Assembly: GCA_020248265.1 (NCBI GenBank)
Contig: JADCHX010000011.1
Location: 124,001 to 188,000, forward strand
Source: Rhodocyclaceae bacterium
GTDB taxonomy: Bacteria; Pseudomonadota; Gammaproteobacteria; Burkholderiales; CAIKXV01
DNA: 64,000 nt
Direction of reading: 5' to 3'
Below, one piece after another: positions 1-64,000 of the stretch. Numbering within the stretch: the stretch's first letter is position 1; every line of letters starts with the position of its first letter. Below the pieces are notes generated by a model. The model was not told the origin of the DNA. It saw nothing but the letters and a program-made list of their open reading frames with translations, and ran no database searches. Position numbers and translations under genes: made by a program.

Positions 1-1
1 C

Positions 2-400
2 GGCGCGATCGGCACCGGCCGCGTCGTCGCGGGCTGCCACCGGATCGTCGAGGCAGTCACCGTCGAAGCGGTGGCCGAGGCGCTGACGCTCGCGCGCCGG
101 CTGGGCGCGGATGCGGCGCGGGTACGCGCGGCGCTGGCCGGCGGGTTCGCCGCCAGCCATGTACTCGACGTGCACGGGGCGCGCATGCTGTCGCGCGCGT
201 TCGTGCCGGGGCTGGCGGCCGGCACGCATGCCGATGCGCTCGGGATGGTCGTGGACGAAGCCCATGCGCTCGGGCTCGACCTGCCGGGCAGCGCGCTGGT
301 CGCGCAGCAGCTCAATGCACTGGTGGGCGCCGGTGACGGCGCGCTCGATTCGTCCGCGCTGGTGAAGGTGCTCGAGCGCATGGCCGGAGAATCGCGATGA
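2..400 (+). CDS. 3-hydroxyisobutyrate dehydrogenase family protein, C-terminal part, catalytic Lys missing
   Basis: The 5' part lies outside the window; the frame is open from base 2. The visible residues are the helical C-terminal domain of the NAD(P)-dependent beta-hydroxyacid dehydrogenase family (HIBADH, tartronate semialdehyde reductase). It aligns throughout with the complete homologue starting at 1369, including the shared ending LDSSA. At the family motif GxGxxxKxxNQ this protein reads GTGRVVAGCHR, so the catalytic Lys is Ala and the Asn is His. The second conserved Lys (HWKDL in the paralogue) is also Ala (THADAL). I infer an enzyme with altered or no dehydrogenase activity. Its stop overlaps the next gene's start as ATGA, so the two are probably cotranslated. 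Confidence 0.75.
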   Translation, partial: GAIGTGRVVAGCHRIVEAVTVEAVAEALTLARRLGADAARVRAALAGGFAASHVLDVHGARMLSRAFVPGLAAGTHADALGMVVDEAHALGLDLPGSALVAQQLNALVGAGDGALDSSALVKVLERMAGESR

Positions 401-1320
401 CCGGCCAGGCCGGGGGCGGCAGCGGCCGCCCGCGAGGGTGCCGGATCGGCGGGTTGCTGACCGCCGCTGCGCTGTTTCTGGGCAGCGGGGGTGCGGTCGC
501 GCAGATGCCGCCCCCGGCGGTGACCCAGGCACCGGGCCGGCCGCCAGCGACGGCGGCCGATCGTGACGCAGCCTCCCGCAAGCCCGGCGCGGCCTGGTAC
601 CGCGGCAACCTGATCACCCTCGATGCGTCCGAACCCAGGGCCGGCTTCAAGGCGCGCTGGACCTTCGAACGCACGTCCGATAACGACATCCGGCTGGTGC
701 TCGAAGAGCAGCGCAAGGCCGGGCCCCAGTCGGGCACCATCCTGATCATCGGCCAGAAGGCGTTGCTCACGCGCGACCTCGTGCTGGCGCGGCAGGGGGG
801 GCTGATGCCCGCGGTGGATGGCCCGACGCTGCTGCTCAACCTGACCCTGCGCCTGCTCGAGCGCGGCGTCCCTGACGGGCCGCAGTCGCTGCGGCGCGAG
901 CGTACGGTCACGGTGAAGGACGACAAGCAGCCGCTGTCGGTCGATACGCCGAGCGCCGCAGGCACCTTCCTGCCGCCCTGGCAACTCACCGGCAAGGTGC
1001 GGCGCAACGGCGAAGTGGTCGAGTTCGACCTGCTGCTGGTCAGCCGGTCGCGCACCGACCCGAACGGCACGAACAACACGACGCTTCGCGGCACCTGGCG
1101 CGACGAAGCGAAGAAACCGCCAGAACTGCCTGACGGCCTGTCGCTCCAGGGGTGGTCGCTGCATGCGATCGGCAGCGTAGCCAAAGACGTCAATCGGCAG
1201 CAGGGTATCGTCTACGACGCAATCCCGCGCCAGGGCTTCGCGACGCTGGGCGAACTGCGCAAGGCGATCGCGCTCGGCTGGCCCGGGCAGCCCGACGCCG
1301 TCTATCACGGGAAGAAATAG
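397..1320 (+). CDS. secreted protein of unknown function
   Basis: The protein has 307 aa. The N-terminus has a basic stretch, a hydrophobic core (LLTAAALFLGSGGAVA) and a likely signal-peptidase site after AVAQ, so it is probably exported. The mature part starts with a Pro/Ala-rich linker, followed by a soluble region rich in beta-strand-like segments (residues about 65-270) with no catalytic motif that I recognise. The start overlaps the preceding dehydrogenase-like gene by 4 bases, and another member of that family follows about 50 bases downstream. This suggests a three-gene unit, but I cannot assign a role. Confidence 0.7.
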   Translation: MTGQAGGGSGRPRGCRIGGLLTAAALFLGSGGAVAQMPPPAVTQAPGRPPATAADRDAASRKPGAAWYRGNLITLDASEPRAGFKARWTFERTSDNDIRLVLEEQRKAGPQSGTILIIGQKALLTRDLVLARQGGLMPAVDGPTLLLNLTLRLLERGVPDGPQSLRRERTVTVKDDKQPLSVDTPSAAGTFLPPWQLTGKVRRNGEVVEFDLLLVSRSRTDPNGTNNTTLRGTWRDEAKKPPELPDGLSLQGWSLHAIGSVAKDVNRQQGIVYDAIPRQGFATLGELRKAIALGWPGQPDAVYHGKK

Positions 1321-1368
1321 ACATTGGAAGAGACAGGGTTACCGGAGGCGGCATCCGGCCCGGGGCGA

Positions 1369-2238
1369 ATGATGCGCGTGGGCGTGATCGGACTGGGCGT
1401 GATGGGACGGCCGATGGCGGCCAACCTGATGCGCGCCGGCTTTCCAGTCGCGGTGTATGCGCGGCGTGCGGCGTCGGCCGCATCGCTGGTCGCCGACGGC
1501 GCAACGGCCTGCGATTCGCCGGCGGCGCTGGCCGCGCGCTGCGATGCCGTCATCACGATGGTCACCGCCGACGCCGATGTCGAGCAGGTTCTGTTCGGCC
1601 CCGGTGGCGCTGTCGAGGGGCTGGTGCCGGGTGCGCTCGTGATCGACCACAGCACGATCTCGCCGTCGACCGCGCGTGCGTGTGCCGCGCGGCTGGCGCG
1701 GCAATCGGTGCAGATGCTCGATGCCCCGGTATCCGGCGGCGAGGCGGGCGCGATTGCCGGCTCGCTGTCGATCATGGCCGGTGGCGATGCCGATGCGTTC
1801 GAACGCGCGCGGCCGCTGCTCCAGGCGGTTGGCCGCACGCTGGTGCACGTGGGCGACAGCGGGGCGGGGCAGGTGGCGAAGGCTGCCAACCAGCTCGCGA
1901 TCTGCGTGACGCTGCAGGGCATGGCCGAGGCGTTCTGCCTGGCTGGCGCGCATGGCGTCGATCCCCAGGTGCTGCTCGATTCATTGCGCGCGGGAACCAC
2001 GGCCAGCCGCATGCTCGAGGTCATGGGGCCGAAGATGGCCAGCGGCGATACCCGGGCTGGCGTGGAGTCGAGGCTGCACTGGAAGGACCTGCGCATCGTG
2101 CTGGAGGCCGCACGCCGGTCCGGCATCGCGCTGCCGGGCGCCGCGATCGCCACGCAGACGTTCAGCGCATTGCAGAAGGCCGGCGGGGAGCGGCTCGACT
2201 CGTCGGCGATCCTCGGCATCGTCCGGCGCGACCGCTGA
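1369..2238 (+). CDS. NAD(P)-dependent beta-hydroxyacid dehydrogenase (HIBADH family)
   Basis: A complete family member of 289 aa. The N-terminus has the Rossmann motif GVIGLGVMGRPMAANL, then the substrate-binding DAPVSGGEAGA and the catalytic-Lys motif GAGQVAKAANQ. Enzymes of this family oxidise 3-hydroxyisobutyrate or reduce tartronate semialdehyde and related short hydroxyacids; the exact substrate cannot be read from the sequence. I chose the ATG at 1369, which begins MMRVGVIGLG as in homologues. A TTG at 1324 would add 15 unmatched residues. Unlike the truncated paralogue at the window edge, all the catalytic residues are present. Confidence 0.88.
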   Translation: MMRVGVIGLGVMGRPMAANLMRAGFPVAVYARRAASAASLVADGATACDSPAALAARCDAVITMVTADADVEQVLFGPGGAVEGLVPGALVIDHSTISPSTARACAARLARQSVQMLDAPVSGGEAGAIAGSLSIMAGGDADAFERARPLLQAVGRTLVHVGDSGAGQVAKAANQLAICVTLQGMAEAFCLAGAHGVDPQVLLDSLRAGTTASRMLEVMGPKMASGDTRAGVESRLHWKDLRIVLEAARRSGIALPGAAIATQTFSALQKAGGERLDSSAILGIVRRDR

Positions 2239-2266
2239 ACTGGCGGACGCGACCGACCTGCCGCGC

Positions 2267-2839
2267 TCAGGGCATGCGCACTGGGCGTTCGTCGGTCAGC
2301 TTCACCAGCGCCGTGATGGTGCGGCGGGCACCGATGGTCTCCGACTCGGTGGATTCGCTGTACTCGAGGAGCTGGTAGCCGCCCAGCCCGGCCTTCAGCG
2401 CCAGTTCGGTCGCGCGGCGGCGCACGATCTGCGGCGGCTCGCCGTCGCCGCCGGTCGCGATGCGCTTCTTGCGCAGCGACAGGTGCACGAGCGTCGGCGA
2501 CACCTGGCGCTCCGCGACTTCCCAGTTGGGGCCGAGCGGATCGACGAACCAGTACACCAGTGCCGCTGCCAGCGCCGACTCGAGCGGGATGCTCAGCGAC
2601 GGGCTCACCGGCAGCGCGTAGTCCGGCACCAGCGTACTTCCTGGCAGCACCCGGTTGGCGACTTCGGTCGATGTCATGCTGCAGCCGGTGGCGAGCAGCA
2701 GCGCGGCGGCGCAGGTGGCCAGCGCCGGCGACCAGGTCGTGCGGCTGCACGCCGGAGTCAGCGCGGGCGCCGCACGGCCGGGCGCAACCGGCTGCGCAGG
2801 GGACGGGTCCGGACGGTCGGGAGCAGGCAGGTCGATCAT
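2267..2839 (-). CDS. predicted lipoprotein of unknown function
   Basis: The protein has 190 aa. A lipobox LLATGC puts the lipidated Cys at residue 53, after a hydrophobic stretch, so it is probably anchored to a membrane facing the periplasm. The region before the signal core is unusually long and Pro-rich for a lipoprotein, and no alternative in-frame start is visible nearby. The rest carries conserved-looking segments (NWEVAE, LRKKRIATGGDGE, a C-terminal Arg-rich region) but no enzyme motif. The gene is convergent with the dehydrogenase before it and divergent from the lyase after it. A TATACT element on its strand (2851-2846) lies only about 6 bases from the ATG, so the transcript may be almost leaderless. 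Confidence 0.65.
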   Translation of the reverse strand: MIDLPAPDRPDPSPAQPVAPGRAAPALTPACSRTTWSPALATCAAALLLATGCSMTSTEVANRVLPGSTLVPDYALPVSPSLSIPLESALAAALVYWFVDPLGPNWEVAERQVSPTLVHLSLRKKRIATGGDGEPPQIVRRRATELALKAGLGGYQLLEYSESTESETIGARRTITALVKLTDERPVRMP

Positions 2840-3025
2840 TTAGCCAGTATAACGGGCGTGCCGGCGGCATCTTTAGCGCCGGCGCGCCGAAAGGCATCAG
2901 GAAGGGCAGCGTGGGCGCTTCCCGAACGGGCCGCCGCGGGTCGTCGTTCCGTGCCCGCCTGACAGGGGAACCAGGGGCAACTGGCTATACTTCCGCCCAC
3001 CCACGAGCCAGGATCACCCTGCCTG

Positions 3026-4024
3026 ATGATGCCAGTCCCCGCAGCCGCACGCCCGACCCGCCTGTTCCGCAGCGAACTCGCGGTGCCCGGCTCCCAGCCG
3101 AAGATGTTCGAGAAGGCCGCGCGCTCGGCCGCCGATGCGGTCTACCTCGACCTCGAGGACGCAGTGGCCTTCGCCGACAAGGCGACCGCCCGCGCCAACG
3201 TGGTCGACGCGCTGAACGGGATCGACTGGGGACGCCGGACGCTGGAGGTGCGGGTCAACGGACTCGACACCCCGTTCATGTTCCGCGACGTGATCGACAT
3301 CGTCGGGCGTTGTCCGCGCGTCGACGTGCTGATCATCCCGAAGGTGACAAGCCCGGCCGACCTGCATGCGGTCGACATGCTCGTCGGCCAGGTCGAGATG
3401 GAGGCAGGACGGTCGAAACGGACCGGCCTGGTGGCGCTGGTTGAGAGCGCGATGGGCATCGCGAACATCGAGGCGATCGCGGCCTCGGCCGCGCAGCCGG
3501 CGTCGCGTCTCGAAGGCATCACCTTCGGCAGCGGCGACTTCGCCGCCTCCACGCGGATGCGAACGACATCGATCGGCGGCGTGACGCCGCATTACGGCGT
3601 GCTGACCGATCCGGCCGCGGGGCAGCCGGGCGGCGCGCGCGGCTTCCACTGGGGCGATCCCTGGCATGCCGTGCATTCGAGGCTGGTGGTCGCGGCGCGT
3701 GCATGGAACCTGCGTCCGCTCGACGGCCCGTTCGCCGATTTCCGCGATACCGAAGGCCTGCTCGCCAGCGCGCATCGCGCAGCGGCGCTCGGCTTCGAAG
3801 GCAAGATGTGCATCCACCCGGCGCAGATCGGCCCGGTCAACGAGGTCTTCAGTCCGCGCGCGGACGAAGTCGCCCAGGCGCGCCGCATCATCGAGGCGAT
3901 GCAGTCGGCCGCGGCCGCGGGGCAGGGTGCGGTGTCGCTCGATGGCCGGATGCTGGATATCGTCAGTATCCGGCAGGCCGAGCAACTGATCGGGCGCGCC
4001 GAGGCGATCCTGGCCGCTGGCTGA
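3026..4024 (+). CDS. HpcH/HpaI aldolase/citrate lyase family CoA-ester lyase (malyl-CoA lyase-like)
   Basis: A protein of 332 aa from the CitE/Mcl group, which cleaves or forms malyl-CoA-type thioesters (for example malyl-CoA to acetyl-CoA plus glyoxylate). Visible motifs are RSELAVPG near the N-terminus, YLDLEDAV (metal and active-site region), LIIPKV, ALVESAMGI with the metal-binding Glu, and the C-terminal KMCIHPAQI. ATG codons occur at 3026 and 3029. A TATACT -10-like element is at 2986-2991 with no convincing -35. The exact acyl-CoA substrate cannot be told from this; L-malyl-CoA, beta-methylmalyl-CoA and citramalyl-CoA are all possible. Confidence 0.85.
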   Translation: MMPVPAAARPTRLFRSELAVPGSQPKMFEKAARSAADAVYLDLEDAVAFADKATARANVVDALNGIDWGRRTLEVRVNGLDTPFMFRDVIDIVGRCPRVDVLIIPKVTSPADLHAVDMLVGQVEMEAGRSKRTGLVALVESAMGIANIEAIAASAAQPASRLEGITFGSGDFAASTRMRTTSIGGVTPHYGVLTDPAAGQPGGARGFHWGDPWHAVHSRLVVAARAWNLRPLDGPFADFRDTEGLLASAHRAAALGFEGKMCIHPAQIGPVNEVFSPRADEVAQARRIIEAMQSAAAAGQGAVSLDGRMLDIVSIRQAEQLIGRAEAILAAG

Positions 4025-4062
4025 CGTCAGGCAATGGCAGGCTCGGCCGGCATCACCAAAAG

Positions 4063-4106
4063 AAAGTTTCGCCAGATTGAAACTTTGCCGACAGACTTTG
4101 TCAAAG
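4063..4106. promoter_or_regulatory. inverted repeats in the TerC upstream region
   Basis: Two perfect dyads lie in an AT-richer patch of the 259-base gap before the TerC gene: AAAGTTTC (4063-4070) with GAAACTTT (4079-4086), and CTTTG-T-CAAAG (4096-4106). They could be a terminator remnant of the lyase gene or operator sites. I see no T-run after them. The remaining 170 bases up to the TerC start hold nothing that I recognise. Confidence 0.3.
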
Positions 4107-4283
4107 ACACAGGGCCCGCACGACTGTCGTGGCGATTACCGAGAACGTTCATGGCGGGTCCGACCTGAACAATGTACGCCATTGGCGCCACCGAGAACGA
4201 ACAATCCCTGACTGGTTGCAGCCTTCGATCGCCTGCCCGGCGGTCCTGGGGGCAGTGCGGGCGGGTGTAGCGAGCGAAGAGAG

Positions 4284-5324
4284 ATGAACCTAGAACAGGC
4301 TGCAGATTTCGAGATCCAGGTCGGGGAACCCTGGATGTGGGGTGCGTTTGCATTGTTTGTCATGATCGCGCTGGCGATCGACATCCTGCTGCTCGAACGG
4401 AAGGGTTCGAAGGCGGTCAGCTTCAAGGAGGCGCTGAACTGGTCGATCCTCTGGATCGCATTGTCCTTCGTGTTCAACGGCCTGCTGTTCCTCTACCTGT
4501 GGGACAAGTACAGCGCGCCCGAGTACGTCGCCCGGTTCGGGGCCGATTTCGGCTGGTTCGTCGCCTGGGAAAAATCGCTCGAGTTCCTGGCCGGCTACCT
4601 GATCGAGAAGTCGCTTGCGGTCGACAACATCTTCGTGTTCCTGATGATCTTCACGTTCTTCGCGACGCCACCCGAGTACCAGCGGCGCGCGCTGATCTAC
4701 GGGATCATCGGGGCGATCATCCTGCGCGCGATCATGATCCTGGTCGGCGTCTGGCTGATCCAGCACTTCCACTGGATCCTGTACGTGTTCGGCGCGTTCC
4801 TCGTCTACACCGGCTACAAGATGTGGGCGCATGCGGATGACGAACCTGACCTCGAGCAGAATCCGATGCTCAAGTTCCTGCGCAGCAAGATGAAGATCAC
4901 GCGCGAGTACGCCGGCGAGAAGTTCTTTGTGTTCAAGGACGGGGTGAAGTACGCGACGCCGATGTTCGTCGTGCTGATCATGATCGGCGTCATCGACGTG
5001 GTGTTCGCGGTCGATTCGATCCCGGCGATCTTCGCCATCACGCTCGACCCGTTCATCGTGCTGACGTCGAACATCTTCGCGATCCTCGGGTTGCGTGCGA
5101 TGTACTTCCTGCTCGCCAACATGAAGGACAAGTTCCACCTGCTCAATTACGGCCTCGCGATCATCCTGATCTTCATCGGCACCAAGATGCTGCTGCTGGA
5201 CGTCTACAAGATCCCGGTGTACGTATCGCTCGGTGTCGTCATCACCGTGCTGGCCGCGTCGATGATCCTCAGCCTGAAAATCCCGCCGCGCGGCGCGGCC
5301 GCCGCCGGCGACGAGACGAAGTAG
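4284..5324 (+). CDS. TerC family integral membrane protein
   Basis: The protein has 346 aa with about seven to nine hydrophobic membrane spans. The family hallmarks are two intramembrane acidic motifs, SLAVDNIFVF (Asp114) and FAVDSIPAIF (Asp244). TerC/Alx proteins are linked to tellurite resistance and, for Alx and related members, to manganese homeostasis; metal handling at the inner membrane is the likely role. The start ATG at 4284 is preceded by GAAGAGAG. It stands alone, followed by a strong terminator. Alx genes often have an upstream Mn2+ (yybP-ykoY) riboswitch, but I could not recognise its conserved core in the gap here. Confidence 0.93.
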   Translation: MNLEQAADFEIQVGEPWMWGAFALFVMIALAIDILLLERKGSKAVSFKEALNWSILWIALSFVFNGLLFLYLWDKYSAPEYVARFGADFGWFVAWEKSLEFLAGYLIEKSLAVDNIFVFLMIFTFFATPPEYQRRALIYGIIGAIILRAIMILVGVWLIQHFHWILYVFGAFLVYTGYKMWAHADDEPDLEQNPMLKFLRSKMKITREYAGEKFFVFKDGVKYATPMFVVLIMIGVIDVVFAVDSIPAIFAITLDPFIVLTSNIFAILGLRAMYFLLANMKDKFHLLNYGLAIILIFIGTKMLLLDVYKIPVYVSLGVVITVLAASMILSLKIPPRGAAAAGDETK

Positions 5325-5359
5325 CAGGAGGGCGGAGCAGCCCCGCGTCGCAGCATCCC

Positions 5360-5388
5360 GGCCCCGCTTCGGCGGGGCCGTTTCGTTT
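5360..5388 (+). terminator. rho-independent terminator after the TerC gene
   Basis: A perfect 8-bp GC stem GGCCCCGC / GCGGGGCC closed by a TTCG tetraloop, followed by GTTTCGTTT. It lies 35 bases after the TerC stop and upstream of the next gene's promoter. Confidence 0.85.
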
Positions 5389-5410
5389 CCCACGGTTAGC
5401 ACCGCGGCTG

Positions 5411-5439
5411 TTGGCACCGGCGACCCGCGCGCCCATACT
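5411..5439 (+). promoter_or_regulatory. candidate sigma-70 promoter for the CBS-domain gene
   Basis: TTGGCA (5411-5416, 5 of 6 to consensus), a 17-base spacer and CATACT (5434-5439, 4 of 6). It lies after the TerC terminator and about 65 bases before the ATG at 5506. Confidence 0.5.
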
Positions 5440-5505
5440 GCGGGGGCGGGCAGCAGTGGTGCCTCGGAGCGCCCCGCCTGAGCCCGGTCGCCAGGGGAGG
5501 ATCCC

Positions 5506-5931
5506 ATGAAGACAGCGAGGCAATTGATCGAAAGAAAGCCGGGTGTCGTGTCGATCGCGCCGCACGAGAGCGTGTTCACCGCGCTCGAGCGTATGGCCGA
5601 GCACGACATCGGTGCACTGGTGGTGCTGGACGGGTCGGTGCTGGCCGGCATGCTGTCCGAGCGCGACTACGCCCGGAAGGTGATCCTGCTCGGCAAGTCC
5701 TCGCGCGATATCCGGGTGTCGGAGATCATGACCCACAAGGTCGTCTGCGTCGGGCCCGACCAGACGGTCGATCAGTGCATGGGCGTGATGACCGAGAAGC
5801 GCTGCCGCCACCTGCCGGTGCTCGAGGACAAGCGCGTGATCGGGGTGCTGTCGATCGGCGACCTGGTGAAGGAGACCATCTCCGAACAGCAATTCCAGAT
5901 CGCCCAGCTGGAAAGCTACATAATGACCTGA
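5506..5931 (+). CDS. CBS-domain pair protein
   Basis: The protein has 141 aa and is made almost entirely of two CBS domains (residues about 10-62 and 75-130). CBS pairs bind adenosine nucleotides and act as energy or redox sensors; free-standing ones like this usually regulate an unknown partner. Typical features are GALVVLDG...GMLSERDYARKV and the second-repeat RHLPVLEDKRVIGVLSIGDLVK. The start ATG follows a clear AGGGGAGGA ribosome site. It is followed 34 bases later by the CinA-like gene on the same strand, so the two may be cotranscribed. Confidence 0.9.
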   Translation: MKTARQLIERKPGVVSIAPHESVFTALERMAEHDIGALVVLDGSVLAGMLSERDYARKVILLGKSSRDIRVSEIMTHKVVCVGPDQTVDQCMGVMTEKRCRHLPVLEDKRVIGVLSIGDLVKETISEQQFQIAQLESYIMT

Positions 5932-5965
5932 TGCCGCATGGCGGCGCCGCACAGGAAGCAAGGCA

Positions 5966-6718
5966 ATGGGATTCGGAAGCATCATCATCGGTGACGAGAT
6001 CCTCACCGGCAAGCGACAGGACAAACACTTCTCGACCGTGGTCGCGGCGCTCGGCAGGCGGGGCCTCGAGTTGTCGTGGTCGACCTGCCTGCAGGACGAG
6101 CCTGCGCGCATCACCGACGCGCTGGCGCGCGCGCTCGCCACCGACGATGTCGTGTTCTCGTTCGGGGGCATCGGTGCCACGCCCGACGACCACACGCGGC
6201 AGTGCGCCGCGGCGGCTGGCGGGGTCGGGCTTGAACTGCATCCGGACGCCGAGCGCGAGATCCGCGGCCGCTGGGGCGAAGAGGTCACGCCGCACCGGCT
6301 GGCGATGGGCATGTTTCCGGCAGGCAGCTCGATCATCCCGAATCCGTACAACCGGATCCCGGGATTCACCTTCCGCAACGTGCATTTCTTCCCCGGATTC
6401 CCGCAGATGGCCTGGCCGATGCTCGACTGGGTGCTCGACACGGTCTATCCGCACCTGGCGCGGGTGCCGGAAGTCGATATCGCTATCCTGGTCTACGGTG
6501 CCGGGGAGAGCCAGCTGATCGACCTGATGAACGCCTGTGTCGGCCGGTATCCTGCGCTGAAACTGTTCAGCCTGCCACGTATCGCCGAGCGACCGTACAT
6601 CGAATTGGGCGTGCGCGGCGAGGCCGCGCTGGCCGAGCAGGGCCTCGCGTTCCTGCGCGAAGGTGTGATGGCCGGCGGCTTCACTTTCGAGCCGCGGGTG
6701 ACGCTGGCACTGGACTGA
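5966..6718 (+). CDS. CinA-like molybdopterin-binding domain protein
   Basis: The protein has 250 aa. The MoaB/MogA-like fold of the CinA N-terminal domain shows in IIIGDEILTGKRQDKH near the start and VFSFGGIGATPDDHTRQ around residues 52-70. It lacks the C-terminal nicotinamide-nucleotide amidohydrolase domain of full CinA, so it belongs to the stand-alone type. The biochemical role of this type is not well settled: molybdopterin binding, or ADP-ribose/NMN-related hydrolysis as in COG1058 proteins. The ATG is preceded by AGGAAGCAAGG. Confidence 0.85.
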   Translation: MGFGSIIIGDEILTGKRQDKHFSTVVAALGRRGLELSWSTCLQDEPARITDALARALATDDVVFSFGGIGATPDDHTRQCAAAAGGVGLELHPDAEREIRGRWGEEVTPHRLAMGMFPAGSSIIPNPYNRIPGFTFRNVHFFPGFPQMAWPMLDWVLDTVYPHLARVPEVDIAILVYGAGESQLIDLMNACVGRYPALKLFSLPRIAERPYIELGVRGEAALAEQGLAFLREGVMAGGFTFEPRVTLALD

Positions 6719-6743
6719 CGCGCGTCGGCTGCCCTTGCCGCGC

Positions 6744-7451
6744 ATGGCCATTGCCGTGGATACCACCGAGCGGATGCCGGATGCGGACGGAGCCCATCGC
6801 GCACGCTCATCGCCGGGCGGAACGCCCGGGAACTCGCGCGTTGCAGCACTGGAAGGGGACGCAGACGAAGAACTGATGCTGCGCTACCGCGACGGCGATG
6901 CACAGGCATTCGATCGGCTGTACGAGCGCCATCGCGCCGGGCTCTACCGTTTCATCCTGCGCCAGTGCAGGCACCGTACCGAGGCGGACGAGGTCTTCCA
7001 GGATGTCTGGATGAACCTGATCGGCGCGCGTGGCCGTTACCAGCCGAGCGCGAAGTTCCGGACCTTCCTGTTCCAGATCGCCCGCAACCGGGTGATCGAC
7101 CTGGCACGGCGCAGCCATGAGAGCCACGGGCTGTCGATCGACGAGGCGCACGATGGATCCGGCATGACACTCGCCGAACGACTTCCCGCGGAGGCAGCCC
7201 TCGAACCGCAGGCGATCGCCGAGCGGCGCGCGCTGGCCCGCGAACTGCAGGCCGCGATCGCGGCGCTGCCGTTCGTCCAGCGCGAGGCGCTGCTGCTGCA
7301 CGAGGATGGCGGCCTTTCGCTGGACGAGATCGCCGCGCTCACCGGTGCCGGGCGGGAGACGGTCAAGAGCCGCTTGCGCCATGCGCTGCGCAGGCTGCGT
7401 GCTTGCTTCGGCGCCACCGGCACGGCTGCCTCCGGACGGGAGGGGACATGA
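6744..7451 (+). CDS. ECF-type RNA polymerase sigma factor
   Basis: The protein has 235 aa. Region 2 (about residues 45-115) shows the typical sequence from DAQAFDRLYERH to TEADEVFQDVWMNL and KFRTFLFQIARNRVIDLAR. Region 4 (about 165-220) has LPFVQREALLLHEDGGLSLDEIA and a helix-turn-helix GRETVKSRLRHALRRLR. The N-terminal 45 residues are extra and probably disordered. ATG 6744 was chosen over a TTG at 6735. The following gene overlaps it as ATGA and encodes a single-span membrane protein, the classical sigma/anti-sigma arrangement. The target promoters are not identifiable here. Confidence 0.92.
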   Translation: MAIAVDTTERMPDADGAHRARSSPGGTPGNSRVAALEGDADEELMLRYRDGDAQAFDRLYERHRAGLYRFILRQCRHRTEADEVFQDVWMNLIGARGRYQPSAKFRTFLFQIARNRVIDLARRSHESHGLSIDEAHDGSGMTLAERLPAEAALEPQAIAERRALARELQAAIAALPFVQREALLLHEDGGLSLDEIAALTGAGRETVKSRLRHALRRLRACFGATGTAASGREGT

Positions 7452-8287
7452 GCGTCTCAGGTCAGCCCCCAGCGTCCGGTCCGGGCGACGGCCTGGCCGG
7501 GCGCCGCGCGGACGATGCCGAACTCGCCCGCCTGCTCGACCGGCGATCGCCCCTGTCGGTACCGTTGCGCGCAGCGGCCGCTGCAGACGGTCCTCCCGGC
7601 GCCGTCGATGCGGCGATCCGCGCAGCCGCGCGGCGGGCGGTGGCTGCCGGGCCGCAGCCCTTGCCGGATGACGGCATGGCCTTGCCCGGCGGCAGTGGCC
7701 GCCCTCGCCCGTGGTGGCACGCTGCGCGACTGCCGATCGCCGCCGCTGCCATGCTGGTGGTGACCGTTTCCGTGACGCTGCTGGTCGATCGCGAACAGCG
7801 CGCGCCGCAGTCCGCGCCGGAGGACCTGCGAACCGGCGTAGCGGCGCCCGCGTCGTCGGCGCTGCCATCCGCTGCGGTCGTGCTGCCTGAAGGGCTGGCG
7901 TCCGGGCCTGGGCGGGACGGACGCAGCCCGGCCGCCCGACCGGCAGTCGCCCCCGCCGCCCCTGTACCGTCTGTCGAGCCGATGGTGCCTGTACCTGCAC
8001 CGACGGCCGGCGCCACGTTGGAACGTCCGGCCGCGGACTATGAACCTCCGTCGACGCGCCGGTCAGTCGCCCCGATGGCCGCGCCCCCACCGCCACCGCC
8101 GCAGGCGGCGGCATCCGGGACCGCAACCCCGGCAGAGGCGGCCTCGCTGCCTCCCGATCGGTGGCTGCAGCGCATCCTCGAACTGCGCAGCAGCGGACGT
8201 ACGCAGGAAGCCGCGGAGGCCCTTGCCGCCTTCCGCAAGGCGTGGCCCGGCCATCCGCTCCCGCCGGAACTTGCCGGGACGCCCTGA
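7448..8287 (+). CDS. putative membrane-anchored anti-sigma factor
   Basis: The protein has 279 aa. A cytoplasmic N-terminal part (about 95 residues) is followed by one transmembrane segment (ARLPIAAAAMLVVTVSVTLLV), a long Ala/Pro-rich linker and a short C-terminal domain (about residues 235-279) with a helical WLQRILELRSSGRTQEAAEALAAFRKAWPGHP segment. That topology, plus the 4-base overlap with the ECF sigma gene, supports an anti-sigma role. It lacks the HxxxCxxC zinc motif of ZAS-type anti-sigmas, and sequence similarity to known ones is not obvious to me. The function is therefore inferred from context. Confidence 0.7.
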   Translation: MSVSGQPPASGPGDGLAGRRADDAELARLLDRRSPLSVPLRAAAAADGPPGAVDAAIRAAARRAVAAGPQPLPDDGMALPGGSGRPRPWWHAARLPIAAAAMLVVTVSVTLLVDREQRAPQSAPEDLRTGVAAPASSALPSAAVVLPEGLASGPGRDGRSPAARPAVAPAAPVPSVEPMVPVPAPTAGATLERPAADYEPPSTRRSVAPMAAPPPPPPQAAASGTATPAEAASLPPDRWLQRILELRSSGRTQEAAEALAAFRKAWPGHPLPPELAGTP

Positions 8288-8407
8288 TTCGTCCGGTGCG
8301 AGGGATGGCCCGGCGGCCTGCGCTCAAGTCGGCTGGCCGCCGGTCGTTAAAGCGGCAGGGTGAAGAGCGCGCTCCAGCGACATCACCGCCTGCCCCGAGG
8401 TCCCTCC

Positions 8408-10453
8408 GTGAGCTACGTCTTTTCCCGTTTCGAACGATTGAAAGCCAGTGGCGCATTGCCGACGGCGAAAGGCGTTGCGCTCGAGATCCTGCGGCTGAGC
8501 CAGAGCGAGGATGCGACCGTCAGCCAACTCGCAAACGTACTTCAGGCGGATCCTGCGCTTGCAGGCCGGTTGATCAAGTTCGCCAACTCCACGCAGGGCG
8601 GTGCCGCGCGTCCGGTGCTCTCTGTCGCCGATGCGGTCAAGCTGCTCGGCTTCGCGGTCGTGCGGCAACTGTGCATCGGTTTTTCCGTACTGGACGCCAA
8701 CCGTACCGGAGGCTGCGCCGGCTTCGATTACCAGGGGTTCTGGTCCCGCTCGCTGGCGACCGGCCTCTCGGCGCAGGCGTTGTGCCTGCAGTTGCGGGTG
8801 CTTGCGCCCGAAGAGGGATTCACCTGCGGCCTGCTTGCGGATATCGGTTCGCTGGTGCTGGCATCCCTGTATCCGGAGAAGTTCACCGAAGTACTTTCCA
8901 GCGGTGCCACGGGCGCCGACCTTTCGGCCGCCGAACGCGAGGCCTTCGGCGCCGACCATCTCGAGTTCGGCGCGGCGCTCCTGGAGGACTGGCGCCTGCC
9001 GAAGATCTGCGTCGATGCGGTGTTTCGCAGCGAAATGCCGGCTCAGGCGGGATTCGAAGCCACCTCGCGCCCGCAGATGGTTTGCGAACTGATCGCGCTG
9101 TCGCGGCAGGTCGGCGAATGTCTGGTCACCGGCCCGGATGCACGCAGGCGCATCGCGCCGATCATGAGGCTGCGGGCGTCGCGCATCGGCGTCGATGGTG
9201 ATGCGCTGGCCCGGGTGTGCGATACGGTGCAGGACAGCTGGCCATACTGGAACAGCCTGCTGGGCTGCGCGTTCAGTCCGCTGGACGGGCTGGACCTGGA
9301 GGATGGCGAACAGCCGGCTGCGTCGGGCGAGGCGTCTGACGGCACCGCGCCGGTCACGGACTTCGTGCGCGCCGAAGGGCTGCCGGCTGGAACCGGCCCG
9401 TTGCCGGCCGTGGAGCCGCCCGGCCTGAGGGTGCACATGGTGACCGAGGACGGTGCCAGTGCCACGCGCCTGCGCGAACTGCTCGTCGGTGCCGGGCACC
9501 GTGTGATGTGGTTCGGCACGCACGATGCTGCGCTCGCCGCCGCGCTCGACGAGTCACCCGATGTGATGCTGATCGACCTGCCCGATGGGGGGATCGATGG
9601 CCGCGACCTGTGCGCCGCCCTGCGCGCAGCGTCGGTCGGCGAGCGCACATACATCATCGGCACGCGGGCGCCGAACCTCGATTTCTGCCCCATCGCCGAT
9701 CCGGCGGTGGATCCTGACCGTGACCTGGTCAGTGGCCCGGACGATTTCCTGTTCAAGCCGATCGACCCCGCGATGCTGGAGCTGCGGATCCGGGCCGCTC
9801 GCCGCACGCTGGCTGCCCGTGCGGTACATCGCCAGCAGCTGGATGAACTGCGCGAGCTCGCGTCCGGGCTGGCGACAGAGAACCGGCGGCTGCAGCGCTC
9901 GGCCCTGATCGATGCACTCACGGGGCTGCCGAACAGCCGCCAGGCGTTCGAGCGGCTGGAGGAGGCATGGGCGGAAACGGCCCGTAACCGGCAGGTACTG
10001 TCGTGCATGTCGATCGGCATCGACCACTTCGAGCAAGTGAATACGACGCTCGGGCATGCCGCTGGCGACCAGGCGCTGGGCACGGTGGCGACCATCCTGG
10101 ACGAGTCGGCGCGCGCGGAGGATGTCATCTGCCGCGTCGGCAGCGAGGAGTTCATGGTGATCTGCCCGGGTGCGGACCGTGCCGCGGCGATGGCGGCAGC
10201 CAGCCGCTTCTGCGCTGCCGTCGAGCAGCGGTTCGCGCCGGGTGCGGCCGGAGCGCGCACGGAGGCGGCGCCATTGACCCTGTCGATCGGCGTCGCCGTG
10301 CGCGACGGGTCCGTGCTCGATGCCAGGTCGCTCGCCCGGCTTGCCGAAGAAGCGTTGCGGGCGGCCAGGCACGCCGGATGCAACCGCGTGCACGTTGCAC
10401 CGACGCAGGCCAGTCCGGCCACAGGGCTGGCCGAGGAGCCACCTGCAGGCTGA
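8408..10453 (+). CDS. HDOD - receiver-like - GGDEF signalling protein
   Basis: The protein has about 681 aa. Residues about 10-210 form an HDOD domain (ANVLQADPALAGRLIKFANS). Residues about 339-480 resemble a response-regulator receiver (LRVHMVTEDG; DVMLIDLPDGGIDG with the Asp at the phosphorylation position). Residues about 497-665 are a GGDEF domain (LIDALTGLPNSRQAFERL). The active-site loop reads GSEEF instead of GG[DE]EF, while the product-binding I-site RAED is intact five residues before it. It may bind c-di-GMP or retain weak cyclase activity. I chose the GTG at 8408, since GAGG lies 7 bases upstream and the sequence starts MSYVFSRFERLKASG; a GTG at 8360 is the alternative. Confidence 0.88.
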   Translation: MSYVFSRFERLKASGALPTAKGVALEILRLSQSEDATVSQLANVLQADPALAGRLIKFANSTQGGAARPVLSVADAVKLLGFAVVRQLCIGFSVLDANRTGGCAGFDYQGFWSRSLATGLSAQALCLQLRVLAPEEGFTCGLLADIGSLVLASLYPEKFTEVLSSGATGADLSAAEREAFGADHLEFGAALLEDWRLPKICVDAVFRSEMPAQAGFEATSRPQMVCELIALSRQVGECLVTGPDARRRIAPIMRLRASRIGVDGDALARVCDTVQDSWPYWNSLLGCAFSPLDGLDLEDGEQPAASGEASDGTAPVTDFVRAEGLPAGTGPLPAVEPPGLRVHMVTEDGASATRLRELLVGAGHRVMWFGTHDAALAAALDESPDVMLIDLPDGGIDGRDLCAALRAASVGERTYIIGTRAPNLDFCPIADPAVDPDRDLVSGPDDFLFKPIDPAMLELRIRAARRTLAARAVHRQQLDELRELASGLATENRRLQRSALIDALTGLPNSRQAFERLEEAWAETARNRQVLSCMSIGIDHFEQVNTTLGHAAGDQALGTVATILDESARAEDVICRVGSEEFMVICPGADRAAAMAAASRFCAAVEQRFAPGAAGARTEAAPLTLSIGVAVRDGSVLDARSLARLAEEALRAARHAGCNRVHVAPTQASPATGLAEEPPAG

Positions 10454-10470
10454 GCGGCCGTCCGTACGTG

Positions 10471-10506
10471 AAAAACCCCGCAACAGGAGTTCCCTGGAGC
10501 GGGGTT
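10471..10506 (-). terminator. rho-independent terminator of the phasin gene
   Basis: Stem AACCCCGC (10474-10481) / GCGGGGTT (10499-10506) with a 17-base loop. Read on the minus strand the stem runs into a T5 tract (complement of AAAAA at 10471-10475), so it fits the phasin transcript. It may also stop the convergent HDOD gene weakly. Confidence 0.7.
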
Positions 10507-10592
10507 GGTGTTCACTTTACGTCATGGCCGCCAGCCTTCGGTCGGCGGCCTGCCGGACGACGCCCGCGAGCGGGTGCCGCCGGGGACGCTAT

Positions 10593-11108
10593 TCAGGCGG
10601 CTTTTTTCTTCGTGACCGTCGCCAGGTTGGCTTCGGCCATCTCGGTCGCCTGCTTGGTTGCCTTCGAGATGTTGTCATAGGCCGAGTTGGCGGCGGCGAG
10701 CGCCGACTTGATCGCCGAGACGGCCAGATCGGTGCCCGCCGGGCCGTTCTTGGCTGCGGTGTCGAGCATCGACAGCATCTGGCTGTTGACGGCGTTCATC
10801 TGCTCTTCGACCAGCTTGGAGAACTGCACCTGGGTCGAGGCCGACAGTTCGTACAGGCCTTTCGCGTAGGCGGTCATTTTCTCCACGGTCGGCTCGACGC
10901 TCGCCTTGATGTCCGGCAGCGCAGCCGGCTCTTTCAGCTCGGTGAAGGCCTTGGCGCTGGACACCGCGTCGCCAAACACCGACTTGGCGTGCGCCAGCTG
11001 GAACGCGACGAACTTCTCGGTCATCTCGAGGCCGAACGATGCGAACTTGGTTGCGCCCTCGACCTGGGCTTTGGTGACGGCGGCGACTTGTTCCGGAACC
11101 TGAATCAT
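10593..11108 (-). CDS. phaP: phasin (PHA granule-associated protein)
   Basis: The protein has 171 aa, is almost entirely alpha-helical and Ala-rich, has no cysteine, and ends in a Lys-rich tail (TVTKKKAA). The start MIQVPEQVAAVTKAQVEGATKFA and the central FTELKEPAALPDIKASVEPTVE region match the Phasin_2 family found on polyhydroxyalkanoate granules. These coat the granule surface and control its size and number. ATG 11108 was selected because CAGGAGATC lies just upstream; a longer open frame to 11204 has no such support. A good sigma-70 promoter and a PhaR-like site lie about 160 bases upstream. Confidence 0.93.
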   Translation of the reverse strand: MIQVPEQVAAVTKAQVEGATKFASFGLEMTEKFVAFQLAHAKSVFGDAVSSAKAFTELKEPAALPDIKASVEPTVEKMTAYAKGLYELSASTQVQFSKLVEEQMNAVNSQMLSMLDTAAKNGPAGTDLAVSAIKSALAAANSAYDNISKATKQATEMAEANLATVTKKKAA

Positions 11109-11260
11109 GTTGATCTCCTGAGGGAATGGGGCGTCACAACCAGGTACCGGTTTCAGAGACCGGGTGTCGTGACCGGCGCGGTGGTCGCGCTGTGGAGGCG
11201 GCAATTGTTGTGTGCATTGCGGTATCTACAAGGGACGGCGCTTGTCGCGTCACCCTTTTG

Positions 11261-11271
11261 CTGCGATGCAC
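11261..11271. promoter_or_regulatory. candidate PhaR-type operator
   Basis: CTGC-GAT-GCAC matches 7 of 8 defined bases of the CTGC-N3-GCAG motif described for PhaR regulators of phasin genes. It lies at about +1 to +11 of the predicted phasin transcript, a position suited to repression. Confidence 0.4.
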
Positions 11272-11277
11272 AAAGCC

Positions 11278-11306
11278 AATGTAAGTGCCGCAAACCGCGT
11301 TGTCAA
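11278..11306 (-). promoter_or_regulatory. sigma-70 promoter of the phasin gene
   Basis: On the minus strand there is a perfect -35 TTGACA (11306-11301), a 17-base spacer and TACATT as -10 (11283-11278). The predicted start is near 11271, giving a leader of about 160 bases. Confidence 0.65.
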
Positions 11307-11330
11307 GGCCTTCGGCGACAAAAGTGTCTG

Positions 11331-11346
11331 ACACGGCATGCCGTGT
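11331..11346. repeat. perfect 16-bp palindrome
   Basis: ACACGGCATGCCGTGT is its own reverse complement. It lies about 25 bases upstream of the phasin -35 box and 180 bases before the HIT gene. It has the shape of a dimeric regulator site; the regulator is unknown. Confidence 0.45.
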
Positions 11347-11528
11347 ATGCTGCTTCGCAACGTGCGCGCCCGCTGCGACGGGCGCAGATCGCCGCTGGCC
11401 GATCGGAGCCTCCAGCGGCATCGCGTCTGCGCTGTGTGGCTGGCGGGTTTGGGGTACCTTCCAGCGTCGGGCGGTCGACCGGGCTCGACGCTCGCGGTCG
11501 ACCGCCGCGGCATCGACGGAAGGACTCC

Positions 11529-11867
11529 ATGGCAACCATTTTCGACAAGATCATCGCGCGCGAGATTCCCGCAGACATCGTCCACGAGGACGACCTCTGC
11601 CTGGCGTTCCGCGACATCAATCCGCAGGCGCCGGTGCATGTGCTGCTGATTCCGAAGAAGCCGATCGTCAACCTGGCCGACGCGTCACCGGCCGACCAGG
11701 CGATGCTTGGCCACCTGATGCTGGTCGCCCCGGCGATCGCCGAGAAACTCGGCGTGGGCGGTGCGTTCCGGCTCAATGTCAACAACGGCGCAGCGGCCGG
11801 GCAGAGCGTGTTCCACCTGCACCTGCACATCCTCGGTGGCAGGCCTTTCGCCTGGCCACCCGGCTGA
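11529..11867 (+). CDS. HIT family (histidine triad) nucleotide-binding protein
   Basis: The protein has 112 aa, standard for the HINT branch. It begins IFDKIIAREIPADIVHEDD and ends with the triad GQSVFHLHLHILGGR (His-x-His-x-His). HINT proteins hydrolyse purine nucleotide phosphoramidates. The start ATG 11529 is preceded by GGAAGGACTCC. A much longer open frame upstream of it is antisense to the phasin gene and not believable. The AcuI-type reductase follows after 40 bases on the same strand. Confidence 0.95.
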   Translation: MATIFDKIIAREIPADIVHEDDLCLAFRDINPQAPVHVLLIPKKPIVNLADASPADQAMLGHLMLVAPAIAEKLGVGGAFRLNVNNGAAAGQSVFHLHLHILGGRPFAWPPG

Positions 11868-11907
11868 GTCGATCCGGCTGCCGAAGACTCCATCGACAGG
11901 AAGAGCG

Positions 11908-12894
11908 ATGTCCACATTCAAGGCGGTACGGGTCTGCCAGGACGACGGCAAGACCGTCACCAGCGCGCTGGTCGATGCCACGATCGACGAACTGGCCACC
12001 GGCGAGGTGGTCATCGCGTCGCGTTTCGCGAGCATCAACTACAAGGATGCGCTCGCCGTCACCGGCCGCGGCCGCATCATGTCCCGCTTTCCGTGCATCG
12101 CCGGCATCGATGTCGCGGGCGTGGTCGAGTCTTCGGCAGATCCGCGCTTCAAGCCCGGTGACCCGGTGTTCGTCAACGGCTTCGGGCTCGGGGTGAGCCA
12201 TGACGGTGGTTTTTCCGAGCGTGTGCGGGTGCCCGCCGACTGGGTGATCCCGGTGCCGCAGGGCATGTCGCTGCTCGATGTGGGCACGATGGGCGTGGCC
12301 GGCTTCACCGCCGCGCTCGCGATCCACCTGATGGAACTCAACGGACTCGCGCCGGACAGTGGCCGGGTGCTGGTTAACGGGGCGACCGGTGGTTGCGGCA
12401 GCATCGGCATCGACATGCTGGCGCGTCGCGGCTACCAGGTGGTCGCGCTGACCGGCAAGGCGGCGTCGCGCGACTACCTGATGGACCTCGGCGCAGCCGA
12501 GGTGCTGGTGCGCGGGGAGTTCGAGATGGGCAGGAAGGCGCTCGAGAAGGCGCAGTTTGCCGGCGCGCTGGATTCCGTCGGCGGCGAGCAACTCTCCTGG
12601 CTGACCCGATCGATGGCCGAGAACGGCGTGATCGGGGCCTTCGGCAATGCCGGCGGAGCGGACCTCGCGACCTCGGTGTTTCCGTTCATCCTGCGGGGGG
12701 TCCGGCTGATCGGCGTGAACTCGAACACGACGATGGCGGTACGCCGCCAGGTATGGGCGCGCGTGGCGACCGACCTGCGGCCGCGCCACCTCGATCGCAT
12801 AGGATTCCCGATCACCCTCGACCGGGTAATCGAGCACTGCTCACGCTCGGTCGACGGGAAGGTGCAGGGCCGGGCGATCGTCCATTACGGCTGA
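11908..12894 (+). CDS. acuI: acrylyl-CoA reductase-like MDR oxidoreductase (AcuI/YhdH)
   Basis: The protein has 328 aa and is a zinc-free medium-chain reductase of the YhdH/AcuI subgroup. Visible motifs are SINYKDALAVTGRG near residue 45, FPCIAGIDVAG, the NADPH fold VLVNGATGGCGSIGIDMLARRGY around residues 150-175 and GGEQL / GAFGNAGG. AcuI reduces toxic acryloyl-CoA to propionyl-CoA with NADPH, so a role in acyl-CoA detoxification or 3-hydroxypropionate assimilation is likely. The start ATG is preceded by GACAGGAAGAG. Confidence 0.87.
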   Translation: MSTFKAVRVCQDDGKTVTSALVDATIDELATGEVVIASRFASINYKDALAVTGRGRIMSRFPCIAGIDVAGVVESSADPRFKPGDPVFVNGFGLGVSHDGGFSERVRVPADWVIPVPQGMSLLDVGTMGVAGFTAALAIHLMELNGLAPDSGRVLVNGATGGCGSIGIDMLARRGYQVVALTGKAASRDYLMDLGAAEVLVRGEFEMGRKALEKAQFAGALDSVGGEQLSWLTRSMAENGVIGAFGNAGGADLATSVFPFILRGVRLIGVNSNTTMAVRRQVWARVATDLRPRHLDRIGFPITLDRVIEHCSRSVDGKVQGRAIVHYG

Positions 12895-12989
12895 GCCGGG
12901 TGGGGCTGGTCGGGGGCTTGCCGGCAGCAAGGAACGCACGCAGCATACAGCCCGCGCAGTCCTCCACCAGCCCGAACGAAGGTCCCGCC

Positions 12990-13973
12990 ATGAACACGAA
13001 GCGTCCGTCCGCACCGCTGCTCCCGCTGCTGGTCGCGATGGTGGCGATGCCTGCCGCGTCGGCGATCGCAGCCGATGCCTGGCCGAGTCGGCCGATCCGC
13101 CTGGTCGTGCCGTTTGCGCCGGGCGGCGGGTCCGACGTCACCGGCCGCATCATCGGCCAGAAACTGTCCGAACTGATGGCGCAGTCGGTCGTGGTCGACA
13201 ACCGGCCGGGTGCCGCCAGCATGCTCGGCACCGACGTGGTCGCGCGCGCCGCCGGCGATGGCTACACGCTGCTGCTCGCCGACCTCGCGCTCACCATCAA
13301 CCCTGCCTACTTCGTCAAGCAGCCACCGGCCGATCCGGTGAAGGCGTTTACCGGCGTCGCACTGATCGCCGAGACGCCGTACATCCTGATGGTGAACCCG
13401 GCGGTGCCGGCCACGACCGTCAAGGACTTCCTCGCGCTGGCCAGGGCGCAGCCTGGCAAGCTGAATATCGGCTCGTCCGGCAATGGTGGCGGGCTGCACC
13501 TCACCCTGGAACTGTTCAAGCTCAGGGCCGGGCTCGACCTCAACCACATCCCGTACAAGGGCGGCGGTCCGGCCGTGAACGATGCCGTCGCCGGGCAGAT
13601 CCAGGGGACTTTCATCGGCATGGGCGGTTCGCTGCCCTACGTGCAGACGAAGCGGCTGCGGCCGCTTGCGGTGACCTCGGTGAAGCGCAGCGCCGCGCTG
13701 CCCGAGGTGCCATCGATGACCGAACTCGGCTTCGACGTGGTGGTGACCAACTGGTATGGCATCGTCGCGCCGTCGGCGACTCCCAAGGCTGTCGTGCAAC
13801 GGCTGTACGACGAGGTCGGCCGCGCGATGGCGGCCACCGACGTGCGCGAGCGCCTGCAGGCGACCGGCCTCGAACCCGCCGCGCAGGCCCCCGGCCAGTT
13901 CCAGCGGATGATCGAATCCGAACTGAAGCGCTGGCGACAGACCATCCGCGACGCCCGCATACCGACCGAGTAG
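12990..13973 (+). CDS. Bug/TctC family periplasmic solute-binding protein
   Basis: The protein has 327 aa with a Sec signal peptide (cleavage near AIAADAWPSRPI). Family motifs are IRLVVPFAPGGGSDVTGR, VVDNRPGAASMLGTDVVARA, DGYTLLLA, YKGGGPAVNDAVAGQI and LRPLAVTS. Bug proteins bind carboxylates or other small organic molecules and feed TctAB-type permeases. No TctA or TctB is in the window, so the transporter partner is elsewhere. It is transcribed on the + strand and converges with the next Bug gene across a strong hairpin. Confidence 0.93.
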   Translation: MNTKRPSAPLLPLLVAMVAMPAASAIAADAWPSRPIRLVVPFAPGGGSDVTGRIIGQKLSELMAQSVVVDNRPGAASMLGTDVVARAAGDGYTLLLADLALTINPAYFVKQPPADPVKAFTGVALIAETPYILMVNPAVPATTVKDFLALARAQPGKLNIGSSGNGGGLHLTLELFKLRAGLDLNHIPYKGGGPAVNDAVAGQIQGTFIGMGGSLPYVQTKRLRPLAVTSVKRSAALPEVPSMTELGFDVVVTNWYGIVAPSATPKAVVQRLYDEVGRAMAATDVRERLQATGLEPAAQAPGQFQRMIESELKRWRQTIRDARIPTE

Positions 13974-13978
13974 ACCAC

Positions 13979-14029
13979 AAAAAATCCGGGTCTGACCCTG
14001 GGGTCTGACCCCGGGGTCAGACCCGGATG
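13979..14029. terminator. large convergent hairpin with GGGTCTGACCC units
   Basis: Perfect 15-bp arms (13985-13999 and 14015-14029) flank a 15-base loop that itself contains GGGGTCTGACCCC, so three copies of the same unit alternate in orientation. On the minus strand it is followed by T7 (13985-13979), which suits termination of the Bug gene starting at 15005. It probably also insulates the convergent + strand gene. Confidence 0.75.
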
Positions 14030-14033
14030 TCGG

Positions 14034-15005
14034 CTACTCGACTGGGGGAATGCCGGATTCCTTCACGAGCTTCATCATCGCGTCGACCTCGCTGCGCATG
14101 TGCGCGGCGAACTGCTCGGGCGTGCCGCCGGCGATGTCGAGTCCGGCTTCGATCAGGCGCGGTCGCACTTCGGGTGCGTTCAGCGCCTTGTTCCAGTCGG
14201 CGCTGATCTGCGCCGTCAGCGCGGCAGGCATGCCGGCCGGTCCGGCGGTGCCCATCCAGCTGGTGAACGTGAACCCGGGCAGCCCGGACTCGCTGACGGT
14301 CGGGATGTCCGGTGCCGACGCGGATCGCTTCGCGCTCGTCATGGCCAGCGGGCGCACGCGCCCGCCGCGCAGGTGGGGCAGGGCTTCCGGCAGTGGCTGG
14401 AAGGTGAGGTCGATCTGGCCGCCGATCAGGTCGACCAGTGCTGGCGCGCCGCCCTTGTAGGCGATGTGCGTCATCTTCGTGCCGGTCATGCTGCTGAACA
14501 GTTCGGCCGCCAGGTGAAGCACGCCACCGGAACCGGCCGATCCGTAGTTGAGCCCACCGGGCTTTGCGCGGGCGAGAGCGATCAGCTCCTTGATGTTGCG
14601 CGCCTCGACCTTCGGGTTGACGAGCACGATCTGCGGCTGGAACACCAGCAGCGTGACCGGGGTCAGGTCCTTCAGCGGGTTGTACGGCATCTTCGTGTAC
14701 AGCGCGAGGTTGGTGCCGAGGCCACCCTGGCTGCTCACCAGCAGCGTGTAGCCGTCCGGTATCGCTGCGGCAACGAGCGCCCCAGCGATATGGCTCGCCG
14801 CACCCGGCCGGTTGTCGACCACGACCGGCCGGCCGTATGCACCCGCGAGCGCCTGGGCCACCGTGCGCCCGACCAGGTCCACGCTGCCGCCGGCGGCGAA
14901 GCCGATGACCACGCGCACCGGCTTGGACGGGTACTGCTGTGCGGCCGCGCCGGCCGATGCAACGACGAGCAACAGGGGCAATACACGCTTGCAGCACGCA
15001 TTCAT
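14034..15005 (-). CDS. Bug/TctC family periplasmic solute-binding protein
   Basis: The protein has 323 aa, with signal peptide MNACCKRVLPLLLVVASAGAAAQ and then the family start YPSKPVRVVIGFAAGGSVDLVGR. Other family motifs are VVVDNRPGAASHIAG, IPDGYTLLVSSQG, YKGGAPALVDLIGGQIDLTFQ and RPLAMTSAKRS. It is the last gene of the long minus-strand run and lies 11 bases after the acyl-CoA synthetase stop, so the ligand may be the acid that the synthetase activates. That link is inference from position. Confidence 0.93.
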   Translation of the reverse strand: MNACCKRVLPLLLVVASAGAAAQQYPSKPVRVVIGFAAGGSVDLVGRTVAQALAGAYGRPVVVDNRPGAASHIAGALVAAAIPDGYTLLVSSQGGLGTNLALYTKMPYNPLKDLTPVTLLVFQPQIVLVNPKVEARNIKELIALARAKPGGLNYGSAGSGGVLHLAAELFSSMTGTKMTHIAYKGGAPALVDLIGGQIDLTFQPLPEALPHLRGGRVRPLAMTSAKRSASAPDIPTVSESGLPGFTFTSWMGTAGPAGMPAALTAQISADWNKALNAPEVRPRLIEAGLDIAGGTPEQFAAHMRSEVDAMMKLVKESGIPPVE

Positions 15006-15016
15006 GGGCGGACCTT

Positions 15017-17188
15017 TCAGGCGGGTTTGGAAACGTTCCTGCGCAGTACGATGCGCGCGTCGACGACGGACTGGCCACCGTCATGCGCGATCACCGGGTT
15101 GAGGTCGATCTCTGCGATCTGCGGATGCAGTTCGCGGACGCGGGACAGCCGCACCAGCAGGTCCGCCAGCGCGGCGCGGTCGACCGGAGCGGCGCCACGC
15201 ACGCCGTCGAGCACCGCCGAATGCTTCAGGCTGCCGATCATGTCGAGCGCGTCTTCCGTCGTCAGCGGCAGCGCGCGGAACACGACGTCCCCGATCACTT
15301 CCACGAACACGCCGCCCAGGCCGAACAGCATCACGGGGCCGTGCTGCGGGTCGTCGGTGATGCCGATGATGAACTCGGTGCCGCGCGGGGCCATTGGCGT
15401 CACCAGCATGCCTTCGAGGCGTGCGCCGGGATGGTAGGACTCGGCGTTTGCCGCGATCTTCCGCCAGCCCTCGCGCAGCGCACCTGCACCCTGCAGGCCG
15501 AGCAGCACGCCCTGCGCCTCCGACTTGTGCAGGATGTCGGCGGAGACGACCTTCATTGCCAGCCGTGAGTCTCCGAAACGGTCGATCGCAGCGGCTGCGT
15601 CGTCGACGCTGCGCAGCAGCAGGTGGCCGGGCATCGCGATGCCGCAGGCGATGAGCAGGTCGCGCGCCTCGGTCTCCAGCAGGTCGCGGCCTTCAGCCAT
15701 CGCCGAATCGATGATGCGCACGGCCGCCGGTGCCGGGTGCTGCATCGACTGCGCCGCGCCGGCGGCAGCGGCGTTGCGTGCGCGGGCCGCGGACGCATCG
15801 GCCGCGCTGGCGAGGCACTGTACCGCGACTTCGACATGCCGCTGGAAGGGCACGCCAGCCTCGCGCAGGATGCGCAGCGACTGCGTCTTCATGTCGGCAT
15901 AGTGGCTCTGCACGATCACCGGCTTGCCGTACTCGCGCATCATCGCGCCCAGTTCGGCGCAGACCGCATGCTCGGCGGGTGCCGCCTGTGGGCCGAAGCG
16001 ATCGGCATAGCCGCCGAGCAGGCCGACGATCAGCACTGCGTCGATCGCCGGATCCTCGAGGATCGCGCGCACGATCGGGCCGTAGTATTCGGCGCGCGGA
16101 TCGGTGCCGCCACCGGCATCGACCGGGTTGTCGATCGCGGTGGCGTTGGGCACGACGGCATGGATGCGCGCCTGCGTCTCCTGCGACAGCTGCGCGAGCA
16201 CCAGCCCCTGCTCGACCAGTGCATCGGCTGCCACGGTCAGCGGTCCGCCGCCTTCGGAGACGACCGCGACGCGGCGGCCGCGCATCGACGGGAACAGGCT
16301 CAGCGCCTCGGCGACCGGATACAGGTGGTACAGGCGCTCCACCACGGTGACGCCCGACTGCCGGAGCGCGCCGCGGTTGATCGCGTAGGCCCCGGCGAGC
16401 GAGCCGCTGTGGGACTTCGCGGCACGCTTGCCTTCGCTGGTGCGTCCCGCTACGTACATCACCACCGGCTTCTTCTGCGTGGTGCGGCGCGCGACCTCGC
16501 GGAAGGCCGCTGCGTTCTTGAATCCCTCCAGGTAGAGCATCACCGCGGAGATGGCCGGATCCTCCCCCAGGCACTCGAGGTACTCGTGGAACTCGATGTC
16601 CGCCTGGTTCCCGACGCTGAGCATCGTGTTGATGCCCATGAAGCCATGCGTGCGCGCCTGCATCACGATCGAGGTGACGCAGTTGGCCGAGTTCGACAGC
16701 AGGCCGAGCGGGCCGCGCGGGATGTCGGGAAGGCCCCAGGCGTTGCAGCCGAGGCGGGCGCTGAACATGCCGTTGGTGTTCGGGCCGATCAGGCGCACGC
16801 CGTAGTGTCTCGCCAGTGCCACGACTTCGTCCTCGAGGATGCGGCCCTGCTCGCCGATCTCGCTGAAGCCGGCGGCGAGCAGGATCGCGCCCTTCACCTT
16901 GCGCCGGCCGCATTCCTCGATCACCGCCTTGACGGTGTGCGCAGCAGTGCACACCACAGCCAGGTCGAGCTCGCCCGGTGCATCGGTGATCGACGGATAG
17001 GCCGCGAAGCCGAGGATTTCCGTCTCGCGCGGATTGATCGGGATGATCGTGCCGGCGTATCCGTCGGCGACCAGCGACTGGATCGCACGGTTGCCGCGCT
17101 TGACCGGGTCCCTCGAGGCGCCGACGATCAGGATCGAGCGTGGGTTGAGGATACGGTCGAGATAGTGTTCAGGCTGTGGCGCTGGCAA
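15017..17188 (-). CDS. ADP-forming acyl-CoA synthetase (acetate-CoA ligase family)
   Basis: The protein has 723 aa in the one-chain Acs/Pat-like arrangement. A CoA-binding Rossmann domain (about 10-105, SILIVGASRDPVKRGN) is followed by succinyl-CoA-ligase-like domains (about 155-450) with the phospho-His loop AAKSHSGSLAG, and a C-terminal ATP-grasp domain (about 500-715, LAMKVVSADILHKSEAQGV ... EFIIGITDDPQHGPVMLFGLGG). It makes an acyl-CoA from a free acid, ATP and CoA, with ADP as product. The acid is unknown. No acetyltransferase domain is present, so it is not a Pat-type protein acetylase. Confidence 0.9.
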   Translation of the reverse strand: MPAPQPEHYLDRILNPRSILIVGASRDPVKRGNRAIQSLVADGYAGTIIPINPRETEILGFAAYPSITDAPGELDLAVVCTAAHTVKAVIEECGRRKVKGAILLAAGFSEIGEQGRILEDEVVALARHYGVRLIGPNTNGMFSARLGCNAWGLPDIPRGPLGLLSNSANCVTSIVMQARTHGFMGINTMLSVGNQADIEFHEYLECLGEDPAISAVMLYLEGFKNAAAFREVARRTTQKKPVVMYVAGRTSEGKRAAKSHSGSLAGAYAINRGALRQSGVTVVERLYHLYPVAEALSLFPSMRGRRVAVVSEGGGPLTVAADALVEQGLVLAQLSQETQARIHAVVPNATAIDNPVDAGGGTDPRAEYYGPIVRAILEDPAIDAVLIVGLLGGYADRFGPQAAPAEHAVCAELGAMMREYGKPVIVQSHYADMKTQSLRILREAGVPFQRHVEVAVQCLASAADASAARARNAAAAGAAQSMQHPAPAAVRIIDSAMAEGRDLLETEARDLLIACGIAMPGHLLLRSVDDAAAAIDRFGDSRLAMKVVSADILHKSEAQGVLLGLQGAGALREGWRKIAANAESYHPGARLEGMLVTPMAPRGTEFIIGITDDPQHGPVMLFGLGGVFVEVIGDVVFRALPLTTEDALDMIGSLKHSAVLDGVRGAAPVDRAALADLLVRLSRVRELHPQIAEIDLNPVIAHDGGQSVVDARIVLRRNVSKPA

Positions 17189-17291
17189 GACGGTGATCCT
17201 CCGGAGGGCTGCCGATGCAGGTTAAGCATGATGTGCGCCAGGTTACAGCCGAACGGTACGGGCTGCAGCGGTGCGCTTTGGACCGATGCCG

Positions 17292-18272
17292 TCAATCCGG
17301 GTTGACCCCGGCATTCTTGAGCAGCGCACCCCAGCGCACATGTTCCTCTGCCATGAAGCGGCGCAGGTCCGCAGGGGACAGCGTGCGCACGATGCCGCCG
17401 ACCTCCTCGAGCCGCTGCCGGAACTTCGGTTGCATGAGGATCCGGTTGATCTCGGTGTTGAGCTGCCCGACGATCGCGGCCGGCGTGCCCTTCGGTGCGA
17501 GGTAGACGTACCAGGCGGTCAGTTCGTTGTCCATCACGCCCTGCTCGATCCAGGTAGGGACGTTGGGCAGGGCCTTGATCCGCGCCGCGCTGGTGACGGC
17601 GAGCGGCACCAGGTCGCCGGCCTGGATGCGCGGCAGCATCGACTGCGGCAGGTCGACCATCAGCTGGACGTCGCCGCGCCGCAGGGCCATGAAGGTGTCG
17701 GCCGACCCGGTGAAGCCGATCAGGTTGAACTCTATCTTGTTGCGGCCGGTGAGTGCGGCCACCGTCAGGTGCGACGAGGCGCCGAAGCCCTGGCGCGAGG
17801 CGATGATCTTCCCCGGATGGGCGCGGGCCTGTTCGACCACGTCCTTCAGAGACTTGAACGGCTGGCTGGAGGTGGTCGCCCACAGCAGCGGCTGCAGCAC
17901 CTGGGTGGCGATCGGTTCGAAGTCCTGGGCGCCGTTGTAGCGCGCATCTTTCTGCAGGTGCGGGTTGACCGCCATCGTGGTCATGGTCGCGAACAGCAGG
18001 GTGTGGCCGTCCGGGGTCGCCCGGCGCACCGATTCCACCGCGATCGATCCGTTGGCGCCGGTGCGGTTCACCACCACCACGCTCTGGCCGAGGGCCTGCC
18101 GCAGTTCTTCTGCCATCTGGCGCGCCAGGATGTCGGGCGTGCCACCGGCTGCGTTGCCATTGACGATCATCAGCGGCCGCGCGGGGAAGGCCTGTGCGGA
18201 TACGCTGCCGGCGGACCATGCGCTGGCGAGAAGGCAGCCGGCCAGTGCTGCGGTGGTCAGGATGCGGGACAT
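17292..18272 (-). CDS. Bug/TctC family periplasmic solute-binding protein
   Basis: The protein has 326 aa, with a signal peptide ending near SAGSVSAQAF and then ARPLMIVNGNAAGGTPDILARQMAEEL, VVVVNRTGANGSIAVE and LVPLAVTSAARIKALPNVPT. The ligand region VNGNAAGGTPD differs from the more usual PFAPGGG of the other three copies, suggesting a different ligand. I chose the ATG at 18272, with GAGAGGAGGAG just upstream; the open frame extends further to 18329 without support. The LysR gene lies directly upstream on the same strand. Confidence 0.92.
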   Translation of the reverse strand: MSRILTTAALAGCLLASAWSAGSVSAQAFPARPLMIVNGNAAGGTPDILARQMAEELRQALGQSVVVVNRTGANGSIAVESVRRATPDGHTLLFATMTTMAVNPHLQKDARYNGAQDFEPIATQVLQPLLWATTSSQPFKSLKDVVEQARAHPGKIIASRQGFGASSHLTVAALTGRNKIEFNLIGFTGSADTFMALRRGDVQLMVDLPQSMLPRIQAGDLVPLAVTSAARIKALPNVPTWIEQGVMDNELTAWYVYLAPKGTPAAIVGQLNTEINRILMQPKFRQRLEEVGGIVRTLSPADLRRFMAEEHVRWGALLKNAGVNPD

Positions 18273-18333
18273 CGGTTGCTCCTCCTCTCGGGTTCTCCGG
18301 CGGCATGCCGCCGCCGCGAGGCCGGTCACGCGT

Positions 18334-19206
18334 TCAGACGCGCGTGATCTCGACCAGGAAATCGATCATGACACGGACCTTGCGCGGCACGAAGCGCGTC
18401 GGCGGATACACCACCGACATCGATCGTCCCGGCACTCGATGCTTCTTGAGGCATTCCACTAGCGTCCCGGCCGTGAGGTCTTGCCGGAACAGCCACCAGT
18501 TCGACTGCGCGATGCCCAGCCCGGACAGCGTCGCCTCGCGCAGCGCATCGCCGCTACGCACCACCAGGTTGCCCTTGACCGCAACCTCGATGGTGCGCCC
18601 GCCTTCGCGGAACTGCCACAGCGCCGTGCGGCTCACCAGGCAGTTGTGAGACATCACCTCGTCGATCTGCTGCGGCATGCCGTGGCGCCGGAAGTATTCC
18701 GGCGTCGCGCAGCACACCCGCGGGCCGCGCGTGAGCAGCCGGCTGGCGAAGCGCGAATCCTTCAGTTCGCCGACCACGACCGCGAGGTTGATGCCTGAAT
18801 CGATCAGGTCGGCATGCCTGTCGCCGAGCGTCACGTCGAGTTCGATGTCCGGGTAGCGCGCATTGAATTCGTGCAGCCTGGGCATCAGGTTCACCCGGGC
18901 GAAGAACGCCGGGCACAGCAGGTTGACCTTGCCCCTGGGCTGCTCCTGCGACTGGCGCAGCGCGTTCTCGACGCCCTCGAGTTCGCCGAACACCTTGCGG
19001 CAGCTCGCGTAGTACTCGCGGCCGAACTCGGTGATGTTGACCCGGCGCGTGGTGCGGGCGAGCAGTTGCGTGCCCAGTTCAGACTCCAGGCGGCCGACGT
19101 TCTTGGTGACCGCCGACACCGACAGGCCCATCCGCCTGGCTGCGCCGGTGAATCCGCCGCATTCGACCACGCTGACGAAGGCCTGCATGCCGAGCAGCTT
19201 GTTCAT
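18334..19206 (-). CDS. LysR family transcriptional regulator
   Basis: The protein has 290 aa. The N-terminal winged helix-turn-helix (residues 1-60) reads MQAFVSVVECGGFTGAARRMGLSVSAVTKNVGRLE. The effector domain follows from about residue 90 (VNLLCPAFFARVNLMPRLHEFNARYPDIELDVTL). The sequence resembles the CrgA-like branch of LysR proteins. It sits in the middle of the minus-strand catabolic run, between hydrolase and Bug genes, so those are its likely targets. No clear T-N11-A box could be assigned. Confidence 0.92.
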   Translation of the reverse strand: MNKLLGMQAFVSVVECGGFTGAARRMGLSVSAVTKNVGRLESELGTQLLARTTRRVNITEFGREYYASCRKVFGELEGVENALRQSQEQPRGKVNLLCPAFFARVNLMPRLHEFNARYPDIELDVTLGDRHADLIDSGINLAVVVGELKDSRFASRLLTRGPRVCCATPEYFRRHGMPQQIDEVMSHNCLVSRTALWQFREGGRTIEVAVKGNLVVRSGDALREATLSGLGIAQSNWWLFRQDLTAGTLVECLKKHRVPGRSMSVVYPPTRFVPRKVRVMIDFLVEITRV

Positions 19207-19272
19207 CGCGCCGCCGCCGATCGCAGTTGCATCAGCGTTCCGGGCAGTCTGCCGGGCGGCGCGACGCGCCGA

Positions 19273-20073
19273 TCAGCGCGAAGCTGCGCCGCAGAAGCGC
19301 GCAAGCGTGGCGGCGAACGCGTCCGGCTCGTCGAGCATCGGGAAATGCCCGGAGTCCGGCAGCACTTCGATCGGCATTGCCGGTGCCGCCGCCGCCGCCC
19401 GGTCGCGCATTGCGATGGTCGGCCCCTTCGCACCGTACAGGACCATCGCCGGCCGGGTGATCGCGGCCAGCCCGGCCTTGGCATCGAAGCCGCGCATCGC
19501 CCACATCACGTCGATCATCAGCTTGCCACCGGCCTTGTTGCGGTCGATGTTCCAGCGCGCGAGCAGGGCGTCGTCGACGCGCGCGACCCGGTTGCGCACC
19601 TCGTCGATGCCCTGGGTCGGAATGCAGAAGTTCGCTTCGGTATGCGCCCAGCGCGCGCCCCACTCGTCGAACGTCCGGAATGGCGTCTCGACGATCACCG
19701 CCGACAGGGTGCGCGCGGCATGGCCAGTGGCGAATCCGATGGTGATCGTGCCGCCGCAGGAGCAGCCGGAAACATGCGCAGCCGGGATGCACAGGCTGTC
19801 CATGAAGGCCGCCAGCGCCGCGCAGTAGTCGGCGATCGAGTAGTGTCGCGTGACCGGGTCGGAATCGCCGTGCCCCGGCATGTCCCAGGCGATCACGCGG
19901 AACTGGCGCGCAAGCGCCGGCATCACGCCGGCATACTGGTGGGCGGATCCGCCGTTGGTATGGATCAGCACCAGCGGCGTGCCGCTGCCGGCCTCGAGGT
20001 AATGCATGCGGCCGTGGCCATTGGTCTGGACGAAGCCTTCCCGGAAGGCTGGCGTGCCGGCGTGGCTGCTCAT
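19273..20073 (-). CDS. alpha/beta hydrolase
   Basis: The protein has 266 aa with the alpha/beta-hydrolase fold. The oxyanion region is PLVLIHTNGGSAHQY, followed by VIAWDMPGHGDSDP, the nucleophile elbow SGCSCGGTIT (Ser in GCSCG) and the late catalytic His in DSGHFPMLDEPDAF. The Cys residues around the nucleophile are unusual. It may cleave an ester or lactone, or a C-C bond of a ring-fission product. It lies between the LysR gene and the flavin-dependent oxidoreductase, both on the same strand with short gaps. Confidence 0.88.
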   Translation of the reverse strand: MSSHAGTPAFREGFVQTNGHGRMHYLEAGSGTPLVLIHTNGGSAHQYAGVMPALARQFRVIAWDMPGHGDSDPVTRHYSIADYCAALAAFMDSLCIPAAHVSGCSCGGTITIGFATGHAARTLSAVIVETPFRTFDEWGARWAHTEANFCIPTQGIDEVRNRVARVDDALLARWNIDRNKAGGKLMIDVMWAMRGFDAKAGLAAITRPAMVLYGAKGPTIAMRDRAAAAAPAMPIEVLPDSGHFPMLDEPDAFAATLARFCGAASR

Positions 20074-20096
20074 CGATGCTCCTCGTTCGGTGCGGG

Positions 20097-21119
20097 TCAG
20101 GCGGCTTCGAGCGCGGCTGCCGGTGCACGGCTGCGCACATGCGGCATGATCTTCTCGGAGAAGGTCACCAGCGACTCGCGGCTGGCCGTCGCATTGGTCA
20201 GCAGTACGTACTCGACGCCCCCGTCGGCAAGCTTCTGCAGTCGCTCGCCGATCTCCTCGGGGGTGCCGATCAGCGCCGCGTCGTCGCTGGCGATGCCGCC
20301 CTCGGCGAAGGTCGCAGGTTCCAGGTTGAGCGGCTTCTTCGCCAGTTCGCCGATCTTCTTCAGCGTATCGATGCGGCGGGCATAGGCTTGCCGGCGCTCG
20401 GCTTCACTGTTGACGATATGCAGCGCGCGGGTGACGCCGCAGCGCGTGGCGTCAGGGACGATGCCGGCCGCAGCCTGTGCCTTCAGGAACACCTGCACGC
20501 GCTCGATGGTGTCGTCGACCGAGCCGATCTGGTCGAGCAGCACGTTGCAGCCCTGCCCGGCGACGTAGGCGATGCCCTCGGGCCGGCCGGCCGCCATCCA
20601 GACCGGTGGATGCGGCTGCTGTGTTGGTGCCGGTTCGACGACGATGTTCTCGAAGTTCCAGTACTTGCCGTGGTGCGAAAAGCGCTCGCGGCTCGACAGC
20701 GATTTCAGCAGCAACTCGAAGCACTCGTTGTAGCGCTCCTGCGCCTCGGACATCGGGATGCAGAACGCCTGGAACTCGTCCTTGCGGTAGCCGCGGCCGA
20801 CCCCCATGTCGAACCTCCCTTCGCACAGCACGTCGAGGGTTGCGATCTGTTCGGCCAGCAGCACCGGGTTGTGCCACGGCAGCACGACCACCGCGGTGCC
20901 AAGGCGGATGCGGCTGGTCTTCGCCGCGATGTACGACAGCAGGTTGAGCGACGCCGACAGTTGCCCCACGCCGGTGAAATGGTGCTCGACCAGGAATGCG
21001 CTCTCGAAGCCGAGTTCCTCGGCATCGCAGATGTAGCGGATGAAATCGCGATAGCCGTAGCTGTCGCCCAGGGGATTGGCGCCCCCCACCTTGCCGCCGC
21101 CGAACAGCCCGAACTTCAT
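20097..21119 (-). CDS. luciferase-like (LLM class) flavin-dependent monooxygenase
   Basis: The protein has 340 aa. The bacterial luciferase-like TIM barrel is shown by MKFGLFGGG, ESAFLVEHHFTGVGQ, TSRIRLGTAVVVLPWHNPVLLAEQ, the LCEGRFDMGVGRGY loop and VWMAAGRPEG. Such enzymes use FMNH2 (or F420) to oxygenate substrates such as ketones, sulfonates or aminocarboxylates. I chose the ATG at 21119 because GGAGGAGAGGTC directly precedes it. On this strand a TAGAAT -10-like element lies at 21234-21229. Together with the hydrolase 23 bases downstream it could form an oxidation-hydrolysis pair. Confidence 0.9.
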   Translation of the reverse strand: MKFGLFGGGKVGGANPLGDSYGYRDFIRYICDAEELGFESAFLVEHHFTGVGQLSASLNLLSYIAAKTSRIRLGTAVVVLPWHNPVLLAEQIATLDVLCEGRFDMGVGRGYRKDEFQAFCIPMSEAQERYNECFELLLKSLSSRERFSHHGKYWNFENIVVEPAPTQQPHPPVWMAAGRPEGIAYVAGQGCNVLLDQIGSVDDTIERVQVFLKAQAAAGIVPDATRCGVTRALHIVNSEAERRQAYARRIDTLKKIGELAKKPLNLEPATFAEGGIASDDAALIGTPEEIGERLQKLADGGVEYVLLTNATASRESLVTFSEKIMPHVRSRAPAAALEAA

Positions 21120-21310
21120 GACCTCTCCTCCTGGTTGCATGCCGCCGATCGATGCACGGGCCATGCCGGTTCCGGGTTCGATCGAGCGCGTGCGGCCAGT
21201 GCCGGCATCGGTTCCCGATCAGGCCTGCATTCTAGGCATGCAACCGACGGGAAGGAAGCTGCGATCCAGCCAATGAGTATTTCCATCCGGTCAATAATGC
21301 ACCGGGCTGC

Positions 21311-22708
21311 TCAGGCCATCGTGCCGACCGCAGCCACCGGGAACACCGGCATTTCCGTAAGGGCCACCACTTCTTCGACCGTAAAGCCGGGCGCAGTCTC
21401 CAGCAGTTCGAAGCGGCTGTCGCCGTCGTTCCAGCGCAGCAGGGCGAGGTCGGTGACCACCCAGTCGACGCAGCGCTGGCCGGTGAGCGGAAAGCGGCAC
21501 TGCTTCTTCAGTTTCGGCCGCTCCTTGCTGTCGCAGTGTTCCATCACGATGATCAGTTCGCTGCCGCCGGAGATCAGGTCCATAGCGCCGCCGATGCCGC
21601 CCAGGCGCGCATTCTCGGTGCTCCAGTTGGCGACGCTGCCGGTCGAGTCGACTTCGTAGGCGCCCAGGATTACGGTGTCGATGCGCCCGCTGCGCGCCAT
21701 CTCGAAGGAGGTGACCGAATCGAAGAACGATGCGCCCGGCACCAGTTCGACATACTGGCCGCTGGCGTTGTACATGTCGGGGTCGACCCGGTCGCCCGAC
21801 ACCATGCGGCCGTAGCCGAGCACGCCGTTCTCCGCGTGCAGCACGACATCGCGCCCTTCGAGGTAGTTCGAGACCATCGTCGGGATGCCCACGCCCAGGT
21901 TGACGTAGCTGCCTTCGCGCACCAGCCGGGCCGCACGCTTCGCGATGCCGGCGCGGGTCAGGGCCGGCTTGCCGTTGTACAGGCGGGGCTGGTCTGCAGG
22001 GCGCTTCTTCGATTGCGGTGTCTGTTTCGCATCGAACGGGTTGGTGCTCTTCACCACGCGGGCAATGAAGATCCCGGGAAGGTTGATGAGCTCTGGCGGG
22101 ATGTCGCCCACCTCGACGATCTCGTCGACTTCGACGATCGCGATACGTGCGGCCTTGGCGAAGGCCGGATTCAGGTTCTGGCTGCCGCCGCGGAATTGCA
22201 CGTTGCCTGCGCGGTCGGCGCGCCAGGCGCGCAGCAGCGCGTAGTCGACCTTGATGGCGGTTTCGAGCACATAGGTGCGGCCGTCGATCACGCGCGACTC
22301 CTTGCCCTGCGCGATGTCGGTGCCGACGCAGGCGGCCGAAAAGAAGGCCGGGATATCGGCGCCACCGGCGCGGCAGCGCTCGACCAGCGTGCCCTGGGGA
22401 ACCAGCTCGACCTCCATCTGCCCGGCGCGGATCTGCTCTTCGGATGCAGCGGGCATGCCCGGGCGCACGGTGAAGGCTGCGATCAGCTTCCGGACCTGGC
22501 CGTTCTCGGCGAGGATCTGTCCGCGCAGTTCACCGGCTGCGCCCATCGAGTTGCATACGACGCAGAGATCCCTGGTGCCCTTGTCGCGCAGCGCCGTGAT
22601 CAGGCTGAGTGCGAACCGGTGGCCGACGCTGAAGCCGCCGATGGCAACCGTGGCGCCGTCGGTAATGTCTGCAAGCGCCTCTTGTGGCGACGCGACCACC
22701 TTGTCCAT
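21311..22708 (-). CDS. fused alpha/beta 3-oxoacid CoA-transferase (family I)
   Basis: The protein has 465 aa and combines both class I CoA-transferase subunits. The alpha part (about 1-235) has IGGFSVGHRFALSLI, NSMGAAG and PQGTLVERCRAGGADIPAFF. The beta part (about 265-465) has YVNLGVGIPTMVSNYL and the catalytic Glu in HAENGVLGYG. The enzyme moves CoA between an acyl-CoA and a free 3-oxo or other organic acid through a glutamyl-CoA intermediate. A fused form is familiar from mammalian SCOT and some bacterial families. I chose the ATG at 22708, preceded by GGGGGAGAGTCG. Substrates are unknown. Confidence 0.9.
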   Translation of the reverse strand: MDKVVASPQEALADITDGATVAIGGFSVGHRFALSLITALRDKGTRDLCVVCNSMGAAGELRGQILAENGQVRKLIAAFTVRPGMPAASEEQIRAGQMEVELVPQGTLVERCRAGGADIPAFFSAACVGTDIAQGKESRVIDGRTYVLETAIKVDYALLRAWRADRAGNVQFRGGSQNLNPAFAKAARIAIVEVDEIVEVGDIPPELINLPGIFIARVVKSTNPFDAKQTPQSKKRPADQPRLYNGKPALTRAGIAKRAARLVREGSYVNLGVGIPTMVSNYLEGRDVVLHAENGVLGYGRMVSGDRVDPDMYNASGQYVELVPGASFFDSVTSFEMARSGRIDTVILGAYEVDSTGSVANWSTENARLGGIGGAMDLISGGSELIIVMEHCDSKERPKLKKQCRFPLTGQRCVDWVVTDLALLRWNDGDSRFELLETAPGFTVEEVVALTEMPVFPVAAVGTMA

Positions 22709-22813
22709 CGACTCTCCCCCAGCCTGCCGCGTTGTTGTCGTTGGCGGATGGTAAACCCGGGGGGCGATGATTCCAACTCGTGCTCGCGCGCACGGCATCC
22801 AGCCCCGAGGGGG

Positions 22814-23989
22814 TCAGACCGTGAGCAGCTTATCCACGGCGGCGTCGAGCGTGTCCTCGCGCTTGGCGAAGCAGAAACGGATCACCCGGTTGTCGTAACC
22901 CTCGCGATAGAACGCCGATACCGGGATGGCCGCAACGCCGTGGCGCTCGATCAGCCACCGCGCGAAGACGTCCTCCGGTTCGTCGCTGATCGAGGAATAG
23001 TCCGCCAGCACGAAGTAGGTGCCCTGGGAAGGCAGCAACCGGAACCGGGAGCCGGACAGCGCCGCGCAGAAACGGTCGCGCTTGCGCTGGTAGAACGCCG
23101 GCAGGTCGAGGTACGGTGTCGGGTCGTCGAGGTAGGACGCAAGCGCATGCTGCATCGGCGTCGATACCGCGAACACCATGAACTGGTGCACCTTGCGGAT
23201 CATGGCGCTCAACGCGGCCGGCGCGCATGCGTAGCCGACCTTCCAGCCGGTGGCATGGAAGGTCTTGCCGAAGCTGGACACGAGCACGCCGCGCGAGGCG
23301 AGCAGCGGGGAACGTGCGATGCCCTGGTGCGAGCGGCCGTCGAACAGGATGTGCTCGTAGACCTCGTCGGACAGCACGGTGATGCCGCTGTGCTCGACGA
23401 TGGCTTCGAGGGACGCGATGTCGGCCGCGTCCAGTACCTGGCCAGTGGGGTTGTGCGGAAAGTTGACGATAAGCAGCCGTGTGCGCGGGGTGATCGCCGC
23501 GCGCACACGGTCCCAGTCGACCGCGTAGTTGCGCGCAGCGTCGAGCGGCACGCGCACCGCGCTCGCCCCTGCGAGGTCGATCGAGGGCTGGTACGAGTCG
23601 TAGCATGGTTCGAGCACGATCACTTCGTCGCCCGGGCCGGACAGGGCGACGATCGCGGCCATTAGCGCCTGGGTCGCCCCGGCAGTGACCGTGATTTCCT
23701 GGTCCGCGTCGTAGCGGTGCCCGTACAGCGCCGCCGTTTTCGATGCGATCCGCTCGCGCAGCGGCAGTACCCCCGGCATCGGCGCGTACTGGTTGTGCCC
23801 GGCACGCATGGCCTCCACCACCGCCAGGTGCAGCGCCGGGTCGCAGTCGAAGTCGGGAAATCCCTGGCCGAGGTTGATCGCACCGTGCCGTGCGGCCAGC
23901 GCCGACATCACGGAGAAGATCGTGGTGCCCACCCAGGGCAGCCGGTCGATCGGCGCCTGCACTGCCGGCATGTCCGACCGTTCGTTCAT
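22814..23989 (-). CDS. PLP-dependent class I aminotransferase (methionine aminotransferase/KAT-like)
   Basis: The protein has 391 aa with the fold-type I signature. It shows INLGQGFPDFDCDP, NQYAPMPGVLPLRERIA, TVTAGATQALMAAI, FPHNPTGQVL, the PLP lysine in SSFGKTFHATGWKVGY and the carboxylate-binding Arg in RFCFAKRE. It resembles the YbdL/KAT group, which acts on methionine, kynurenine and aromatic amino acids with 2-oxoacids. I chose the ATG at 23989. It heads a sub-run of genes after a 220-base gap in which I see no gene or clear promoter. Confidence 0.88.
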   Translation of the reverse strand: MNERSDMPAVQAPIDRLPWVGTTIFSVMSALAARHGAINLGQGFPDFDCDPALHLAVVEAMRAGHNQYAPMPGVLPLRERIASKTAALYGHRYDADQEITVTAGATQALMAAIVALSGPGDEVIVLEPCYDSYQPSIDLAGASAVRVPLDAARNYAVDWDRVRAAITPRTRLLIVNFPHNPTGQVLDAADIASLEAIVEHSGITVLSDEVYEHILFDGRSHQGIARSPLLASRGVLVSSFGKTFHATGWKVGYACAPAALSAMIRKVHQFMVFAVSTPMQHALASYLDDPTPYLDLPAFYQRKRDRFCAALSGSRFRLLPSQGTYFVLADYSSISDEPEDVFARWLIERHGVAAIPVSAFYREGYDNRVIRFCFAKREDTLDAAVDKLLTV

Positions 23990-24212
23990 CGGTCGCCCTG
24001 CATCCCGCCGGTCTCCGACCGGGCCGGGCACGCGTGCAGCGGCAGCCGGATGGGTCTGTTCCGGGCCGCTTGCTGCGCGCCTGCAGTCGTGTCTTCGATC
24101 ATGGTGGGTCCGCACTCCGCTGCTGCTTGCGGCGCGGATCGTACTCCAACTCGCCCAGGGCGTCGGCCGGGAAACACCTGCGCGCAGCCATCCATGGCGA
24201 CACCCGCCGGCT

Positions 24213-25193
24213 TCAGTACACTCGATGCAGCGCCGTCTCGCCGGCCAGCGCGCGCATCGCGTTCTCGAGCGCGACCTTGAACAGCGTTGCCGATGCCTGG
24301 CGACTCACGCCAGCGATGTGCGGCGTGAGCAGCAGCCGTGACGCGCCTTCGCCATCCAGGGACAGCAGAGGGTTGTCCTGCGGCAGCGGTTCGGTCGAGT
24401 AGACATCGACGGCGGCACCGAACAGCCGGCCTTCGGTCAGGGCTGTCGCCAGCGCCGCCTCATCGACGATGCCGCCACGCGAAGCGTTGAGCAGCACTGC
24501 CGAGGGCTTCATCAGCGCGAGCTGTGGTGCGCCGAGCAGGTTGGTCGTCTGCGGCAGCAGAGGCACGTGCAGGGATACCACATCGCTGCCCGACAACAGT
24601 GCCTCGAGCGTCATCGACGTCGCGCCGAGTTGCGCCACCGCAGCCGGATCGCGTGGCGCGGGATCGAAGAACGCGATCCGCGAACCGAACGCTGCGAATG
24701 CCCTTGCCACGGCGATGCCGATCGTGCCCATGCCGACGATGCCGACCTGCATGCCGTCGAGGCCGGAGAGGTTGTCCGCGACCATCCGGTTGCGGAACGG
24801 TACGTAGTTGCCCCTCTTCACTTCGGCATCGGCCCAGCTGAAGCGGCGCAGCAGCGCGAGGGCATGGCCGACCGCATACTCCGCGAGCGCGCCGTTGCTG
24901 CCGCCGGGCACGTTGCAGACCGGGATGCCCAGGCGCGTCAGCGTCGGCTGGTCGAGCCGGTCGACGCCGGCGCCGGTGATCTGCACCAGCTTCAGCGCCT
25001 TCGCCGTTTCGAACAGCGCGGGTGCGAGCTTCGGCCCGACGGCCGGGATCACCAGCACGCGCGCTTCCGTCATCAGCTCGGGCACGTCGGCCGCATCGGG
25101 CGCGCGGAAGGCGATCGACGGGCCGGCGGGAATGGCGACTCCGACCCGGGTGAAGTCGGACTCGGGGCGAAGGCACAGGATGTCGATGGGCAT
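24213..25193 (-). CDS. D-isomer specific 2-hydroxyacid dehydrogenase
   Basis: The protein has 326 aa. The NAD-binding motif GIVGMGTIGIAVARAFAAFG (about residues 145-165) with FFDPAP at the end of beta2 suggests NAD+ preference. The catalytic triad is visible as Arg in NASRGGIVDE, Glu in DVYSTEPLP and His in LTPHIAG. It interconverts a 2-oxoacid and a D-2-hydroxyacid. I chose the ATG at 25193 (MPIDILCLRP), though the ribosome site is weak. It is followed upstream by the cupin, creatininase and Gfo/Idh genes, all close together, so it is probably part of that operon. Confidence 0.9.
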   Translation of the reverse strand: MPIDILCLRPESDFTRVGVAIPAGPSIAFRAPDAADVPELMTEARVLVIPAVGPKLAPALFETAKALKLVQITGAGVDRLDQPTLTRLGIPVCNVPGGSNGALAEYAVGHALALLRRFSWADAEVKRGNYVPFRNRMVADNLSGLDGMQVGIVGMGTIGIAVARAFAAFGSRIAFFDPAPRDPAAVAQLGATSMTLEALLSGSDVVSLHVPLLPQTTNLLGAPQLALMKPSAVLLNASRGGIVDEAALATALTEGRLFGAAVDVYSTEPLPQDNPLLSLDGEGASRLLLTPHIAGVSRQASATLFKVALENAMRALAGETALHRVY

Positions 25194-25204
25194 CGGTTTT
25201 CTTT

Positions 25205-25573
25205 TCAGCCGTTGGAGGTACGGGCGGTGATGTCGCCGACCGGGAAGAAGCAGAGCAGCTTCAGCGTGGTGTCGCCGGTGTTGCGTGTCGCATGCCATTC
25301 GCCGGACGGCAGCACGATGGTGTCTCCGGCGGCGATCGGATAGCTGCCACTGTCGGCCTCGGTGCAGCCGTTGCCTTCGAGCACGTGGATCACTTCCTCG
25401 AAGCCGTCGTGCCGGTGCGGCTTGCGCGGACCGGCGCCCGGCTGGGCGACCGGGATCTCGACGTAGCGGAGGGTGACGTTGTCTGTGCCCATCGATTGCG
25501 AGGCGATCTCGATCGACTTGCGGCCGGGAAGCCCCATCGACTTCGCGCCGGCCTGGGTGAATACGCGTGCCAT
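25205..25573 (-). CDS. small cupin-domain protein
   Basis: The protein has 122 aa forming a single cupin barrel. The first metal-binding motif reads PHRHDGFEEVIHVLEGNG, with two His and a Glu. The second reads PSGEWHATRNTG and keeps the His. It may be an isomerase, dioxygenase or sensor for a small acid; the sequence does not say which. It lies 11 bases from the 2-hydroxyacid dehydrogenase and 18 bases from the creatininase-like gene, so it probably acts in the same pathway. Confidence 0.85.
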   Translation of the reverse strand: MARVFTQAGAKSMGLPGRKSIEIASQSMGTDNVTLRYVEIPVAQPGAGPRKPHRHDGFEEVIHVLEGNGCTEADSGSYPIAAGDTIVLPSGEWHATRNTGDTTLKLLCFFPVGDITARTSNG

Positions 25574-25591
25574 GTCAGGGGCCTCCTTCGC

Positions 25592-26395
25592 TCAGCTGGC
25601 CAGCTTGAGCTGCTTGATCTCGGCGGTGCCGCCCTGGGCCTCGGCCAGCATCCGGAACAGCTCGCTGGCTTCCTTGGCGATCGCGTCGGCGATGTCCGAC
25701 AGCATCTTCAGGCCCTTGTCGACGGTTGCATGCTCGGGCGCGCCGTACCAGCCGGTCGGGGCGATGGTCTTGATGTCGCGCAGCACGGGCTGGAACGCAT
25801 GTGTGCGGCGCAGCTTGTCCCACTTGCGGCCCTGCGAATGGTCGGAGGAATAGTCGATCCGGTCGAGGTGGACCAGGTCGGGGCGGTACGCGAGCACCGC
25901 CAGCGCCTCGATCTCGCCGCCATGGGTCAGCCCGCCGCAATCGTGGCCGTACAGCTCTGCTGCGACGTAGCAGGCCTGCACCACCACCACGTTCATGTGG
26001 TGCTCGCGGTGCAGCTTCTCGGAGGCCAGTGCTAGCGACGGGATGTTGCCTTCGTGCCAGTTGAGAATGAGCAGGTCGCGCGCACCGTGGCGGGCAGTCG
26101 ACTCGCAGGTCTCGACCACCACGCGCTGGTAGGTCTCCGGCGACAGCGTGATCGTGCCTTCGAACGGCATGTGCATCGGGGTCACGCCCAGCGGGCCGCC
26201 CGGCAGCACCAGGCCGTCCATGCGTTCGGCCACGGCATTGCCGATCACGTTCGATGCGTAGATGTCGGTGCCGGTGGGCAGGTGCGGGCCGTGCTGCTCG
26301 ACGCTGCCCGCCGGCAGGATCACCAGCGGGTTGTGCTTCAGCTGCGCGGCGATCTCGGGCTGGGTGAGGTCGATGAAGTATCGGGTCGGGAGCAT
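25592..26395 (-). CDS. creatininase family amidohydrolase
   Basis: The protein has 267 aa. The metal-binding pattern of the creatininase/MftE family is present: Glu33 and His35 in GSVEQHGPHLP, Asp44 in TGTDIY, NWHEGN around residue 125 and the Glu in LTHGGEIEAL. Members hydrolyse cyclic amides (creatinine), formamido-pyrimidines or peptide tails, so a hydrolytic ring-opening or deamidating step is likely but unproven. In this operon, without other creatine genes, creatinine itself is an unlikely substrate. Confidence 0.88.
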   Translation of the reverse strand: MLPTRYFIDLTQPEIAAQLKHNPLVILPAGSVEQHGPHLPTGTDIYASNVIGNAVAERMDGLVLPGGPLGVTPMHMPFEGTITLSPETYQRVVVETCESTARHGARDLLILNWHEGNIPSLALASEKLHREHHMNVVVVQACYVAAELYGHDCGGLTHGGEIEALAVLAYRPDLVHLDRIDYSSDHSQGRKWDKLRRTHAFQPVLRDIKTIAPTGWYGAPEHATVDKGLKMLSDIADAIAKEASELFRMLAEAQGGTAEIKQLKLAS

Positions 26396-26414
26396 GTCTG
26401 TGTCCTTTTTCGGG

Positions 26415-27485
26415 TCAGGCCTTGCGAGCCGCTTCCATCACTTCGTCGACTGCCACCAGCGCACCGTTGCGGTCGATCGACTTAAGCGCGGCGTTCATCA
26501 TCGCGATGGCGACGTTGCCGTTGTGCGCCGAGAGCATCGGCACGGTGCCGGTGACGCAACTCTGCGCGAACTGCTCGAGTTCGTCGCGGAACATGTCGCT
26601 CGCCGGGATCGTGAGGTCTTCGCGCTTGCCGTAGCAGTCCTTGCCGCGCTGGATGTACAGCGCCGAGGTCTTGTGCAGGTTCGACGGGGTGTCCCAGGTG
26701 CCGAAGTCGACTTCGTAGTGCATCAGGCCCTTCGAGCCGAACACGCGCACCGAGAAGATGCCCGGCGAGGTCCAGCAGGTGCCGACGTAGGCGATCGTGC
26801 CGTTGCCGAACTTGACCAACGACATCGACTGGTCGTCGACCTCGGCGCCGACCGGGGACAGCTTGGACGCAATCGACGAGACCTGCGACACGTCGCCGCC
26901 CAGCAGGTGGACGATGTCGAACATGTGCACCGCGAGCTGCGAGAGCGGGCCGCCGGGTGCACGATCCTTGTACCAGCGCCAGGTCTGCGGGGTCAGTTCG
27001 AGCGCGCGCTCGTTCGAGAAGTTGGCCTCGATGAAGCCGACGCGGCCGAGTTCGCCGGCATCGATCTTCTCCTTCATCATGCGCACGCCGGCCAGCAGCC
27101 GGGCGGAGTGGCCGACGGTCACGGTCACGCCGTACTGCTTCTGGAGTGCCTCGATCTTCAGGCCGTCGGACAGTTCGGCGGCGATCGGCTTCTCGGTATA
27201 GATGTGCTTGCCCGCCTTCGCGATCTGTTCCGCGACTGGCAGGTGCTGCTCGTTCGGGACGGTGATGATCACGCCCTTGATCGACGGGTCGGCGAGCATC
27301 GCTTCCATCGTCGCGGCCGATTTGAACCCGGTGTCGGCGAATTCGGCCTGGAAGGCATCGCGCTTTTCCTGCGACCGGCTGTAGCCGGTGACGATGCGGA
27401 TGCTGGTCGACGCGCGTGCCGCGCGGGTGAGCACCTTGGCCCAGCGGCCGAGGCCGACGATGCCGACATTGATGGGTTCGCTCAT
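26415..27485 (-). CDS. Gfo/Idh/MocA family oxidoreductase
   Basis: The protein has 356 aa. The N-terminal Rossmann domain shows NVGIVGLGRWAKVL and IRIVTGYSRS. The family motif EKPIAAEL (here YTEKPIAAEL) carries the catalytic Lys near residue 97. The C-terminal alpha/beta domain includes GGPLSQLAVHMFDIVHLLGG with the catalytic His. Such enzymes oxidise or reduce sugars, inositols or sugar acids with NAD(P). ATG 27485 follows AAGGAGCG. It is the first gene of the minus-strand run, with a TATTAT -10 element and a palindrome just upstream. Confidence 0.92.
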   Translation of the reverse strand: MSEPINVGIVGLGRWAKVLTRAARASTSIRIVTGYSRSQEKRDAFQAEFADTGFKSAATMEAMLADPSIKGVIITVPNEQHLPVAEQIAKAGKHIYTEKPIAAELSDGLKIEALQKQYGVTVTVGHSARLLAGVRMMKEKIDAGELGRVGFIEANFSNERALELTPQTWRWYKDRAPGGPLSQLAVHMFDIVHLLGGDVSQVSSIASKLSPVGAEVDDQSMSLVKFGNGTIAYVGTCWTSPGIFSVRVFGSKGLMHYEVDFGTWDTPSNLHKTSALYIQRGKDCYGKREDLTIPASDMFRDELEQFAQSCVTGTVPMLSAHNGNVAIAMMNAALKSIDRNGALVAVDEVMEAARKA

Positions 27486-27525
27486 CTTGAAACGCTCCTT
27501 TGGATTGATCGTGCGAGTGGAGCCA

Positions 27526-27538
27526 TAATACCGTATTA
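27526..27538. promoter_or_regulatory. palindromic operator between the GntR gene and the catabolic operon
   Basis: TAATAC-C-GTATTA is a perfect 6-bp inverted repeat around one base. It overlaps a TATTAT -10-like element for the minus-strand operon (27530-27525) and lies 41 bases from that operon's first ATG and 67 bases from the GntR ATG. Position and symmetry fit a GntR-family operator controlling both directions. Confidence 0.6.
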
Positions 27539-27604
27539 CGATTGTGCGCGCCGCGTACCGCCTCTGCGTTCGGACTGCCGCGCCGCAAGTACACTCTGCC
27601 TGCC

Positions 27605-28321
27605 ATGGACCAGCCCGCCGATTCCGCTGCCAGACCTGCCCCGCCTGCGCCACTGGCGGTGCGTGCGCTTGCGGCGCCCCTGCGCCAGCAAGTCGTGGAC
27701 CGGCTGCGCGCGGCGGTGATTTCCGGCGACCTGGCGCCCGGCCAGCGCCTGACCGAGCGCGAACTGATCGACCGCGTGGGCGTGTCGCGCACCGTGATCC
27801 GCGAGGCGCTGCGCCAGCTCGAGTCCGAGGGCCTGGTCGAGACGGTGCCCAACAAGGGCCCGGTGGTACGGGCCCTGTCGCGGGCCGAGGCGGTCGACCT
27901 GTACCGCATCCGCGCCTCGCTCGAGGCGCTGGCGGCACGGCTGTTCATCGAGCGGGCGCCACCCGAGGCAATGGACCGCCTCGCCGCGGCTCTGCGCGAC
28001 GTCGAGGGCGCCTATGCGGCGGGCGCCGCCGACGGCATCCTGGCCGCGAAGAACGGCTTCTATGCCGCGCTGTTCGACGGTGCGCGCAGCGACGTGCTGT
28101 CCTCGATGCTCGGCGGGCTGCATGCCCGCATCTGGCGCTGGCGCGCGGTCGGCCTGTCGCATGCCGACCGTTCCCGCGCGCGTTCGACGCAGGCGATCGG
28201 CGGCCTGCGCGACCTGGTGACGGCGATCCGCAGCGGCGATGCGGCGGCGGCTGAACAGGCGATCCGGGACGACACCGCTGCAGCTGCTCAGGAAGTGATG
28301 CGCCTGGTCGGCAACGACTGA
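27605..28321 (+). CDS. GntR family transcriptional regulator (FCD type)
   Basis: The protein has 238 aa. The N-terminal winged helix (about 20-85) reads VVDRLRAAVISGDLAPGQRLTERELIDRVGVSRTVIREALRQLESEGLV. The C-terminal helical FCD ligand domain (about 95-225) starts at AVDLYRIRASLEALAARL. FCD regulators bind organic acids, often through a metal ion. I chose the ATG at 27605. It is divergent from the Gfo/Idh operon across a palindromic site, so it very probably controls that operon and itself. Confidence 0.93.
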   Translation: MDQPADSAARPAPPAPLAVRALAAPLRQQVVDRLRAAVISGDLAPGQRLTERELIDRVGVSRTVIREALRQLESEGLVETVPNKGPVVRALSRAEAVDLYRIRASLEALAARLFIERAPPEAMDRLAAALRDVEGAYAAGAADGILAAKNGFYAALFDGARSDVLSSMLGGLHARIWRWRAVGLSHADRSRARSTQAIGGLRDLVTAIRSGDAAAAEQAIRDDTAAAAQEVMRLVGND

Positions 28322-28459
28322 AGCGTCCCCGGACAGACAGGACCCGCGGCACGCTTCGCGGTAAGCTCTTCCACCGACCACGGTGTGCGAACGGGCGCTG
28401 ACCTGCGGTTCCGCACGCCGGGTCACCGGCCATCGTGCCGGTCAATCCCAGGAGGCGTT

Positions 28460-29470
28460 GTGATCCGATCCATTCCGTCGTCCGTGGCGCGACCGCGCGC
28501 GGCTTTGTTTCCTGTCGTTGTCGCCATGCTCGCCGCGACCGGCGCCGTCGCGCCTTCGGTGTTTGCCCAGCCAGTCGCCGGCGGCAAGACGATCCGTATC
28601 GTCGTGCCGTTCCCGCCCGGTGGCAGCGTCGACGTGATCGCGCGCCTGCTCGCCGCGCGCATGACCGAACTGGCTGGCCAGAACTTCCTGGTCGAGAACC
28701 GCTCCGGGGCGACCGGCGTGATCGGTACAGAGTATGTCGCGCGCGCGGCAGCCGACGGGACGACGCTGCTGCTCAACACACTGCCGTTCGTGGTCAACGT
28801 GCCGCTGATGGGTAAGGTCCCCTACGACCCGATCCGCGACTTCGCGCCGGTGTCGCTGGTGGCGACCTCCCCCGCGATGCTGGTGGTCCACCCGTCGGTG
28901 CCGGCACGCAACCTGAAGGAACTGATCGCGCTCGCGAAGGCGAAGCCCGGCCGGATGACATTCTCGTCATCGGGCAGTGGATCCAACCCGCACATTCCCG
29001 CCGAGTTCATGAAGCAGCTGACGAAGGCGGACATCGTGCACGTACCCTACAAGGGCGGCGGTCCGGCCCTGACCGCGGTGCTCGGTGGCGAGGTCGACAT
29101 GAGCTTCATCAGCCTGGTGGCGGTGTTGCCGCACGTCGAATCGAAGCGCCTGCGTTCGATCGCGGTGACCAGCATCAAGCGCGTGCCGCTGGCGCCAGAG
29201 GTGCCCACGATGGCCGAGTCCGGGCTGCCCGGCTTCGAGTTCAGCGGCTGGTTCGTGCTGATGGCACCTGCGAACACGCCGGCGTCGATCGTCAATCCGC
29301 TCAACCAGCTGGCGGTCAAGGCGATGCAGTCCCCGGAAATGCGCGAACGCCTGACCAAGGAGGGCGCGGAGGCACTCGGCACTTCACCCGACCAGGTGAC
29401 CGCACTGCTGAAGAGCGAACTCGTACGCTGGACCCGGCTGATCCGCGAGAACAACATCAAGCCCGAGTGA
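28460..29470 (+). CDS. Bug/TctC family periplasmic solute-binding protein
   Basis: The protein has 336 aa, with a signal peptide ending near PSVFAQPV and then IRIVVPFPPGGSVDVIAR, VENRSGATGVIGTEYVARA, ADGTTLLLNT, YKGGGPALTAVLGGEVDMSF and LRSIAVTS. The start is GTG 28460 with a strong AGGAGG ribosome site 5 bases upstream (28450-28455). It follows the GntR gene on the same strand after about 140 bases, so it is a likely further target of that regulator. Confidence 0.93.
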   Translation: MIRSIPSSVARPRAALFPVVVAMLAATGAVAPSVFAQPVAGGKTIRIVVPFPPGGSVDVIARLLAARMTELAGQNFLVENRSGATGVIGTEYVARAAADGTTLLLNTLPFVVNVPLMGKVPYDPIRDFAPVSLVATSPAMLVVHPSVPARNLKELIALAKAKPGRMTFSSSGSGSNPHIPAEFMKQLTKADIVHVPYKGGGPALTAVLGGEVDMSFISLVAVLPHVESKRLRSIAVTSIKRVPLAPEVPTMAESGLPGFEFSGWFVLMAPANTPASIVNPLNQLAVKAMQSPEMRERLTKEGAEALGTSPDQVTALLKSELVRWTRLIRENNIKPE

Positions 29471-29484
29471 AGCCCGACCGGCGA

Positions 29485-29500
29485 GCGGCAGCGCTGCCGC
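29485..29500. terminator. possible convergent terminator hairpin
   Basis: GCGGCAG-CG-CTGCCGC is a perfect dyad in the 55-base gap between two convergent genes. No T-run follows on either strand, so an intrinsic terminator is only weakly supported. Confidence 0.3.
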
Positions 29501-29525
29501 CGTCCCGCGCGCCGGCCGCCGAAGC

Positions 29526-30602
29526 TCACTTGCCGGTATAGTTCGCCGCCTTCGATCGACGCTCCTTCACCGCGGCGGCCAGCGCATCGAGCACCGGCAC
29601 GCTGTCTTCCCAGGCGATGCAGGCATCGGTGATCGACTGGCCGTAGGTCAGCGGCTTGCCGGGCACCAGGTCCTGGCGGCCGGCAACCAGGTGGCTTTCG
29701 ATCATCACGCCGATGATGCGATCGCTGCCGCCGGCAATCTGCCCTGCGATGTCCTGCGCGACCAGGATCTGGTTCTCGTGCTTCTTCGAGCTGTTGCTGT
29801 GGCTCGTATCGATCATCAGGCGCTGTGCCAGCCCGGACTTCGCGAGCTCGACGCACGCGGCATCGACGCTCGCAGCGTCGTAGTTCGGTGCCTTGCCGCC
29901 GCGCAGGATGATGTGGCAGTCCTCGTTTCCGGTGGTGGACACGATCGCCGAATGCCCGGCCTTGGTCACCGAAAGGAAATGGTGCGGGCGCTCGGCGGCC
30001 TTGATCGCATCGACCGCGATCTTCACCGTGCCGTCGGTGCCGTTCTTGAAGCCCACCGGGCAGGACAGGCCGGAGGCCAGCTCACGGTGCGACTGGCTCT
30101 CCGTGGTGCGCGCGCCGATCGCGCCCCAGCTCACCGTGTCCGCGATGTACTGCGGCGTGATCATGTCGAGGAACTCGCAGCCGGCGGGCACGCCGCGCCG
30201 GTTGATCTCGAGCAGCATCTCGCGCGCGATGCGCAGCCCCTGGTTGATCTGGAAGCTGCCATCGAGCTGCGGATCGTTGATCAGTCCCTTCCAGCCGACG
30301 GTCGTGCGCGGCTTCTCGAAATAGACGCGCATCACGATCTCGAGTTCGCCGGCGAGCCGCTTGCGCTCCGGGGCGAGCCGCTCGACGTATTCCAGCGCCG
30401 CGCGCGGGTCGTGGATCGAGCACGGGCCGATGATCACCACCAGCCGGTCGTCCATGCCGTGCACGATCCGGTGGATCTTCGCGCGCGTGTCGTACACCAG
30501 GTCGGACACCTTTTCGTCGATCGGAAACTCGCGCACCACGTGCGACGGCGGCGCGAGTTCCTTTAGCTCCTTGATGCGGACGTCATCGGTCTTGTGCGGC
30601 AT
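29526..30602 (-). CDS. aroG: class I 3-deoxy-7-phosphoheptulonate (DAHP) synthase
   Basis: The protein has 358 aa and belongs to the AroF/G/H type. It condenses phosphoenolpyruvate and erythrose 4-phosphate, the first step of aromatic amino acid synthesis. The metal ligands are recognisable as Cys in IGPCSIHDP, His in DTSHSNSSKKH, Glu in MIESHLVAG and Asp in TDACIAWED. The PEP-binding stretch VGFKNGTDGT is intact. I chose the ATG at 30602 with GGAGAAG upstream. A Phe-rich leader peptide with an attenuator precedes it, pointing to control by charged tRNA-Phe. Which aromatic amino acid inhibits the enzyme allosterically cannot be told here. Confidence 0.95.
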   Translation of the reverse strand: MPHKTDDVRIKELKELAPPSHVVREFPIDEKVSDLVYDTRAKIHRIVHGMDDRLVVIIGPCSIHDPRAALEYVERLAPERKRLAGELEIVMRVYFEKPRTTVGWKGLINDPQLDGSFQINQGLRIAREMLLEINRRGVPAGCEFLDMITPQYIADTVSWGAIGARTTESQSHRELASGLSCPVGFKNGTDGTVKIAVDAIKAAERPHHFLSVTKAGHSAIVSTTGNEDCHIILRGGKAPNYDAASVDAACVELAKSGLAQRLMIDTSHSNSSKKHENQILVAQDIAGQIAGGSDRIIGVMIESHLVAGRQDLVPGKPLTYGQSITDACIAWEDSVPVLDALAAAVKERRSKAANYTGK

Positions 30603-30648
30603 GCTGCTTCTCCATCGGGCGGGGTTGATGCCGGCCATCGACCCGGCG

Positions 30649-30678
30649 AAAAAAAACCGCCAGGTTTTGGCCTGGCGG
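30649..30678 (-). terminator. attenuator terminator upstream of the DAHP synthase gene
   Basis: On the minus strand CCGCCAGG (30678-30671) and CCTGGCGG (30664-30657) form a perfect 8-bp stem with a 6-base loop, followed directly by T8 (30656-30649). It lies 47 bases before the ATG of the gene it precedes, so it would stop transcription before the gene unless relieved. Confidence 0.85.
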
Positions 30679-30731
30679 TCGGTATCGGGTTCGGTATGTT
30701 TCAGCAGCGCCGATCGATTCCTTCCGCCAGG
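30671..30731 (-). promoter_or_regulatory. antiterminator pairing of the Phe attenuator
   Basis: The sequence CCTGGCGG of the terminator's 3' arm occurs a second time inside the leader peptide (30731-30724). That copy can pair with the terminator's 5' arm CCGCCAGG (30678-30671) over 8 bp and so prevent the terminator stem. This is the 2:3 versus 3:4 choice of a classical amino-acid attenuator. A ribosome waiting at the Phe codons just upstream would favour the antiterminator. Confidence 0.7.
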
Positions 30732-30778
30732 GGCAGAAAGAAGCCGAAAAAGAACCAGTGGGCAGCGCGCGTGTACAT
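30701..30778 (-). CDS. Phe-rich leader peptide of the DAHP synthase gene
   Basis: A 25-residue open frame reading MYTRAAHWFFFGFFLPLAEG and five more residues, ending in TGA 23 bases before the terminator stem. Five of six consecutive codons (TTC TTT TTC GGC TTC TTT) are Phe, after one Trp. This matches the design of E. coli PheL (IPFFFAFFFTFP) but stands before a DAHP synthase gene rather than pheA. The ribosome site (CCGGGT) is weak. No convincing promoter is visible between it and the end of the upstream cupin gene at 30840, so transcription may start inside that gene. Confidence 0.75.
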   Translation of the reverse strand: MYTRAAHWFFFGFFLPLAEGIDRRC

Positions 30779-30839
30779 ACCCGGACTGTATTCGATCCCG
30801 GGGGTGTGGCGCAATAGGGATGGCAACCTGCCGCCTGCG

Positions 30840-31397
30840 TCAGATCGGCTTGTCGACCGCAGAGGTGGGTGCGGCCTTCAGGTGCTCGTCGCGCCTGTCG
30901 TACAGCGAGGCATCGGCGTAGCCCATGGTCTCGGGCTTCGCCCGGCCATGCATCACCTGGAAATACACCGGCTCCAGGCTGCGGTTCTCGTAGCCGTGGA
31001 TCACGCCGGGCGGGCAGGACACGCAATCCCAGGGGCCGAGGCGCTTCCACACCTGGCGCCCGGTCTCGTCTTCGAGGAACACGTCGAGGAAGCCCTTCAG
31101 GACGAAGAAGCACTCCTCCGACTCATGGGTATGGGCGGCGTTGCCCTGGCCGGGGTTCACGAACATTATGGTGAGCGTGAAGCCGCGCGCCGGGATCACG
31201 TCCGGATCGCCATGCTTGCCGGAGGCGCCGGCGCCGATGAAGCGGTGCTGTGCCCGCTTCCATCCCTCGATCTTCGCGTCCTCGAACGCATACCAGTCGG
31301 GGACACGCTCCGAGTAGAGCGCGACGTACTGGTCCATGATCTGCTCGAGCGAGAGATCCTTCACTTCGGGTGGCATCGGGTGGCGGGCGGCTCCCAT
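30840..31397 (-). CDS. cupin-domain protein
   Basis: The protein has 185 aa with a single C-terminal cupin barrel (about residues 70-165). Metal-binding motifs are HTHESEECFFVLKGFLDVF and the second-motif His in PPGVIHGYEN. The N-terminal 60 residues are helical and contain VPDWYAFEDAKI. The start ATG 31397 has CAGGAGATC upstream. Function is unknown; dioxygenase-like or ligand-binding roles are possible. It is on the same strand as the downstream DAHP synthase leader, 61 bases away. Confidence 0.82.
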   Translation of the reverse strand: MGAARHPMPPEVKDLSLEQIMDQYVALYSERVPDWYAFEDAKIEGWKRAQHRFIGAGASGKHGDPDVIPARGFTLTIMFVNPGQGNAAHTHESEECFFVLKGFLDVFLEDETGRQVWKRLGPWDCVSCPPGVIHGYENRSLEPVYFQVMHGRAKPETMGYADASLYDRRDEHLKAAPTSAVDKPI

Positions 31398-31480
31398 GGG
31401 GGATCTCCTGTGCAGGGTTGGGGTTGACAAGTGGGCGAAGGTGGTACGCGCCTCGGGTACGACCGTGAATCGACGGCGGC

Positions 31481-32329
31481 TCAGACGCCGCGCAGGACGA
31501 AGTCGCGCACCGATTCGAACAGTAAGTTGCCCGGCTCCGCGAGCGCTTCGGCCACCGACAGGTGGTGGCAGCCAGGCACGTCGATGTGCCCCTTCACCGA
31601 TGCCGGCCAGTGCTCGGCGAGCGTGCGGCACTGCCGCCTGAACTCGTCGCTCTCGAGCGCGCCCGCCGCAGTGCGTACCGGCACCGGCCACGGCGGCAGG
31701 TGCTCGATCGGGCTCAGTGCCTTCGCGCTCGCGGCATCGAGCCGGATGTCGGCATTGAACGAGAAATGCAGCATCGGCATGAGGTCGAACAGGCCGCTGA
31801 CCGCATAGGCACCCTTTACCAGGTCGGCCGGCAGTGCTGCATCCACTTCCGTCCAGCGCGTGGCCGCCATCATGGCCGCCAGGTGCCCACCCGCGGAGTG
31901 GCCGGCGATGAACAGCCTCGATGCATCGGCGCCGTGTTCGCCCGCATGCCGGTACAGCCAGGCATGGGCGGCCACCATCTGCTCGACGATGTTGCCGACC
32001 GTCACGGCCGGGGTGAGGTCGTACTCCGGCATCGCGACCGTGATGCCGGCGGCGACGAAGGGCTCGGCAACGAAAGCGAACTCGGACTTGTCGCGCGAAC
32101 GCCAGTAGCCGCCATGGATGAAGGACAGGATCGGCGCGCCCGGGGTTGCTGCGGGATAAAGGTCGATGCGCTGGCGCGCCGACGGACCATAGGCGAGGTC
32201 GAGCTTCGACGCCAGGCGCGCGCGCGCCGCGGTCGAGCGCGCGACGCCGCGCGCGTTGTAGTCGGCCGCATCCGGTATGGACAGGCGGTTGTTGTACTGG
32301 CCTTCGTAGTAGGCGTCGGCATCGTCCAT
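31481..32329 (-). CDS. alpha/beta hydrolase (arylformamidase/esterase-like)
   Basis: The protein has 282 aa. The oxyanion-hole motif HGGYWRSRDKSEF is the one typical of kynurenine formamidase of the BNA7/AFMID type and HSL-like esterases. The nucleophile elbow is IAGHSAGGHLAAMM, and the catalytic His is probably in DVPGCHHLSVAEAL. It may cleave N-formylkynurenine or another small ester or amide; no other kynurenine gene is adjacent, so this remains open. Confidence 0.85.
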   Translation of the reverse strand: MDDADAYYEGQYNNRLSIPDAADYNARGVARSTAARARLASKLDLAYGPSARQRIDLYPAATPGAPILSFIHGGYWRSRDKSEFAFVAEPFVAAGITVAMPEYDLTPAVTVGNIVEQMVAAHAWLYRHAGEHGADASRLFIAGHSAGGHLAAMMAATRWTEVDAALPADLVKGAYAVSGLFDLMPMLHFSFNADIRLDAASAKALSPIEHLPPWPVPVRTAAGALESDEFRRQCRTLAEHWPASVKGHIDVPGCHHLSVAEALAEPGNLLFESVRDFVLRGV

Positions 32330-32372
32330 CGCATCAGTCCTTCGCTTCGGTGGCGTTCCGTGTCGGTGGTCG

Positions 32373-32813
32373 TCACTCGGGTGAGGCTGGCGTGGCGCGT
32401 TCCTTCAGCGCCGTCTCCTGGGCTTCGAGGAACGCGCGGCGGAACCCCATCGGGTCGCTGATGCCCGGTACCGGCGCCTGCGGGCTGCCACCGCCGGCGA
32501 TCACGATCGTACCGAAGTCGAGCATGCGGCCCATGATGCCCTGCTGTACCTGGACGCTTTCGACCTTCTGGATGTTCAGCTCCACGGTGTCGCGCTGGAT
32601 GAAGCCGAACTTGGTGATGACCCGCTTGTTGGTGACAGCCAGTTCGGTACTGCGCTGCTTCACCCAGGCCAGCGCGAGCAGGATCAGCCCGACGCCGACC
32701 GGGAGCAGGACCACCCCGAGGACCAGGTAGCCGGACAGCGACCACCAACTGGTACGGCCGAGGTGCAGGACGGATTCGCCACGGGTCAGCGCCTGTTCGA
32801 CATACGAAGCCAT
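32373..32813 (-). CDS. bacterial PH-domain membrane protein
   Basis: The protein has 146 aa. One or two hydrophobic spans (about 20-55, GYLVLGVVLLPVGVGLILLAL) are followed by a YdbS/bPH2-like domain: STELAVTNKRVITKFGFIQRDTVELNIQKVESVQVQQGIMGRMLDFGTIVI. Such proteins are thought to sit at the inner membrane with the PH domain in the cytoplasm; their role is poorly defined. I chose the ATG at 32813. It is divergent from hemW. Confidence 0.88.
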   Translation of the reverse strand: MASYVEQALTRGESVLHLGRTSWWSLSGYLVLGVVLLPVGVGLILLALAWVKQRSTELAVTNKRVITKFGFIQRDTVELNIQKVESVQVQQGIMGRMLDFGTIVIAGGGSPQAPVPGISDPMGFRRAFLEAQETALKERATPASPE

Positions 32814-32890
32814 GGGATCGGGTCCAGGTGTGGTGCGGGTGCGGGTGCGCAATCATAGGCCGACGCGGCCTGGCACGTTAAGCTTGTGCA

Positions 32891-34084
32891 ATGAGCATCC
32901 TGAAATCCGCGCCGGTTGCGCTGCCTTCGCGCAGGCTCGCCAGCCTGCCGCCGCTGTCACTGTACATCCACCTGCCGTGGTGCCTGCGCAAGTGTCCCTA
33001 TTGCGACTTCAATTCGCACGAGGTGCGCGGCGACATGCCCTGGGAGCGGTATGTCGACGCGCTGGTCGCAGACCTCGAGGCGGTGCTGCCGCTGGTCTGG
33101 GGACGCCGGGTGTACACGCTGTTCATCGGCGGCGGTACGCCCAGCCTGTTTCCCGCAGAGTCGATCGACCGGCTGCTCGGTGCAGTACGCGCACGGCTGC
33201 CGCTCGATGCAGCGGCCGAAGTGACGCTGGAGGCGAACCCCGGTACTTTCGAGCGCGGAAAGTTCCGTGCCTTCCGCGATGCCGGCATCACCCGGCTGTC
33301 GGTCGGCGTGCAGTCGTTCAGCGCCGCGGCCCTGAAGGCGCTCGGCCGTGTTCACGATGCCGACGAGGCGCGGGCGGCTGTCGAGGGCGCGCTGTTGCTG
33401 TTCGATCGTGTCAACGTCGACCTGATGTACGCGCTGCCAGGACAGTCGCCGGAGCAGGCGCTGGCCGACGTGTCGATCGCCCTCGGGTTGGGGGCGCGCC
33501 ATGTCTCGGCCTACCAGCTCACGCTCGAGCCCAATACGGTGTTCCACCGCTATCCGCCGGTGCTGCCGGACGAGGACGGCGCGGAGCTCATCGAGCAGGC
33601 GGTGCACGGGCGGCTCGCCGAAGCAGGGCTGGAACGCTACGAGGTGTCGGCGTTCGCAGCGGCGGGGCACCGTGCACGACACAACCTGAACTACTGGACC
33701 TTCGGCGACTACATCGGCATCGGTGCCGGTGCGCATGCCAAGCTGTCGCTGCCCGACCGCATCTTCCGGCAGGTGCGCCATCGGCAGCCGCAGCGGTTCA
33801 TCGACACGGCAATCGCCGGCGATGCCGTCTACGAACAGCACGACGTCGAGTCGTCGCAGCTGGGCTTCGAGTTCATGCTCAATGCGCTGCGCCTGGTCGA
33901 AGGCGTTCCGGTGGCGCTGTTCGCGGAACGCACCGGCCTGCCGATCACCGCGCTCGCACCGGCGCTGGAGGTCGCCGAGGCGCGCGGGCTGCTGCAGCGC
34001 GACCACCTGGCGCTGCGACCGACGGCGCTGGGACTGCGATACCTGAACGACCTGGTATCCCTGTTCCTGCCCGACTCCGAATGA
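32891..34084 (+). CDS. hemW: HemW, radical SAM heme chaperone
   Basis: The protein has 397 aa. The radical-SAM cluster motif CLRKCPYCDF places Cys31, Cys35 and Cys38, followed by FIGGGTPSLFP, LEANPGTFE, SVGVQSF and HNLNYWTFGDYIGIGAGAHAK. HemW resembles coproporphyrinogen III dehydrogenase (HemN) but lacks the extra N-terminal Cys and inserts heme into target enzymes. In proteobacteria it commonly lies near rdgB or trmB; here the NIPSNAP and trmB genes follow. Confidence 0.93.
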   Translation: MSILKSAPVALPSRRLASLPPLSLYIHLPWCLRKCPYCDFNSHEVRGDMPWERYVDALVADLEAVLPLVWGRRVYTLFIGGGTPSLFPAESIDRLLGAVRARLPLDAAAEVTLEANPGTFERGKFRAFRDAGITRLSVGVQSFSAAALKALGRVHDADEARAAVEGALLLFDRVNVDLMYALPGQSPEQALADVSIALGLGARHVSAYQLTLEPNTVFHRYPPVLPDEDGAELIEQAVHGRLAEAGLERYEVSAFAAAGHRARHNLNYWTFGDYIGIGAGAHAKLSLPDRIFRQVRHRQPQRFIDTAIAGDAVYEQHDVESSQLGFEFMLNALRLVEGVPVALFAERTGLPITALAPALEVAEARGLLQRDHLALRPTALGLRYLNDLVSLFLPDSE

Positions 34085-34165
34085 TCCCGCCCATCGCCGC
34101 GGTCCACGTCGATCGCGCGGTGACCGGTTAGACTCTGCCAACGATCACCCCAACCGGAGGAAAAG

Positions 34166-34804
34166 ATGATCTACGAAGTGCGGACCTACGACATCAAGGG
34201 CGGCTCGCAGGCGGAAGTGGAACGGCGATTCGGGGAAGCCTACGAGAAGCGGAAGAAGTTCTCGGAGCTGGCTGCGTTCTTCCACACCGAGATCGGGCCG
34301 CTGAACCAGATCATCCATATCTGGCCCTACGCGGACATGGAGGAGCGTGCGAAGGTCCGTGCCGCGGCGATCGCGGACAAGACCTGGCCGCCGGACATCA
34401 AGGATTTCATCGTCGCGCAGCGCTCCGAGATCTTCATCCCGTTCGCGTTCTCGCCGCCGATCAGGCCGGGCAAGTACGGTCCGATCTTCGAGATGCGCAC
34501 CTATACCTACCCCTCGGGCAAGCTCCCGCTGCTGATGGACAACTGGGAGAAGGCGATCCCCGAGCGCAGCACGCTTTCGCCCTGCCTCGCCATGTGGTAC
34601 TCCGACCTGGGTGCGCTGAACAAGTTCATGCATATCTGGCCGTACGCGTCGATGAACGACCGGATGGAGACCCGCGCGAAGGCCGTCGCCGGTGGTTCGT
34701 GGCCTCCGAGTGCCAAGGCGAAAAAGGACGGCCGCGAGGCAGTGAACTATCTGGCGCAGGAGAACAAGATCGTGATGCCGGCGGCGTTCTCGCCGGTGCA
34801 GTAA
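34166..34804 (+). CDS. NIPSNAP family protein
   Basis: The protein has 212 aa made of two NIPSNAP repeats (about 1-100 and 108-212). Each begins with a MIYEVRTYDIK / FEMRTYTYPSGK strand and contains an 'HIWPYA' motif (IIHIWPYADMEER and FMHIWPYASMNDR). This ferredoxin-like fold belongs to the dimeric alpha-beta barrel group; the biochemical role in bacteria is uncertain. The start ATG has a strong GGAGGAAAA ribosome site. It is a single-gene unit, convergent with trmB. Confidence 0.9.
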   Translation: MIYEVRTYDIKGGSQAEVERRFGEAYEKRKKFSELAAFFHTEIGPLNQIIHIWPYADMEERAKVRAAAIADKTWPPDIKDFIVAQRSEIFIPFAFSPPIRPGKYGPIFEMRTYTYPSGKLPLLMDNWEKAIPERSTLSPCLAMWYSDLGALNKFMHIWPYASMNDRMETRAKAVAGGSWPPSAKAKKDGREAVNYLAQENKIVMPAAFSPVQ

Positions 34805-34867
34805 CGCCAGCATGGGCGAGGCTGGCGCCCGACGGCGCCTGCCTCGACCGCAGTCCGGCCGCAGCGC

Positions 34868-35566
34868 TCAGTGGCGCCGGAACACAAGGTCGAATACCTC
34901 GTGGCCGAGCCGCACGCCGCGCTGCTCGAAACGCGTCAGCGGCCGGTATGCGGGCCTTGGTGCATAGCGCCCGACGGTGTTGACGAGCAGCGGTTCGGCC
35001 TCGAGTACGGCGAGGATCTGCACCGCATAGTCTTCCCAGTCGGTCGCCACGTGCAGGTAGCCGCCGGGCGCGATCCGCGAGGCGAGCAGCGAGACGAATG
35101 GTGCCTGCAGCAGGCGCCGCTTGTGGTGGCGCTTCTTGTGCCAGGGATCCGGGAAAAAGACGTGTGCGCCCGCCAGGCTGTCCGGGGCGATCATGTCGCG
35201 CATCACCTCTACCGCGTCGTGCTGGACGATGCGCACGTTGTCGAGGCCGGCACGGCCGATCTTGTCGAGCAGGCTGCCGACGCCCGGGTTGTGCACCTCG
35301 ATACCGAGGTAGTCGTTCTCGGGGTGCGCCGCCGCGATCTGCGCCGTGCCTTCGCCCATCCCGAAGCCGATCTCGACGATCAGCGGCGCGCTGCGTCCGA
35401 ACGCAGCGGCCGGGTCCAGCCGCGCGTCCGCATACGGGACGCCGAACGATGGCAGCAGCGCGTCGTAGGCCCGCTGCTGTGCCTGGGTGATCCGCCCCTG
35501 CCGCAGCACGAAGCTGCGGATGTGCCGTGCGTGCTGGGCTTCGGTGCCCGCATCGCCGCTGCTCAA
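34868..35566 (-). CDS. trmB: tRNA (guanine46-N7)-methyltransferase
   Basis: The protein has 232 aa. The SAM-binding motif is [16 protein letters not shown], then [11 protein letters not shown], and the family signature is [16 protein letters not shown]. It makes m7G46 in tRNA variable loops. The start is TTG 35566, overlapping the thiG stop as TTGA; no in-frame ATG lies near the normal start, so a TTG start seems real. It would be translationally coupled to thiG. Confidence 0.92.
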
Positions 35567-36375
35567 GCCGGTTTGCCCGGCGTGATCAGGCCCGCGGTGG
35601 GCGAACTGGGCGTGGCGCTGTAGAGCTTCTTCGGCATGCGGCCGGCGAGGAAAGCCTCGCGCCCCGCCTCGACCGCCTTGCGCATCGCGGAGGCCATCAG
35701 CACCGGCTGCTTCGCCGCCGCGATCGCGGTGTTCATCAGCACGCCGTCGCAGCCCAGTTCCATCGCGATGGCGGCGTCGGACGCCGTCCCGACGCCGGCA
35801 TCGACGATCACCGGTACCTTCGCGTTGCCGATGATGATCTGCAGGTTCCACGGGTTCAGGATGCCCATGCCGGATCCGATCAGGCTGGCCAGCGGCATCA
35901 CTGCCACGCACCCGATCTCTTCCAGCTGCTTCGCCATGATCGGGTCGTCGCTGCAGTACACCATCACGTCGAACCCGTCGCGCACCAGCGTCTCGGCGGC
36001 GCGCAGCGTCTCCGCCATGTTCGGATACAGCGTATGCGGGTCGCCCAGCACCTCGAGCTTGCACAGCGAATGGCCATCGAGCAGTTCTCGCCCGAGCCGC
36101 AACGTGCGCACCGCGTCATCGGCGGTGTAGCAGCCCGCGCTGTTGGGCAGCATCGTGAAGCGCGACGGCGGCAGCGCGTCGAGCAGGCTCGGCTCGCCCT
36201 GGTTCTGGCCGATGTTCGTGCGCCGGATCGCGACGGTCACGATCTGCGCGCCGCTGGCCTCGATGGCGAGCCGCGTCTCGTCGAAGTCGCGGTACTTGCC
36301 GGTGCCGACGAGCAGCCGTGACTGGAAGCTGCGGGTTCCGACCTGCAGCGGGGACGGCGTGGACAGGGTTGACAT
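35563..36375 (-). CDS. thiG: thiazole synthase ThiG
   Basis: The protein has 270 aa. It builds the thiazole phosphate of thiamine from deoxyxylulose 5-phosphate, dehydroglycine and the ThiS thiocarboxylate. The active-site Lys lies in [15 protein letters not shown] (Lys106), and the phosphate-binding end shows [35 protein letters not shown] 36375 was chosen over a longer frame reaching to 36777 that runs through thiS. It follows thiS by 26 bases. Confidence 0.95.
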
Positions 36376-36401
36376 GAAGGGGGCTCCGGAGGGTTCTGGG
36401 T

Positions 36402-36647
36402 TCAGCCGCCGCCGACGGCGACGACGATCTCGACAGTGTCGGCATCGGCCAGCCTGGTGTCGGCCAGGCGGCTGCGCGGGACGATCTCGCCATTTCTTTC
36501 GAATGCGATCCGGCGCCCGCCGAGCGCGAGCGCCTCGACCAGGCCAGCGCAGGTAAGTGGCGCGGAAAAGCGTCGATGCTCGCCATTCACCGTCAGGCAG
36601 AGCGTGGCCGCCGAAGCGGACGAGGGGTCGGGACAGGACAGATTCAT
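36402..36647 (-). CDS. thiS: sulfur carrier protein ThiS
   Basis: The protein has 81 aa with a ubiquitin-like fold, ending in the Gly-Gly tail (VVAVGGG) that becomes the thiocarboxylate sulfur donor for ThiG. It shows TVNGEHRRF, a middle [23 protein letters not shown] and the DADTVEIV strand. The N-terminal 15 residues are an extension compared with the usual 66-aa ThiS. No thiO, thiE or thiC lies here; only thiS-thiG-trmB are grouped. Confidence 0.9.
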
Positions 36648-36740
36648 GCTGCCATTTTATCGCCGGCAGGGCACCTGCGCGTCGGCCGCAACCGGTGGCG
36701 AACCCGGCAGCCCGAAACCGAAGTAACATCGGCAACTCGC

Positions 36741-36814
36741 GCGGGTGTAGTTCAATGGTAGAACGAAAGCTTCCCAAGCTCTAGACGTGGGTTCGATTCC
36801 CATCACCCGCTCCA
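36741..36814 (+). tRNA. tRNA-Gly (anticodon CCC)
   Basis: Seventy-four bases including an encoded CCA. The acceptor stem GCGGGTG pairs with CACCCGC, the D-arm is GTTC/GAAC, the anticodon loop is TTCCCAA and the T-arm is GTGGG-TTCGATT-CCCAT. It closely resembles E. coli glyU. In the anticodon stem (AAAGC / GCTCT) positions 28 and 42 form an A-C mismatch where E. coli has G-C. Confidence 0.95.
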
Positions 36815-36968
36815 CTGCTGCCTTGCTTGGTCGAGCGTGCAGCAGCATGCGCAGCACGCACGATGCCCCAACTGCGCGGGATGCTCCGGATGGAATCCGG
36901 CCGTCCTTCCCGCCTGAAAGCTTCAGGCTCGACGTGCCGGCCGATCTCCCGAGGGGTATCCTGAAAGG

Positions 36969-38123
36969 ATGAGAACGGCCGATCGCATGGACGACTCAGG
37001 CAGCTTCGCTGTGCGACTCGTCGAGTGGCAGCGCCGCGCGGGCCGCAGCGGGCTGCCCTGGCAGGGCACCCGCGACCCCTACCGGATCTGGCTGTCGGAG
37101 ATCATGCTGCAGCAGACGCAGGTATCGACGGTGATCCCGTACTACCTGCGCTTCCTGGAGCGGTTTTCCGATGTCGATGCCCTGGCGGCTGCGCCGCTCG
37201 ATGACGTGCTCGCAGCCTGGAGCGGGCTCGGGTACTACTCGCGCGCGCGCTGCCTGCACCGCGCCGCGCGGCAGGTGATCGAGCAGCACGGCGGCCGGTT
37301 CCCCGACGATTTCGACGCCGTACTCGCGCTGCCCGGCATCGGCCGTTCGACGGCCGGCGCGATCTGCGCCTTCGCCTTCGGCCAGCGGCACCCGATACTG
37401 GACGGTAACGTGAAGCGCGTGCTCGCCCGGCATGCCGGCATCGAGGGCTGGGCCGGGGAGCCTGCGGTGCTCGCCGCGCTGTGGGCGGAGTCGACCGCGC
37501 GCCTGCCGCCGGTTGTTGCGGGCGGCGCGGCCGGTGGCGTGGCTGGCGGGCATCCGGACATCGGTACCTACACCCAGGCACTGATGGACCTGGGTGCCGG
37601 TCCGTGTGCACGCAGCCGTCCGCGCTGCGGTGAATGCCCGGTGTCGGCCGACTGTACGGCGCACGTGTCGGGACGCACCGACGCGATCCCGGCGCCCCGC
37701 CCGAAGCGCGAGATCCCCCGCCGTACGAGCGTGGTCTGGCTGCTCGTCGACCGCGAGCACGGCGTGCTGCTCGAACGCCGCCCGCCCAGCGGCATCTGGG
37801 GCGGGCTGTGGAGCCTGCCGGAATCGATCGATGCACAGGTAGAGGCGCGCATCCGCGCGAGCGACGCCGCGCTGCAGGCGCTGGCGCCGATCGAGCATGC
37901 GTTCACGCATTTCCGCCTGCGCATCGAACCGATGCTGGTACGCATGCACCTGGTGGAGGGACAGGGTCCCGCAGTGACCGCGCAGGCCGGAGAGCCCGGT
38001 CGGCGCTGGGTCGCGTTCGAGCAACTGGAAGCGGTCGCGCTGCCGGCACCCGTGCGCACGTTGCTGGAGGCGCTGCGTGCCGGCGGGCAGGGTGTGCAGC
38101 CGTCACTGCCCGGCCTTCGATGA
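36969..38123 (+). CDS. mutY: A/G-specific adenine DNA glycosylase MutY
   Basis: The protein has 384 aa. It removes adenine mispaired with 8-oxoguanine. The catalytic Glu lies in SEIMLQQTQVSTV, the helix-hairpin-helix in LPGIGRSTAGAI with the Asp in HPILDGNVKRVLARH, and the [4Fe-4S] ligands in the C-x6-C-x2-C-x5-C pattern of CARSRPRCGECPVSADC. The C-terminal NUDIX-like domain (about 245-365) reads 8-oxoG. A Gly/Ala-rich insert (VVAGGAAGGVAGG, about residues 182-194) interrupts the glycosylase domain before HPDIGTYTQALMDLG. Confidence 0.95.
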   Translation: MRTADRMDDSGSFAVRLVEWQRRAGRSGLPWQGTRDPYRIWLSEIMLQQTQVSTVIPYYLRFLERFSDVDALAAAPLDDVLAAWSGLGYYSRARCLHRAARQVIEQHGGRFPDDFDAVLALPGIGRSTAGAICAFAFGQRHPILDGNVKRVLARHAGIEGWAGEPAVLAALWAESTARLPPVVAGGAAGGVAGGHPDIGTYTQALMDLGAGPCARSRPRCGECPVSADCTAHVSGRTDAIPAPRPKREIPRRTSVVWLLVDREHGVLLERRPPSGIWGGLWSLPESIDAQVEARIRASDAALQALAPIEHAFTHFRLRIEPMLVRMHLVEGQGPAVTAQAGEPGRRWVAFEQLEAVALPAPVRTLLEALRAGGQGVQPSLPGLR

Positions 38124-38145
38124 CCAACCTGGCATGAGGATGATG

Positions 38146-38568
38146 ATGACCGACCTTCTGGTTCCCTTCGACAATTCACTGCCCGCCGTTCGTGCACTCG
38201 ACCTTGCAATCGGGCTGGCGCGCGCGCGCGCGGGAACGACTCTGCATGTGCTGAGCGTGCTCGACGCTGTGGACGTGGACACCCGTGAGCTGATCGACGC
38301 GTCCGAGATCGAGAAGGTCCTTGCAGCCGAGGCCGCCGAGATGCTCGATCCGGCGCGCGCGCGGGTCCGGGCGGCCGGTATTGCCTACGACTGCCACGTG
38401 GCGAGCGGGGCGCCAGCCAGTGTGATCGCCGAGTTCGCACGCAAGCACGGCGTCGCGCAGATCGTGATGGGCACGCGCGGGCTGGGCAGCATTTCCGGCC
38501 TGCTGATGGGATCGGTTGCCCAACGGGTGCTTCACCTGGCGGATTGCCCGATCACGCTCGTGAAGTAG
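38146..38568 (+). CDS. universal stress protein (UspA family)
   Basis: The protein has 140 aa from this start. The ATP-binding pattern G-x2-G-x9-G-S is present in GTRGLGSISGLLMGS, with the N-terminal DLLVPFDNS. Tandem ATG codons occur at 38134, 38140, 38143 and 38146; the last has GAGG at 38136-38139 with good spacing. UspA proteins accumulate during stress and growth arrest. It lies just after mutY, possibly cotranscribed. Confidence 0.92.
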   Translation: MTDLLVPFDNSLPAVRALDLAIGLARARAGTTLHVLSVLDAVDVDTRELIDASEIEKVLAAEAAEMLDPARARVRAAGIAYDCHVASGAPASVIAEFARKHGVAQIVMGTRGLGSISGLLMGSVAQRVLHLADCPITLVK

Positions 38569-38624
38569 ACTTTCGCGCGGCAGTCGACTGGCGGGCAGCC
38601 GGGATGTGCGGTTAGCATCGGGCG

Positions 38625-39215
38625 ATGAACTGGCCGAAGATAGGTTTCGTCGCGCTGATACTGTTCGGCGCGCTCAACTGGTGGTCCGGGCGCGAGGTAT
38701 CGCTGCCGCCGGGCGTGGTCGCGGGAGACCTGCCCGTACAGTCATCGGTCGCCGGCGAGCGCGAATTCGAGCGCAACGGGTACCGCATCCGCGCGTTGGC
38801 GCGGTTCGAGGTCTCCGCGCGCGTGCTCGGGGCCGAGCATTACCGGCTCGACCGAGAGGCGCAACTGGCACCGGTCGACCTCGCTCTGGGCTGGGGGAGG
38901 ATGTCCGACACCGCCGTCCTGCAACGCATCAGCATCAGCCAGCGCGGGCGCTTCTACTACTGGAGCACGGCCGACTTCCCGATCCCGCGGCGCGAGATCG
39001 AGACCTCCAGCGCCAACATGCACATGATCCCGGCGGATGACCGCATCGAGGCTGCGCTGAAGTCGGTGCGGCCGGGGCAGATCGTGACCGTACGCGGCTA
39101 CCTGGTCGAGGCGCGCGCGCCGGACGGCTGGCGCTGGCGCAGTTCGATGACGCGCGAGGACACGGGTGCAGGCGCGTGCGAGCTGGTCTGGGTGGAGTCG
39201 GTGTCCACGACCTGA
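38625..39215 (+). CDS. conserved membrane-anchored protein of unknown function
   Basis: The protein has 196 aa. A single N-terminal span (WPKIGFVALILFGALNWW) anchors a domain facing outward or into the periplasm, with LGAEHYRLDREAQLAPVDLALGWGRM and an SISQRGRFYYW region containing two Trp/Tyr-rich strands. No enzyme motif is recognised. It stands between the universal stress gene and the Mrp operon and does not share obvious features with either. Confidence 0.75.
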   Translation: MNWPKIGFVALILFGALNWWSGREVSLPPGVVAGDLPVQSSVAGEREFERNGYRIRALARFEVSARVLGAEHYRLDREAQLAPVDLALGWGRMSDTAVLQRISISQRGRFYYWSTADFPIPRREIETSSANMHMIPADDRIEAALKSVRPGQIVTVRGYLVEARAPDGWRWRSSMTREDTGAGACELVWVESVSTT

Positions 39216-39332
39216 CAGCCAGGTCTGCGCAGGGCAGGGTCTGAACCCGCCCGGGCGAACGCAACGATGGTAGGCTTCGACGCGTTCGCGCTGTCTGTTC
39301 GCGCGACCGCAGAGCGTTCGCTTCGCGTGAAC

Positions 39333-39362
39333 CGGCAGGGACGCGCTGCGTCCCGCTTGCCG
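39333..39362. promoter_or_regulatory. stable hairpin upstream of the Mrp operon
   Basis: CGGCA-GGGACGC pairs with GCGTCCC-TGCCG around a 3-base loop, with a 3-base bulge (GCT) in the 3' arm. It lies 44 bases before the mrpA start codon. No T-run follows, so it is not a simple terminator; a leader-RNA control element is possible. Nothing else is recognised in the 190-base gap. Confidence 0.35.
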
Positions 39363-39405
39363 CGAAGTCGACCGAGACGATGTCCACTGCCCCGGTTGCC
39401 GCCCG

Positions 39406-42252
39406 TTGACCCTGATACTCATCGTATTGCTGCCCCTGCTGATGGCGGCGCTACCCCGACTGGCCGGTCGGCACCGCCGTGGCCGCTGCGCGCTGCTCGC
39501 AGCCTGCCCGCCGGCCCTTGCGCTGGCACTGCTGCTGGCTCATGCGTCGGCAGTCTTCGACGGCGAGGTCGTCCAGGCGGGCGGCGCGTGGCTGCCCGCG
39601 ATCGGCCTGAACCTCACGTTCATGCTCGATGGCTTCGGTTTCCTGTTCGCGCTGCTGGTGCTCGCGATCGGGTTGCTGGTGATCCTTTACGCGCACTACT
39701 ACCTGTCGCCCGAGGATGACGCGTCGCGGTTCATGTCGCTGTTGCTGCTGTTCATGGGCTCGATGCTGGGCGTGGTGCTGGCGGACAACCTGCTGCTGCT
39801 GGTGGTGTTCTGGGAGTGCACCAGCCTGTCGTCGTTCCTGCTGATCGGTTTCTGGCGCGATCGCAGCGACGGGAGGCAGGGGGCGCGGATGGCGTTGACG
39901 GTGACCGGCGCCGGCGGGTTCGCCCTGCTCGCCGGGGTGCTGCTGATCGGGCAGATCGTCGGCAGCTTCGAACTGTCCGAGGTGCTCCATCAGCGTGAAC
40001 TGCTGCAAGCCCACCCGTTGTTCCCGCTGGCGCTGGTCCTCGTCCTGCTCGGCGCATTCACCAAGAGTGCGCAGTTTCCGTTCCACTTCTGGCTGCCGCA
40101 CGCGATGGCCGCACCGACGCCGGTGTCGGCCTACCTGCATTCCGCGACCATGGTGAAGGCTGGGGTGTTCCTGCTGGCGCGGATGTATCCGGTGCTCGGC
40201 GGCAACGATCTGTGGTTCCTGCTGGTCAGCGGCACTGGCCTGGTCACGCTGGTATTCGCTGCGTGGATTGCGCTGTTCCAGCAGGACCTCAAGGGGCTGC
40301 TGGCGTACTCGACGATCAGCCACTTGGGCCTGATCACGCTGCTGTTCGGGCTCGACACGCCGCTGGCCGTGGTCGCCGGGGTGTTCCATATCATCAACCA
40401 CGCAACCTTCAAGGCGTCGCTGTTCATGGCGGCCGGCATCATCGACCACGAGACGGGTACGCGCGACCTGCGCCGTTTGAACGGCCTTGCCCGCTTCATG
40501 CCGATCACGGCGACGCTGGTCGCGGTGGCCGCAGCGGCGATGGCCGGTGTACCGCTGCTCAATGGGTTCCTGTCGAAAGAGATGATGCTGGCGAAGACGC
40601 TGGCGATCGATACCGGCACCTGGGCCGACTGGCTCGTGCCGGTGATGGCGACGCTGGCGGGCGCGTTCGCGGTGGCCTATTCGCTGCGGCTGGTGCATGA
40701 CGTGTTCTTCAACGGCGATCCGGTCGGCCTCGAGCGTAAGCCGCATGAACCGCCGCGCTGGATGCGCGTACCGGTCGAACTGCTCGTCGTCCTGTGCGTG
40801 CTGGTCGGGGTGATGCCGAATGTCGTGGTCGCGCCGCTGCTGGACGCCGCGGTCGCTGGCGTGCTCCTCGGCAACGTGCCCGAATACAGCATCAGTCTGT
40901 GGCACGGATTCAACCTGCCGCTGGCAATGAGCACGATCGCCCTTCTGCTCGGCGCTGCGCTGTACTTCGGGTTGCAGCGTGGATACAACCTGCACCTCTA
41001 CCGCGACGACGGGATCAGCGCGAAGCGCCTGTTCGACCGGTTGCTCGAGGCCTCGATCTCGACGGCGCGGCTGGCCACCGCCCTGGTGCAGAACGGCTCG
41101 CTGCAGCGCTCGTTATGGCTGCTGCTGGTGGTCGTCCTGTCGGCGGGGGCGATACCGTTTTTCCAGGACAACTACTCGATCGGCGACGAACTGCTGCTGC
41201 CGTCCAACGGCGCCGCGCTGGCGATGTGGTTCGCGCTGGTCGCAGCCGTGGTGGCCACGGTGGCGCTGCACCGCAAGAGACTGCTGTCGCTGGTCGCGCT
41301 CGGCGCCGTCGGCCTGCTGGTCAGCCTGGTCTTCGTGCTGTTCTCGGCGCCCGACCTGGCGCTGACCCAGCTCGCGGTCGAGGTGGTGACGGTCGTGCTG
41401 CTGATGGCCGCGCTGCGCCATCTGCCCGCTCACACGCCCGTCGAAGGTACGCTGCCGCGGCACCTGCGCGACGCGCTGCTGTCGCTGGCTGCGGGGATCG
41501 GCATGACCGTGCTTGCCTACGCGGCGCTGACCCGCCCGCTCGCCAGCATCTCCACCTACTTCCTGGAGCAGTCGGTGCCGAAGGGGGGAGGGGCGAACGT
41601 GGTCAACGTGATCCTCGTCGATTTCCGCGGCTACGACACACTGGTCGAGATACTGGTGCTGGCCGTGGCCGGTCTGGTCACCCAGGCCCTGCTTGCCGGG
41701 TTCGTCGCCCCCGGTCCTGCGACGGTCCCGGATGCGGAGAATGCAAGGCCGCTGATGCTGCGCGTGCTGGCGCGACTGATACTGCCGTTTGCGCTCGCGG
41801 TGTCGGCCTATCTGTTCCTGCGCGGCCACAACCAGCCGGGCGGCGGCTTCGTCGCCGGACTGGTCACGGCGATCGCACTGCTCGTGCAATACATGGCCGG
41901 GGGGCGCGACGCGGTACCGTGCGGCGGTCGGGGCGCCATACCGCCGCGCCCGGTTCCCGCCGGCGACGAAGGGTTCGACCGCTGGATCGCCGCCGGCATG
42001 TTCACAGCGGTGCTGACCGGCCTGGGCGCGACTGCGATCGGGTTTCCGTTCCTGACCAGCGCCTACGCCTATTTCGACCTGCCGCTGCTCGGCAAGGTGC
42101 CGCTCGCCTCGGCGATGTTCTTCGATGCCGGCGTGTACCTCACGGTCGTCGGCAGCACGATGATGATGATCGCCTCGATCGGGCGCGTCGCTGCGGCGCC
42201 TGCATGTCCGGCGGCCACCACCGGCGCGGCTGTACGAGAGGGGGGCGTCTGA
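39406..42252 (+). CDS. mrpA: Mrp Na+/H+ antiporter subunit A, fused with MrpB
   Basis: The protein has 948 aa. The NuoL-like part (about 1-500) carries conserved proton-channel residues, including the ECTSLSSFLLIGFW loop and GAFTKSAQFPFHFWLPHAMAAPTPVSAYLHSATMVKAGVFLLAR. The following MrpA-specific domain (about 560-770) is FSAPDLALTQLAVEVVTVVLLMAALRHLP. The C-terminal part (about 785-948) is the MnhB domain, FLRGHNQPGGGFVAGLVTAIALLVQYM. No separate mrpB exists. The TTG start is poorly supported by a ribosome site, but no better one is visible. It is the first gene of the Mrp operon; mrpC overlaps its stop by one base. Confidence 0.93.
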   Translation: MTLILIVLLPLLMAALPRLAGRHRRGRCALLAACPPALALALLLAHASAVFDGEVVQAGGAWLPAIGLNLTFMLDGFGFLFALLVLAIGLLVILYAHYYLSPEDDASRFMSLLLLFMGSMLGVVLADNLLLLVVFWECTSLSSFLLIGFWRDRSDGRQGARMALTVTGAGGFALLAGVLLIGQIVGSFELSEVLHQRELLQAHPLFPLALVLVLLGAFTKSAQFPFHFWLPHAMAAPTPVSAYLHSATMVKAGVFLLARMYPVLGGNDLWFLLVSGTGLVTLVFAAWIALFQQDLKGLLAYSTISHLGLITLLFGLDTPLAVVAGVFHIINHATFKASLFMAAGIIDHETGTRDLRRLNGLARFMPITATLVAVAAAAMAGVPLLNGFLSKEMMLAKTLAIDTGTWADWLVPVMATLAGAFAVAYSLRLVHDVFFNGDPVGLERKPHEPPRWMRVPVELLVVLCVLVGVMPNVVVAPLLDAAVAGVLLGNVPEYSISLWHGFNLPLAMSTIALLLGAALYFGLQRGYNLHLYRDDGISAKRLFDRLLEASISTARLATALVQNGSLQRSLWLLLVVVLSAGAIPFFQDNYSIGDELLLPSNGAALAMWFALVAAVVATVALHRKRLLSLVALGAVGLLVSLVFVLFSAPDLALTQLAVEVVTVVLLMAALRHLPAHTPVEGTLPRHLRDALLSLAAGIGMTVLAYAALTRPLASISTYFLEQSVPKGGGANVVNVILVDFRGYDTLVEILVLAVAGLVTQALLAGFVAPGPATVPDAENARPLMLRVLARLILPFALAVSAYLFLRGHNQPGGGFVAGLVTAIALLVQYMAGGRDAVPCGGRGAIPPRPVPAGDEGFDRWIAAGMFTAVLTGLGATAIGFPFLTSAYAYFDLPLLGKVPLASAMFFDAGVYLTVVGSTMMMIASIGRVAAAPACPAATTGAAVREGGV

Positions 42253-42587
42253 TGGAGCTACTGCTCGCCAGCGGCATCGGCGTGCTGACCACTGCCGGCA
42301 CGTGGCTGCTGCTGCGCGCGCGCACCTTCCCGGTGATGCTCGGCCTGACGCTGCTCTCGTATGCGGTCAACCTGTTCATATTCTCGATGGGGCGGCTTGC
42401 GATCGGCGCACCTCCGGTAATCCGGGAAGGCGTCGAACGCTATGCCGACCCGCTGCCCCAGGCGCTGGTCCTGACCGCCATCGTCATCTCCTTCGGCATG
42501 ACCGCGCTGCTGCTCGCCCTGTCGGTCCGGCTGCGTTACGACAGCGGGACCGACCATGTCGACGGGGACGGAGACCCGAACCGATGA
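42252..42587 (+). CDS. mrpC: Mrp antiporter subunit C
   Basis: The protein has 111 aa with three membrane spans and belongs to the NuoK/MnhC family: ASGIGVLTTAGTWLLLRARTFPVMLGLTLLSYAVNLFIFSMG and ADPLPQALVLTAIVISFGMTALLLAL. It starts on the ATG of TGATG at the mrpA stop. It ends in an acidic Asp/Gly tail (DHVDGDGDPNR) and overlaps mrpD as ATGA. Confidence 0.93.
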   Translation: MELLLASGIGVLTTAGTWLLLRARTFPVMLGLTLLSYAVNLFIFSMGRLAIGAPPVIREGVERYADPLPQALVLTAIVISFGMTALLLALSVRLRYDSGTDHVDGDGDPNR

Positions 42588-44245
42588 TGGCGATGCTCGG
42601 GCACCTCCTCGTCGCACCGGTCGTTCTGCCGCTGCTTTCGGCCGCGATCATCGTGGCCCTCGGCGACCGGCGGCGGCCTGGCGCCTGCCGTGCGGTCTCG
42701 ATCGGTTCCTGCCTTTCGCTGGTGCTGGCGGCGGTCTACCTGCTCGGATGGTCGGCGATCGGGCAGCCCGTCGCCTACCCGCTCGGCAACTGGCCGGCAC
42801 CCTATGGCATCGTGCTGGTCCTCGATCGCCTGTGCGCCCTGATGCTGCTGCTCACGGCGTTGCTGGCGGTCGCAGTGGCCTGGTTCGCAGCGGGCGGATG
42901 GGATGCACGCGGCCGCCACTTCCATGCGCTGTTCCAGTTGCAGCTGATGGGACTCAACGGTGCCTTCCTGACCGGCGACCTGTTCAATCTGTTCGTGTTC
43001 TTCGAGCTGTTGCTGATCGCCTCGTACGGCCTGATGCTGCATGGTGGTGGCGTGCGCCGGCAGCGCGCCACCCTCCACTACCTGGTGTGCAACCTCGTCG
43101 CATCGACGCTGTTCCTGGTCTCGGCGAGCCTGCTCTATGGCGTCACCGGTACCCTCAACATGGCCGATCTGGCGCTGCAGGTCGCTGCGGCGCCGTTGGA
43201 GGACGCCTCCCTGCTGCGCAGCGCGGGGCTGGTCCTCCTGGTGGTCTTCGCGGTCAAGGCAGCCGTGCTGCCGCTCGGATTCTGGTTGCGCGACGGCTAC
43301 GCCAGCGCGTCGCCGCCGGTTGCCTGTCTGTTCGCGTTGATGACCAAGGTCGGCATCTACGCGATCGTGCGCACCTGCACGCTGATGTTCGGCGCGGAAG
43401 CAGGCGGGGACGCGAACCTTGCAGGCGAGTGGCTGGTGCCGGTCGGTATCGCCACGCTGGCGATGGCCTCGATTGCCGCGCTGGCGTGCCGAAATCTCGC
43501 GGAACTCGCCGCCTGCCTGGTCGTCACGTCGGTCGGCTCTATGCTGATCGGCGCGGGCGTACTCTCCGCGCAGGGACTCTCCGCAGCGCTGTTCTACATG
43601 GTGCACTCGACCTTCGCGGTGGCACTGCTGTTCCTGCTCGCCGGCGAGATCGCGCATGAACGGGGCGCGCTCGGCAGCGATCTGCTGCCCGGTCCGCCCC
43701 TGCGGCCCGGCCACCTCGCGCCGCTGTTCCTGTTCGCGGCGATCGCGGTGTCGGGGCTGCCACCTGGCGGCGGCTTCATCGCGAAGGTCGGCATCCTGCA
43801 GGGCGCGATCGATGGCTCCTGGACGGCCTTGTCATGGATGGCGATCTTCGCCTCCAGCCTGCTGGTGGTCGTCGCGCTGGCGCGGTCGGGCAGCATGCTG
43901 TTCTGGCGCCCGCTCGGATCGTCCGTCACGGCGGCATCCGCGGGTGCCGCCGCCGGCCTGCCGAGGGCGTCCGCGGGACCATCCTGGTTCCTCGCCACAG
44001 CGCTCCTGCTGCTGCTCGTCGGCGCGCGACCGGTACAGCAGTTCATGGATGCTACCGGCGCGCAGCTGCTGGATCCTGCCGGATACGTCGACGCCGTGAT
44101 CCAGCGGGATCTCATCGGACCGCCGGACCTCATCGGGCCGGGGGACGACCGCCTGCGCACGCGTGGTGGCGTACCTGAGGTTGCCCCATCGGCGGCCCCA
44201 TCAGCGGCCCCACCAGCTGCCCCCCCCGGCGCGAGGGGGGCATGA
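42584..44245 (+). CDS. mrpD: Mrp antiporter subunit D
   Basis: The protein has 553 aa. It is a NuoN/M-like proton-translocating subunit with about 14 spans. It has LTGDLFNLFVFFELLLIASYGLMLHGG with the key Glu, and GSMLIGAGVLSAQGLSAALFYMVHSTFAVALLFLL. It begins MMAMLGHLLVAPVV. The last 80 residues after the final span are Pro/Ala-rich and probably a cytoplasmic tail. It overlaps mrpC and mrpE by 4 bases each. Confidence 0.93.
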   Translation: MMAMLGHLLVAPVVLPLLSAAIIVALGDRRRPGACRAVSIGSCLSLVLAAVYLLGWSAIGQPVAYPLGNWPAPYGIVLVLDRLCALMLLLTALLAVAVAWFAAGGWDARGRHFHALFQLQLMGLNGAFLTGDLFNLFVFFELLLIASYGLMLHGGGVRRQRATLHYLVCNLVASTLFLVSASLLYGVTGTLNMADLALQVAAAPLEDASLLRSAGLVLLVVFAVKAAVLPLGFWLRDGYASASPPVACLFALMTKVGIYAIVRTCTLMFGAEAGGDANLAGEWLVPVGIATLAMASIAALACRNLAELAACLVVTSVGSMLIGAGVLSAQGLSAALFYMVHSTFAVALLFLLAGEIAHERGALGSDLLPGPPLRPGHLAPLFLFAAIAVSGLPPGGGFIAKVGILQGAIDGSWTALSWMAIFASSLLVVVALARSGSMLFWRPLGSSVTAASAGAAAGLPRASAGPSWFLATALLLLLVGARPVQQFMDATGAQLLDPAGYVDAVIQRDLIGPPDLIGPGDDRLRTRGGVPEVAPSAAPSAAPPAAPPGARGA

Positions 44246-44793
44246 TGCACGCGCACTTCCCGCGCGCCCGCTCGCGCCTGCTGCCCGCGCCGCTGCTCAC
44301 GCTGACGCTGGCCGTCTTCTGGCTGCTGCTCAACAACACCGTCGATCCCGCGCATGTCTTGCTGGGCCTGCTGCTCGGATGGGCACTGCCGCTCGCCACG
44401 CGCGCCCTCTGCGGGGCCGAAGACCGGCCGGCCGGTCGCGGCTGGCGGTGGCCGGCGCTGCGCAGCCTGTTGTCTCTCGCCGTGGTCGTCGCGATCGACG
44501 TCATCTGGTCGAACATCGAGGTGGCCGTGCTGATCCTCGGGCCGAAGCGGCGCATCCGTTCGAGGTTCATCGAGGTACCGGTATCCCTCGACGATCCGGT
44601 GGCGGTGGCGGTGCTGGCCGGGATCGTGACGATGACGCCGGGCACGTTGTCGGCAGGCATCAGCGCCGATCGGCGCGTGCTCACCATCCACTGCCTGCAT
44701 GCCCCCGACCCCGTTGCCGTGATCGCGTCGATCACGACACGTTACGAACGCCCGCTCGCGGAGATCTTTTCATGCTCGACTACGCGCTCCTGA
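44242..44793 (+). CDS. mrpE: Mrp antiporter subunit E
   Basis: The protein has 183 aa and two N-terminal spans (LLTLTLAVFWLLLN, HVLLGLLLGWALPLA), then the MnhE domain: VAIDVIWSNIEVAVLIL and FIEVPVSLDDPVAVAVLAGIVTMTPGTLS, the family's best-conserved motif. It overlaps the start of mrpF by 22 bases, so the reading frame of its last residues is not shared with other MrpE proteins. Confidence 0.92.
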   Translation: MMHAHFPRARSRLLPAPLLTLTLAVFWLLLNNTVDPAHVLLGLLLGWALPLATRALCGAEDRPAGRGWRWPALRSLLSLAVVVAIDVIWSNIEVAVLILGPKRRIRSRFIEVPVSLDDPVAVAVLAGIVTMTPGTLSAGISADRRVLTIHCLHAPDPVAVIASITTRYERPLAEIFSCSTTRS

Positions 44794-45041
44794 CCGGCAT
44801 CGGGCTGGTCTGCCTGTCGATGCTGCTGGTGCTGGTGCGGTTGCTGCGCGGCCCCACGCTGCCCGACCGCATCGTCGCCCTCGATGCTCTCTACGTGAAT
44901 GCGATCGCGTTGATCATCCTGCTCGGCATCGCGGAGTCGGACCCGGTCCACTTCGAGTCCGCGCTGCTGATCGCACTGATCGGGTTCGCCGGTACGGTGG
45001 CACTGGCGAAGTTCGCGTTGCGCAAGGACGTGATGGAATGA
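44772..45041 (+). CDS. mrpF: Mrp antiporter subunit F
   Basis: The protein has 89 aa, three spans, of the MrpF/PhaF family: LVRLLRGPTLPDRIVALDALYVNAIALIILLG is the conserved core. ATG 44772 lies inside the mrpE 3' end (22-base overlap). It overlaps mrpG as ATGA. Confidence 0.93.
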   Translation: MLDYALLTGIGLVCLSMLLVLVRLLRGPTLPDRIVALDALYVNAIALIILLGIAESDPVHFESALLIALIGFAGTVALAKFALRKDVME

Positions 45042-45376
45042 GCCCTGCGATGGTCGATTACCTGCTCGAGATGCTGGTGTCGCTGATGGTGCTGGCCGGT
45101 GCGGGCTTCACCCTGGTCGGTTCGATCGGCCTGCTTCGGCTCGAGGACGTGTTCCAGCGCATGCATGCACCGACCAAGGCGACCACCCTCGGTGTCGGGC
45201 TGGTGCTGGCAGCTTCGGTTCTGTCCACCTGGACGGCGCAGCGCGAATTGAGTTTGAACGAGCTGCTGGTCGCGCTGCTGCTGTTCGTGACCGCGCCAGT
45301 CTCCGCGTATCTTGTGGCAAGGGTCGCGCTGCACCGCCGGCCATGTGCGCAGCAGGAGGACGCGGATCGGCGCTAG
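45038..45376 (+). CDS. mrpG: Mrp antiporter subunit G
   Basis: The protein has 112 aa with three spans of the MnhG/PhaG family: MVLAGAGFTLVGSIGLLRLEDVFQRMHAPTKATTLGVGLVLAAS. The last residues (RRPCAQQEDADRR) are polar. It ends the operon, converging with the Lon-domain gene with a 4-base overlap of the two 3' ends. Confidence 0.93.
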   Translation: MSPAMVDYLLEMLVSLMVLAGAGFTLVGSIGLLRLEDVFQRMHAPTKATTLGVGLVLAASVLSTWTAQRELSLNELLVALLLFVTAPVSAYLVARVALHRRPCAQQEDADRR

Positions 45377-45954
45377 AGCGCGAGTCCCTGCTGGCGCAGC
45401 AGCTTCGCGACAACGCCCACCAGCAGGTCGGCGTTGTCCATCTCGAGCAGCCGTTGCCGTGCCGGGGACTCAAGCGGGAGGAATTCGGCGAGCCGGTAGG
45501 CGACCCAGGCAGGATCGTGATAGCAGGCGCTCGACGGCAGCTTGTCTTCGCCGATCTTCTCGACGATCACCTTGAGCATCGATACGCAGGGATCGAACTC
45601 CGGCGGCAGCGGCGTATCCGCCGGGAGGGGCAGGGGTTCGACTTCGCCGATCAGGAGTCCCGACCGGTCGATGCGGCTGCCACCCAGTCGGAAGCGTTCG
45701 GTGCCTTCGGTGATGAGAAGGAAGATACCCAGTTGCGGCATGTCCCATTCGCGGATGCGCGCGATGCAGCCGACGCTGGAGGGCACTGCCGGGGCGCCCA
45801 CTTCGCGCCCCTCGCGGATCAGGCAGATGCCGAACGACGTGCCGTCCCGCAGGCAGGCCTTGGTCATGTCGAGGTAACGCTGCTCGAAGATCTTCAGCGG
45901 CAGCACCCCGCCTGGGAACAGGACCGTGCCCAGCGGGAAAATCGGCATTTCCAT
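45373..45954 (-). CDS. LON-substrate-binding-domain protein
   Basis: The protein has 193 aa containing the LON N-terminal domain without protease parts: MEMPIFPLGTVLFPGGVLPLKIFEQRYLDM, SFGICLIREGREVGAPAVPSSVGCIARI and the middle TEGTERFRLGG. Free-standing versions are common in betaproteobacteria but their role is unsettled; substrate selection for proteolysis is inferred from the Lon relationship. Its start overlaps the stop of the next upstream gene by one base (TGATG). Confidence 0.9.
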   Translation of the reverse strand: MEMPIFPLGTVLFPGGVLPLKIFEQRYLDMTKACLRDGTSFGICLIREGREVGAPAVPSSVGCIARIREWDMPQLGIFLLITEGTERFRLGGSRIDRSGLLIGEVEPLPLPADTPLPPEFDPCVSMLKVIVEKIGEDKLPSSACYHDPAWVAYRLAEFLPLESPARQRLLEMDNADLLVGVVAKLLRQQGLAL

Positions 45955-46667
45955 CAGAGACCCTGTCTGCCTGGCTGGCGTGGCGTTTCCCGTGCTTGTT
46001 CGCGCGCGCCCTCGCGCACGGCATCACGGGCCGGGTCGCGGGACTCGGTACGCAGGCGTGCGACCGACGCCTCAAGGTCTTCTACCTCGACTCTCAGGCG
46101 GTCGAGTTCCCGGCGGCGGTTGTCCAGCCGTTCCTGCATCGTCCTCAGGCGATCTTCGGCCACGCGATGGCTCGCAACCAGCGGGCAGACCGAGCGCCAG
46201 AGTGCATCGCCGACCGTATCCGGGATGATCGGGACGGGCTCGGCGATCGGATTGTTCACCTGCTCGACGATCGCGCCATCGGCCGAGCGGAACACCTGCG
46301 CATGAACACGGATCGTGTGGTCGTCGCAGTTGATCTGCTCGCGGAACAGCGCCGAGGCGACCAGGAATGTCCTGAACTGCTGAGGCAGGGCGAAGTCGAC
46401 CCTGCGCCAGTAGGTGACGTCGCCGCCGGACAATACGAGCTTTTCGCGGTCGTACCAGAGTTCGTCTGCGCCCGGTGACTTGACCCTCGCCCAGCCGGTG
46501 TCGGTCTTTGCTGCGGGCGGCGGCTGCTGCGGCGGGAGCGACTGCGCCGCCGCCAGCGGCGGCAGGGCAAGCAACAGGGCCAGGGCGTACGCGCCAGGCT
46601 GCATGGCCATGGACCGCCACGCGGGAAGCGGACGCAGCGGGCGGGACACCCGGTTGGCGGTATTCAC
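45954..46667 (-). CDS. secreted coiled-coil protein of unknown function (surface-adhesin E-like)
   Basis: The protein has 237 aa and starts at GTG 46667, overlapping the rapZ stop as GTGA. A signal-like stretch (ALALLLALPPLAAAQ) starts around residue 28 after a long basic N-terminus. A domain at about 58-130 shows WYDREKLVLSGGDVTYWRRVDF and INCDDHTIRVHAQVFRSADGAIVEQ, which looks like the surface-adhesin E/CNP1-like fold. After a helical region, the end (about 160-220) is a coiled coil with heptad spacing (RLDNRRRELDRLRVEVEDLEASVARLR). No function is known to me. Confidence 0.7.
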   Translation of the reverse strand: MNTANRVSRPLRPLPAWRSMAMQPGAYALALLLALPPLAAAQSLPPQQPPPAAKTDTGWARVKSPGADELWYDREKLVLSGGDVTYWRRVDFALPQQFRTFLVASALFREQINCDDHTIRVHAQVFRSADGAIVEQVNNPIAEPVPIIPDTVGDALWRSVCPLVASHRVAEDRLRTMQERLDNRRRELDRLRVEVEDLEASVARLRTESRDPARDAVREGAREQARETPRQPGRQGL

Positions 46668-47500
46668 GGCAGTTCGCGATGCCGTTTGAGCACGCGCGGG
46701 CCCTGCGCAAAGGCAAGTGCGAGTCGCTCGACCATGTAGACGGAGCGGTGCTGGCCACCGGTGCAGCCGACCGCCACGGTGAGATAGCTTCGGTTGTCGC
46801 GCACGTACGAGGGCAGCCAGTCGGCGACGAAGCCCCGGATGTGCGCCAGCATCCGTGCAACCTCGGGCTCGGCCTCGAGGAAGGCTACGACCTCCGGGTC
46901 GCAGCCGGTCAGCGGGCGCAGGCGCGGGTCATAGTGCGGATTGGGCAGGCAGCGTACGTCGAACACGAGGTCGGCATCGCGCGGCAAACCGTGCTTGAAG
47001 GCGAACGATTCGAACAGCAGCGTGAGTTGCGAGCGATCGATTCCGATCACCTCCAGTACGCGCTGGCGAAGTGCGTTCGCGGACAGGCGCGAGGTGTCGA
47101 TGCGGTGACCGAGTTCGCCGACGCTTTCGAGGATCCCGCGTTCGCACTCGATGCACTCCTCGAGGGTGCGAGAGCCGTCGGACAGTGGATGGCGCCGTCG
47201 CGTCTCGGAGAAGCGCGTGACCAGGGTGTCGTCGCTCGCATCGAGGTAGACGGCCCGTACGTCGTGGCCTGCGCCCTTGAGCCGGGCAACCTCGGCTGGC
47301 AGCGAAGCCAGACTGTCGCCGCTGCGCACGTCGATGCCGATCGCTACCCGTTGCTGTCCCTGCACCTGCAGGTCCGCCACCAGCGGCGGCAGTACGCCGA
47401 CCGGCAGGTTGTCGACGCAGTAGAAGCCGTGGTCCTCCAGCACATGGAGTGCCACGCTTTTGCCCGAACCCGACAGGCCGGTGATCAGGGTGATCTGCAT
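46664..47500 (-). CDS. rapZ: RNase adapter protein RapZ
   Basis: The protein has 278 aa, the usual length. The N-terminal Walker A is ITGLSGSGKSVAL, then VDNLPVGVLPPLV and YLDASDDTLVTRFSETRRRHPL. The C-terminal domain has VAVGCTGGQHRSVYMVERLA, which in RapZ binds GlcN6P/RNA. In E. coli RapZ controls amino-sugar synthesis by guiding RNase E to GlmZ. ATG 47500 was chosen; the frame is open further upstream without support. It lies in the typical rapZ-hprK-ptsN cluster. Confidence 0.94.
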   Translation of the reverse strand: MQITLITGLSGSGKSVALHVLEDHGFYCVDNLPVGVLPPLVADLQVQGQQRVAIGIDVRSGDSLASLPAEVARLKGAGHDVRAVYLDASDDTLVTRFSETRRRHPLSDGSRTLEECIECERGILESVGELGHRIDTSRLSANALRQRVLEVIGIDRSQLTLLFESFAFKHGLPRDADLVFDVRCLPNPHYDPRLRPLTGCDPEVVAFLEAEPEVARMLAHIRGFVADWLPSYVRDNRSYLTVAVGCTGGQHRSVYMVERLALAFAQGPRVLKRHRELP

Positions 47501-47561
47501 GGCAGCGCTACCCCATCTGGATATGCCGGTCGGGTCGGGCTGCGCCCTTCGCCACGCGGCT

Positions 47562-48521
47562 TCATGCGGCACCGTCCGGATCGGCTGGACCCGCCATCAG
47601 GGACTCCTGGCGGCGCATGAATTCCTGAGTGCTGTCGAACCCGCGAAGTTCGAGCACGAAGTTGCGTACCGCCGCCTCGGTCAGCACCGCGAGGTTGCGG
47701 CCGGCCGCAACCGGCAGGATGACCTTGCGCACCGGAACGCCGAGCACGCTGGCGCGCTCTGGGCGCAGTGGCAGCCGGTCGAGCCCGGCCATCTGTTCGG
47801 CGCTCGCGCGCTGCAGTTCGACGATCAGCTTCAGGTTCTTCTTGATGCGGATCGCGGTCTCGCCGAAGATCGTGCGGATGCTGAGCATGCCCAGCCCGCG
47901 TACCTCGAGGAAGTCCTTCAGCATCGCCGGGCAGCGGCCCTCGATGATGTTGGGCGCGATGCGGTAGAGCTCGACCACGTCGTCGGCGATGAGGCCGTGG
48001 CCACGGCTGATCAGTTCGAGCGCCAGTTCGCTCTTGCCGACGCCGCTCTGCCCGGTGATCATGACCCCGACGTCCAGCACGTCGAGCAGTACGCCGTGCA
48101 TCTCGGTGTATTCGGCCAGCGCGCGCGCGAGGTAGGGTCGCATGATCCACATCACCTGGATGCTGGTGAGGGGCGTCGACAGCAAGGGTACCGGCCGCGC
48201 CTCGGCCATCGCGAGGATCGGCGGCGGCACGGCCTGTCCGTCCGACACGATCACGCAGGCCAGGTCGCTCGATGCCAGTTTGTCGAGTACCTGCGCGGCG
48301 CCTTCCGGGCCCAGCTCATCGAGGTGGCGGATCTCGGTCGGGGACAGCACCTGGATCCAGTTCGGATGGATCACGTTCAGGTGGCCGATCAGCCCCTGTG
48401 CCGATGCGTTGATGCGCTCACTGTCCAGCCAGTTGGCGGGCGATGCGTGCCCGCCCGCCCAGGCGAGCTGGAGCTTCCCGCGGGTATCTTCAAACAGCTG
48501 CGTCGCGCTGACCCGTGGCAT
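47562..48521 (-). CDS. hprK: HPr kinase/phosphorylase
   Basis: The protein has 319 aa. The catalytic His142 is in MHGVLLDVLDVGVMITGQSGVGKSELALEL, which includes the P-loop (157-164). The HprK C-terminal signature RGLGMLSIRTIFGETAI follows near residue 210. The bifunctional enzyme adds or removes phosphate on Ser46 of HPr. HPr itself is not in this window. ATG 48521 lies inside the 3' end of ptsN (32-base overlap), which makes translational coupling likely. Confidence 0.94.
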   Translation of the reverse strand: MPRVSATQLFEDTRGKLQLAWAGGHASPANWLDSERINASAQGLIGHLNVIHPNWIQVLSPTEIRHLDELGPEGAAQVLDKLASSDLACVIVSDGQAVPPPILAMAEARPVPLLSTPLTSIQVMWIMRPYLARALAEYTEMHGVLLDVLDVGVMITGQSGVGKSELALELISRGHGLIADDVVELYRIAPNIIEGRCPAMLKDFLEVRGLGMLSIRTIFGETAIRIKKNLKLIVELQRASAEQMAGLDRLPLRPERASVLGVPVRKVILPVAAGRNLAVLTEAAVRNFVLELRGFDSTQEFMRRQESLMAGPADPDGAA

Positions 48522-48987
48522 TCGGTGACCATTGGGTGAAGAGTTCGTGGACTGCAGCCGAGGAGTCAGCGCTGGCGAGACGATCGCGCATCGAGCGGTC
48601 GCCGAATAGCTGCGCCAGCTGGGCGAGGATGTCGAGGTGGAGGTCGGTGGCACGTTCCGGCACGAGCAGCGCGAAGATCAGCGAGACCGGCTGTCCGTCG
48701 GGCGCGTCGAACGGGATCGGTGACCGGGTACGCACGAAAACGCCGATGGCATCGCGCAGGCCCTTGATCCGCCCATGCGGTATGGCCACCGCCTGCCCGA
48801 GCCCGGTCGAGCCCAGCCGCTCGCGCGCGAACAGACTGTCGAACACGGTGCTGCGTGCAACCCGGTGGTGGTTTTCGGCCAGCAGACCTACCTGCTCGAA
48901 GACCCGTTTCTTGCTGCCGAGGTCGGCATCGACGAGTACGTTGGTGGCGGGCAGCAGGGCTGCGATGAGGTTGGTTTCGGTGGGCAT
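48490..48987 (-). CDS. ptsN: nitrogen PTS EIIA component PtsN
   Basis: The protein has 165 aa. The phosphorylated His71 is in GQAVAIPHGRIKG. The EIIA fold continues with FDAPDGQPVSLIFALLVPERATDLHLDILAQLAQLF. PtsN takes part in regulatory phosphorelay, for example of potassium transport and sigma-54-linked genes. It lies between hpf and hprK, as in many proteobacteria, and overlaps hprK by 32 bases. Confidence 0.95.
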   Translation of the reverse strand: MPTETNLIAALLPATNVLVDADLGSKKRVFEQVGLLAENHHRVARSTVFDSLFARERLGSTGLGQAVAIPHGRIKGLRDAIGVFVRTRSPIPFDAPDGQPVSLIFALLVPERATDLHLDILAQLAQLFGDRSMRDRLASADSSAAVHELFTQWSPNATGQRDAAV

Positions 48988-49035
48988 GCTGCGAGAGTGC
49001 TCTGGAGGGAGCGGGCCCCGAGGACCCGCCAGGAC

Positions 49036-49359
49036 CTATTCGTCGGCTTCAGGCGCAGGCGCAGCGTTGCCGCGCCGATCCTGCTGCTTTTCCTTGTGCC
49101 GGATCACGGAACGGTCGAGCTTGTCGACCAGGCTGTCGATCGCCGCGTACATGTTCTGGTCGTCACTCTCCGCGAATATCTCTTTCCCTCGAACATGGAC
49201 GGTTGCCTCCACCTTCTGCTGCAGCTTTTCGACGGAGAGGATCACGTTGATGTCGATGACGTGGTCGAAGTGCCGCGTCACGCGATCGAGCTTCCCGTTC
49301 ACGTAATCGCGGATGGCGGATGTGATCTCGACGTGATGTCCGGTGATCTGGATGTTCAT
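49036..49359 (-). CDS. hpf: ribosome hibernation promoting factor (short HPF)
   Basis: The protein has 107 aa. The YfiA/HPF fold is shown by MNIQITGHHVEITSAIRDYVNGKLDRVTRHFDHV and FAESDDQNMYAAIDSLVDKLDRSVIRHKEK. It binds the 30S subunit and promotes dormant 100S dimers in stationary phase. ATG 49359 has CAGGGAGAGCG upstream. It is downstream of rpoN, as in enterobacteria. Confidence 0.94.
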   Translation of the reverse strand: MNIQITGHHVEITSAIRDYVNGKLDRVTRHFDHVIDINVILSVEKLQQKVEATVHVRGKEIFAESDDQNMYAAIDSLVDKLDRSVIRHKEKQQDRRGNAAPAPEADE

Positions 49360-49422
49360 GCGCTCTCCCTGTCGTGTAGTTGCGTCTGTCAACGCGCACG
49401 CCAGTCGGCGTGGCACGCTCCG

Positions 49423-50904
49423 TCAGATCGTCTTCCGCAGGTTGACCGGAAGGATCTGCAGGGACTCGCGATACTTGGCGATGGTGCGTCGCGCAACCAC
49501 GATGCCCTGCTGCCCTAGGATATCCGCGATCTGGCTGTCCGACAGCGGTTTGCGCGTATCTTCCGATCCTACGAGTTGCCGGATCAGCGCCCGGATGGCC
49601 GTGGCCGAACACGAACCGCCGCTCTCGGTCGATACGTGGCTGCCGAAGAAATACTTCAGCTCGAAGATGCCGCGCGGGGTCAGCATGAATTTCTGCGTGG
49701 TGACGCGCGAAACGGTCGATTCGTGCAGGTCAAGAACCTCGGCAATTTCGCGCAGAACCAGCGGGCGCATCGCCACCTCGCCATGCTCGAAGAACTGCCG
49801 CTGGCGGTCCACGATCGCCTGCGAGACCCGCTGGATGGTGTCGAAGCGTTGTTGCACGTTCTTGATCAGCCACTTGGCCTCCTGCAACTGGCTCGCGAGC
49901 TGACTGTGCGAGGCGTCCCGGTTGCGGCGCAGGATCTCGGCGTACATCCGGTTTATGCGCAGCCTGGGCATTGCGTCCGGATTGAGCGACGACACCCACA
50001 TGCCCTTGGTCTTCTTCACGACGACGTCCGGGATCACGTAACGGGTGTCTACCACCGCGAACGGCGTGCCTGGTCGCGGGTTCAGCTTGCCGATGAGTTC
50101 CTGTACGCCGCGCAGGCGGTCCTCGTCGCAGCGCAGCGCCCGCCGCAGCCGGGTGAAGTCCCGCGCGGCCAGCGCATCGAGGTGGTCGCGTACGACCAGC
50201 ATCGCCTCCGTCCGGCAGGGTACCGAGGCCGGCATCGCCGCCAGCTGCAGTCCGAGGCACTCGCCGAGTGTCCGTGCACCGACGCCCACCGGATCGAAGT
50301 GCTGCAGATGCTTGAGTGCGATCTCCAGTTCCTCGATCTCGACCATCGCCTCTTCAGGCAGGATGGTCGCGATCTCGGAGAGGTCCTGCGACAGGTAGCC
50401 GTCCTCGTCGAGTGCCTCGATGAGCAGTTCGATGAGCACCTTGTCGCGCTCGGGCAACGGCGTCAGCGACAGCTGGCCGAGCAGGTGTTCGCGCAGCGTC
50501 GGGGCGCTGGCGACCTGCTGCGAGTACTCGCTGTCCTCGTCCGTGTCGCGCGCGCCGAAGCTGCCTTCGTCGGACGACCAGCTGGAGTCGGGAACACCGT
50601 CGAATTCGAAGCCGTCGCCGTGCTCGGCAGCCTGGTCGGTCGGGCGGTCGTCGCTGCGCGCTTCGGCGACCTCCGGCTCGGTCACGGTGACGCCCGGCTG
50701 CTCGCCCGCGGCAATCCCGCCCGGCAGCGGTTCCAGCGCAGGATCGCCGTCATCCTCGCGCTCGAGCAGCGGGTTCTCCTGCAGGAAGCGCTCGAGTTCC
50801 TGGTTCAGGTCGAGCGTGGACAACTGCAACAGCCGGATCGACTGCTGCAGCTGGGGCGTAAGCGTCAGGTGCTGGGACAGCCGGAGTTGCAGGGCGTTCT
50901 TCAT
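49423..50904 (-). CDS. rpoN: RNA polymerase sigma-54 factor RpoN
   Basis: The protein has 493 aa. The N-terminal activator-contacting region reads LRLSQHLTLTPQLQQSIRLLQLSTLDLNQEL, followed by an acidic linker, the core-binding domain (GVGARTLGECLGLQLAA), the HTH region and the C-terminal RpoN box ARRTIAKYR (residues 471-479). It directs transcription from -24/-12 promoters with an enhancer-binding ATPase. It has its own promoter region or is cotranscribed from lptB; no clear promoter is seen in the 99-base gap. One candidate target promoter lies in this window at 57508-57523. Confidence 0.96.
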   Translation of the reverse strand: MKNALQLRLSQHLTLTPQLQQSIRLLQLSTLDLNQELERFLQENPLLEREDDGDPALEPLPGGIAAGEQPGVTVTEPEVAEARSDDRPTDQAAEHGDGFEFDGVPDSSWSSDEGSFGARDTDEDSEYSQQVASAPTLREHLLGQLSLTPLPERDKVLIELLIEALDEDGYLSQDLSEIATILPEEAMVEIEELEIALKHLQHFDPVGVGARTLGECLGLQLAAMPASVPCRTEAMLVVRDHLDALAARDFTRLRRALRCDEDRLRGVQELIGKLNPRPGTPFAVVDTRYVIPDVVVKKTKGMWVSSLNPDAMPRLRINRMYAEILRRNRDASHSQLASQLQEAKWLIKNVQQRFDTIQRVSQAIVDRQRQFFEHGEVAMRPLVLREIAEVLDLHESTVSRVTTQKFMLTPRGIFELKYFFGSHVSTESGGSCSATAIRALIRQLVGSEDTRKPLSDSQIADILGQQGIVVARRTIAKYRESLQILPVNLRKTI

Positions 50905-51003
50905 CGCGTCCGACGATCGAGCAGGTGCCGCATGTCGCGCGGGGCCGCTGCAGGGTGGCTTTTGTGGAGGCGGGGGATTCTCGGGAGCATGGCCAGGACG
51001 GCG

Positions 51004-51726
51004 CTACAGCCGGAAATGCTCTCCGAGGTAGACCTTCCGAACCGATTCATTGTAGACGATTTCCTCGGGCTTGCCGGAAGCCAGCACGGTGCCATCCGTG
51101 ATGATGTAGGCACGGTCGCAGATGCCCAGCGTTTCCCGCACGTTGTGGTCGGTGATCAGCACGCCGATGCCCTTTTCGCGCAGGAATCCGATGATCTTCT
51201 GGATGTCGATCACCGCGATCGGATCGACGCCGGCGAACGGCTCGTCGAGCAGGATGAAGCGCGGATCGGTGGCCAGCGCTCGGGCGATCTCGCAGCGCCG
51301 GCGCTCGCCGCCCGACAGGCTCATCGACGGGTTGCCGGCGAGGTGCGAGATATGGAGCTCTTCGAGCAGTTCGGCGAGCCGCGTCTCGACGCCGGCGGGC
51401 GACAGGTCGCGCAGCTGCAGCACCGCGCGCACGTTGTCCGCGACCGACAGGCGCCGGAAGATCGATGCCTCCTGCGGCAGATACGAGAGGCCGAGCCGCG
51501 CCCGCCGGTGCATCGGCAGCCGCGTCAGCGGCTGCTCATCGATGTGGATTTCTCCTGCATCGACCGCGACCAGGCCCACGATCATGTAGAAGCAGGTGGT
51601 CTTGCCGGCGCCGTTGGGCCCGAGCAGGCCGATCACCTCGCCGCTGCCGACTTCGAGCGAGACATCCTTCACGACCTTGCGCGACCGGTAGGACTTCTGC
51701 AGGCGCTCGACGCGCAGCATGGTCAT
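51004..51726 (-). CDS. lptB: LPS export ABC transporter ATP-binding protein LptB
   Basis: The protein has 240 aa from this start. ABC ATPase motifs are Walker [15 protein letters not shown], the Q-loop in SYLPQEAS, the signature [16 protein letters not shown], Walker [15 protein letters not shown] and the H-loop ITDHNVRE. With LptF and LptG (not in the window) it powers LPS transport to the outer membrane. The start is uncertain: ATG 51726 fits family length, while GTG 51813 overlaps the lptA stop as GTGA and would add 29 residues. Confidence 0.94.
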
Positions 51727-51809
51727 CGGTGCGGCCCGCCATGGCAGGGGACGGTTGCAGTGTGCCTGCGCGGCGTTGCCGATGGAGTCGCCCGGGCCAC
51801 CTCGGTCAG

Positions 51810-52517
51810 TCACTCACGCGGGTTGGCGATCGTCGGCGACGGCTTGATCTTCACCGACGGCGGCGCGGGTTCCGGTTTCCTGGCAGCTGCCCCGGATGCT
51901 CCCTGCTCCGCATCCTCCTTCGGCTTGGGCTGGATCACCGCCCGGACGCGTCCTTCGGGATTGTTGCCGGTGGCGGCGCCCTTGCCGCCGCCGACCACGC
52001 GGAACACCTCGGTCTGCATCTCGTACACCATGTAGTCGCCGCGAACTTCATCTGCGCCGCGCAGCAGCCTCGCGCGGGTGAAGAACTGTACGGTCTCCTT
52101 GCGGCCATCGTACTCGAGACGGTCTGCCCAGCCTTCGACATACTCGTCGAGGCCGTCGCGTTTCTGCCTGAAGTAAGCCTGTGCCTTTGGCCCCGCGAAC
52201 GCGATGCCGTAGTTGAACCCCTGCTTGTCCTGGCGCACGATCACACGTTCTCCCCGGATGATCAGAGTGCCCTGCGTGATCTGTACATTGCCGGTGAAGA
52301 CGCTCTCCTGTTTCGCGTCGTCGACCTGCACGCGGTCGGCTTCGATGTTGATCGGCTTGTCGCGATCGCCCTTCTCGGCGGCCGCTGGCTGCACCGTCAG
52401 GCACAGCAGCAGTGCGAGCAGGACCGCGCCCGCACGGCGGCCAGCGGACGGGCAGGGGGACGGCGCGTGGATTGACTGCATGGACGGGGAACGGTGTTTC
52501 GGGAGCGGTGCGTGCAT
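51810..52517 (-). CDS. lptA: LPS transport periplasmic protein LptA
   Basis: The protein has 235 aa. A signal peptide ([22 protein letters not shown]) is followed by the OstA-like beta-jellyroll (about 55-170): [39 protein letters not shown]. The tail is Pro/Lys-rich. LptA bridges LptC and LptD across the periplasm. It begins at the TGATG junction with lptC; a second ATG 12 codons later would give a shorter signal region. Confidence 0.93.
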
Positions 52518-53098
52518 CAGGGGCGGTTGTGCCGCGCCTGCCAGGTCGTGCGGACATCCCGCAGCAACTCCAGCTGCCGCGTGTTGTAATCGAATTCTAG
52601 GCCAACCGCATCGGTGCGGGACGTCGCATTCCGGATAACCACCGGGGCATCGGTTCGGGCGAAGTTCTTGTCCGGCGCGACCAGCAGGCTTTCGGTGAGC
52701 AGCACCAGTTCGCTCTGGTTGGCCACCGGCGCCCGGGTCAGGCGAACGTTTCCGGACAACTGGATCACCTGACCGTCGCCCGACATCTGCGCATGGTCGG
52801 ACTGGGCGGTGACCTCCAGCCCCTGGTCCGTGAAGTGGACCAGGCTCGGCTGTTCGAGATGGCTGGCGTTGTCGTCCAGGAAATGCGTCATGCGCCGCGC
52901 CCGCAGCGTGTGCCTCAGCAGCCCCTCGGGGCTGGTCTGGCTGGCGACGAAGTTTTCGACGATGAAGTCCGGGTCATGCCGGACCTCCGCGGACCGGGGA
53001 TTGGCCTGCTGCACCACTGCTTCGAGCCAGAAACTCAGCGCCGTGAGCAGTGCCACGACGAATACCGGGAAGGCAAGCGCCAGGCGATCGCTCAGCAT
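52517..53098 (-). CDS. lptC: LPS export protein LptC
   Basis: The protein has 193 aa. A single N-terminal span (LALAFPVFVVALLTALSFWLEAVV) anchors it in the inner membrane, and the periplasmic OstA-like domain follows (DFIVENFVASQTSPEGLLRHTLRARRMTHF ... GNVRLTRAPV). ATG 53098 overlaps the kdsC stop by 7 bases. It hands LPS from LptBFG to LptA. Confidence 0.92.
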   Translation of the reverse strand: MLSDRLALAFPVFVVALLTALSFWLEAVVQQANPRSAEVRHDPDFIVENFVASQTSPEGLLRHTLRARRMTHFLDDNASHLEQPSLVHFTDQGLEVTAQSDHAQMSGDGQVIQLSGNVRLTRAPVANQSELVLLTESLLVAPDKNFARTDAPVVIRNATSRTDAVGLEFDYNTRQLELLRDVRTTWQARHNRP

Positions 53099-53643
53099 CG
53101 TTCCGGCTCGTCGAGCAGGTCGTGCCGACCGATGCCATGCAGCAGCCGGTCGCACAGATCGCGCACCGCGCCACCCCCGCCCGGCAGCCTGGTCACCGCG
53201 TCCGCCTGCAGCTTCACCGTGGCTGGCGCATGCGGCACGGTGAACGCGATCGCGCACCGGCGCATCAGGGGCAGGTCTGCCAGGTCGTCGCCGATGCAGA
53301 GCACACGGTCGAAATCGATCGCCAGTTCATCCAGTATCGCCTGCAGGACCGGCAGTTTGTCGCCGATCCCCTGGTGCAGTCGGGTCACGCCGAGTTCGCG
53401 CGCGCGCGCCGCCACCACCGGCGAATTGCGCCCGGAGATCCAGGCCACTTCTACGCCCGCCTGTGCCATCTGCTTGATGCCATGGCCGTCGAGTACGTGG
53501 AAGGTCTTCGTCTCGACGCTCGCCGTGTCCTGCGCGGCGATGGCCAGCGTGCCGTCGGTAAGCACGCCATCCACGTCGAACACGGCTAGACGGATCTGCT
53601 TCCAGCGGTCCGCGAGCGGAACCTGCCGACCCGGTCGTTTCAC
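53092..53643 (-). CDS. kdsC: KDO 8-phosphate phosphatase KdsC
   Basis: The protein has 183 aa, HAD superfamily C0 type. Motif I is DVDGVLTDG, motif II is ISGRNSPVV, motif III includes GDKLPVL and motif IV is CIGDDLADLPLM. It removes the phosphate from KDO-8-phosphate in the LPS inner-core pathway. It overlaps kdsD by 4 bases (ATGA). Confidence 0.95.
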   Translation of the reverse strand: MKRPGRQVPLADRWKQIRLAVFDVDGVLTDGTLAIAAQDTASVETKTFHVLDGHGIKQMAQAGVEVAWISGRNSPVVAARARELGVTRLHQGIGDKLPVLQAILDELAIDFDRVLCIGDDLADLPLMRRCAIAFTVPHAPATVKLQADAVTRLPGGGGAVRDLCDRLLHGIGRHDLLDEPERC

Positions 53644-54695
53644 ACGACGCCCGCGGCGAACAGATCGTGCATGTTCAGTGCACCGACGACGCGGTTGTCG
53701 GTGTCTACCACCGGCAACTGGTTGATGCGGTGCTGCTCCATCAGGGCAACGCCTTCGACCGCGAGCGCCTGCGCGCCGATCGAGCGCGGCGTCCGGCTCA
53801 TCACGCCGTCGATAGTGACGCTTCGAAGGTCGGAGACGCTGTCGATCAGGCGCCGCAGGTCGCCGTCGGTGAACACGCCCAGCAGCTTGCGCCCTTCATC
53901 GACGACGAGCGCGAACCCCATGCCCTTGCGGCTGATTTCGACGATCACCGCCGACAGCGTCGCCGTCGGCGCGACCAGCGGCAGCGCCTCCCCGGTACGC
54001 ATCACGTCGGCGACATGCGTGAGCAGGCGCAGCCCCAGTTTGCCGCCTGGATGCGAACGCGCGAAATCGTCGGGGCCGAAACCGCGTGCATCGAGCAGCG
54101 CAACGGCCAGCGCATCGCCGAAGGCCAGCGCGGCTGTGGTGCTGGCTGTCGGCGCAAGCCCGAGCGGACAGGCCTCTTCCGCGACACTGGCGTCGAGCAA
54201 TGCATCGGCCTCCCGCGCCAGTGCCGAGCGCGGGTTGCCGGTGATCACGATCAGGCGCGCGCCCTGCCGCCGGATGACCGGTACGATGCGCAGCAGTTCT
54301 TCGGTCTCTCCCGAGTAGGACAACGCGACCAGCACGTCGTCGCGGGTGATCATGCCGAGGTCGCCGTGCATGGCTTCGGCCGGGTGCACGAAGAATGCGG
54401 GTGTGCCGGTGCTCGCCATCGTCGACGCGATCTTGCGCGCTATATGGCCGGACTTGCCGATGCCGCTGACCACCACGCGGCCCCGGCATGCGAGCACGAT
54501 GTCGAGCGCGTGCAGGAAGCCGTCGTCGATCCGGGAGGCCAGCGCTGCTACTGCGGCCGACTCGATCTCGAGCACCCGGCGCGCCAGCGCGAGGGCCTTC
54601 CCCGAGGCGCGCACGGAGCCGGCGGGCGTAGCGTGTGGAGAGGGGTCTGCGGGCATGGTGGCGTGGGCTGCGGTGGAAGCGGCGGTCGGATTCAT
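53640..54695 (-). CDS. kdsD: D-arabinose 5-phosphate isomerase KdsD
   Basis: The protein has 351 aa. An SIS domain (about 60-185) shows VVVSGIGKSGHIARKIASTMASTGTPAFFVHPAEAMHGDLGMI, with EACPLGLAPTASTTAALAFGDALA, and is followed by two CBS domains (about 225-275 and 295-348). It converts ribulose 5-phosphate to arabinose 5-phosphate, the KDO precursor. The first gene of the kdsD-kdsC-lptCAB set, divergent from the CPA2 antiporter with a 50-base gap. Confidence 0.95.
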   Translation of the reverse strand: MNPTAASTAAHATMPADPSPHATPAGSVRASGKALALARRVLEIESAAVAALASRIDDGFLHALDIVLACRGRVVVSGIGKSGHIARKIASTMASTGTPAFFVHPAEAMHGDLGMITRDDVLVALSYSGETEELLRIVPVIRRQGARLIVITGNPRSALAREADALLDASVAEEACPLGLAPTASTTAALAFGDALAVALLDARGFGPDDFARSHPGGKLGLRLLTHVADVMRTGEALPLVAPTATLSAVIVEISRKGMGFALVVDEGRKLLGVFTDGDLRRLIDSVSDLRSVTIDGVMSRTPRSIGAQALAVEGVALMEQHRINQLPVVDTDNRVVGALNMHDLFAAGVV

Positions 54696-54745
54696 CAGCG
54701 CCGAATGTTACCATCGAGCGACACACGGCCGGCCCGCGCAGTCGC

Positions 54746-56731
54746 ATGGACAGTACCCTCCGTTTCGTTCTGACCCTGCTCGCTGCCGCTGTCGTGGTGG
54801 TGGTGGTCTGCCGCTCGATCAAGCTGCCGCCGCTGCTCGGTTATCTGATCGTCGGCATCGCAGTCGGGCCGAACGCGCTTGGCCTGGTGCCCGAGTCCGA
54901 CGGCGTTGCCCATCTCGCCGAGTTCGGCATCGTGTTCCTGATGTTCACCATCGGCCTCGAGTTCAGCCTGCCGCGGCTGATCGCGATGCGCGGACTCGTC
55001 GTCGGGCTGGGCGGTGCACAGGTCGTGTTCACCCTGCTGGTCACCAGTGCGATCGCGGCCGGCGTCGGACTGCTGACCGGAGGCGCGATGAGCTGGCAGG
55101 CTGCGATCGTGCTGGGCTGTGCGCTGTCGATGTCCTCGACGGCCATCCTGGCCAAGTCGCTGTCCGAGCGCCTCGAGCTCAATTCGGAGCACGGACGCCG
55201 GATCATCGGCGTGCTTCTGTTCCAGGACCTGGCCGTGGTGCCGATGCTTGTGGTGATCCCGGCGCTGGCGGCACCCGCGGGCGACCTGCCGGCCAGCCTC
55301 GCGCTGGCGCTGGCCAAGGTCACGGTCACCCTGGTGCTCCTGCTCAAGCTGGGGCAGCCGCTGATGCGCCGCTGGTTCCACCTCGTCGCGCGGCAGAAAT
55401 CGTCGGAACTGTTCGTGCTGAACGTGCTGCTGATCACGCTCGGCCTGGCCTACCTCACCGCGAGCATGGGTCTGTCGCTCGCCCTCGGCGCGTTCGTGGC
55501 CGGCGTGCTGATCTCCGAGACCGAGTACCGCTTCCAGGTCGAGGAGGACATCAAGCCGTTCCGGGACATCCTGCTCGGGCTGTTCTTCATCACCGTCGGC
55601 ATGCTGGTCGACCTCGCGTGGATCGCGCAGCATCTGCTGCTCGTCACCGGCGTGCTGGTGGCGATACTCGCCGTCAAGGCGCTCGTGCTGCTCGGCGTGA
55701 TGGCGGCCACGCGCACCGATTCCGGCGTGTCGCTGCGGGTCGCCCTCACGCTGGCGCCTGCCGGGGAGTTCGGGTTCGTGCTGCTCACGCTCGCGCGCGG
55801 GCAGGGTACTCTGGAGCCGGAGGTGATGCAGGCGGTGCTGGCCGCGATGGTCCTGTCGATGATCGCCGCGCCGTTCATCGTCGAGCACAGTGAGCATCTG
55901 GTGCGTCGCTGGCGCGGCTCCGACTGGATGAGCCGTGCGATGCAGCTCACGCAGATCGCTTCGCAGACGATCGTTGCCGACCGCCATGTGATCATCTGCG
56001 GCTACGGCCGCAGCGGGCAGAACCTGGCGAGGCTGCTCGAGGCCGAGCAGGTGCCGTTCTTCGCGCTCGACCTCGATCCGGTGCGGGTCCGCGAGGCGGC
56101 GGCAGCCGGCGAACATGTCGTGTTCGGCGACGCCGCGCGGCGCGAGGTCCTGCAGGCTGCCGGCCTGGCGCGCGCACGGGCACTGGTGATCAGCTATGCC
56201 GACGTGCACTCGGCATTGCGCATTCTCGAGGTGGTGCATGAACTGCGTCCCGGGCTGCCGGTGATCGTCCGCACCGTCGACGACACCGATATCGATCGTC
56301 TGAAGGCCGCCGGGGCGGCCGAGGTCGTGGCCGAGATCATGGAAGGCAGCCTGATGCTGGCCTCGCACGCGCTGATGGTGCTGGGCGTGCCGCTCAATCG
56401 CGTGCTCCGGCGCATCCGCAGCGCGCGCGAAGAGCGCTACGGCCTGTTCCGCGGCTTCTTCCATGGCGCCAGCGACCAGCCTGGCGAGGGTACGGACGAT
56501 GTGTTCCTGCATTCGGTCGCGCTCGTGCGCGGCTCTCGTGCCATCGGCCACCGCCTGGGCGACCTCGGGCTGGAGGCGCTGCTGGCCGAGGTCAGCGCGA
56601 TCCGTCGGCGCGGCGAGCGAGAATTGCATCCGGCACTCGACACCGAGCTGCGCGAGGGTGACATCATCGTGCTGCGCGGAAACGCCGCAGCGGTGGCCGC
56701 CGCGGAAATCCGGCTGGTGCAGGGCGTCTGA
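54746..56731 (+). CDS. CPA2 family monovalent cation:proton antiporter (KefB/YbaL-like)
   Basis: The protein has 661 aa. The antiporter domain (about 5-385) holds 12-13 spans, with LGYLIVGIAVGPNALGLV, FLMFTIGLEFSLPRL, and FQDLAVVPMLVVIPALAAP. The RCK_N domain (about 414-530) begins HVIICGYGRSGQNLARLLE with a Rossmann motif, so NAD(H) or nucleotide control is likely. A C-terminal TrkA_C domain (about 580-661) closes it. It is probably a K+/H+ antiporter; in betaproteobacteria this gene often sits next to kdsD. I chose ATG 54746 for the family-like start. Confidence 0.92.
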   Translation: MDSTLRFVLTLLAAAVVVVVVCRSIKLPPLLGYLIVGIAVGPNALGLVPESDGVAHLAEFGIVFLMFTIGLEFSLPRLIAMRGLVVGLGGAQVVFTLLVTSAIAAGVGLLTGGAMSWQAAIVLGCALSMSSTAILAKSLSERLELNSEHGRRIIGVLLFQDLAVVPMLVVIPALAAPAGDLPASLALALAKVTVTLVLLLKLGQPLMRRWFHLVARQKSSELFVLNVLLITLGLAYLTASMGLSLALGAFVAGVLISETEYRFQVEEDIKPFRDILLGLFFITVGMLVDLAWIAQHLLLVTGVLVAILAVKALVLLGVMAATRTDSGVSLRVALTLAPAGEFGFVLLTLARGQGTLEPEVMQAVLAAMVLSMIAAPFIVEHSEHLVRRWRGSDWMSRAMQLTQIASQTIVADRHVIICGYGRSGQNLARLLEAEQVPFFALDLDPVRVREAAAAGEHVVFGDAARREVLQAAGLARARALVISYADVHSALRILEVVHELRPGLPVIVRTVDDTDIDRLKAAGAAEVVAEIMEGSLMLASHALMVLGVPLNRVLRRIRSAREERYGLFRGFFHGASDQPGEGTDDVFLHSVALVRGSRAIGHRLGDLGLEALLAEVSAIRRRGERELHPALDTELREGDIIVLRGNAAAVAAAEIRLVQGV

Positions 56732-56761
56732 GGCGCCTGCTGCAACCTCGACCGGAATCGG

Positions 56762-57460
56762 TCAGAAGACGACGGCGCCGCCGCAGTTCGACTCTCCGTT
56801 CGTCGAGTTCCAGATGCCCGCGCCGGTCGTGTTCGCGCAGTTAGGCGCCGCAGCGGTGGCGCCAACCTGGGGCGCGGCGGCACCGTTGCCACGATACGTG
56901 GAGAACTGGAAAGACCCGGAGAATGGCCTGCCGTCGTCGATCTTGCGGTCGACCTCGGCGATGATCTCGACCGGGATCTGCGCGCCCGTCTTCAGGTTGT
57001 GGCGCTGGGCGCTGGTTGCCGACCCGTAGGCGCCATCGAACACCAGCTGGAGGAAGACGTTGTACGGGTTGTTGGGCGTGGTCGACAGCGACTCGGTCGT
57101 GTTGCAGTCGAATGTGCCGGTGATGAACCCCGCTTTCGACAGGTGTTCCCAGGCGAGTATCGACTCGAGCACCGGCGTCGCGTCGATCACGCCGTTGCCG
57201 TTGCCATTGCCGCCGCCGCACGTGGTTGTCATGTTGGCGATGTTCTGCGAGGCCTGGTTGTAGTCGCCGGGATACGCGCGGAAGCGATCCTGGAAGCCGA
57301 AGAAAGCCGCCTTGACGCCATCCTGCACGGAGATCAGGTTGCGCACACGGGCACTGGTGATCAGTTCCTGACCCTTCAGCACGCCGCCCAGCAGCAGGCC
57401 GATGATGACCAGCACGATCGCGATCTCGATCAGGGTGAAGCCACGTTGATGCGTGCGCAC
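56762..57460 (-). CDS. type IV pilin-like / prepilin-type protein
   Basis: The protein has 232 aa. A short basic leader ends in the prepilin peptidase motif RG|FTLIEIAIVLVIIGLLLGGVLKGQ, giving Phe at +1 and the conserved Glu at +5. The rest (about 45-232) is large and Asn/Gly/Thr-rich with Cys pairs. The start is GTG 57460 with AAAGGAAAAC upstream. It is a single-gene unit with a sigma-54 promoter, convergent with the antiporter. It may be a major or minor pilin or pseudopilin; a large 'DUF'-like C-terminal part distinguishes it from compact PilA. Confidence 0.88.
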   Translation of the reverse strand: MRTHQRGFTLIEIAIVLVIIGLLLGGVLKGQELITSARVRNLISVQDGVKAAFFGFQDRFRAYPGDYNQASQNIANMTTTCGGGNGNGNGVIDATPVLESILAWEHLSKAGFITGTFDCNTTESLSTTPNNPYNVFLQLVFDGAYGSATSAQRHNLKTGAQIPVEIIAEVDRKIDDGRPFSGSFQFSTYRGNGAAAPQVGATAAAPNCANTTGAGIWNSTNGESNCGGAVVF

Positions 57461-57507
57461 GAAAGTTTTCCTTTGCTGTCGCTGCTACCGGGGAGGCAGC
57501 ACTATCC

Positions 57508-57523
57508 TGCAAAAGCCATGCCG
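57508..57523 (-). promoter_or_regulatory. sigma-54 (-24/-12) promoter of the pilin-like gene
   Basis: On the minus strand CGGCATGGCTTTTGCA matches 10 of 12 fixed positions of TGGCACG-N4-TTGCW, with the invariant GG and GC at correct spacing. The predicted start lies near 57497, about 37 bases before the GTG start codon. Confidence 0.6.
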
Positions 57524-57673
57524 GAGAGGTGGTCCGGTGCCGTGGCAAACGAGATCTGCAGTTTCCGTGAAGTAAGGCCTGATGGCGCCGTGCGGAAGTC
57601 CTCATACCGCTGCGATACGTCAGGGAGGGATTCCGTCAGCGCGCGCAACTGCGTTAAGCCAGCGTCTCTGAAC

Positions 57674-57698
57674 GTCGAGATATCGACAGATGTGTCGA
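57674..57698. promoter_or_regulatory. overlapping dyads, possible enhancer-binding site
   Basis: GTCGA-GATA-TCGAC (57674-57687) overlaps TCGACA-GATG-TGTCGA (57683-57698), giving three half-sites of one type. They lie about 175-200 bases upstream of the sigma-54 start, where NtrC-family activators usually bind. They also lie just after the stop of the upstream gene. The rest of the gap 57461-57702 shows nothing more. Confidence 0.4.
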
Positions 57699-57702
57699 AG
57701 AG

Positions 57703-58440
57703 TCAGCGAGTCGTCGGGGGTTCGAGGCGTTCCAGCAGGAAGCGCAACTCCCTGGGGTCTGTCACCGAACCGGCCTGAAGCAGTCCGCCGAGCAGGATCT
57801 TCGCGGCCTCGATCTCTCCCGTGTCGGCCAGCAGCAGAACCGACATCTGCCTGGCCCAGCCAGGTACCGAAGGTCCGGTTGCTTGCTCGGTGATCGCCCG
57901 GGCATAGCGTATTGCCAGTGGCAGGTCGCCCAGCCGGTGACGGGCCACGATGGCTGCATGGGCGAGCCAGCGCCAGCGGCGGGACGGGTCGGCTGCGAAC
58001 CGCTCGTGGATGAACGCCAGCATCGCGCGCTGGCGGGTCGGATCCGGGACCGACGCATACACATGTGCCGCCAGCAGGAAGGGATACTGGCTGTCCGGAT
58101 CGAGGTCGGAGAGCATCGACAGCCAGCGCACGACCTTGCCGTAGTCGAGTTCGGCAAACGGGATGCTGATGCCGGGCTGGTTGTCGAACGACTGAAGATG
58201 CAGCGTGGCCAGTTGCGCGAGCGGCATGCGGTCGCCCAGCGCCGCCGCCCGCATCGTGGCCACCGAGGGAGGCTCCGCCAGGTCCACCGCGCGGGCCAGA
58301 GGGGCGGGCATGAGCGCATGGGTAGCCAACTGTGCGCAAAGCGCCAACGCCAGCGCCATCCGGACCGGCACCGGTACGGCCCGCCATGGGCGCTGCGCTT
58401 GATCGGGCGCAAGCTTGGATGGCCAGCGCAGCCTGTTCAC
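57703..58440 (-). CDS. membrane-associated helical-repeat protein of unknown function
   Basis: The protein has 245 aa and starts with GTG 58440, overlapping the ABC permease stop as GTGA. A hydrophobic segment near residues 20-40 (VRMALALALCAQLATHAL) may be a signal or anchor. After it come helical TPR-like repeats (about 60-240): SMLSDLDPDSQYPFLLAAHVYA, WLAHAAIVARHRLGDLPLAIRYARAI, SVLLLADTGEIEAAKILLGGLLQAG. It is coupled to the permease, so it probably serves the same unknown process. Confidence 0.75.
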   Translation of the reverse strand: MNRLRWPSKLAPDQAQRPWRAVPVPVRMALALALCAQLATHALMPAPLARAVDLAEPPSVATMRAAALGDRMPLAQLATLHLQSFDNQPGISIPFAELDYGKVVRWLSMLSDLDPDSQYPFLLAAHVYASVPDPTRQRAMLAFIHERFAADPSRRWRWLAHAAIVARHRLGDLPLAIRYARAITEQATGPSVPGWARQMSVLLLADTGEIEAAKILLGGLLQAGSVTDPRELRFLLERLEPPTTR

Positions 58441-59255
58441 AGGTCGCGCCGGTGGAAGTCGACGAGAGCCGCCGTCGAGAGAAGAGCGACGTACGCCGCG
58501 CACTGCAGTCCCATCAGCGCCAGTGCCGGGGCGGTTGGCGCCTGGTCGGCCAGCCAACTGCCCTGCGCGAAGCGTCCGAGCGCGGGCAGCAGCCATGCGA
58601 ATGCGCCGAGAGCGGACTCGGCGAGCGCGCGCCACGCGCCGGGGGCGATCAGCGGTGAAGACGACACGATAAGCAGCAGCGCGTCGATCGTCCGTGCGAG
58701 CAGGTAGAAGCCTGCGGTCAGCACGGCCGCGGCCGACACACTGCCCAGGCTGAGGGTGAAAAAGAGCGCGGCGGCAACGACGATCGCCAGCTCGAACGCC
58801 AGCGACAGGCACCATGCCGCAGCCGCGGCGGGCGATGCGATCGTCGCGAGCACGGGAAGGAGCAGCAGCGCCGAAGCGAGGGCGGGCAGCAGGAAACCGG
58901 CGAGCTTGCCTAGCACCCAGGTCGCGCGGTCGAGTTCCAGCCCGAGTGCGACCTCGAAACCGCGTTCGTTCATCTCGCGGGCGAGGCTTGCAATGACATA
59001 GACTGCGAGGATGAACACCCACGCGATGCGGACTCCGCCAGCGAGAAGTGCGGCCTGGAAGCGTGCGCCCTCGGTGAGCGCCAGCGAGGCAGCGAATGCG
59101 CTCGCGGCCAGCGCACAGCCGAGCGCCGCCAGCAGCAGCCATGGCAGCGGCGACCGACAGGCCTCCAGCAGGGTGAAGCGGACCACCGCGAGCAGTCGTC
59201 GGGCCTGCCTGGCGCCATGGCTGGCGATCAGTTCCGGACTACGCGGGACGGACAT
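58437..59255 (-). CDS. ABC-2-like multi-span membrane protein
   Basis: The protein has 272 aa with six to seven spans. It resembles ABC-2 permeases: LLAVVRFTLLEACRSPLPWLLLAALG at the N-terminus, then VFILAVYVIASLAREMNERGFEVALGLELDRATWVLGKLAGFLLPA, and a C-terminal FHRRDL. The N-terminal helix precedes a typical coupling region. No ATP-binding protein is adjacent, so the partner is elsewhere or missing. It is divergent from the histidine kinase gene; the 186-base gap between them shows no clear element. Confidence 0.78.
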   Translation of the reverse strand: MSVPRSPELIASHGARQARRLLAVVRFTLLEACRSPLPWLLLAALGCALAASAFAASLALTEGARFQAALLAGGVRIAWVFILAVYVIASLAREMNERGFEVALGLELDRATWVLGKLAGFLLPALASALLLLPVLATIASPAAAAAWCLSLAFELAIVVAAALFFTLSLGSVSAAAVLTAGFYLLARTIDALLLIVSSSPLIAPGAWRALAESALGAFAWLLPALGRFAQGSWLADQAPTAPALALMGLQCAAYVALLSTAALVDFHRRDL

Positions 59256-59441
59256 TCATGGGCTGCATGCAGGTGGCTCCGGATGGACTGCGTCGGCAGA
59301 CAGGCGGTCGCCCGCGCCGCGCGCTGCGACGGCTTCTAGCGTACCGCGATCGAAGCCTAGCCGCGCGCCCGGCGCCGCATCGGGTGCGCTGCCCGATGCC
59401 CGGGGCCTGCTGCCAGCGGCGCTCGCGCGCGGGAGAGGGCG

Positions 59442-61175
59442 TTGATCGAGCGCAGGGCTGCGTCCGGTGCCCCCCTGCTCTGGCTGGCGAACAGGCAGCC
59501 GCAATGGGTGCTGTCTATGATGCTGCTGGCGTTGCATGCGGCGCTCGCCTGGGATATCGACGCGTGGTGGGCGCGTGCGCTGTGGCTGACCCATATCGGG
59601 TTGTTCCTGATCTGGCAGCCGCTGTGGCGCGCACAGCGCCGGATCGATCCCCGCTCGGGCCTTGCGCTCGTCGCAGCCGGGGTTGGGTTTGCACTGCTGG
59701 CGACGTGGTGGCTCGCCGCGCTGTGGATCTGCGTGCTGTTTGCGCTGATCGCCGGTCAGGTGCCCGGCACGGGCGAGCCGCGCGAGCGCGCCGGCACCCT
59801 GCTTGCATCGTCGTTCCTGCTCGGCCTGCTGCTGCTGTGGGTGGTGCCGCGTCTGGGCCCGGGCGGTGCGCTTCCCGAACTGCTGACGGTGGTCGTGCAG
59901 TTCATGCTGCCGCTGGTCGCGCTTGCGGCAGGAGCGATACGTCCGCATCCGCCCGCGCCGAAACCGGCAGCGCGGCAGGTCCATGTGCCGGTGGTCATCG
60001 ATCTGGTGTATTCGATGCTGCTTCTGCTGCTGGTTGCGGTGCTGGTGCTGGGCAGCCTGGTGCTCGGCTCGGTCCGCGGCGAGGCGAACCACCTGTTGAC
60101 GCTTGCGCAGGCACTGATCGCCATTGCCGCGCTGCTGGTAGTCCTTTCGTGGCTATGGAACCCGCGCGGCGGATTCGGCGGCCTGAACCAGGTGATTTCA
60201 GGGCACCTGCTGTCGGTCGGGTTGCCGTTCGAGAACTGGATGCGCAGCCTTGCGCTTCTGGCCGAGCGCCAGCGCGACCCGGAGCGCTTTCTTCGGGGTG
60301 CGATAGCAGAGCTGTCGAGGTTGCCCTGGGCCGCTGGGGTGTGCTGGAAAGCGGTCGGCAGCACCGGTACCCTCGGTGTCGTGACGCGCCACCGTATCGA
60401 GCTGTCCGCGCGCGGCCTGTCGCTGGAACTGTACACGCAGATGCAGCCGACGCCCGCGCTCAACCTCCATGCCACGCTGCTGGCACAACTGCTTGGCGAC
60501 TTCTATGATGCGAAACGGCGCGAGCTGCGCGAGCGCAAGCATGCGTACGAACATGCCATCCACGAGACCGGCGCGCGGCTGACCCATGACGTGAAGAACC
60601 TGCTGCAGTCGTTGCAGGTGCTGTGCGCCGCGGTGGAGTCGAGCGATGCTGCGCGCGCCGTCGAACTGCAGGCGCTGATGCGCCGGCAGTTGCCGCAGAT
60701 CGCCCAGCGGCTCGAACGTACGCTCGACAAGCTCGCCCGGCCGCAAGTGCGCACGATGACCCAGGTCGACGCCGGCCAGTGGTGGCGCGCGCTGCGGCGC
60801 CGGGTCGATCAGGATGGCGTGCGCCTGTCGAGCCGCGGCGCGCTGGATGGCAGCCTGCTGCCGCTCGAACTGTTCGACTGCGCGGTGGACAACCTGCTGC
60901 AGAACTCATGGGTCAAGCGCCAGCTCGACCCGGCAGTCAGTGTGCACATCGAACTGTCCGTGCTGGACGGTGTACAGCTTTCGGTGACCGACACTGGTGC
61001 TGCGGTCGAGCCTTCCATCGCCGAGCGCCTTTTGGTGGAGCCGGTCGAATCGCGCAACGGCCTCGGGGTCGGTCTCTACCAGGCGGCCCGGCTTGCACTG
61101 GAGCACGGCTTCGAGCTGCAGTTGTCGAGCAATCAGGCTGGTGCAGTGCGATTCACGCTGAAACCTGCACGCTGA
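59442..61175 (+). CDS. multi-span membrane sensor histidine kinase
   Basis: The protein has 577 aa. The N-terminal half (about 15-240) has seven or so hydrophobic spans. The H-box is LTHDVKNLLQSLQVL with His382, followed by a helical dimerisation segment. The ATP-binding domain (about 440-577) has the N-box DCAVDNLLQNSWVKR, then SVTDTGAAVEPSIAE and GLGVGLYQAARLALEHGF. The HDVKN arrangement resembles PrsK- and PilS-like kinases. The start is TTG 59442 with GGGAGAGGGC upstream. No response regulator is encoded nearby. Confidence 0.85.
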   Translation: MIERRAASGAPLLWLANRQPQWVLSMMLLALHAALAWDIDAWWARALWLTHIGLFLIWQPLWRAQRRIDPRSGLALVAAGVGFALLATWWLAALWICVLFALIAGQVPGTGEPRERAGTLLASSFLLGLLLLWVVPRLGPGGALPELLTVVVQFMLPLVALAAGAIRPHPPAPKPAARQVHVPVVIDLVYSMLLLLLVAVLVLGSLVLGSVRGEANHLLTLAQALIAIAALLVVLSWLWNPRGGFGGLNQVISGHLLSVGLPFENWMRSLALLAERQRDPERFLRGAIAELSRLPWAAGVCWKAVGSTGTLGVVTRHRIELSARGLSLELYTQMQPTPALNLHATLLAQLLGDFYDAKRRELRERKHAYEHAIHETGARLTHDVKNLLQSLQVLCAAVESSDAARAVELQALMRRQLPQIAQRLERTLDKLARPQVRTMTQVDAGQWWRALRRRVDQDGVRLSSRGALDGSLLPLELFDCAVDNLLQNSWVKRQLDPAVSVHIELSVLDGVQLSVTDTGAAVEPSIAERLLVEPVESRNGLGVGLYQAARLALEHGFELQLSSNQAGAVRFTLKPAR

Positions 61176-61207
61176 CCGTTTCGGCTGCAGGCGGACCGCG
61201 AGTCCGG

Positions 61208-61993
61208 TCAGGGCAGCTGGCCAGCCATGACGAGCCGCGAATAGAGGATGTTCGGGGACAGCCAGGTCACGAGGTCGTCGAACTCGGCTGCGGCGGTGCC
61301 GGGTGCGCCCCGCACGCGACTGACGAACGCGCGATCGTTGTTGTTGCTGTTCGGATTCGGATTCTGCACCTCATCGGTCGACAGGCCACCCGAGGCGGCA
61401 TTTGCACCCAGCGAATAGATGACGGCGACGGCGTTCTGCGACAGTACGTCGGTCGCCGAGCAGTTCGCCGCATTGCCGGCGCCAGTGATGCCGGCACCGG
61501 AACCGCAGACGCGCAGGTCGGGTGCCAGACCTGGCATGCCTGTCGCGCGCATCTGACCGGCTGTCGTGAACGCGTTGGCGTTGGCGGTGGTGACCGCATA
61601 GCGCATCCGGTTCTGGGCCAGTCCCCATGCATCGACCGCGTAGCCCTGCCCATCTACCTGCGACAGCCCGAGCGTGACCGCCGGTACGAAGCCGTTCCAC
61701 GGATCGGTGCAGGCACCGCCGCCAGGTGGACTCTCGACGCCATTGGATGTCGCCGATGCCGGGCAGGGCAGGCGTCCGTTCGCCAGCGCGAAACCGATCA
61801 ACGCCTCCCGGATTTCGTCCAGTTGGCGCTGGGTCTGGCTCACACGGCCCTGCTCGACCTGGCTGGCGAGCGGCACCAGCAGTCCGCCGATGATCAGCGA
61901 CAGGATCAGCAGGCCGATCGCCAGTTCGACCAGCGACACACCGCGTGCCCTGGCACGAGCCTGCACCGGCCTGCCGCGAAGCGCCGTTGTCAA
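61208..61993 (-). CDS. prepilin-type N-terminal protein (pseudopilin-like)
   Basis: The protein has 261 aa. A basic leader ends at ARG|VSLVELAIGLLILSLIIGG, with the Glu at +5, so it is processed by a prepilin peptidase. The C-terminal part is Asn/Ala-rich with paired Cys. A GLPCP-like motif (GRLPCPASATSNGVE, residues about 80-95) also occurs in the next gene. It starts at TTG 61993, overlapping the upstream stop as TTGA. Confidence 0.83.
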   Translation of the reverse strand: MTTALRGRPVQARARARGVSLVELAIGLLILSLIIGGLLVPLASQVEQGRVSQTQRQLDEIREALIGFALANGRLPCPASATSNGVESPPGGGACTDPWNGFVPAVTLGLSQVDGQGYAVDAWGLAQNRMRYAVTTANANAFTTAGQMRATGMPGLAPDLRVCGSGAGITGAGNAANCSATDVLSQNAVAVIYSLGANAASGGLSTDEVQNPNPNSNNNDRAFVSRVRGAPGTAAAEFDDLVTWLSPNILYSRLVMAGQLP

Positions 61994-63285
61994 TTGCCCC
62001 CCTGCACTGCCGTGACCGTGCCGGCTGGCACCAGGATCTGTGCCGGAACGGTGCCCGCACCCAGCGACTGTGCCGCCGACAGCGTCGGCCCCTCCAGATA
62101 GTTGGACAGCATGGACTTGTCGGCGGCGGTCGTGCGCGACTGGCTGACACCGGGAGGCCCGCCCATCATCACCGCGAACCGCGCATTGTCGACATTGCCC
62201 GATGCCGCGCGCACGCTGAGAGTACCCGCAGCACAGTCGTTCGCCGGTGGCCCCGCACAGTTCGGAGACACGATGTAGACCACGTGCTCGCGCCAGCGCT
62301 GTAGCTGGAGCCAGACCAGATCGTACTGGCCAGGCGGGACCGTGTTTCCGTTCAGGAGCGCGCTGCGCAGGCCCGACCCTACCGATGCATACGCATCCGG
62401 GGTGACCGAGCCCGGAATACGTCCGGCCAGCACGCCCGGCGCAGGCTGGCAGCCCCCCGCCGGCACGAAGCCCGGACCGACGCATTGCACGTCGTCGAAC
62501 GTTGCCGGGAAGGGCAGGAACCGGTAGACATCGAAATACTGGTTCAGCGCGGCGGCAATCTCCTTCGACACCCGGCGTTCCGCGATCGCCACCAGGTCGG
62601 TGCCGGACACCGGGAGCAGGCGGTCGTTGAACGCCGGACCGGGCAGTGCGGCCGAAAACTGCAGGGTGGACGTGGCATTCACCCCGTCGAGGTAGTTGAC
62701 CAGCGCATTGATCCCCAGGCCGCTGCGTGCCTGTCCCTGCATGGCTGCGCCAGGCGCGAACACGATCGCGCCGAAGGTACCGGGCAAACCATCGATCGTG
62801 AGGACTGCCGGGGTGTCCGGATTGACGAATCCGGGATTGCCGGTGACGGGACCTGCATCGCGGAAACCGGGCGACAGCGCATACCAGAGCCGTTCGCCGC
62901 TCGCGTCTCGCAGTTCCGGGATACGCAGCAGGGCCCAGGGCAGCCGCCCGATGTAGGACTGGCATCCGTTGCCGACGTACTCGACCCCGGGCAGTGCCCG
63001 CCCATCGCCGTCGATGTCCGGACAGGGTAGCGCTCCGGGACGGTTGGCATCGGTGGCCGCGAAGGCCAGGAGGGCCTCGCGCGCCGACTGCAGCACCTCT
63101 GCGTTGCGCTGATTCTGCCGGGCAATCACGGCGTCTGCATCCAGGCTGTGCACGACGTATACCGCGGTCGCGATGCCGATGAACACCACGACCGCGATCA
63201 GCGCCACGCCTGACTGCCGCCGCAGCGCGCGGAGCGCCCGGGTGGGTCTCCGTCGGTCGATCGCCGTGTCAATCGAACGGCTCAC
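61990..63285 (-). CDS. large secreted PilX/pseudopilin-like protein
   Basis: The protein has 431 aa. An N-terminal hydrophobic helix (GVALIAVVVFIGIATAVYVVHSLDADAV, about 26-53) lacks the Glu+5 of true prepilins but fits a PilX-like anchoring helix. The repeated PGALPCPDIDGDG motif near residue 85 resembles PCP in the downstream gene. The large domain after residue 90 has several Cys and many Gly/Asn. Its stop overlaps the next gene and its start overlaps the preceding secreted gene (4 bases). Confidence 0.8.
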   Translation of the reverse strand: MSRSIDTAIDRRRPTRALRALRRQSGVALIAVVVFIGIATAVYVVHSLDADAVIARQNQRNAEVLQSAREALLAFAATDANRPGALPCPDIDGDGRALPGVEYVGNGCQSYIGRLPWALLRIPELRDASGERLWYALSPGFRDAGPVTGNPGFVNPDTPAVLTIDGLPGTFGAIVFAPGAAMQGQARSGLGINALVNYLDGVNATSTLQFSAALPGPAFNDRLLPVSGTDLVAIAERRVSKEIAAALNQYFDVYRFLPFPATFDDVQCVGPGFVPAGGCQPAPGVLAGRIPGSVTPDAYASVGSGLRSALLNGNTVPPGQYDLVWLQLQRWREHVVYIVSPNCAGPPANDCAAGTLSVRAASGNVDNARFAVMMGGPPGVSQSRTTAADKSMLSNYLEGPTLSAAQSLGAGTVPAQILVPAGTVTAVQGGN

Positions 63286-63971
63286 CGGGTCTGATCCCCG
63301 GCGCGAACCGGTTCGCGCGGCGGTTCGTCGAGCCTGCGCCCGAGTTCGCGCAACAGGCGCTCGACGGCTGCGTCGCGTGCCGGCTCGCGTAGCGCATCGC
63401 CGCGCGTGGCGGGCGCGGGCGGGCCATCCGAACCCGCTGAGCCCGCTCCGGGCACGTTCGCCGTTTCCGCTGGCATAGCCGCGCCCGGCGCGGCGGGTGC
63501 CGGCACCGGCTGCCGGTAGCGTTCCTGCACCCTGCCTGACTGTATGTCGACTTCCTGTCCTACCTTGATCCGGACCCGGCGGCCGTTGTCCGGCAGTCGC
63601 AGGTCAGCGCCGTCGGCGGCGTCGCCCACCGGACCGATCCTGACCGTACCGCCTGTCTGCGGCGCTGCGATCGGCGTCCGGTTCAGCCATACGGTCGCCT
63701 GTCCATCGCTGCGTCGGACGATACCGTCCACCGATAGCGACTGCGGCTGCGCTGGAGCCGGCGCACCGGGGACGGTGCGCGCCGGTTGCGCGGTCGGAAG
63801 GCGCCGCGACTCGTCGATCTGCACTCGCTGTGCGGGCGTGAGGAACAACCGGCCGAAGCTGTCCTGGGCGGCTGCAGGGCTGGCCGAGGCGCACAGCGTC
63901 ACCGCCAGCGCGACCGCCGCAGTCATCTTCGACTGCCAGGCGGCCGGAGGCCGGCTGCGCAGTGCATTCAT
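63282..63971 (-). CDS. secreted protein, probably pilus/secretion-associated (MshK-like)
   Basis: The protein has 229 aa. A signal peptide (AAVALAVTLCASASPAAAQ) leads into DSFGRLFLTPAQRVQIDESRRL and a central domain (about 75-140) with SVDGIVRRSDGQATVWLNRTPI and RVRIKVGQEVDIQSG. This recalls the MshK/PilP-type proteins of pilus biogenesis operons, but similarity is weak and the identity is inferred from position. The C-terminal third is Ala/Pro/Arg-rich. It overlaps the PilX-like gene and an upstream frame by 4 bases each. Confidence 0.7.
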   Translation of the reverse strand: MNALRSRPPAAWQSKMTAAVALAVTLCASASPAAAQDSFGRLFLTPAQRVQIDESRRLPTAQPARTVPGAPAPAQPQSLSVDGIVRRSDGQATVWLNRTPIAAPQTGGTVRIGPVGDAADGADLRLPDNGRRVRIKVGQEVDIQSGRVQERYRQPVPAPAAPGAAMPAETANVPGAGSAGSDGPPAPATRGDALREPARDAAVERLLRELGRRLDEPPREPVRAGDQTR

Positions 63972-64000
63972 CGCGCCGCTCCCGCCGGCCTCGGCACCGA
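63968..64000 (-). CDS. C-terminal end of an upstream gene, running off the window
   Basis: A frame reading SVPRPAGAAR and ending in TGA at 63970-63968 overlaps the next ATG as ATGA, as at most other junctions in this operon. Only ten residues are visible, so identity cannot be given; that it is coding is inferred from the overlap pattern. Confidence 0.35.
   Translation of the reverse strand, partial: SVPRPAGAAR

Follow-up and report, generated by a model that had tools for sequence, protein, structure and literature searches.

The aroG locus and its leader

The window, which is the whole 64-kb stretch of DNA analysed here, carries on its minus strand a DAHP synthase gene, aroG, with its ATG start at 30602. 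A short leader ORF precedes the gene, and an intrinsic terminator spans 30678-30649 on the minus strand between the two. The features of the locus are as follows.

30785..30814, minus strand: candidate promoter, TTGCGC / 18-nt spacer / TACAGT; from the sequence, a weak match to the consensus, with the RNA start predicted at or beside the leader ATG
30701..30778, minus strand: leader ORF of 25 codons, MYTRAAHWFFFGFFLPLAEGIDRRC; read directly, with homologous leaders aligned
30737..30757, minus strand: putative control codons TGG TTC TTT TTC GGC TTC TTT (W8, F9-F11, G12, F13-F14); from the sequence and the stalling model
30724..30731, minus strand: region 2, CCTGGCGG; putative antiterminator partner of region 3, from covariation and swap tests
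30681..30723, minus strand: predicted inner antiterminator extension, 2b AAGGAATCGATCGG (30723-30710) and 3b CCGAACCCGATACC (30694-30681); from the MFE fold before region 4
30671..30678, minus strand: region 3, CCGCCAGG; 5' arm of the terminator
30649..30664, minus strand: region 4, CCTGGCGG (30664-30657), and T8 (30656-30649); 3' arm and tail of the terminator
29526..30602, minus strand: aroG, type I DAHP synthase; from Pfam and NCBIfam

Direct reading placed the leader ATG at 30778-30776 and the stop codon TGA at 30703-30701. The Phe run TTC TTT TTC GGC TTC TTT occupies 30754-30737, and the TGG codon at 30757-30755 lies immediately 5' of it. The sequence CCTGGCGG is present twice, once inside the leader ORF (30731-30724) and once as the 3' arm of the terminator (30664-30657). 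An earlier note on this DNA had described the 25-codon leader with its Phe run, and the two copies of CCTGGCGG, the second of them in a T8 terminator with CCGCCAGG; both were found where it had put them. Its assignment of the gene behind the leader also proved right, as the protein matched Pfam DAHP_synth_1 (E 2.7e-96) and NCBIfam AroG (586.1 bits, cut-off 568). Neither a second type I nor a type II DAHP synthase was found in the 4.55-Mb, 98%-complete genome. AroG is thus the only DAHP synthase found there and appears to supply the Phe, Tyr and Trp branches by itself.

A search of both strands of the window for ATG ORFs of 10-40 aa in which 10 residues include at least 5 aromatic ones returned the leader alone. 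At the gathering score, no Rfam cis-regulatory family was found in the window, and the sole Rfam match was a tRNA gene (36741-36811, plus strand). The peptides of six leaders, searched against Pfam and NCBIfam, gave no family match at E <= 1, except for one of the window leader to cytochrome b561 (E 0.18), which we dismissed as meaningless. Two neighbouring ORFs were identified by eye from their translations: a cupin-like ORF upstream of the leader (30840-31691, minus strand), and a TctC/Bug-type binding-protein-like ORF (28385-29470, plus strand) that lies tail to tail with aroG. A promoter-like sequence that would belong to aroG itself lies 3' of the cupin-like ORF.

Conservation and pairing of the leader RNA

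Ten genomes were sampled within the genus, and eight of them gave the locus; left out were G006, which had no AroG match, the AroG of G002, which was split over two contigs, and a second AroG of G007 (contig C119). The leader, region 2 and the terminator stood before AroG in all nine loci read (the window's own and eight others). Within the genus, pairwise identity was highest in the terminator (0.94), followed by the segment running from region 2 to the end of the leader (0.90) and that between the stop codon and the terminator (0.83). It was 0.74 in the Phe run, 0.65 after the terminator, 0.61 in the promoter, 0.58 in codons 1-8 and 0.41 in the stretch 90-40 nt before the ATG.

Among 110 AroG loci, 65 passed a filter for an aromatic ORF followed by a terminator. 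The other 45 lacked the element or failed the filter, some of them for lack of upstream sequence, and the filter has false negatives such as L015, in which an aromatic leader is visible. When the 110 upstream regions were searched for ATG ORFs of high aromatic density (5 or more aromatics in 10 residues), 66 contained one; 20 dinucleotide-shuffled versions of the set gave 1.4 on average. For further comparison we gathered 124 loci with an aromatic ORF; 8 had no terminator pattern, and the remaining 116 gave 101 distinct leaders once identical ones were merged. These 101 were partly found by a covariance model and are not a frequency estimate. One leader (L032) was dropped from the composition, promoter, Shine-Dalgarno (SD), codon and frame counts because the detector had chosen a wrong start, and another (L064) from the promoter and SD counts because of its short upstream sequence, so that 100 of the 101 leaders were used for composition, codons and frames, and 99 for promoter and SD. 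L031 and L008, equal in length and leader, come from the same contig.

The two alternative helices were examined in 40 aligned leaders. In the terminator helix, 94.4% of the cells were paired, with 20 double-change cells against 5.5 in shuffles; in the antiterminator helix, 83.4% were paired, with 24 such cells against 10.0. None of 500 shuffles reached either count. The number of pairs changed on both sides was not clear of chance, being 4 against 3.1 for the antiterminator (124 of 500 shuffles reached it) and 3 against 2.7 for the terminator (375 of 500). Further pair types numbered 12 against 9.4 in the antiterminator (reached by 13 of 500 shuffles) and 7 against 7.2 in the terminator (392 of 500). 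The inner pairs of the helices hardly varied, so the covariation evidence came from the outer pairs.

Swap tests pointed the same way. Across 59 leaders, region 2 and the region 3 of the same leader formed a duplex of -16.25 kcal/mol, against -14.63 when partners were swapped, and none of 20000 permutations was as good. Kinship of the sequences inflates such permutation and shuffle tests; in the fairer test, with one leader from each of 19 clades set by hand, the values were -15.71 and -14.55 kcal/mol, and 0.56% of swaps were as good on average. The inner extension 2b:3b likewise favoured its own partner (-9.29 against -8.16 in 58 leaders, with none of 20000 permutations as good; -9.50 against -7.95 with one leader per clade). 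These results support the earlier proposal that the first copy of CCTGGCGG would pair with the 5' arm of the terminator as an antiterminator. The comparison with relatives that the earlier note had set as a check also came out in favour, since the leader, the second GGCGG copy and the terminator recurred and the alternative pairing covaried.

The GGCGG/GGCAG core was read in three frames, by 73, 12 and 10 of 100 leaders (none was present in 5), which indicates that it was kept as RNA and not as peptide. Two Massilia leaders (L048:2821-2955 and L049:2809-2955) illustrate this, for they share the GGCGG segment in different frames (SPWRWN and SPLAVE), with the RNA kept and the peptide not. A CCGAAATTCCCGA-like stretch recurred between the leader stop and the terminator in L042, L043 and other leaders. 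It can be explained as the 3' side of the predicted inner antiterminator extension. In the alignment from the leader ATG on, no other conserved block was seen by eye outside regions 2-4.

The RNA of 30790-30600 was more stable than all 200 shuffled sequences (z -3.13). We then ran an occlusion model on six leaders, in which the ribosome was assumed to cover from P-site -15 to A-site +12. With the ribosome stalled on F9-F11 of the window leader, all 8 antiterminator pairs were predicted to form (8.0); the number fell to 5.9 for a stall on F13, to 2.9 on F14 and to 0 on codons 15-24. In all six leaders, pairing of regions 2 and 3 was complete while the ribosome occupied the first aromatic codons, and was slight or absent after the ribosome had advanced well onto region 2. 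Some pairs persisted longer in L008 (1.5-1.9) and L073 (1-4), which kept them to codon 19-20 and reached zero only at codon 20-21 in the model.

With the ribosome absent, the antiterminator of the window leader still formed in the occlusion model before region 4 exists (7.6 pairs), and in the fold model it was favoured at that stage by -33.8 against -29.5 kcal/mol. A ribosome at the stop codon was predicted to free region 2 again (7.8 pairs). Once complete, the RNA favoured the terminator state (-45.6 against -39.4 kcal/mol in the fold model). In the full-length fold, the Phe codons formed a hairpin with region 2, yet the pairing of regions 2 and 3 prevailed before region 4 even on ribosome-free RNA. 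The trp attenuator has a 1:2 protecting hairpin and is superattenuated in the absence of translation. Because the modelled antiterminator formed both with no ribosome and with one at the stop codon, the present element does not look superattenuated in this way. By the same pairing, termination would need a well-timed ribosome on region 2, or region 4 displacing region 2; it seems to rest on timing or on such displacement.

Leader starts, amino acids read and distribution

The window leader is preceded by a -35-like TTGCGC (30814-30809, 3 of 6 positions matching the consensus) and, 18 nt on, by a -10-like TACAGT (30790-30785, 4 of 6). TACAGT ends 6 nt 5' of the leader ATG, and there is no SD. 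The earlier note had seen no clear promoter. By the consensus, and by a promoter scan, which reported none, this holds; in relatives, however, the place of the TACAGT-like box is conserved. A TANNNT motif began 12 nt before the ATG in seven of the nine same-genus loci (L001-L007, absent from L008 and L009), and 28 of 99 leaders had it at -14 to -12, against a mean of 3.3 per other three-position bin. Inspection by eye showed that the Rhizobiales-like leaders have GTGACAA and CTATATG, or comparable motifs, with much the same spacing from the ATG; the TANNNT count mostly missed these. In the Burkholderia and Oxalobacteraceae leaders a TATA-like box lay about 25-30 nt farther upstream, again with no SD, and these groups probably have a short untranslated region before the leader. 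L009 starts with GTG and seems not to be leaderless.

Of 99 leader starts, 2 had an SD-like tetramer before them; such a tetramer preceded 72 of 99 aroG starts, whose positions were extrapolated from tblastn, and was present at 8.8% of sites chosen at random upstream. A -10 box some 6-8 nt 5' of the start codon, together with the lack of an SD, was found in the window leader and partly in its relatives. The window leader may therefore be leaderless, with its RNA beginning at or beside the AUG. The earlier note had taken the lack of a strong ribosome site as a weak point. The lack itself is borne out, but it is hardly a weakness when 97 of 99 leaders share it; it looks like a trait of the family, and is better read as the sign of a leaderless or SD-less leader.

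Because the leaders had been picked for their aromatic residues, the aromatic share is uninformative; the mix of Phe, Tyr and Trp was unselected. In the best 14-residue stretch of 100 distinct leaders, all three occurred in 56, Phe with Tyr in 36, Phe with Trp in 3 and Phe alone in 5; 92 of the 100 thus mixed Phe and Tyr. Examples are MITVATSYFWYFSYDSSLAAGGSRSI from Bradyrhizobium forestalis (L073), MNAAPTSFYWYYFPKPLAEEGLRSP from a Stenotrophomonas MAG (L098) and MSAKFYFYFFWHLRPLADREGESYTG from Caballeronia fortuita (L035). The run of the window leader, HWFFFGFF, has five Phe codons and one Trp codon, with a Tyr codon at position 2 of the leader. By this comparison, the window leader is one of the few Phe-weighted ones, and its genus is Phe-heavy.

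Codon use in the leaders differed from that in the aroG genes. TTT made up 66% of leader Phe codons (270 of 411) against 19% in aroG genes (131 of 690), and TAT made up 51% of Tyr codons against 27%. Within the genus, TTT accounted for 20 of 46 Phe codons in leaders and 1 of 57 in aroG. The ribosome may stall more sharply at rare codons, or the high U content may be of use to the RNA itself.

The covariance model found one full-length site in the window's own genome (92.1 bits); the sole other match there (15.4 bits) was the same terminator on the opposite strand. Of 200 genomes of the order, 45 from 14 families each had a single full-length match at E < 1e-8, in every case at AroG; 8 of these matches were training rows of the model, and some others may be of the same species as named training rows. 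The other 155 genomes had no match at this threshold, and some of them may lack this AroG; among 60 relatives, 17 gave no AroG match. Outside the order, 274 genomes of the class gave 2 strong matches, both in family f63 and both at AroG. We take this family to be Xanthomonadales-like from the resemblance of its leaders to Dyella and Stenotrophomonas records. Across 349 genomes of the phylum, 40 had a match at E <= 1e-7: 18 of the order, 5 of f63 and 17 from outside the class. Fifteen of the last belong to two families, which appear Rhizobiales-like in that their leaders resemble Bradyrhizobium and Mesorhizobium records. All 34 of the 40 phylum matches that were checked lay at AroG.

In the family of G774, whose leaders resemble those of Burkholderia and Cupriavidus, a match at E 1e-6 was present in 91 of 120 genomes, a minority of which were checked for adjacency to AroG; the 20 genomes listed as lacking one were of 0.2-2.8 Mb, and 9 more had none. 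Below a strength of about E 1e-6, a match frequently covered nothing but the terminator (around positions 100-139 of the model). None of five weak matches in the order (G197, G124, G082, G118 and G148:C4) had AroG within the stretch taken, and the same was true of 15 weaker loci in the class search (L165-L179). On plasmid p352-1 of Cupriavidus sp. EM10, an AroG copy 64% identical to the window protein (L220) had no aromatic leader in the 800 bases upstream, and control may differ between copies within one genus. Overall, the comparison indicates that the attenuator is wide but not universal in Burkholderiales, and that it extends beyond that order.

Mechanism of control and relation to known systems

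We consider it very probable that a ribosome-mediated transcription attenuator controls aroG, the sole DAHP synthase gene found in the genome. The locus has the general anatomy of such a device, judged by sequence, covariation and folding: a leader ORF with aromatic codons, a terminator before the gene, and an exclusive antiterminator 3' of the control codons. These parts were conserved, both of the exclusive helices covaried, and the element was associated with AroG.

We infer that RNA polymerase starts at or beside the leader AUG. A ribosome would load on the SD-less leader and reach the run of aromatic codons. When charged tRNA-Phe is scarce (in relatives, also tRNA-Tyr or tRNA-Trp), it would stall in the run; region 2, left free, would join region 3 to form the long, interrupted hairpin of the antiterminator, and the polymerase would continue into aroG. 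With ample charged tRNA, the ribosome would cover region 2, the terminator of regions 3 and 4 would form, and the transcript would end at T8. With the mixed run of Phe, Tyr and often Trp codons seen across the family, a shortage of any amino acid read would open the first step of the pathway. We regard it as likely that DAHP synthase synthesis is governed by one widespread attenuator, multivalent and in many cases leaderless, across many Burkholderiales families and in Xanthomonadales-like and Rhizobiales-like families, the attenuator acting as an OR gate for shortage of aromatic aminoacyl-tRNA, with the window genus holding a Phe-weighted form.

A narrower form of the same attenuator, not exclusive of it, would respond in the window genus to charged tRNA-Phe alone, as that of pheA does. 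We hold this only tentatively, at somewhat less than an even chance. The five Phe codons and one Trp codon of the window run, repeated in L002 and L003, and the runs of L004, L005 and L006, which are Phe only, are consistent with it. The other same-genus runs, in contrast, include Trp or Tyr (L007 FFWSFYGFF, L008 FAFFWFFHGF, L009 GFYFAGF), nearly all leaders at large hold both Phe and Tyr, and AroG, as the sole DAHP synthase found, should serve all three end products. The earlier note had called the element a PheL-like Phe attenuator. The attenuator is strongly supported by our comparison and the feature is real, but the Phe-only, PheL-like part is too narrow, given the Tyr and frequent Trp codons of relatives, the Trp codon of the window leader itself and its low score with Phe_leader (below).

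The stable leader RNA, and the conservation of RNA segments beyond the codons, would also suit a metabolite riboswitch or a protein-bound attenuator that acts on the same terminator, with the ORF being secondary. This is very unlikely, as no known cis-regulatory family was recognised by Rfam in the window at the gathering score, the aromatic runs were kept although TTT/TTC and TAT/TAC varied, and no further conserved block appeared by eye beyond regions 2-4 in the alignment from the ATG. The leader peptide might instead be the working product, a trans-acting small protein for which peTrpL of Sinorhizobium meliloti provides a precedent (passages of PMC7298713). We think this highly improbable, because the peptide sequence varied widely apart from the aromatics and region 2 was read in three frames; the peptide may have an added trans role beside attenuation. 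A plain terminator of the cupin-like gene, which ends at 30840 on the same strand with the terminator 162 nt beyond, combined with a chance ORF and an aroG promoter after the terminator, is scarcely credible and was rejected, since region 2 covaried with the terminator arm, aromatic ORFs far outnumbered those in shuffled upstream regions, and by eye the leader and terminator persisted in L005, in L009 and outside the genus although the sequence before the leader was different there.

Published data on Ralstonia solanacearum bear on the attenuator reading. In passages of PMC6379268, an aroG1-lacZ fusion in B medium rose from 47 to 702 Miller units on deletion of aroG2, and an aroG2-lacZ fusion from 49 to 1072 on deletion of aroG1. 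Added Phe lowered the values of the deletion strains, 702 and 1072, to 316 and 353. In summary, loss of the other synthase raised expression about 10-20 fold, and Phe then lowered it 2-3 fold; in the wild type Phe hardly mattered (47 to 40), and the double deletion gave less than the single deletion (PMC6379268). The main text of that paper makes no mention of attenuation or a leader. An attenuator, if that strain has one, would predict both the rise and the fall with Phe. The weak effect of Phe in the wild type and the level in the double deletion would not be explained by the simple mechanism alone. The rise of Ralstonia aroG on synthase loss, for which the passages of PMC6379268 name no element, might be explained by the attenuator, and this explanation can be tested.

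The carbon entry into aromatic synthesis is best known in E. coli, with its repressors and allosteric feedback. TyrR and TrpR are named in passages of PMC11878033. A short RNA that reads several end products seems to exert this control in large bacterial groups, which include Burkholderia, Cupriavidus and Bradyrhizobium relatives. Our literature search, which covered titles, abstract openings and passages of papers other than most subscription ones, recognised no published Phe/Tyr/Trp attenuator on aroG in these groups. The main text of a genome-wide survey of premature terminators (PMC2965389) is without aroG, aroF, DAHP or phenylalanine. Attenuators as such are known, and the new part would be the family-wide, multivalent and often leaderless attenuator on DAHP synthase, although priority may lie elsewhere, most obviously in the 2004 survey of proteobacterial attenuators by Vitreschak et al. 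(FEMS Microbiol Lett).

Several proposals come close to it. Before the DAHP synthase gene aroF of Acholeplasma, an attenuator has been proposed, uORFC-13-1, whose uORF contains one or more Phe codons (PMC8632094). As far as the description in that source goes, it is set apart by its 24 sequences from Acholeplasma and environmental DNA, by a possible ribosome site, and by Phe being the only amino acid named. Attenuation of E. coli aroF was hypothesised in a 1980 paper, as cited in passages of PMC8632094. Putative attenuators from the Merino database, cited in PMC1173090, precede the operons of Tyr-type DAHP synthase and tyrA in Vibrio; these too were predicted before a DAHP synthase operon, and the passages of PMC1173090 describe no leader codons. 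The trpL leader RNA of S. meliloti starts with the ATG of the leader ORF (passages of PMC7298713); it is leaderless, as the aroG leader may be, but has only Trp codons and stands before trpE(G). The 97 leaders without an SD among our 99 offer a natural set in which to study how leaderless or SD-less starts are coupled to transcription, and the leader could serve as a compact natural sensor of aromatic aminoacyl-tRNA.

The enterobacterial pheA leader (PheL, RF01859) consists of a Phe-rich leader ORF, a terminator and an exclusive antiterminator. The aroG element resembles it in this short Phe-rich ORF, in both structures and in the presumed mode of action. It differs in standing before aroG and not pheA, in the Tyr codons of most relatives and the Trp codons of more than half, and in the lack of an SD motif in 97 of 99 leaders. 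The Rfam Phe_leader model gave 14.4 bits at the window leader, against a gathering score of 55, and no match at E <= 0.001 across the window's genome. In relatives it gave 30.0 and 28.3 bits in 2 of 17 loci, with no Phe_leader match among those listed at E <= 1 for the others, and 23.3 bits in L073. Membership in this family was rejected, all scores being under the gathering score. Multivalent attenuators are found in ilvGMEDA and ilvB, which respond to Leu, Val and Ile, and in thrA, which responds to Thr and Ile. In these systems, as the aroG leaders appear to do, one leader reads several amino acids of a shared pathway, but the amino acids there are not aromatic.
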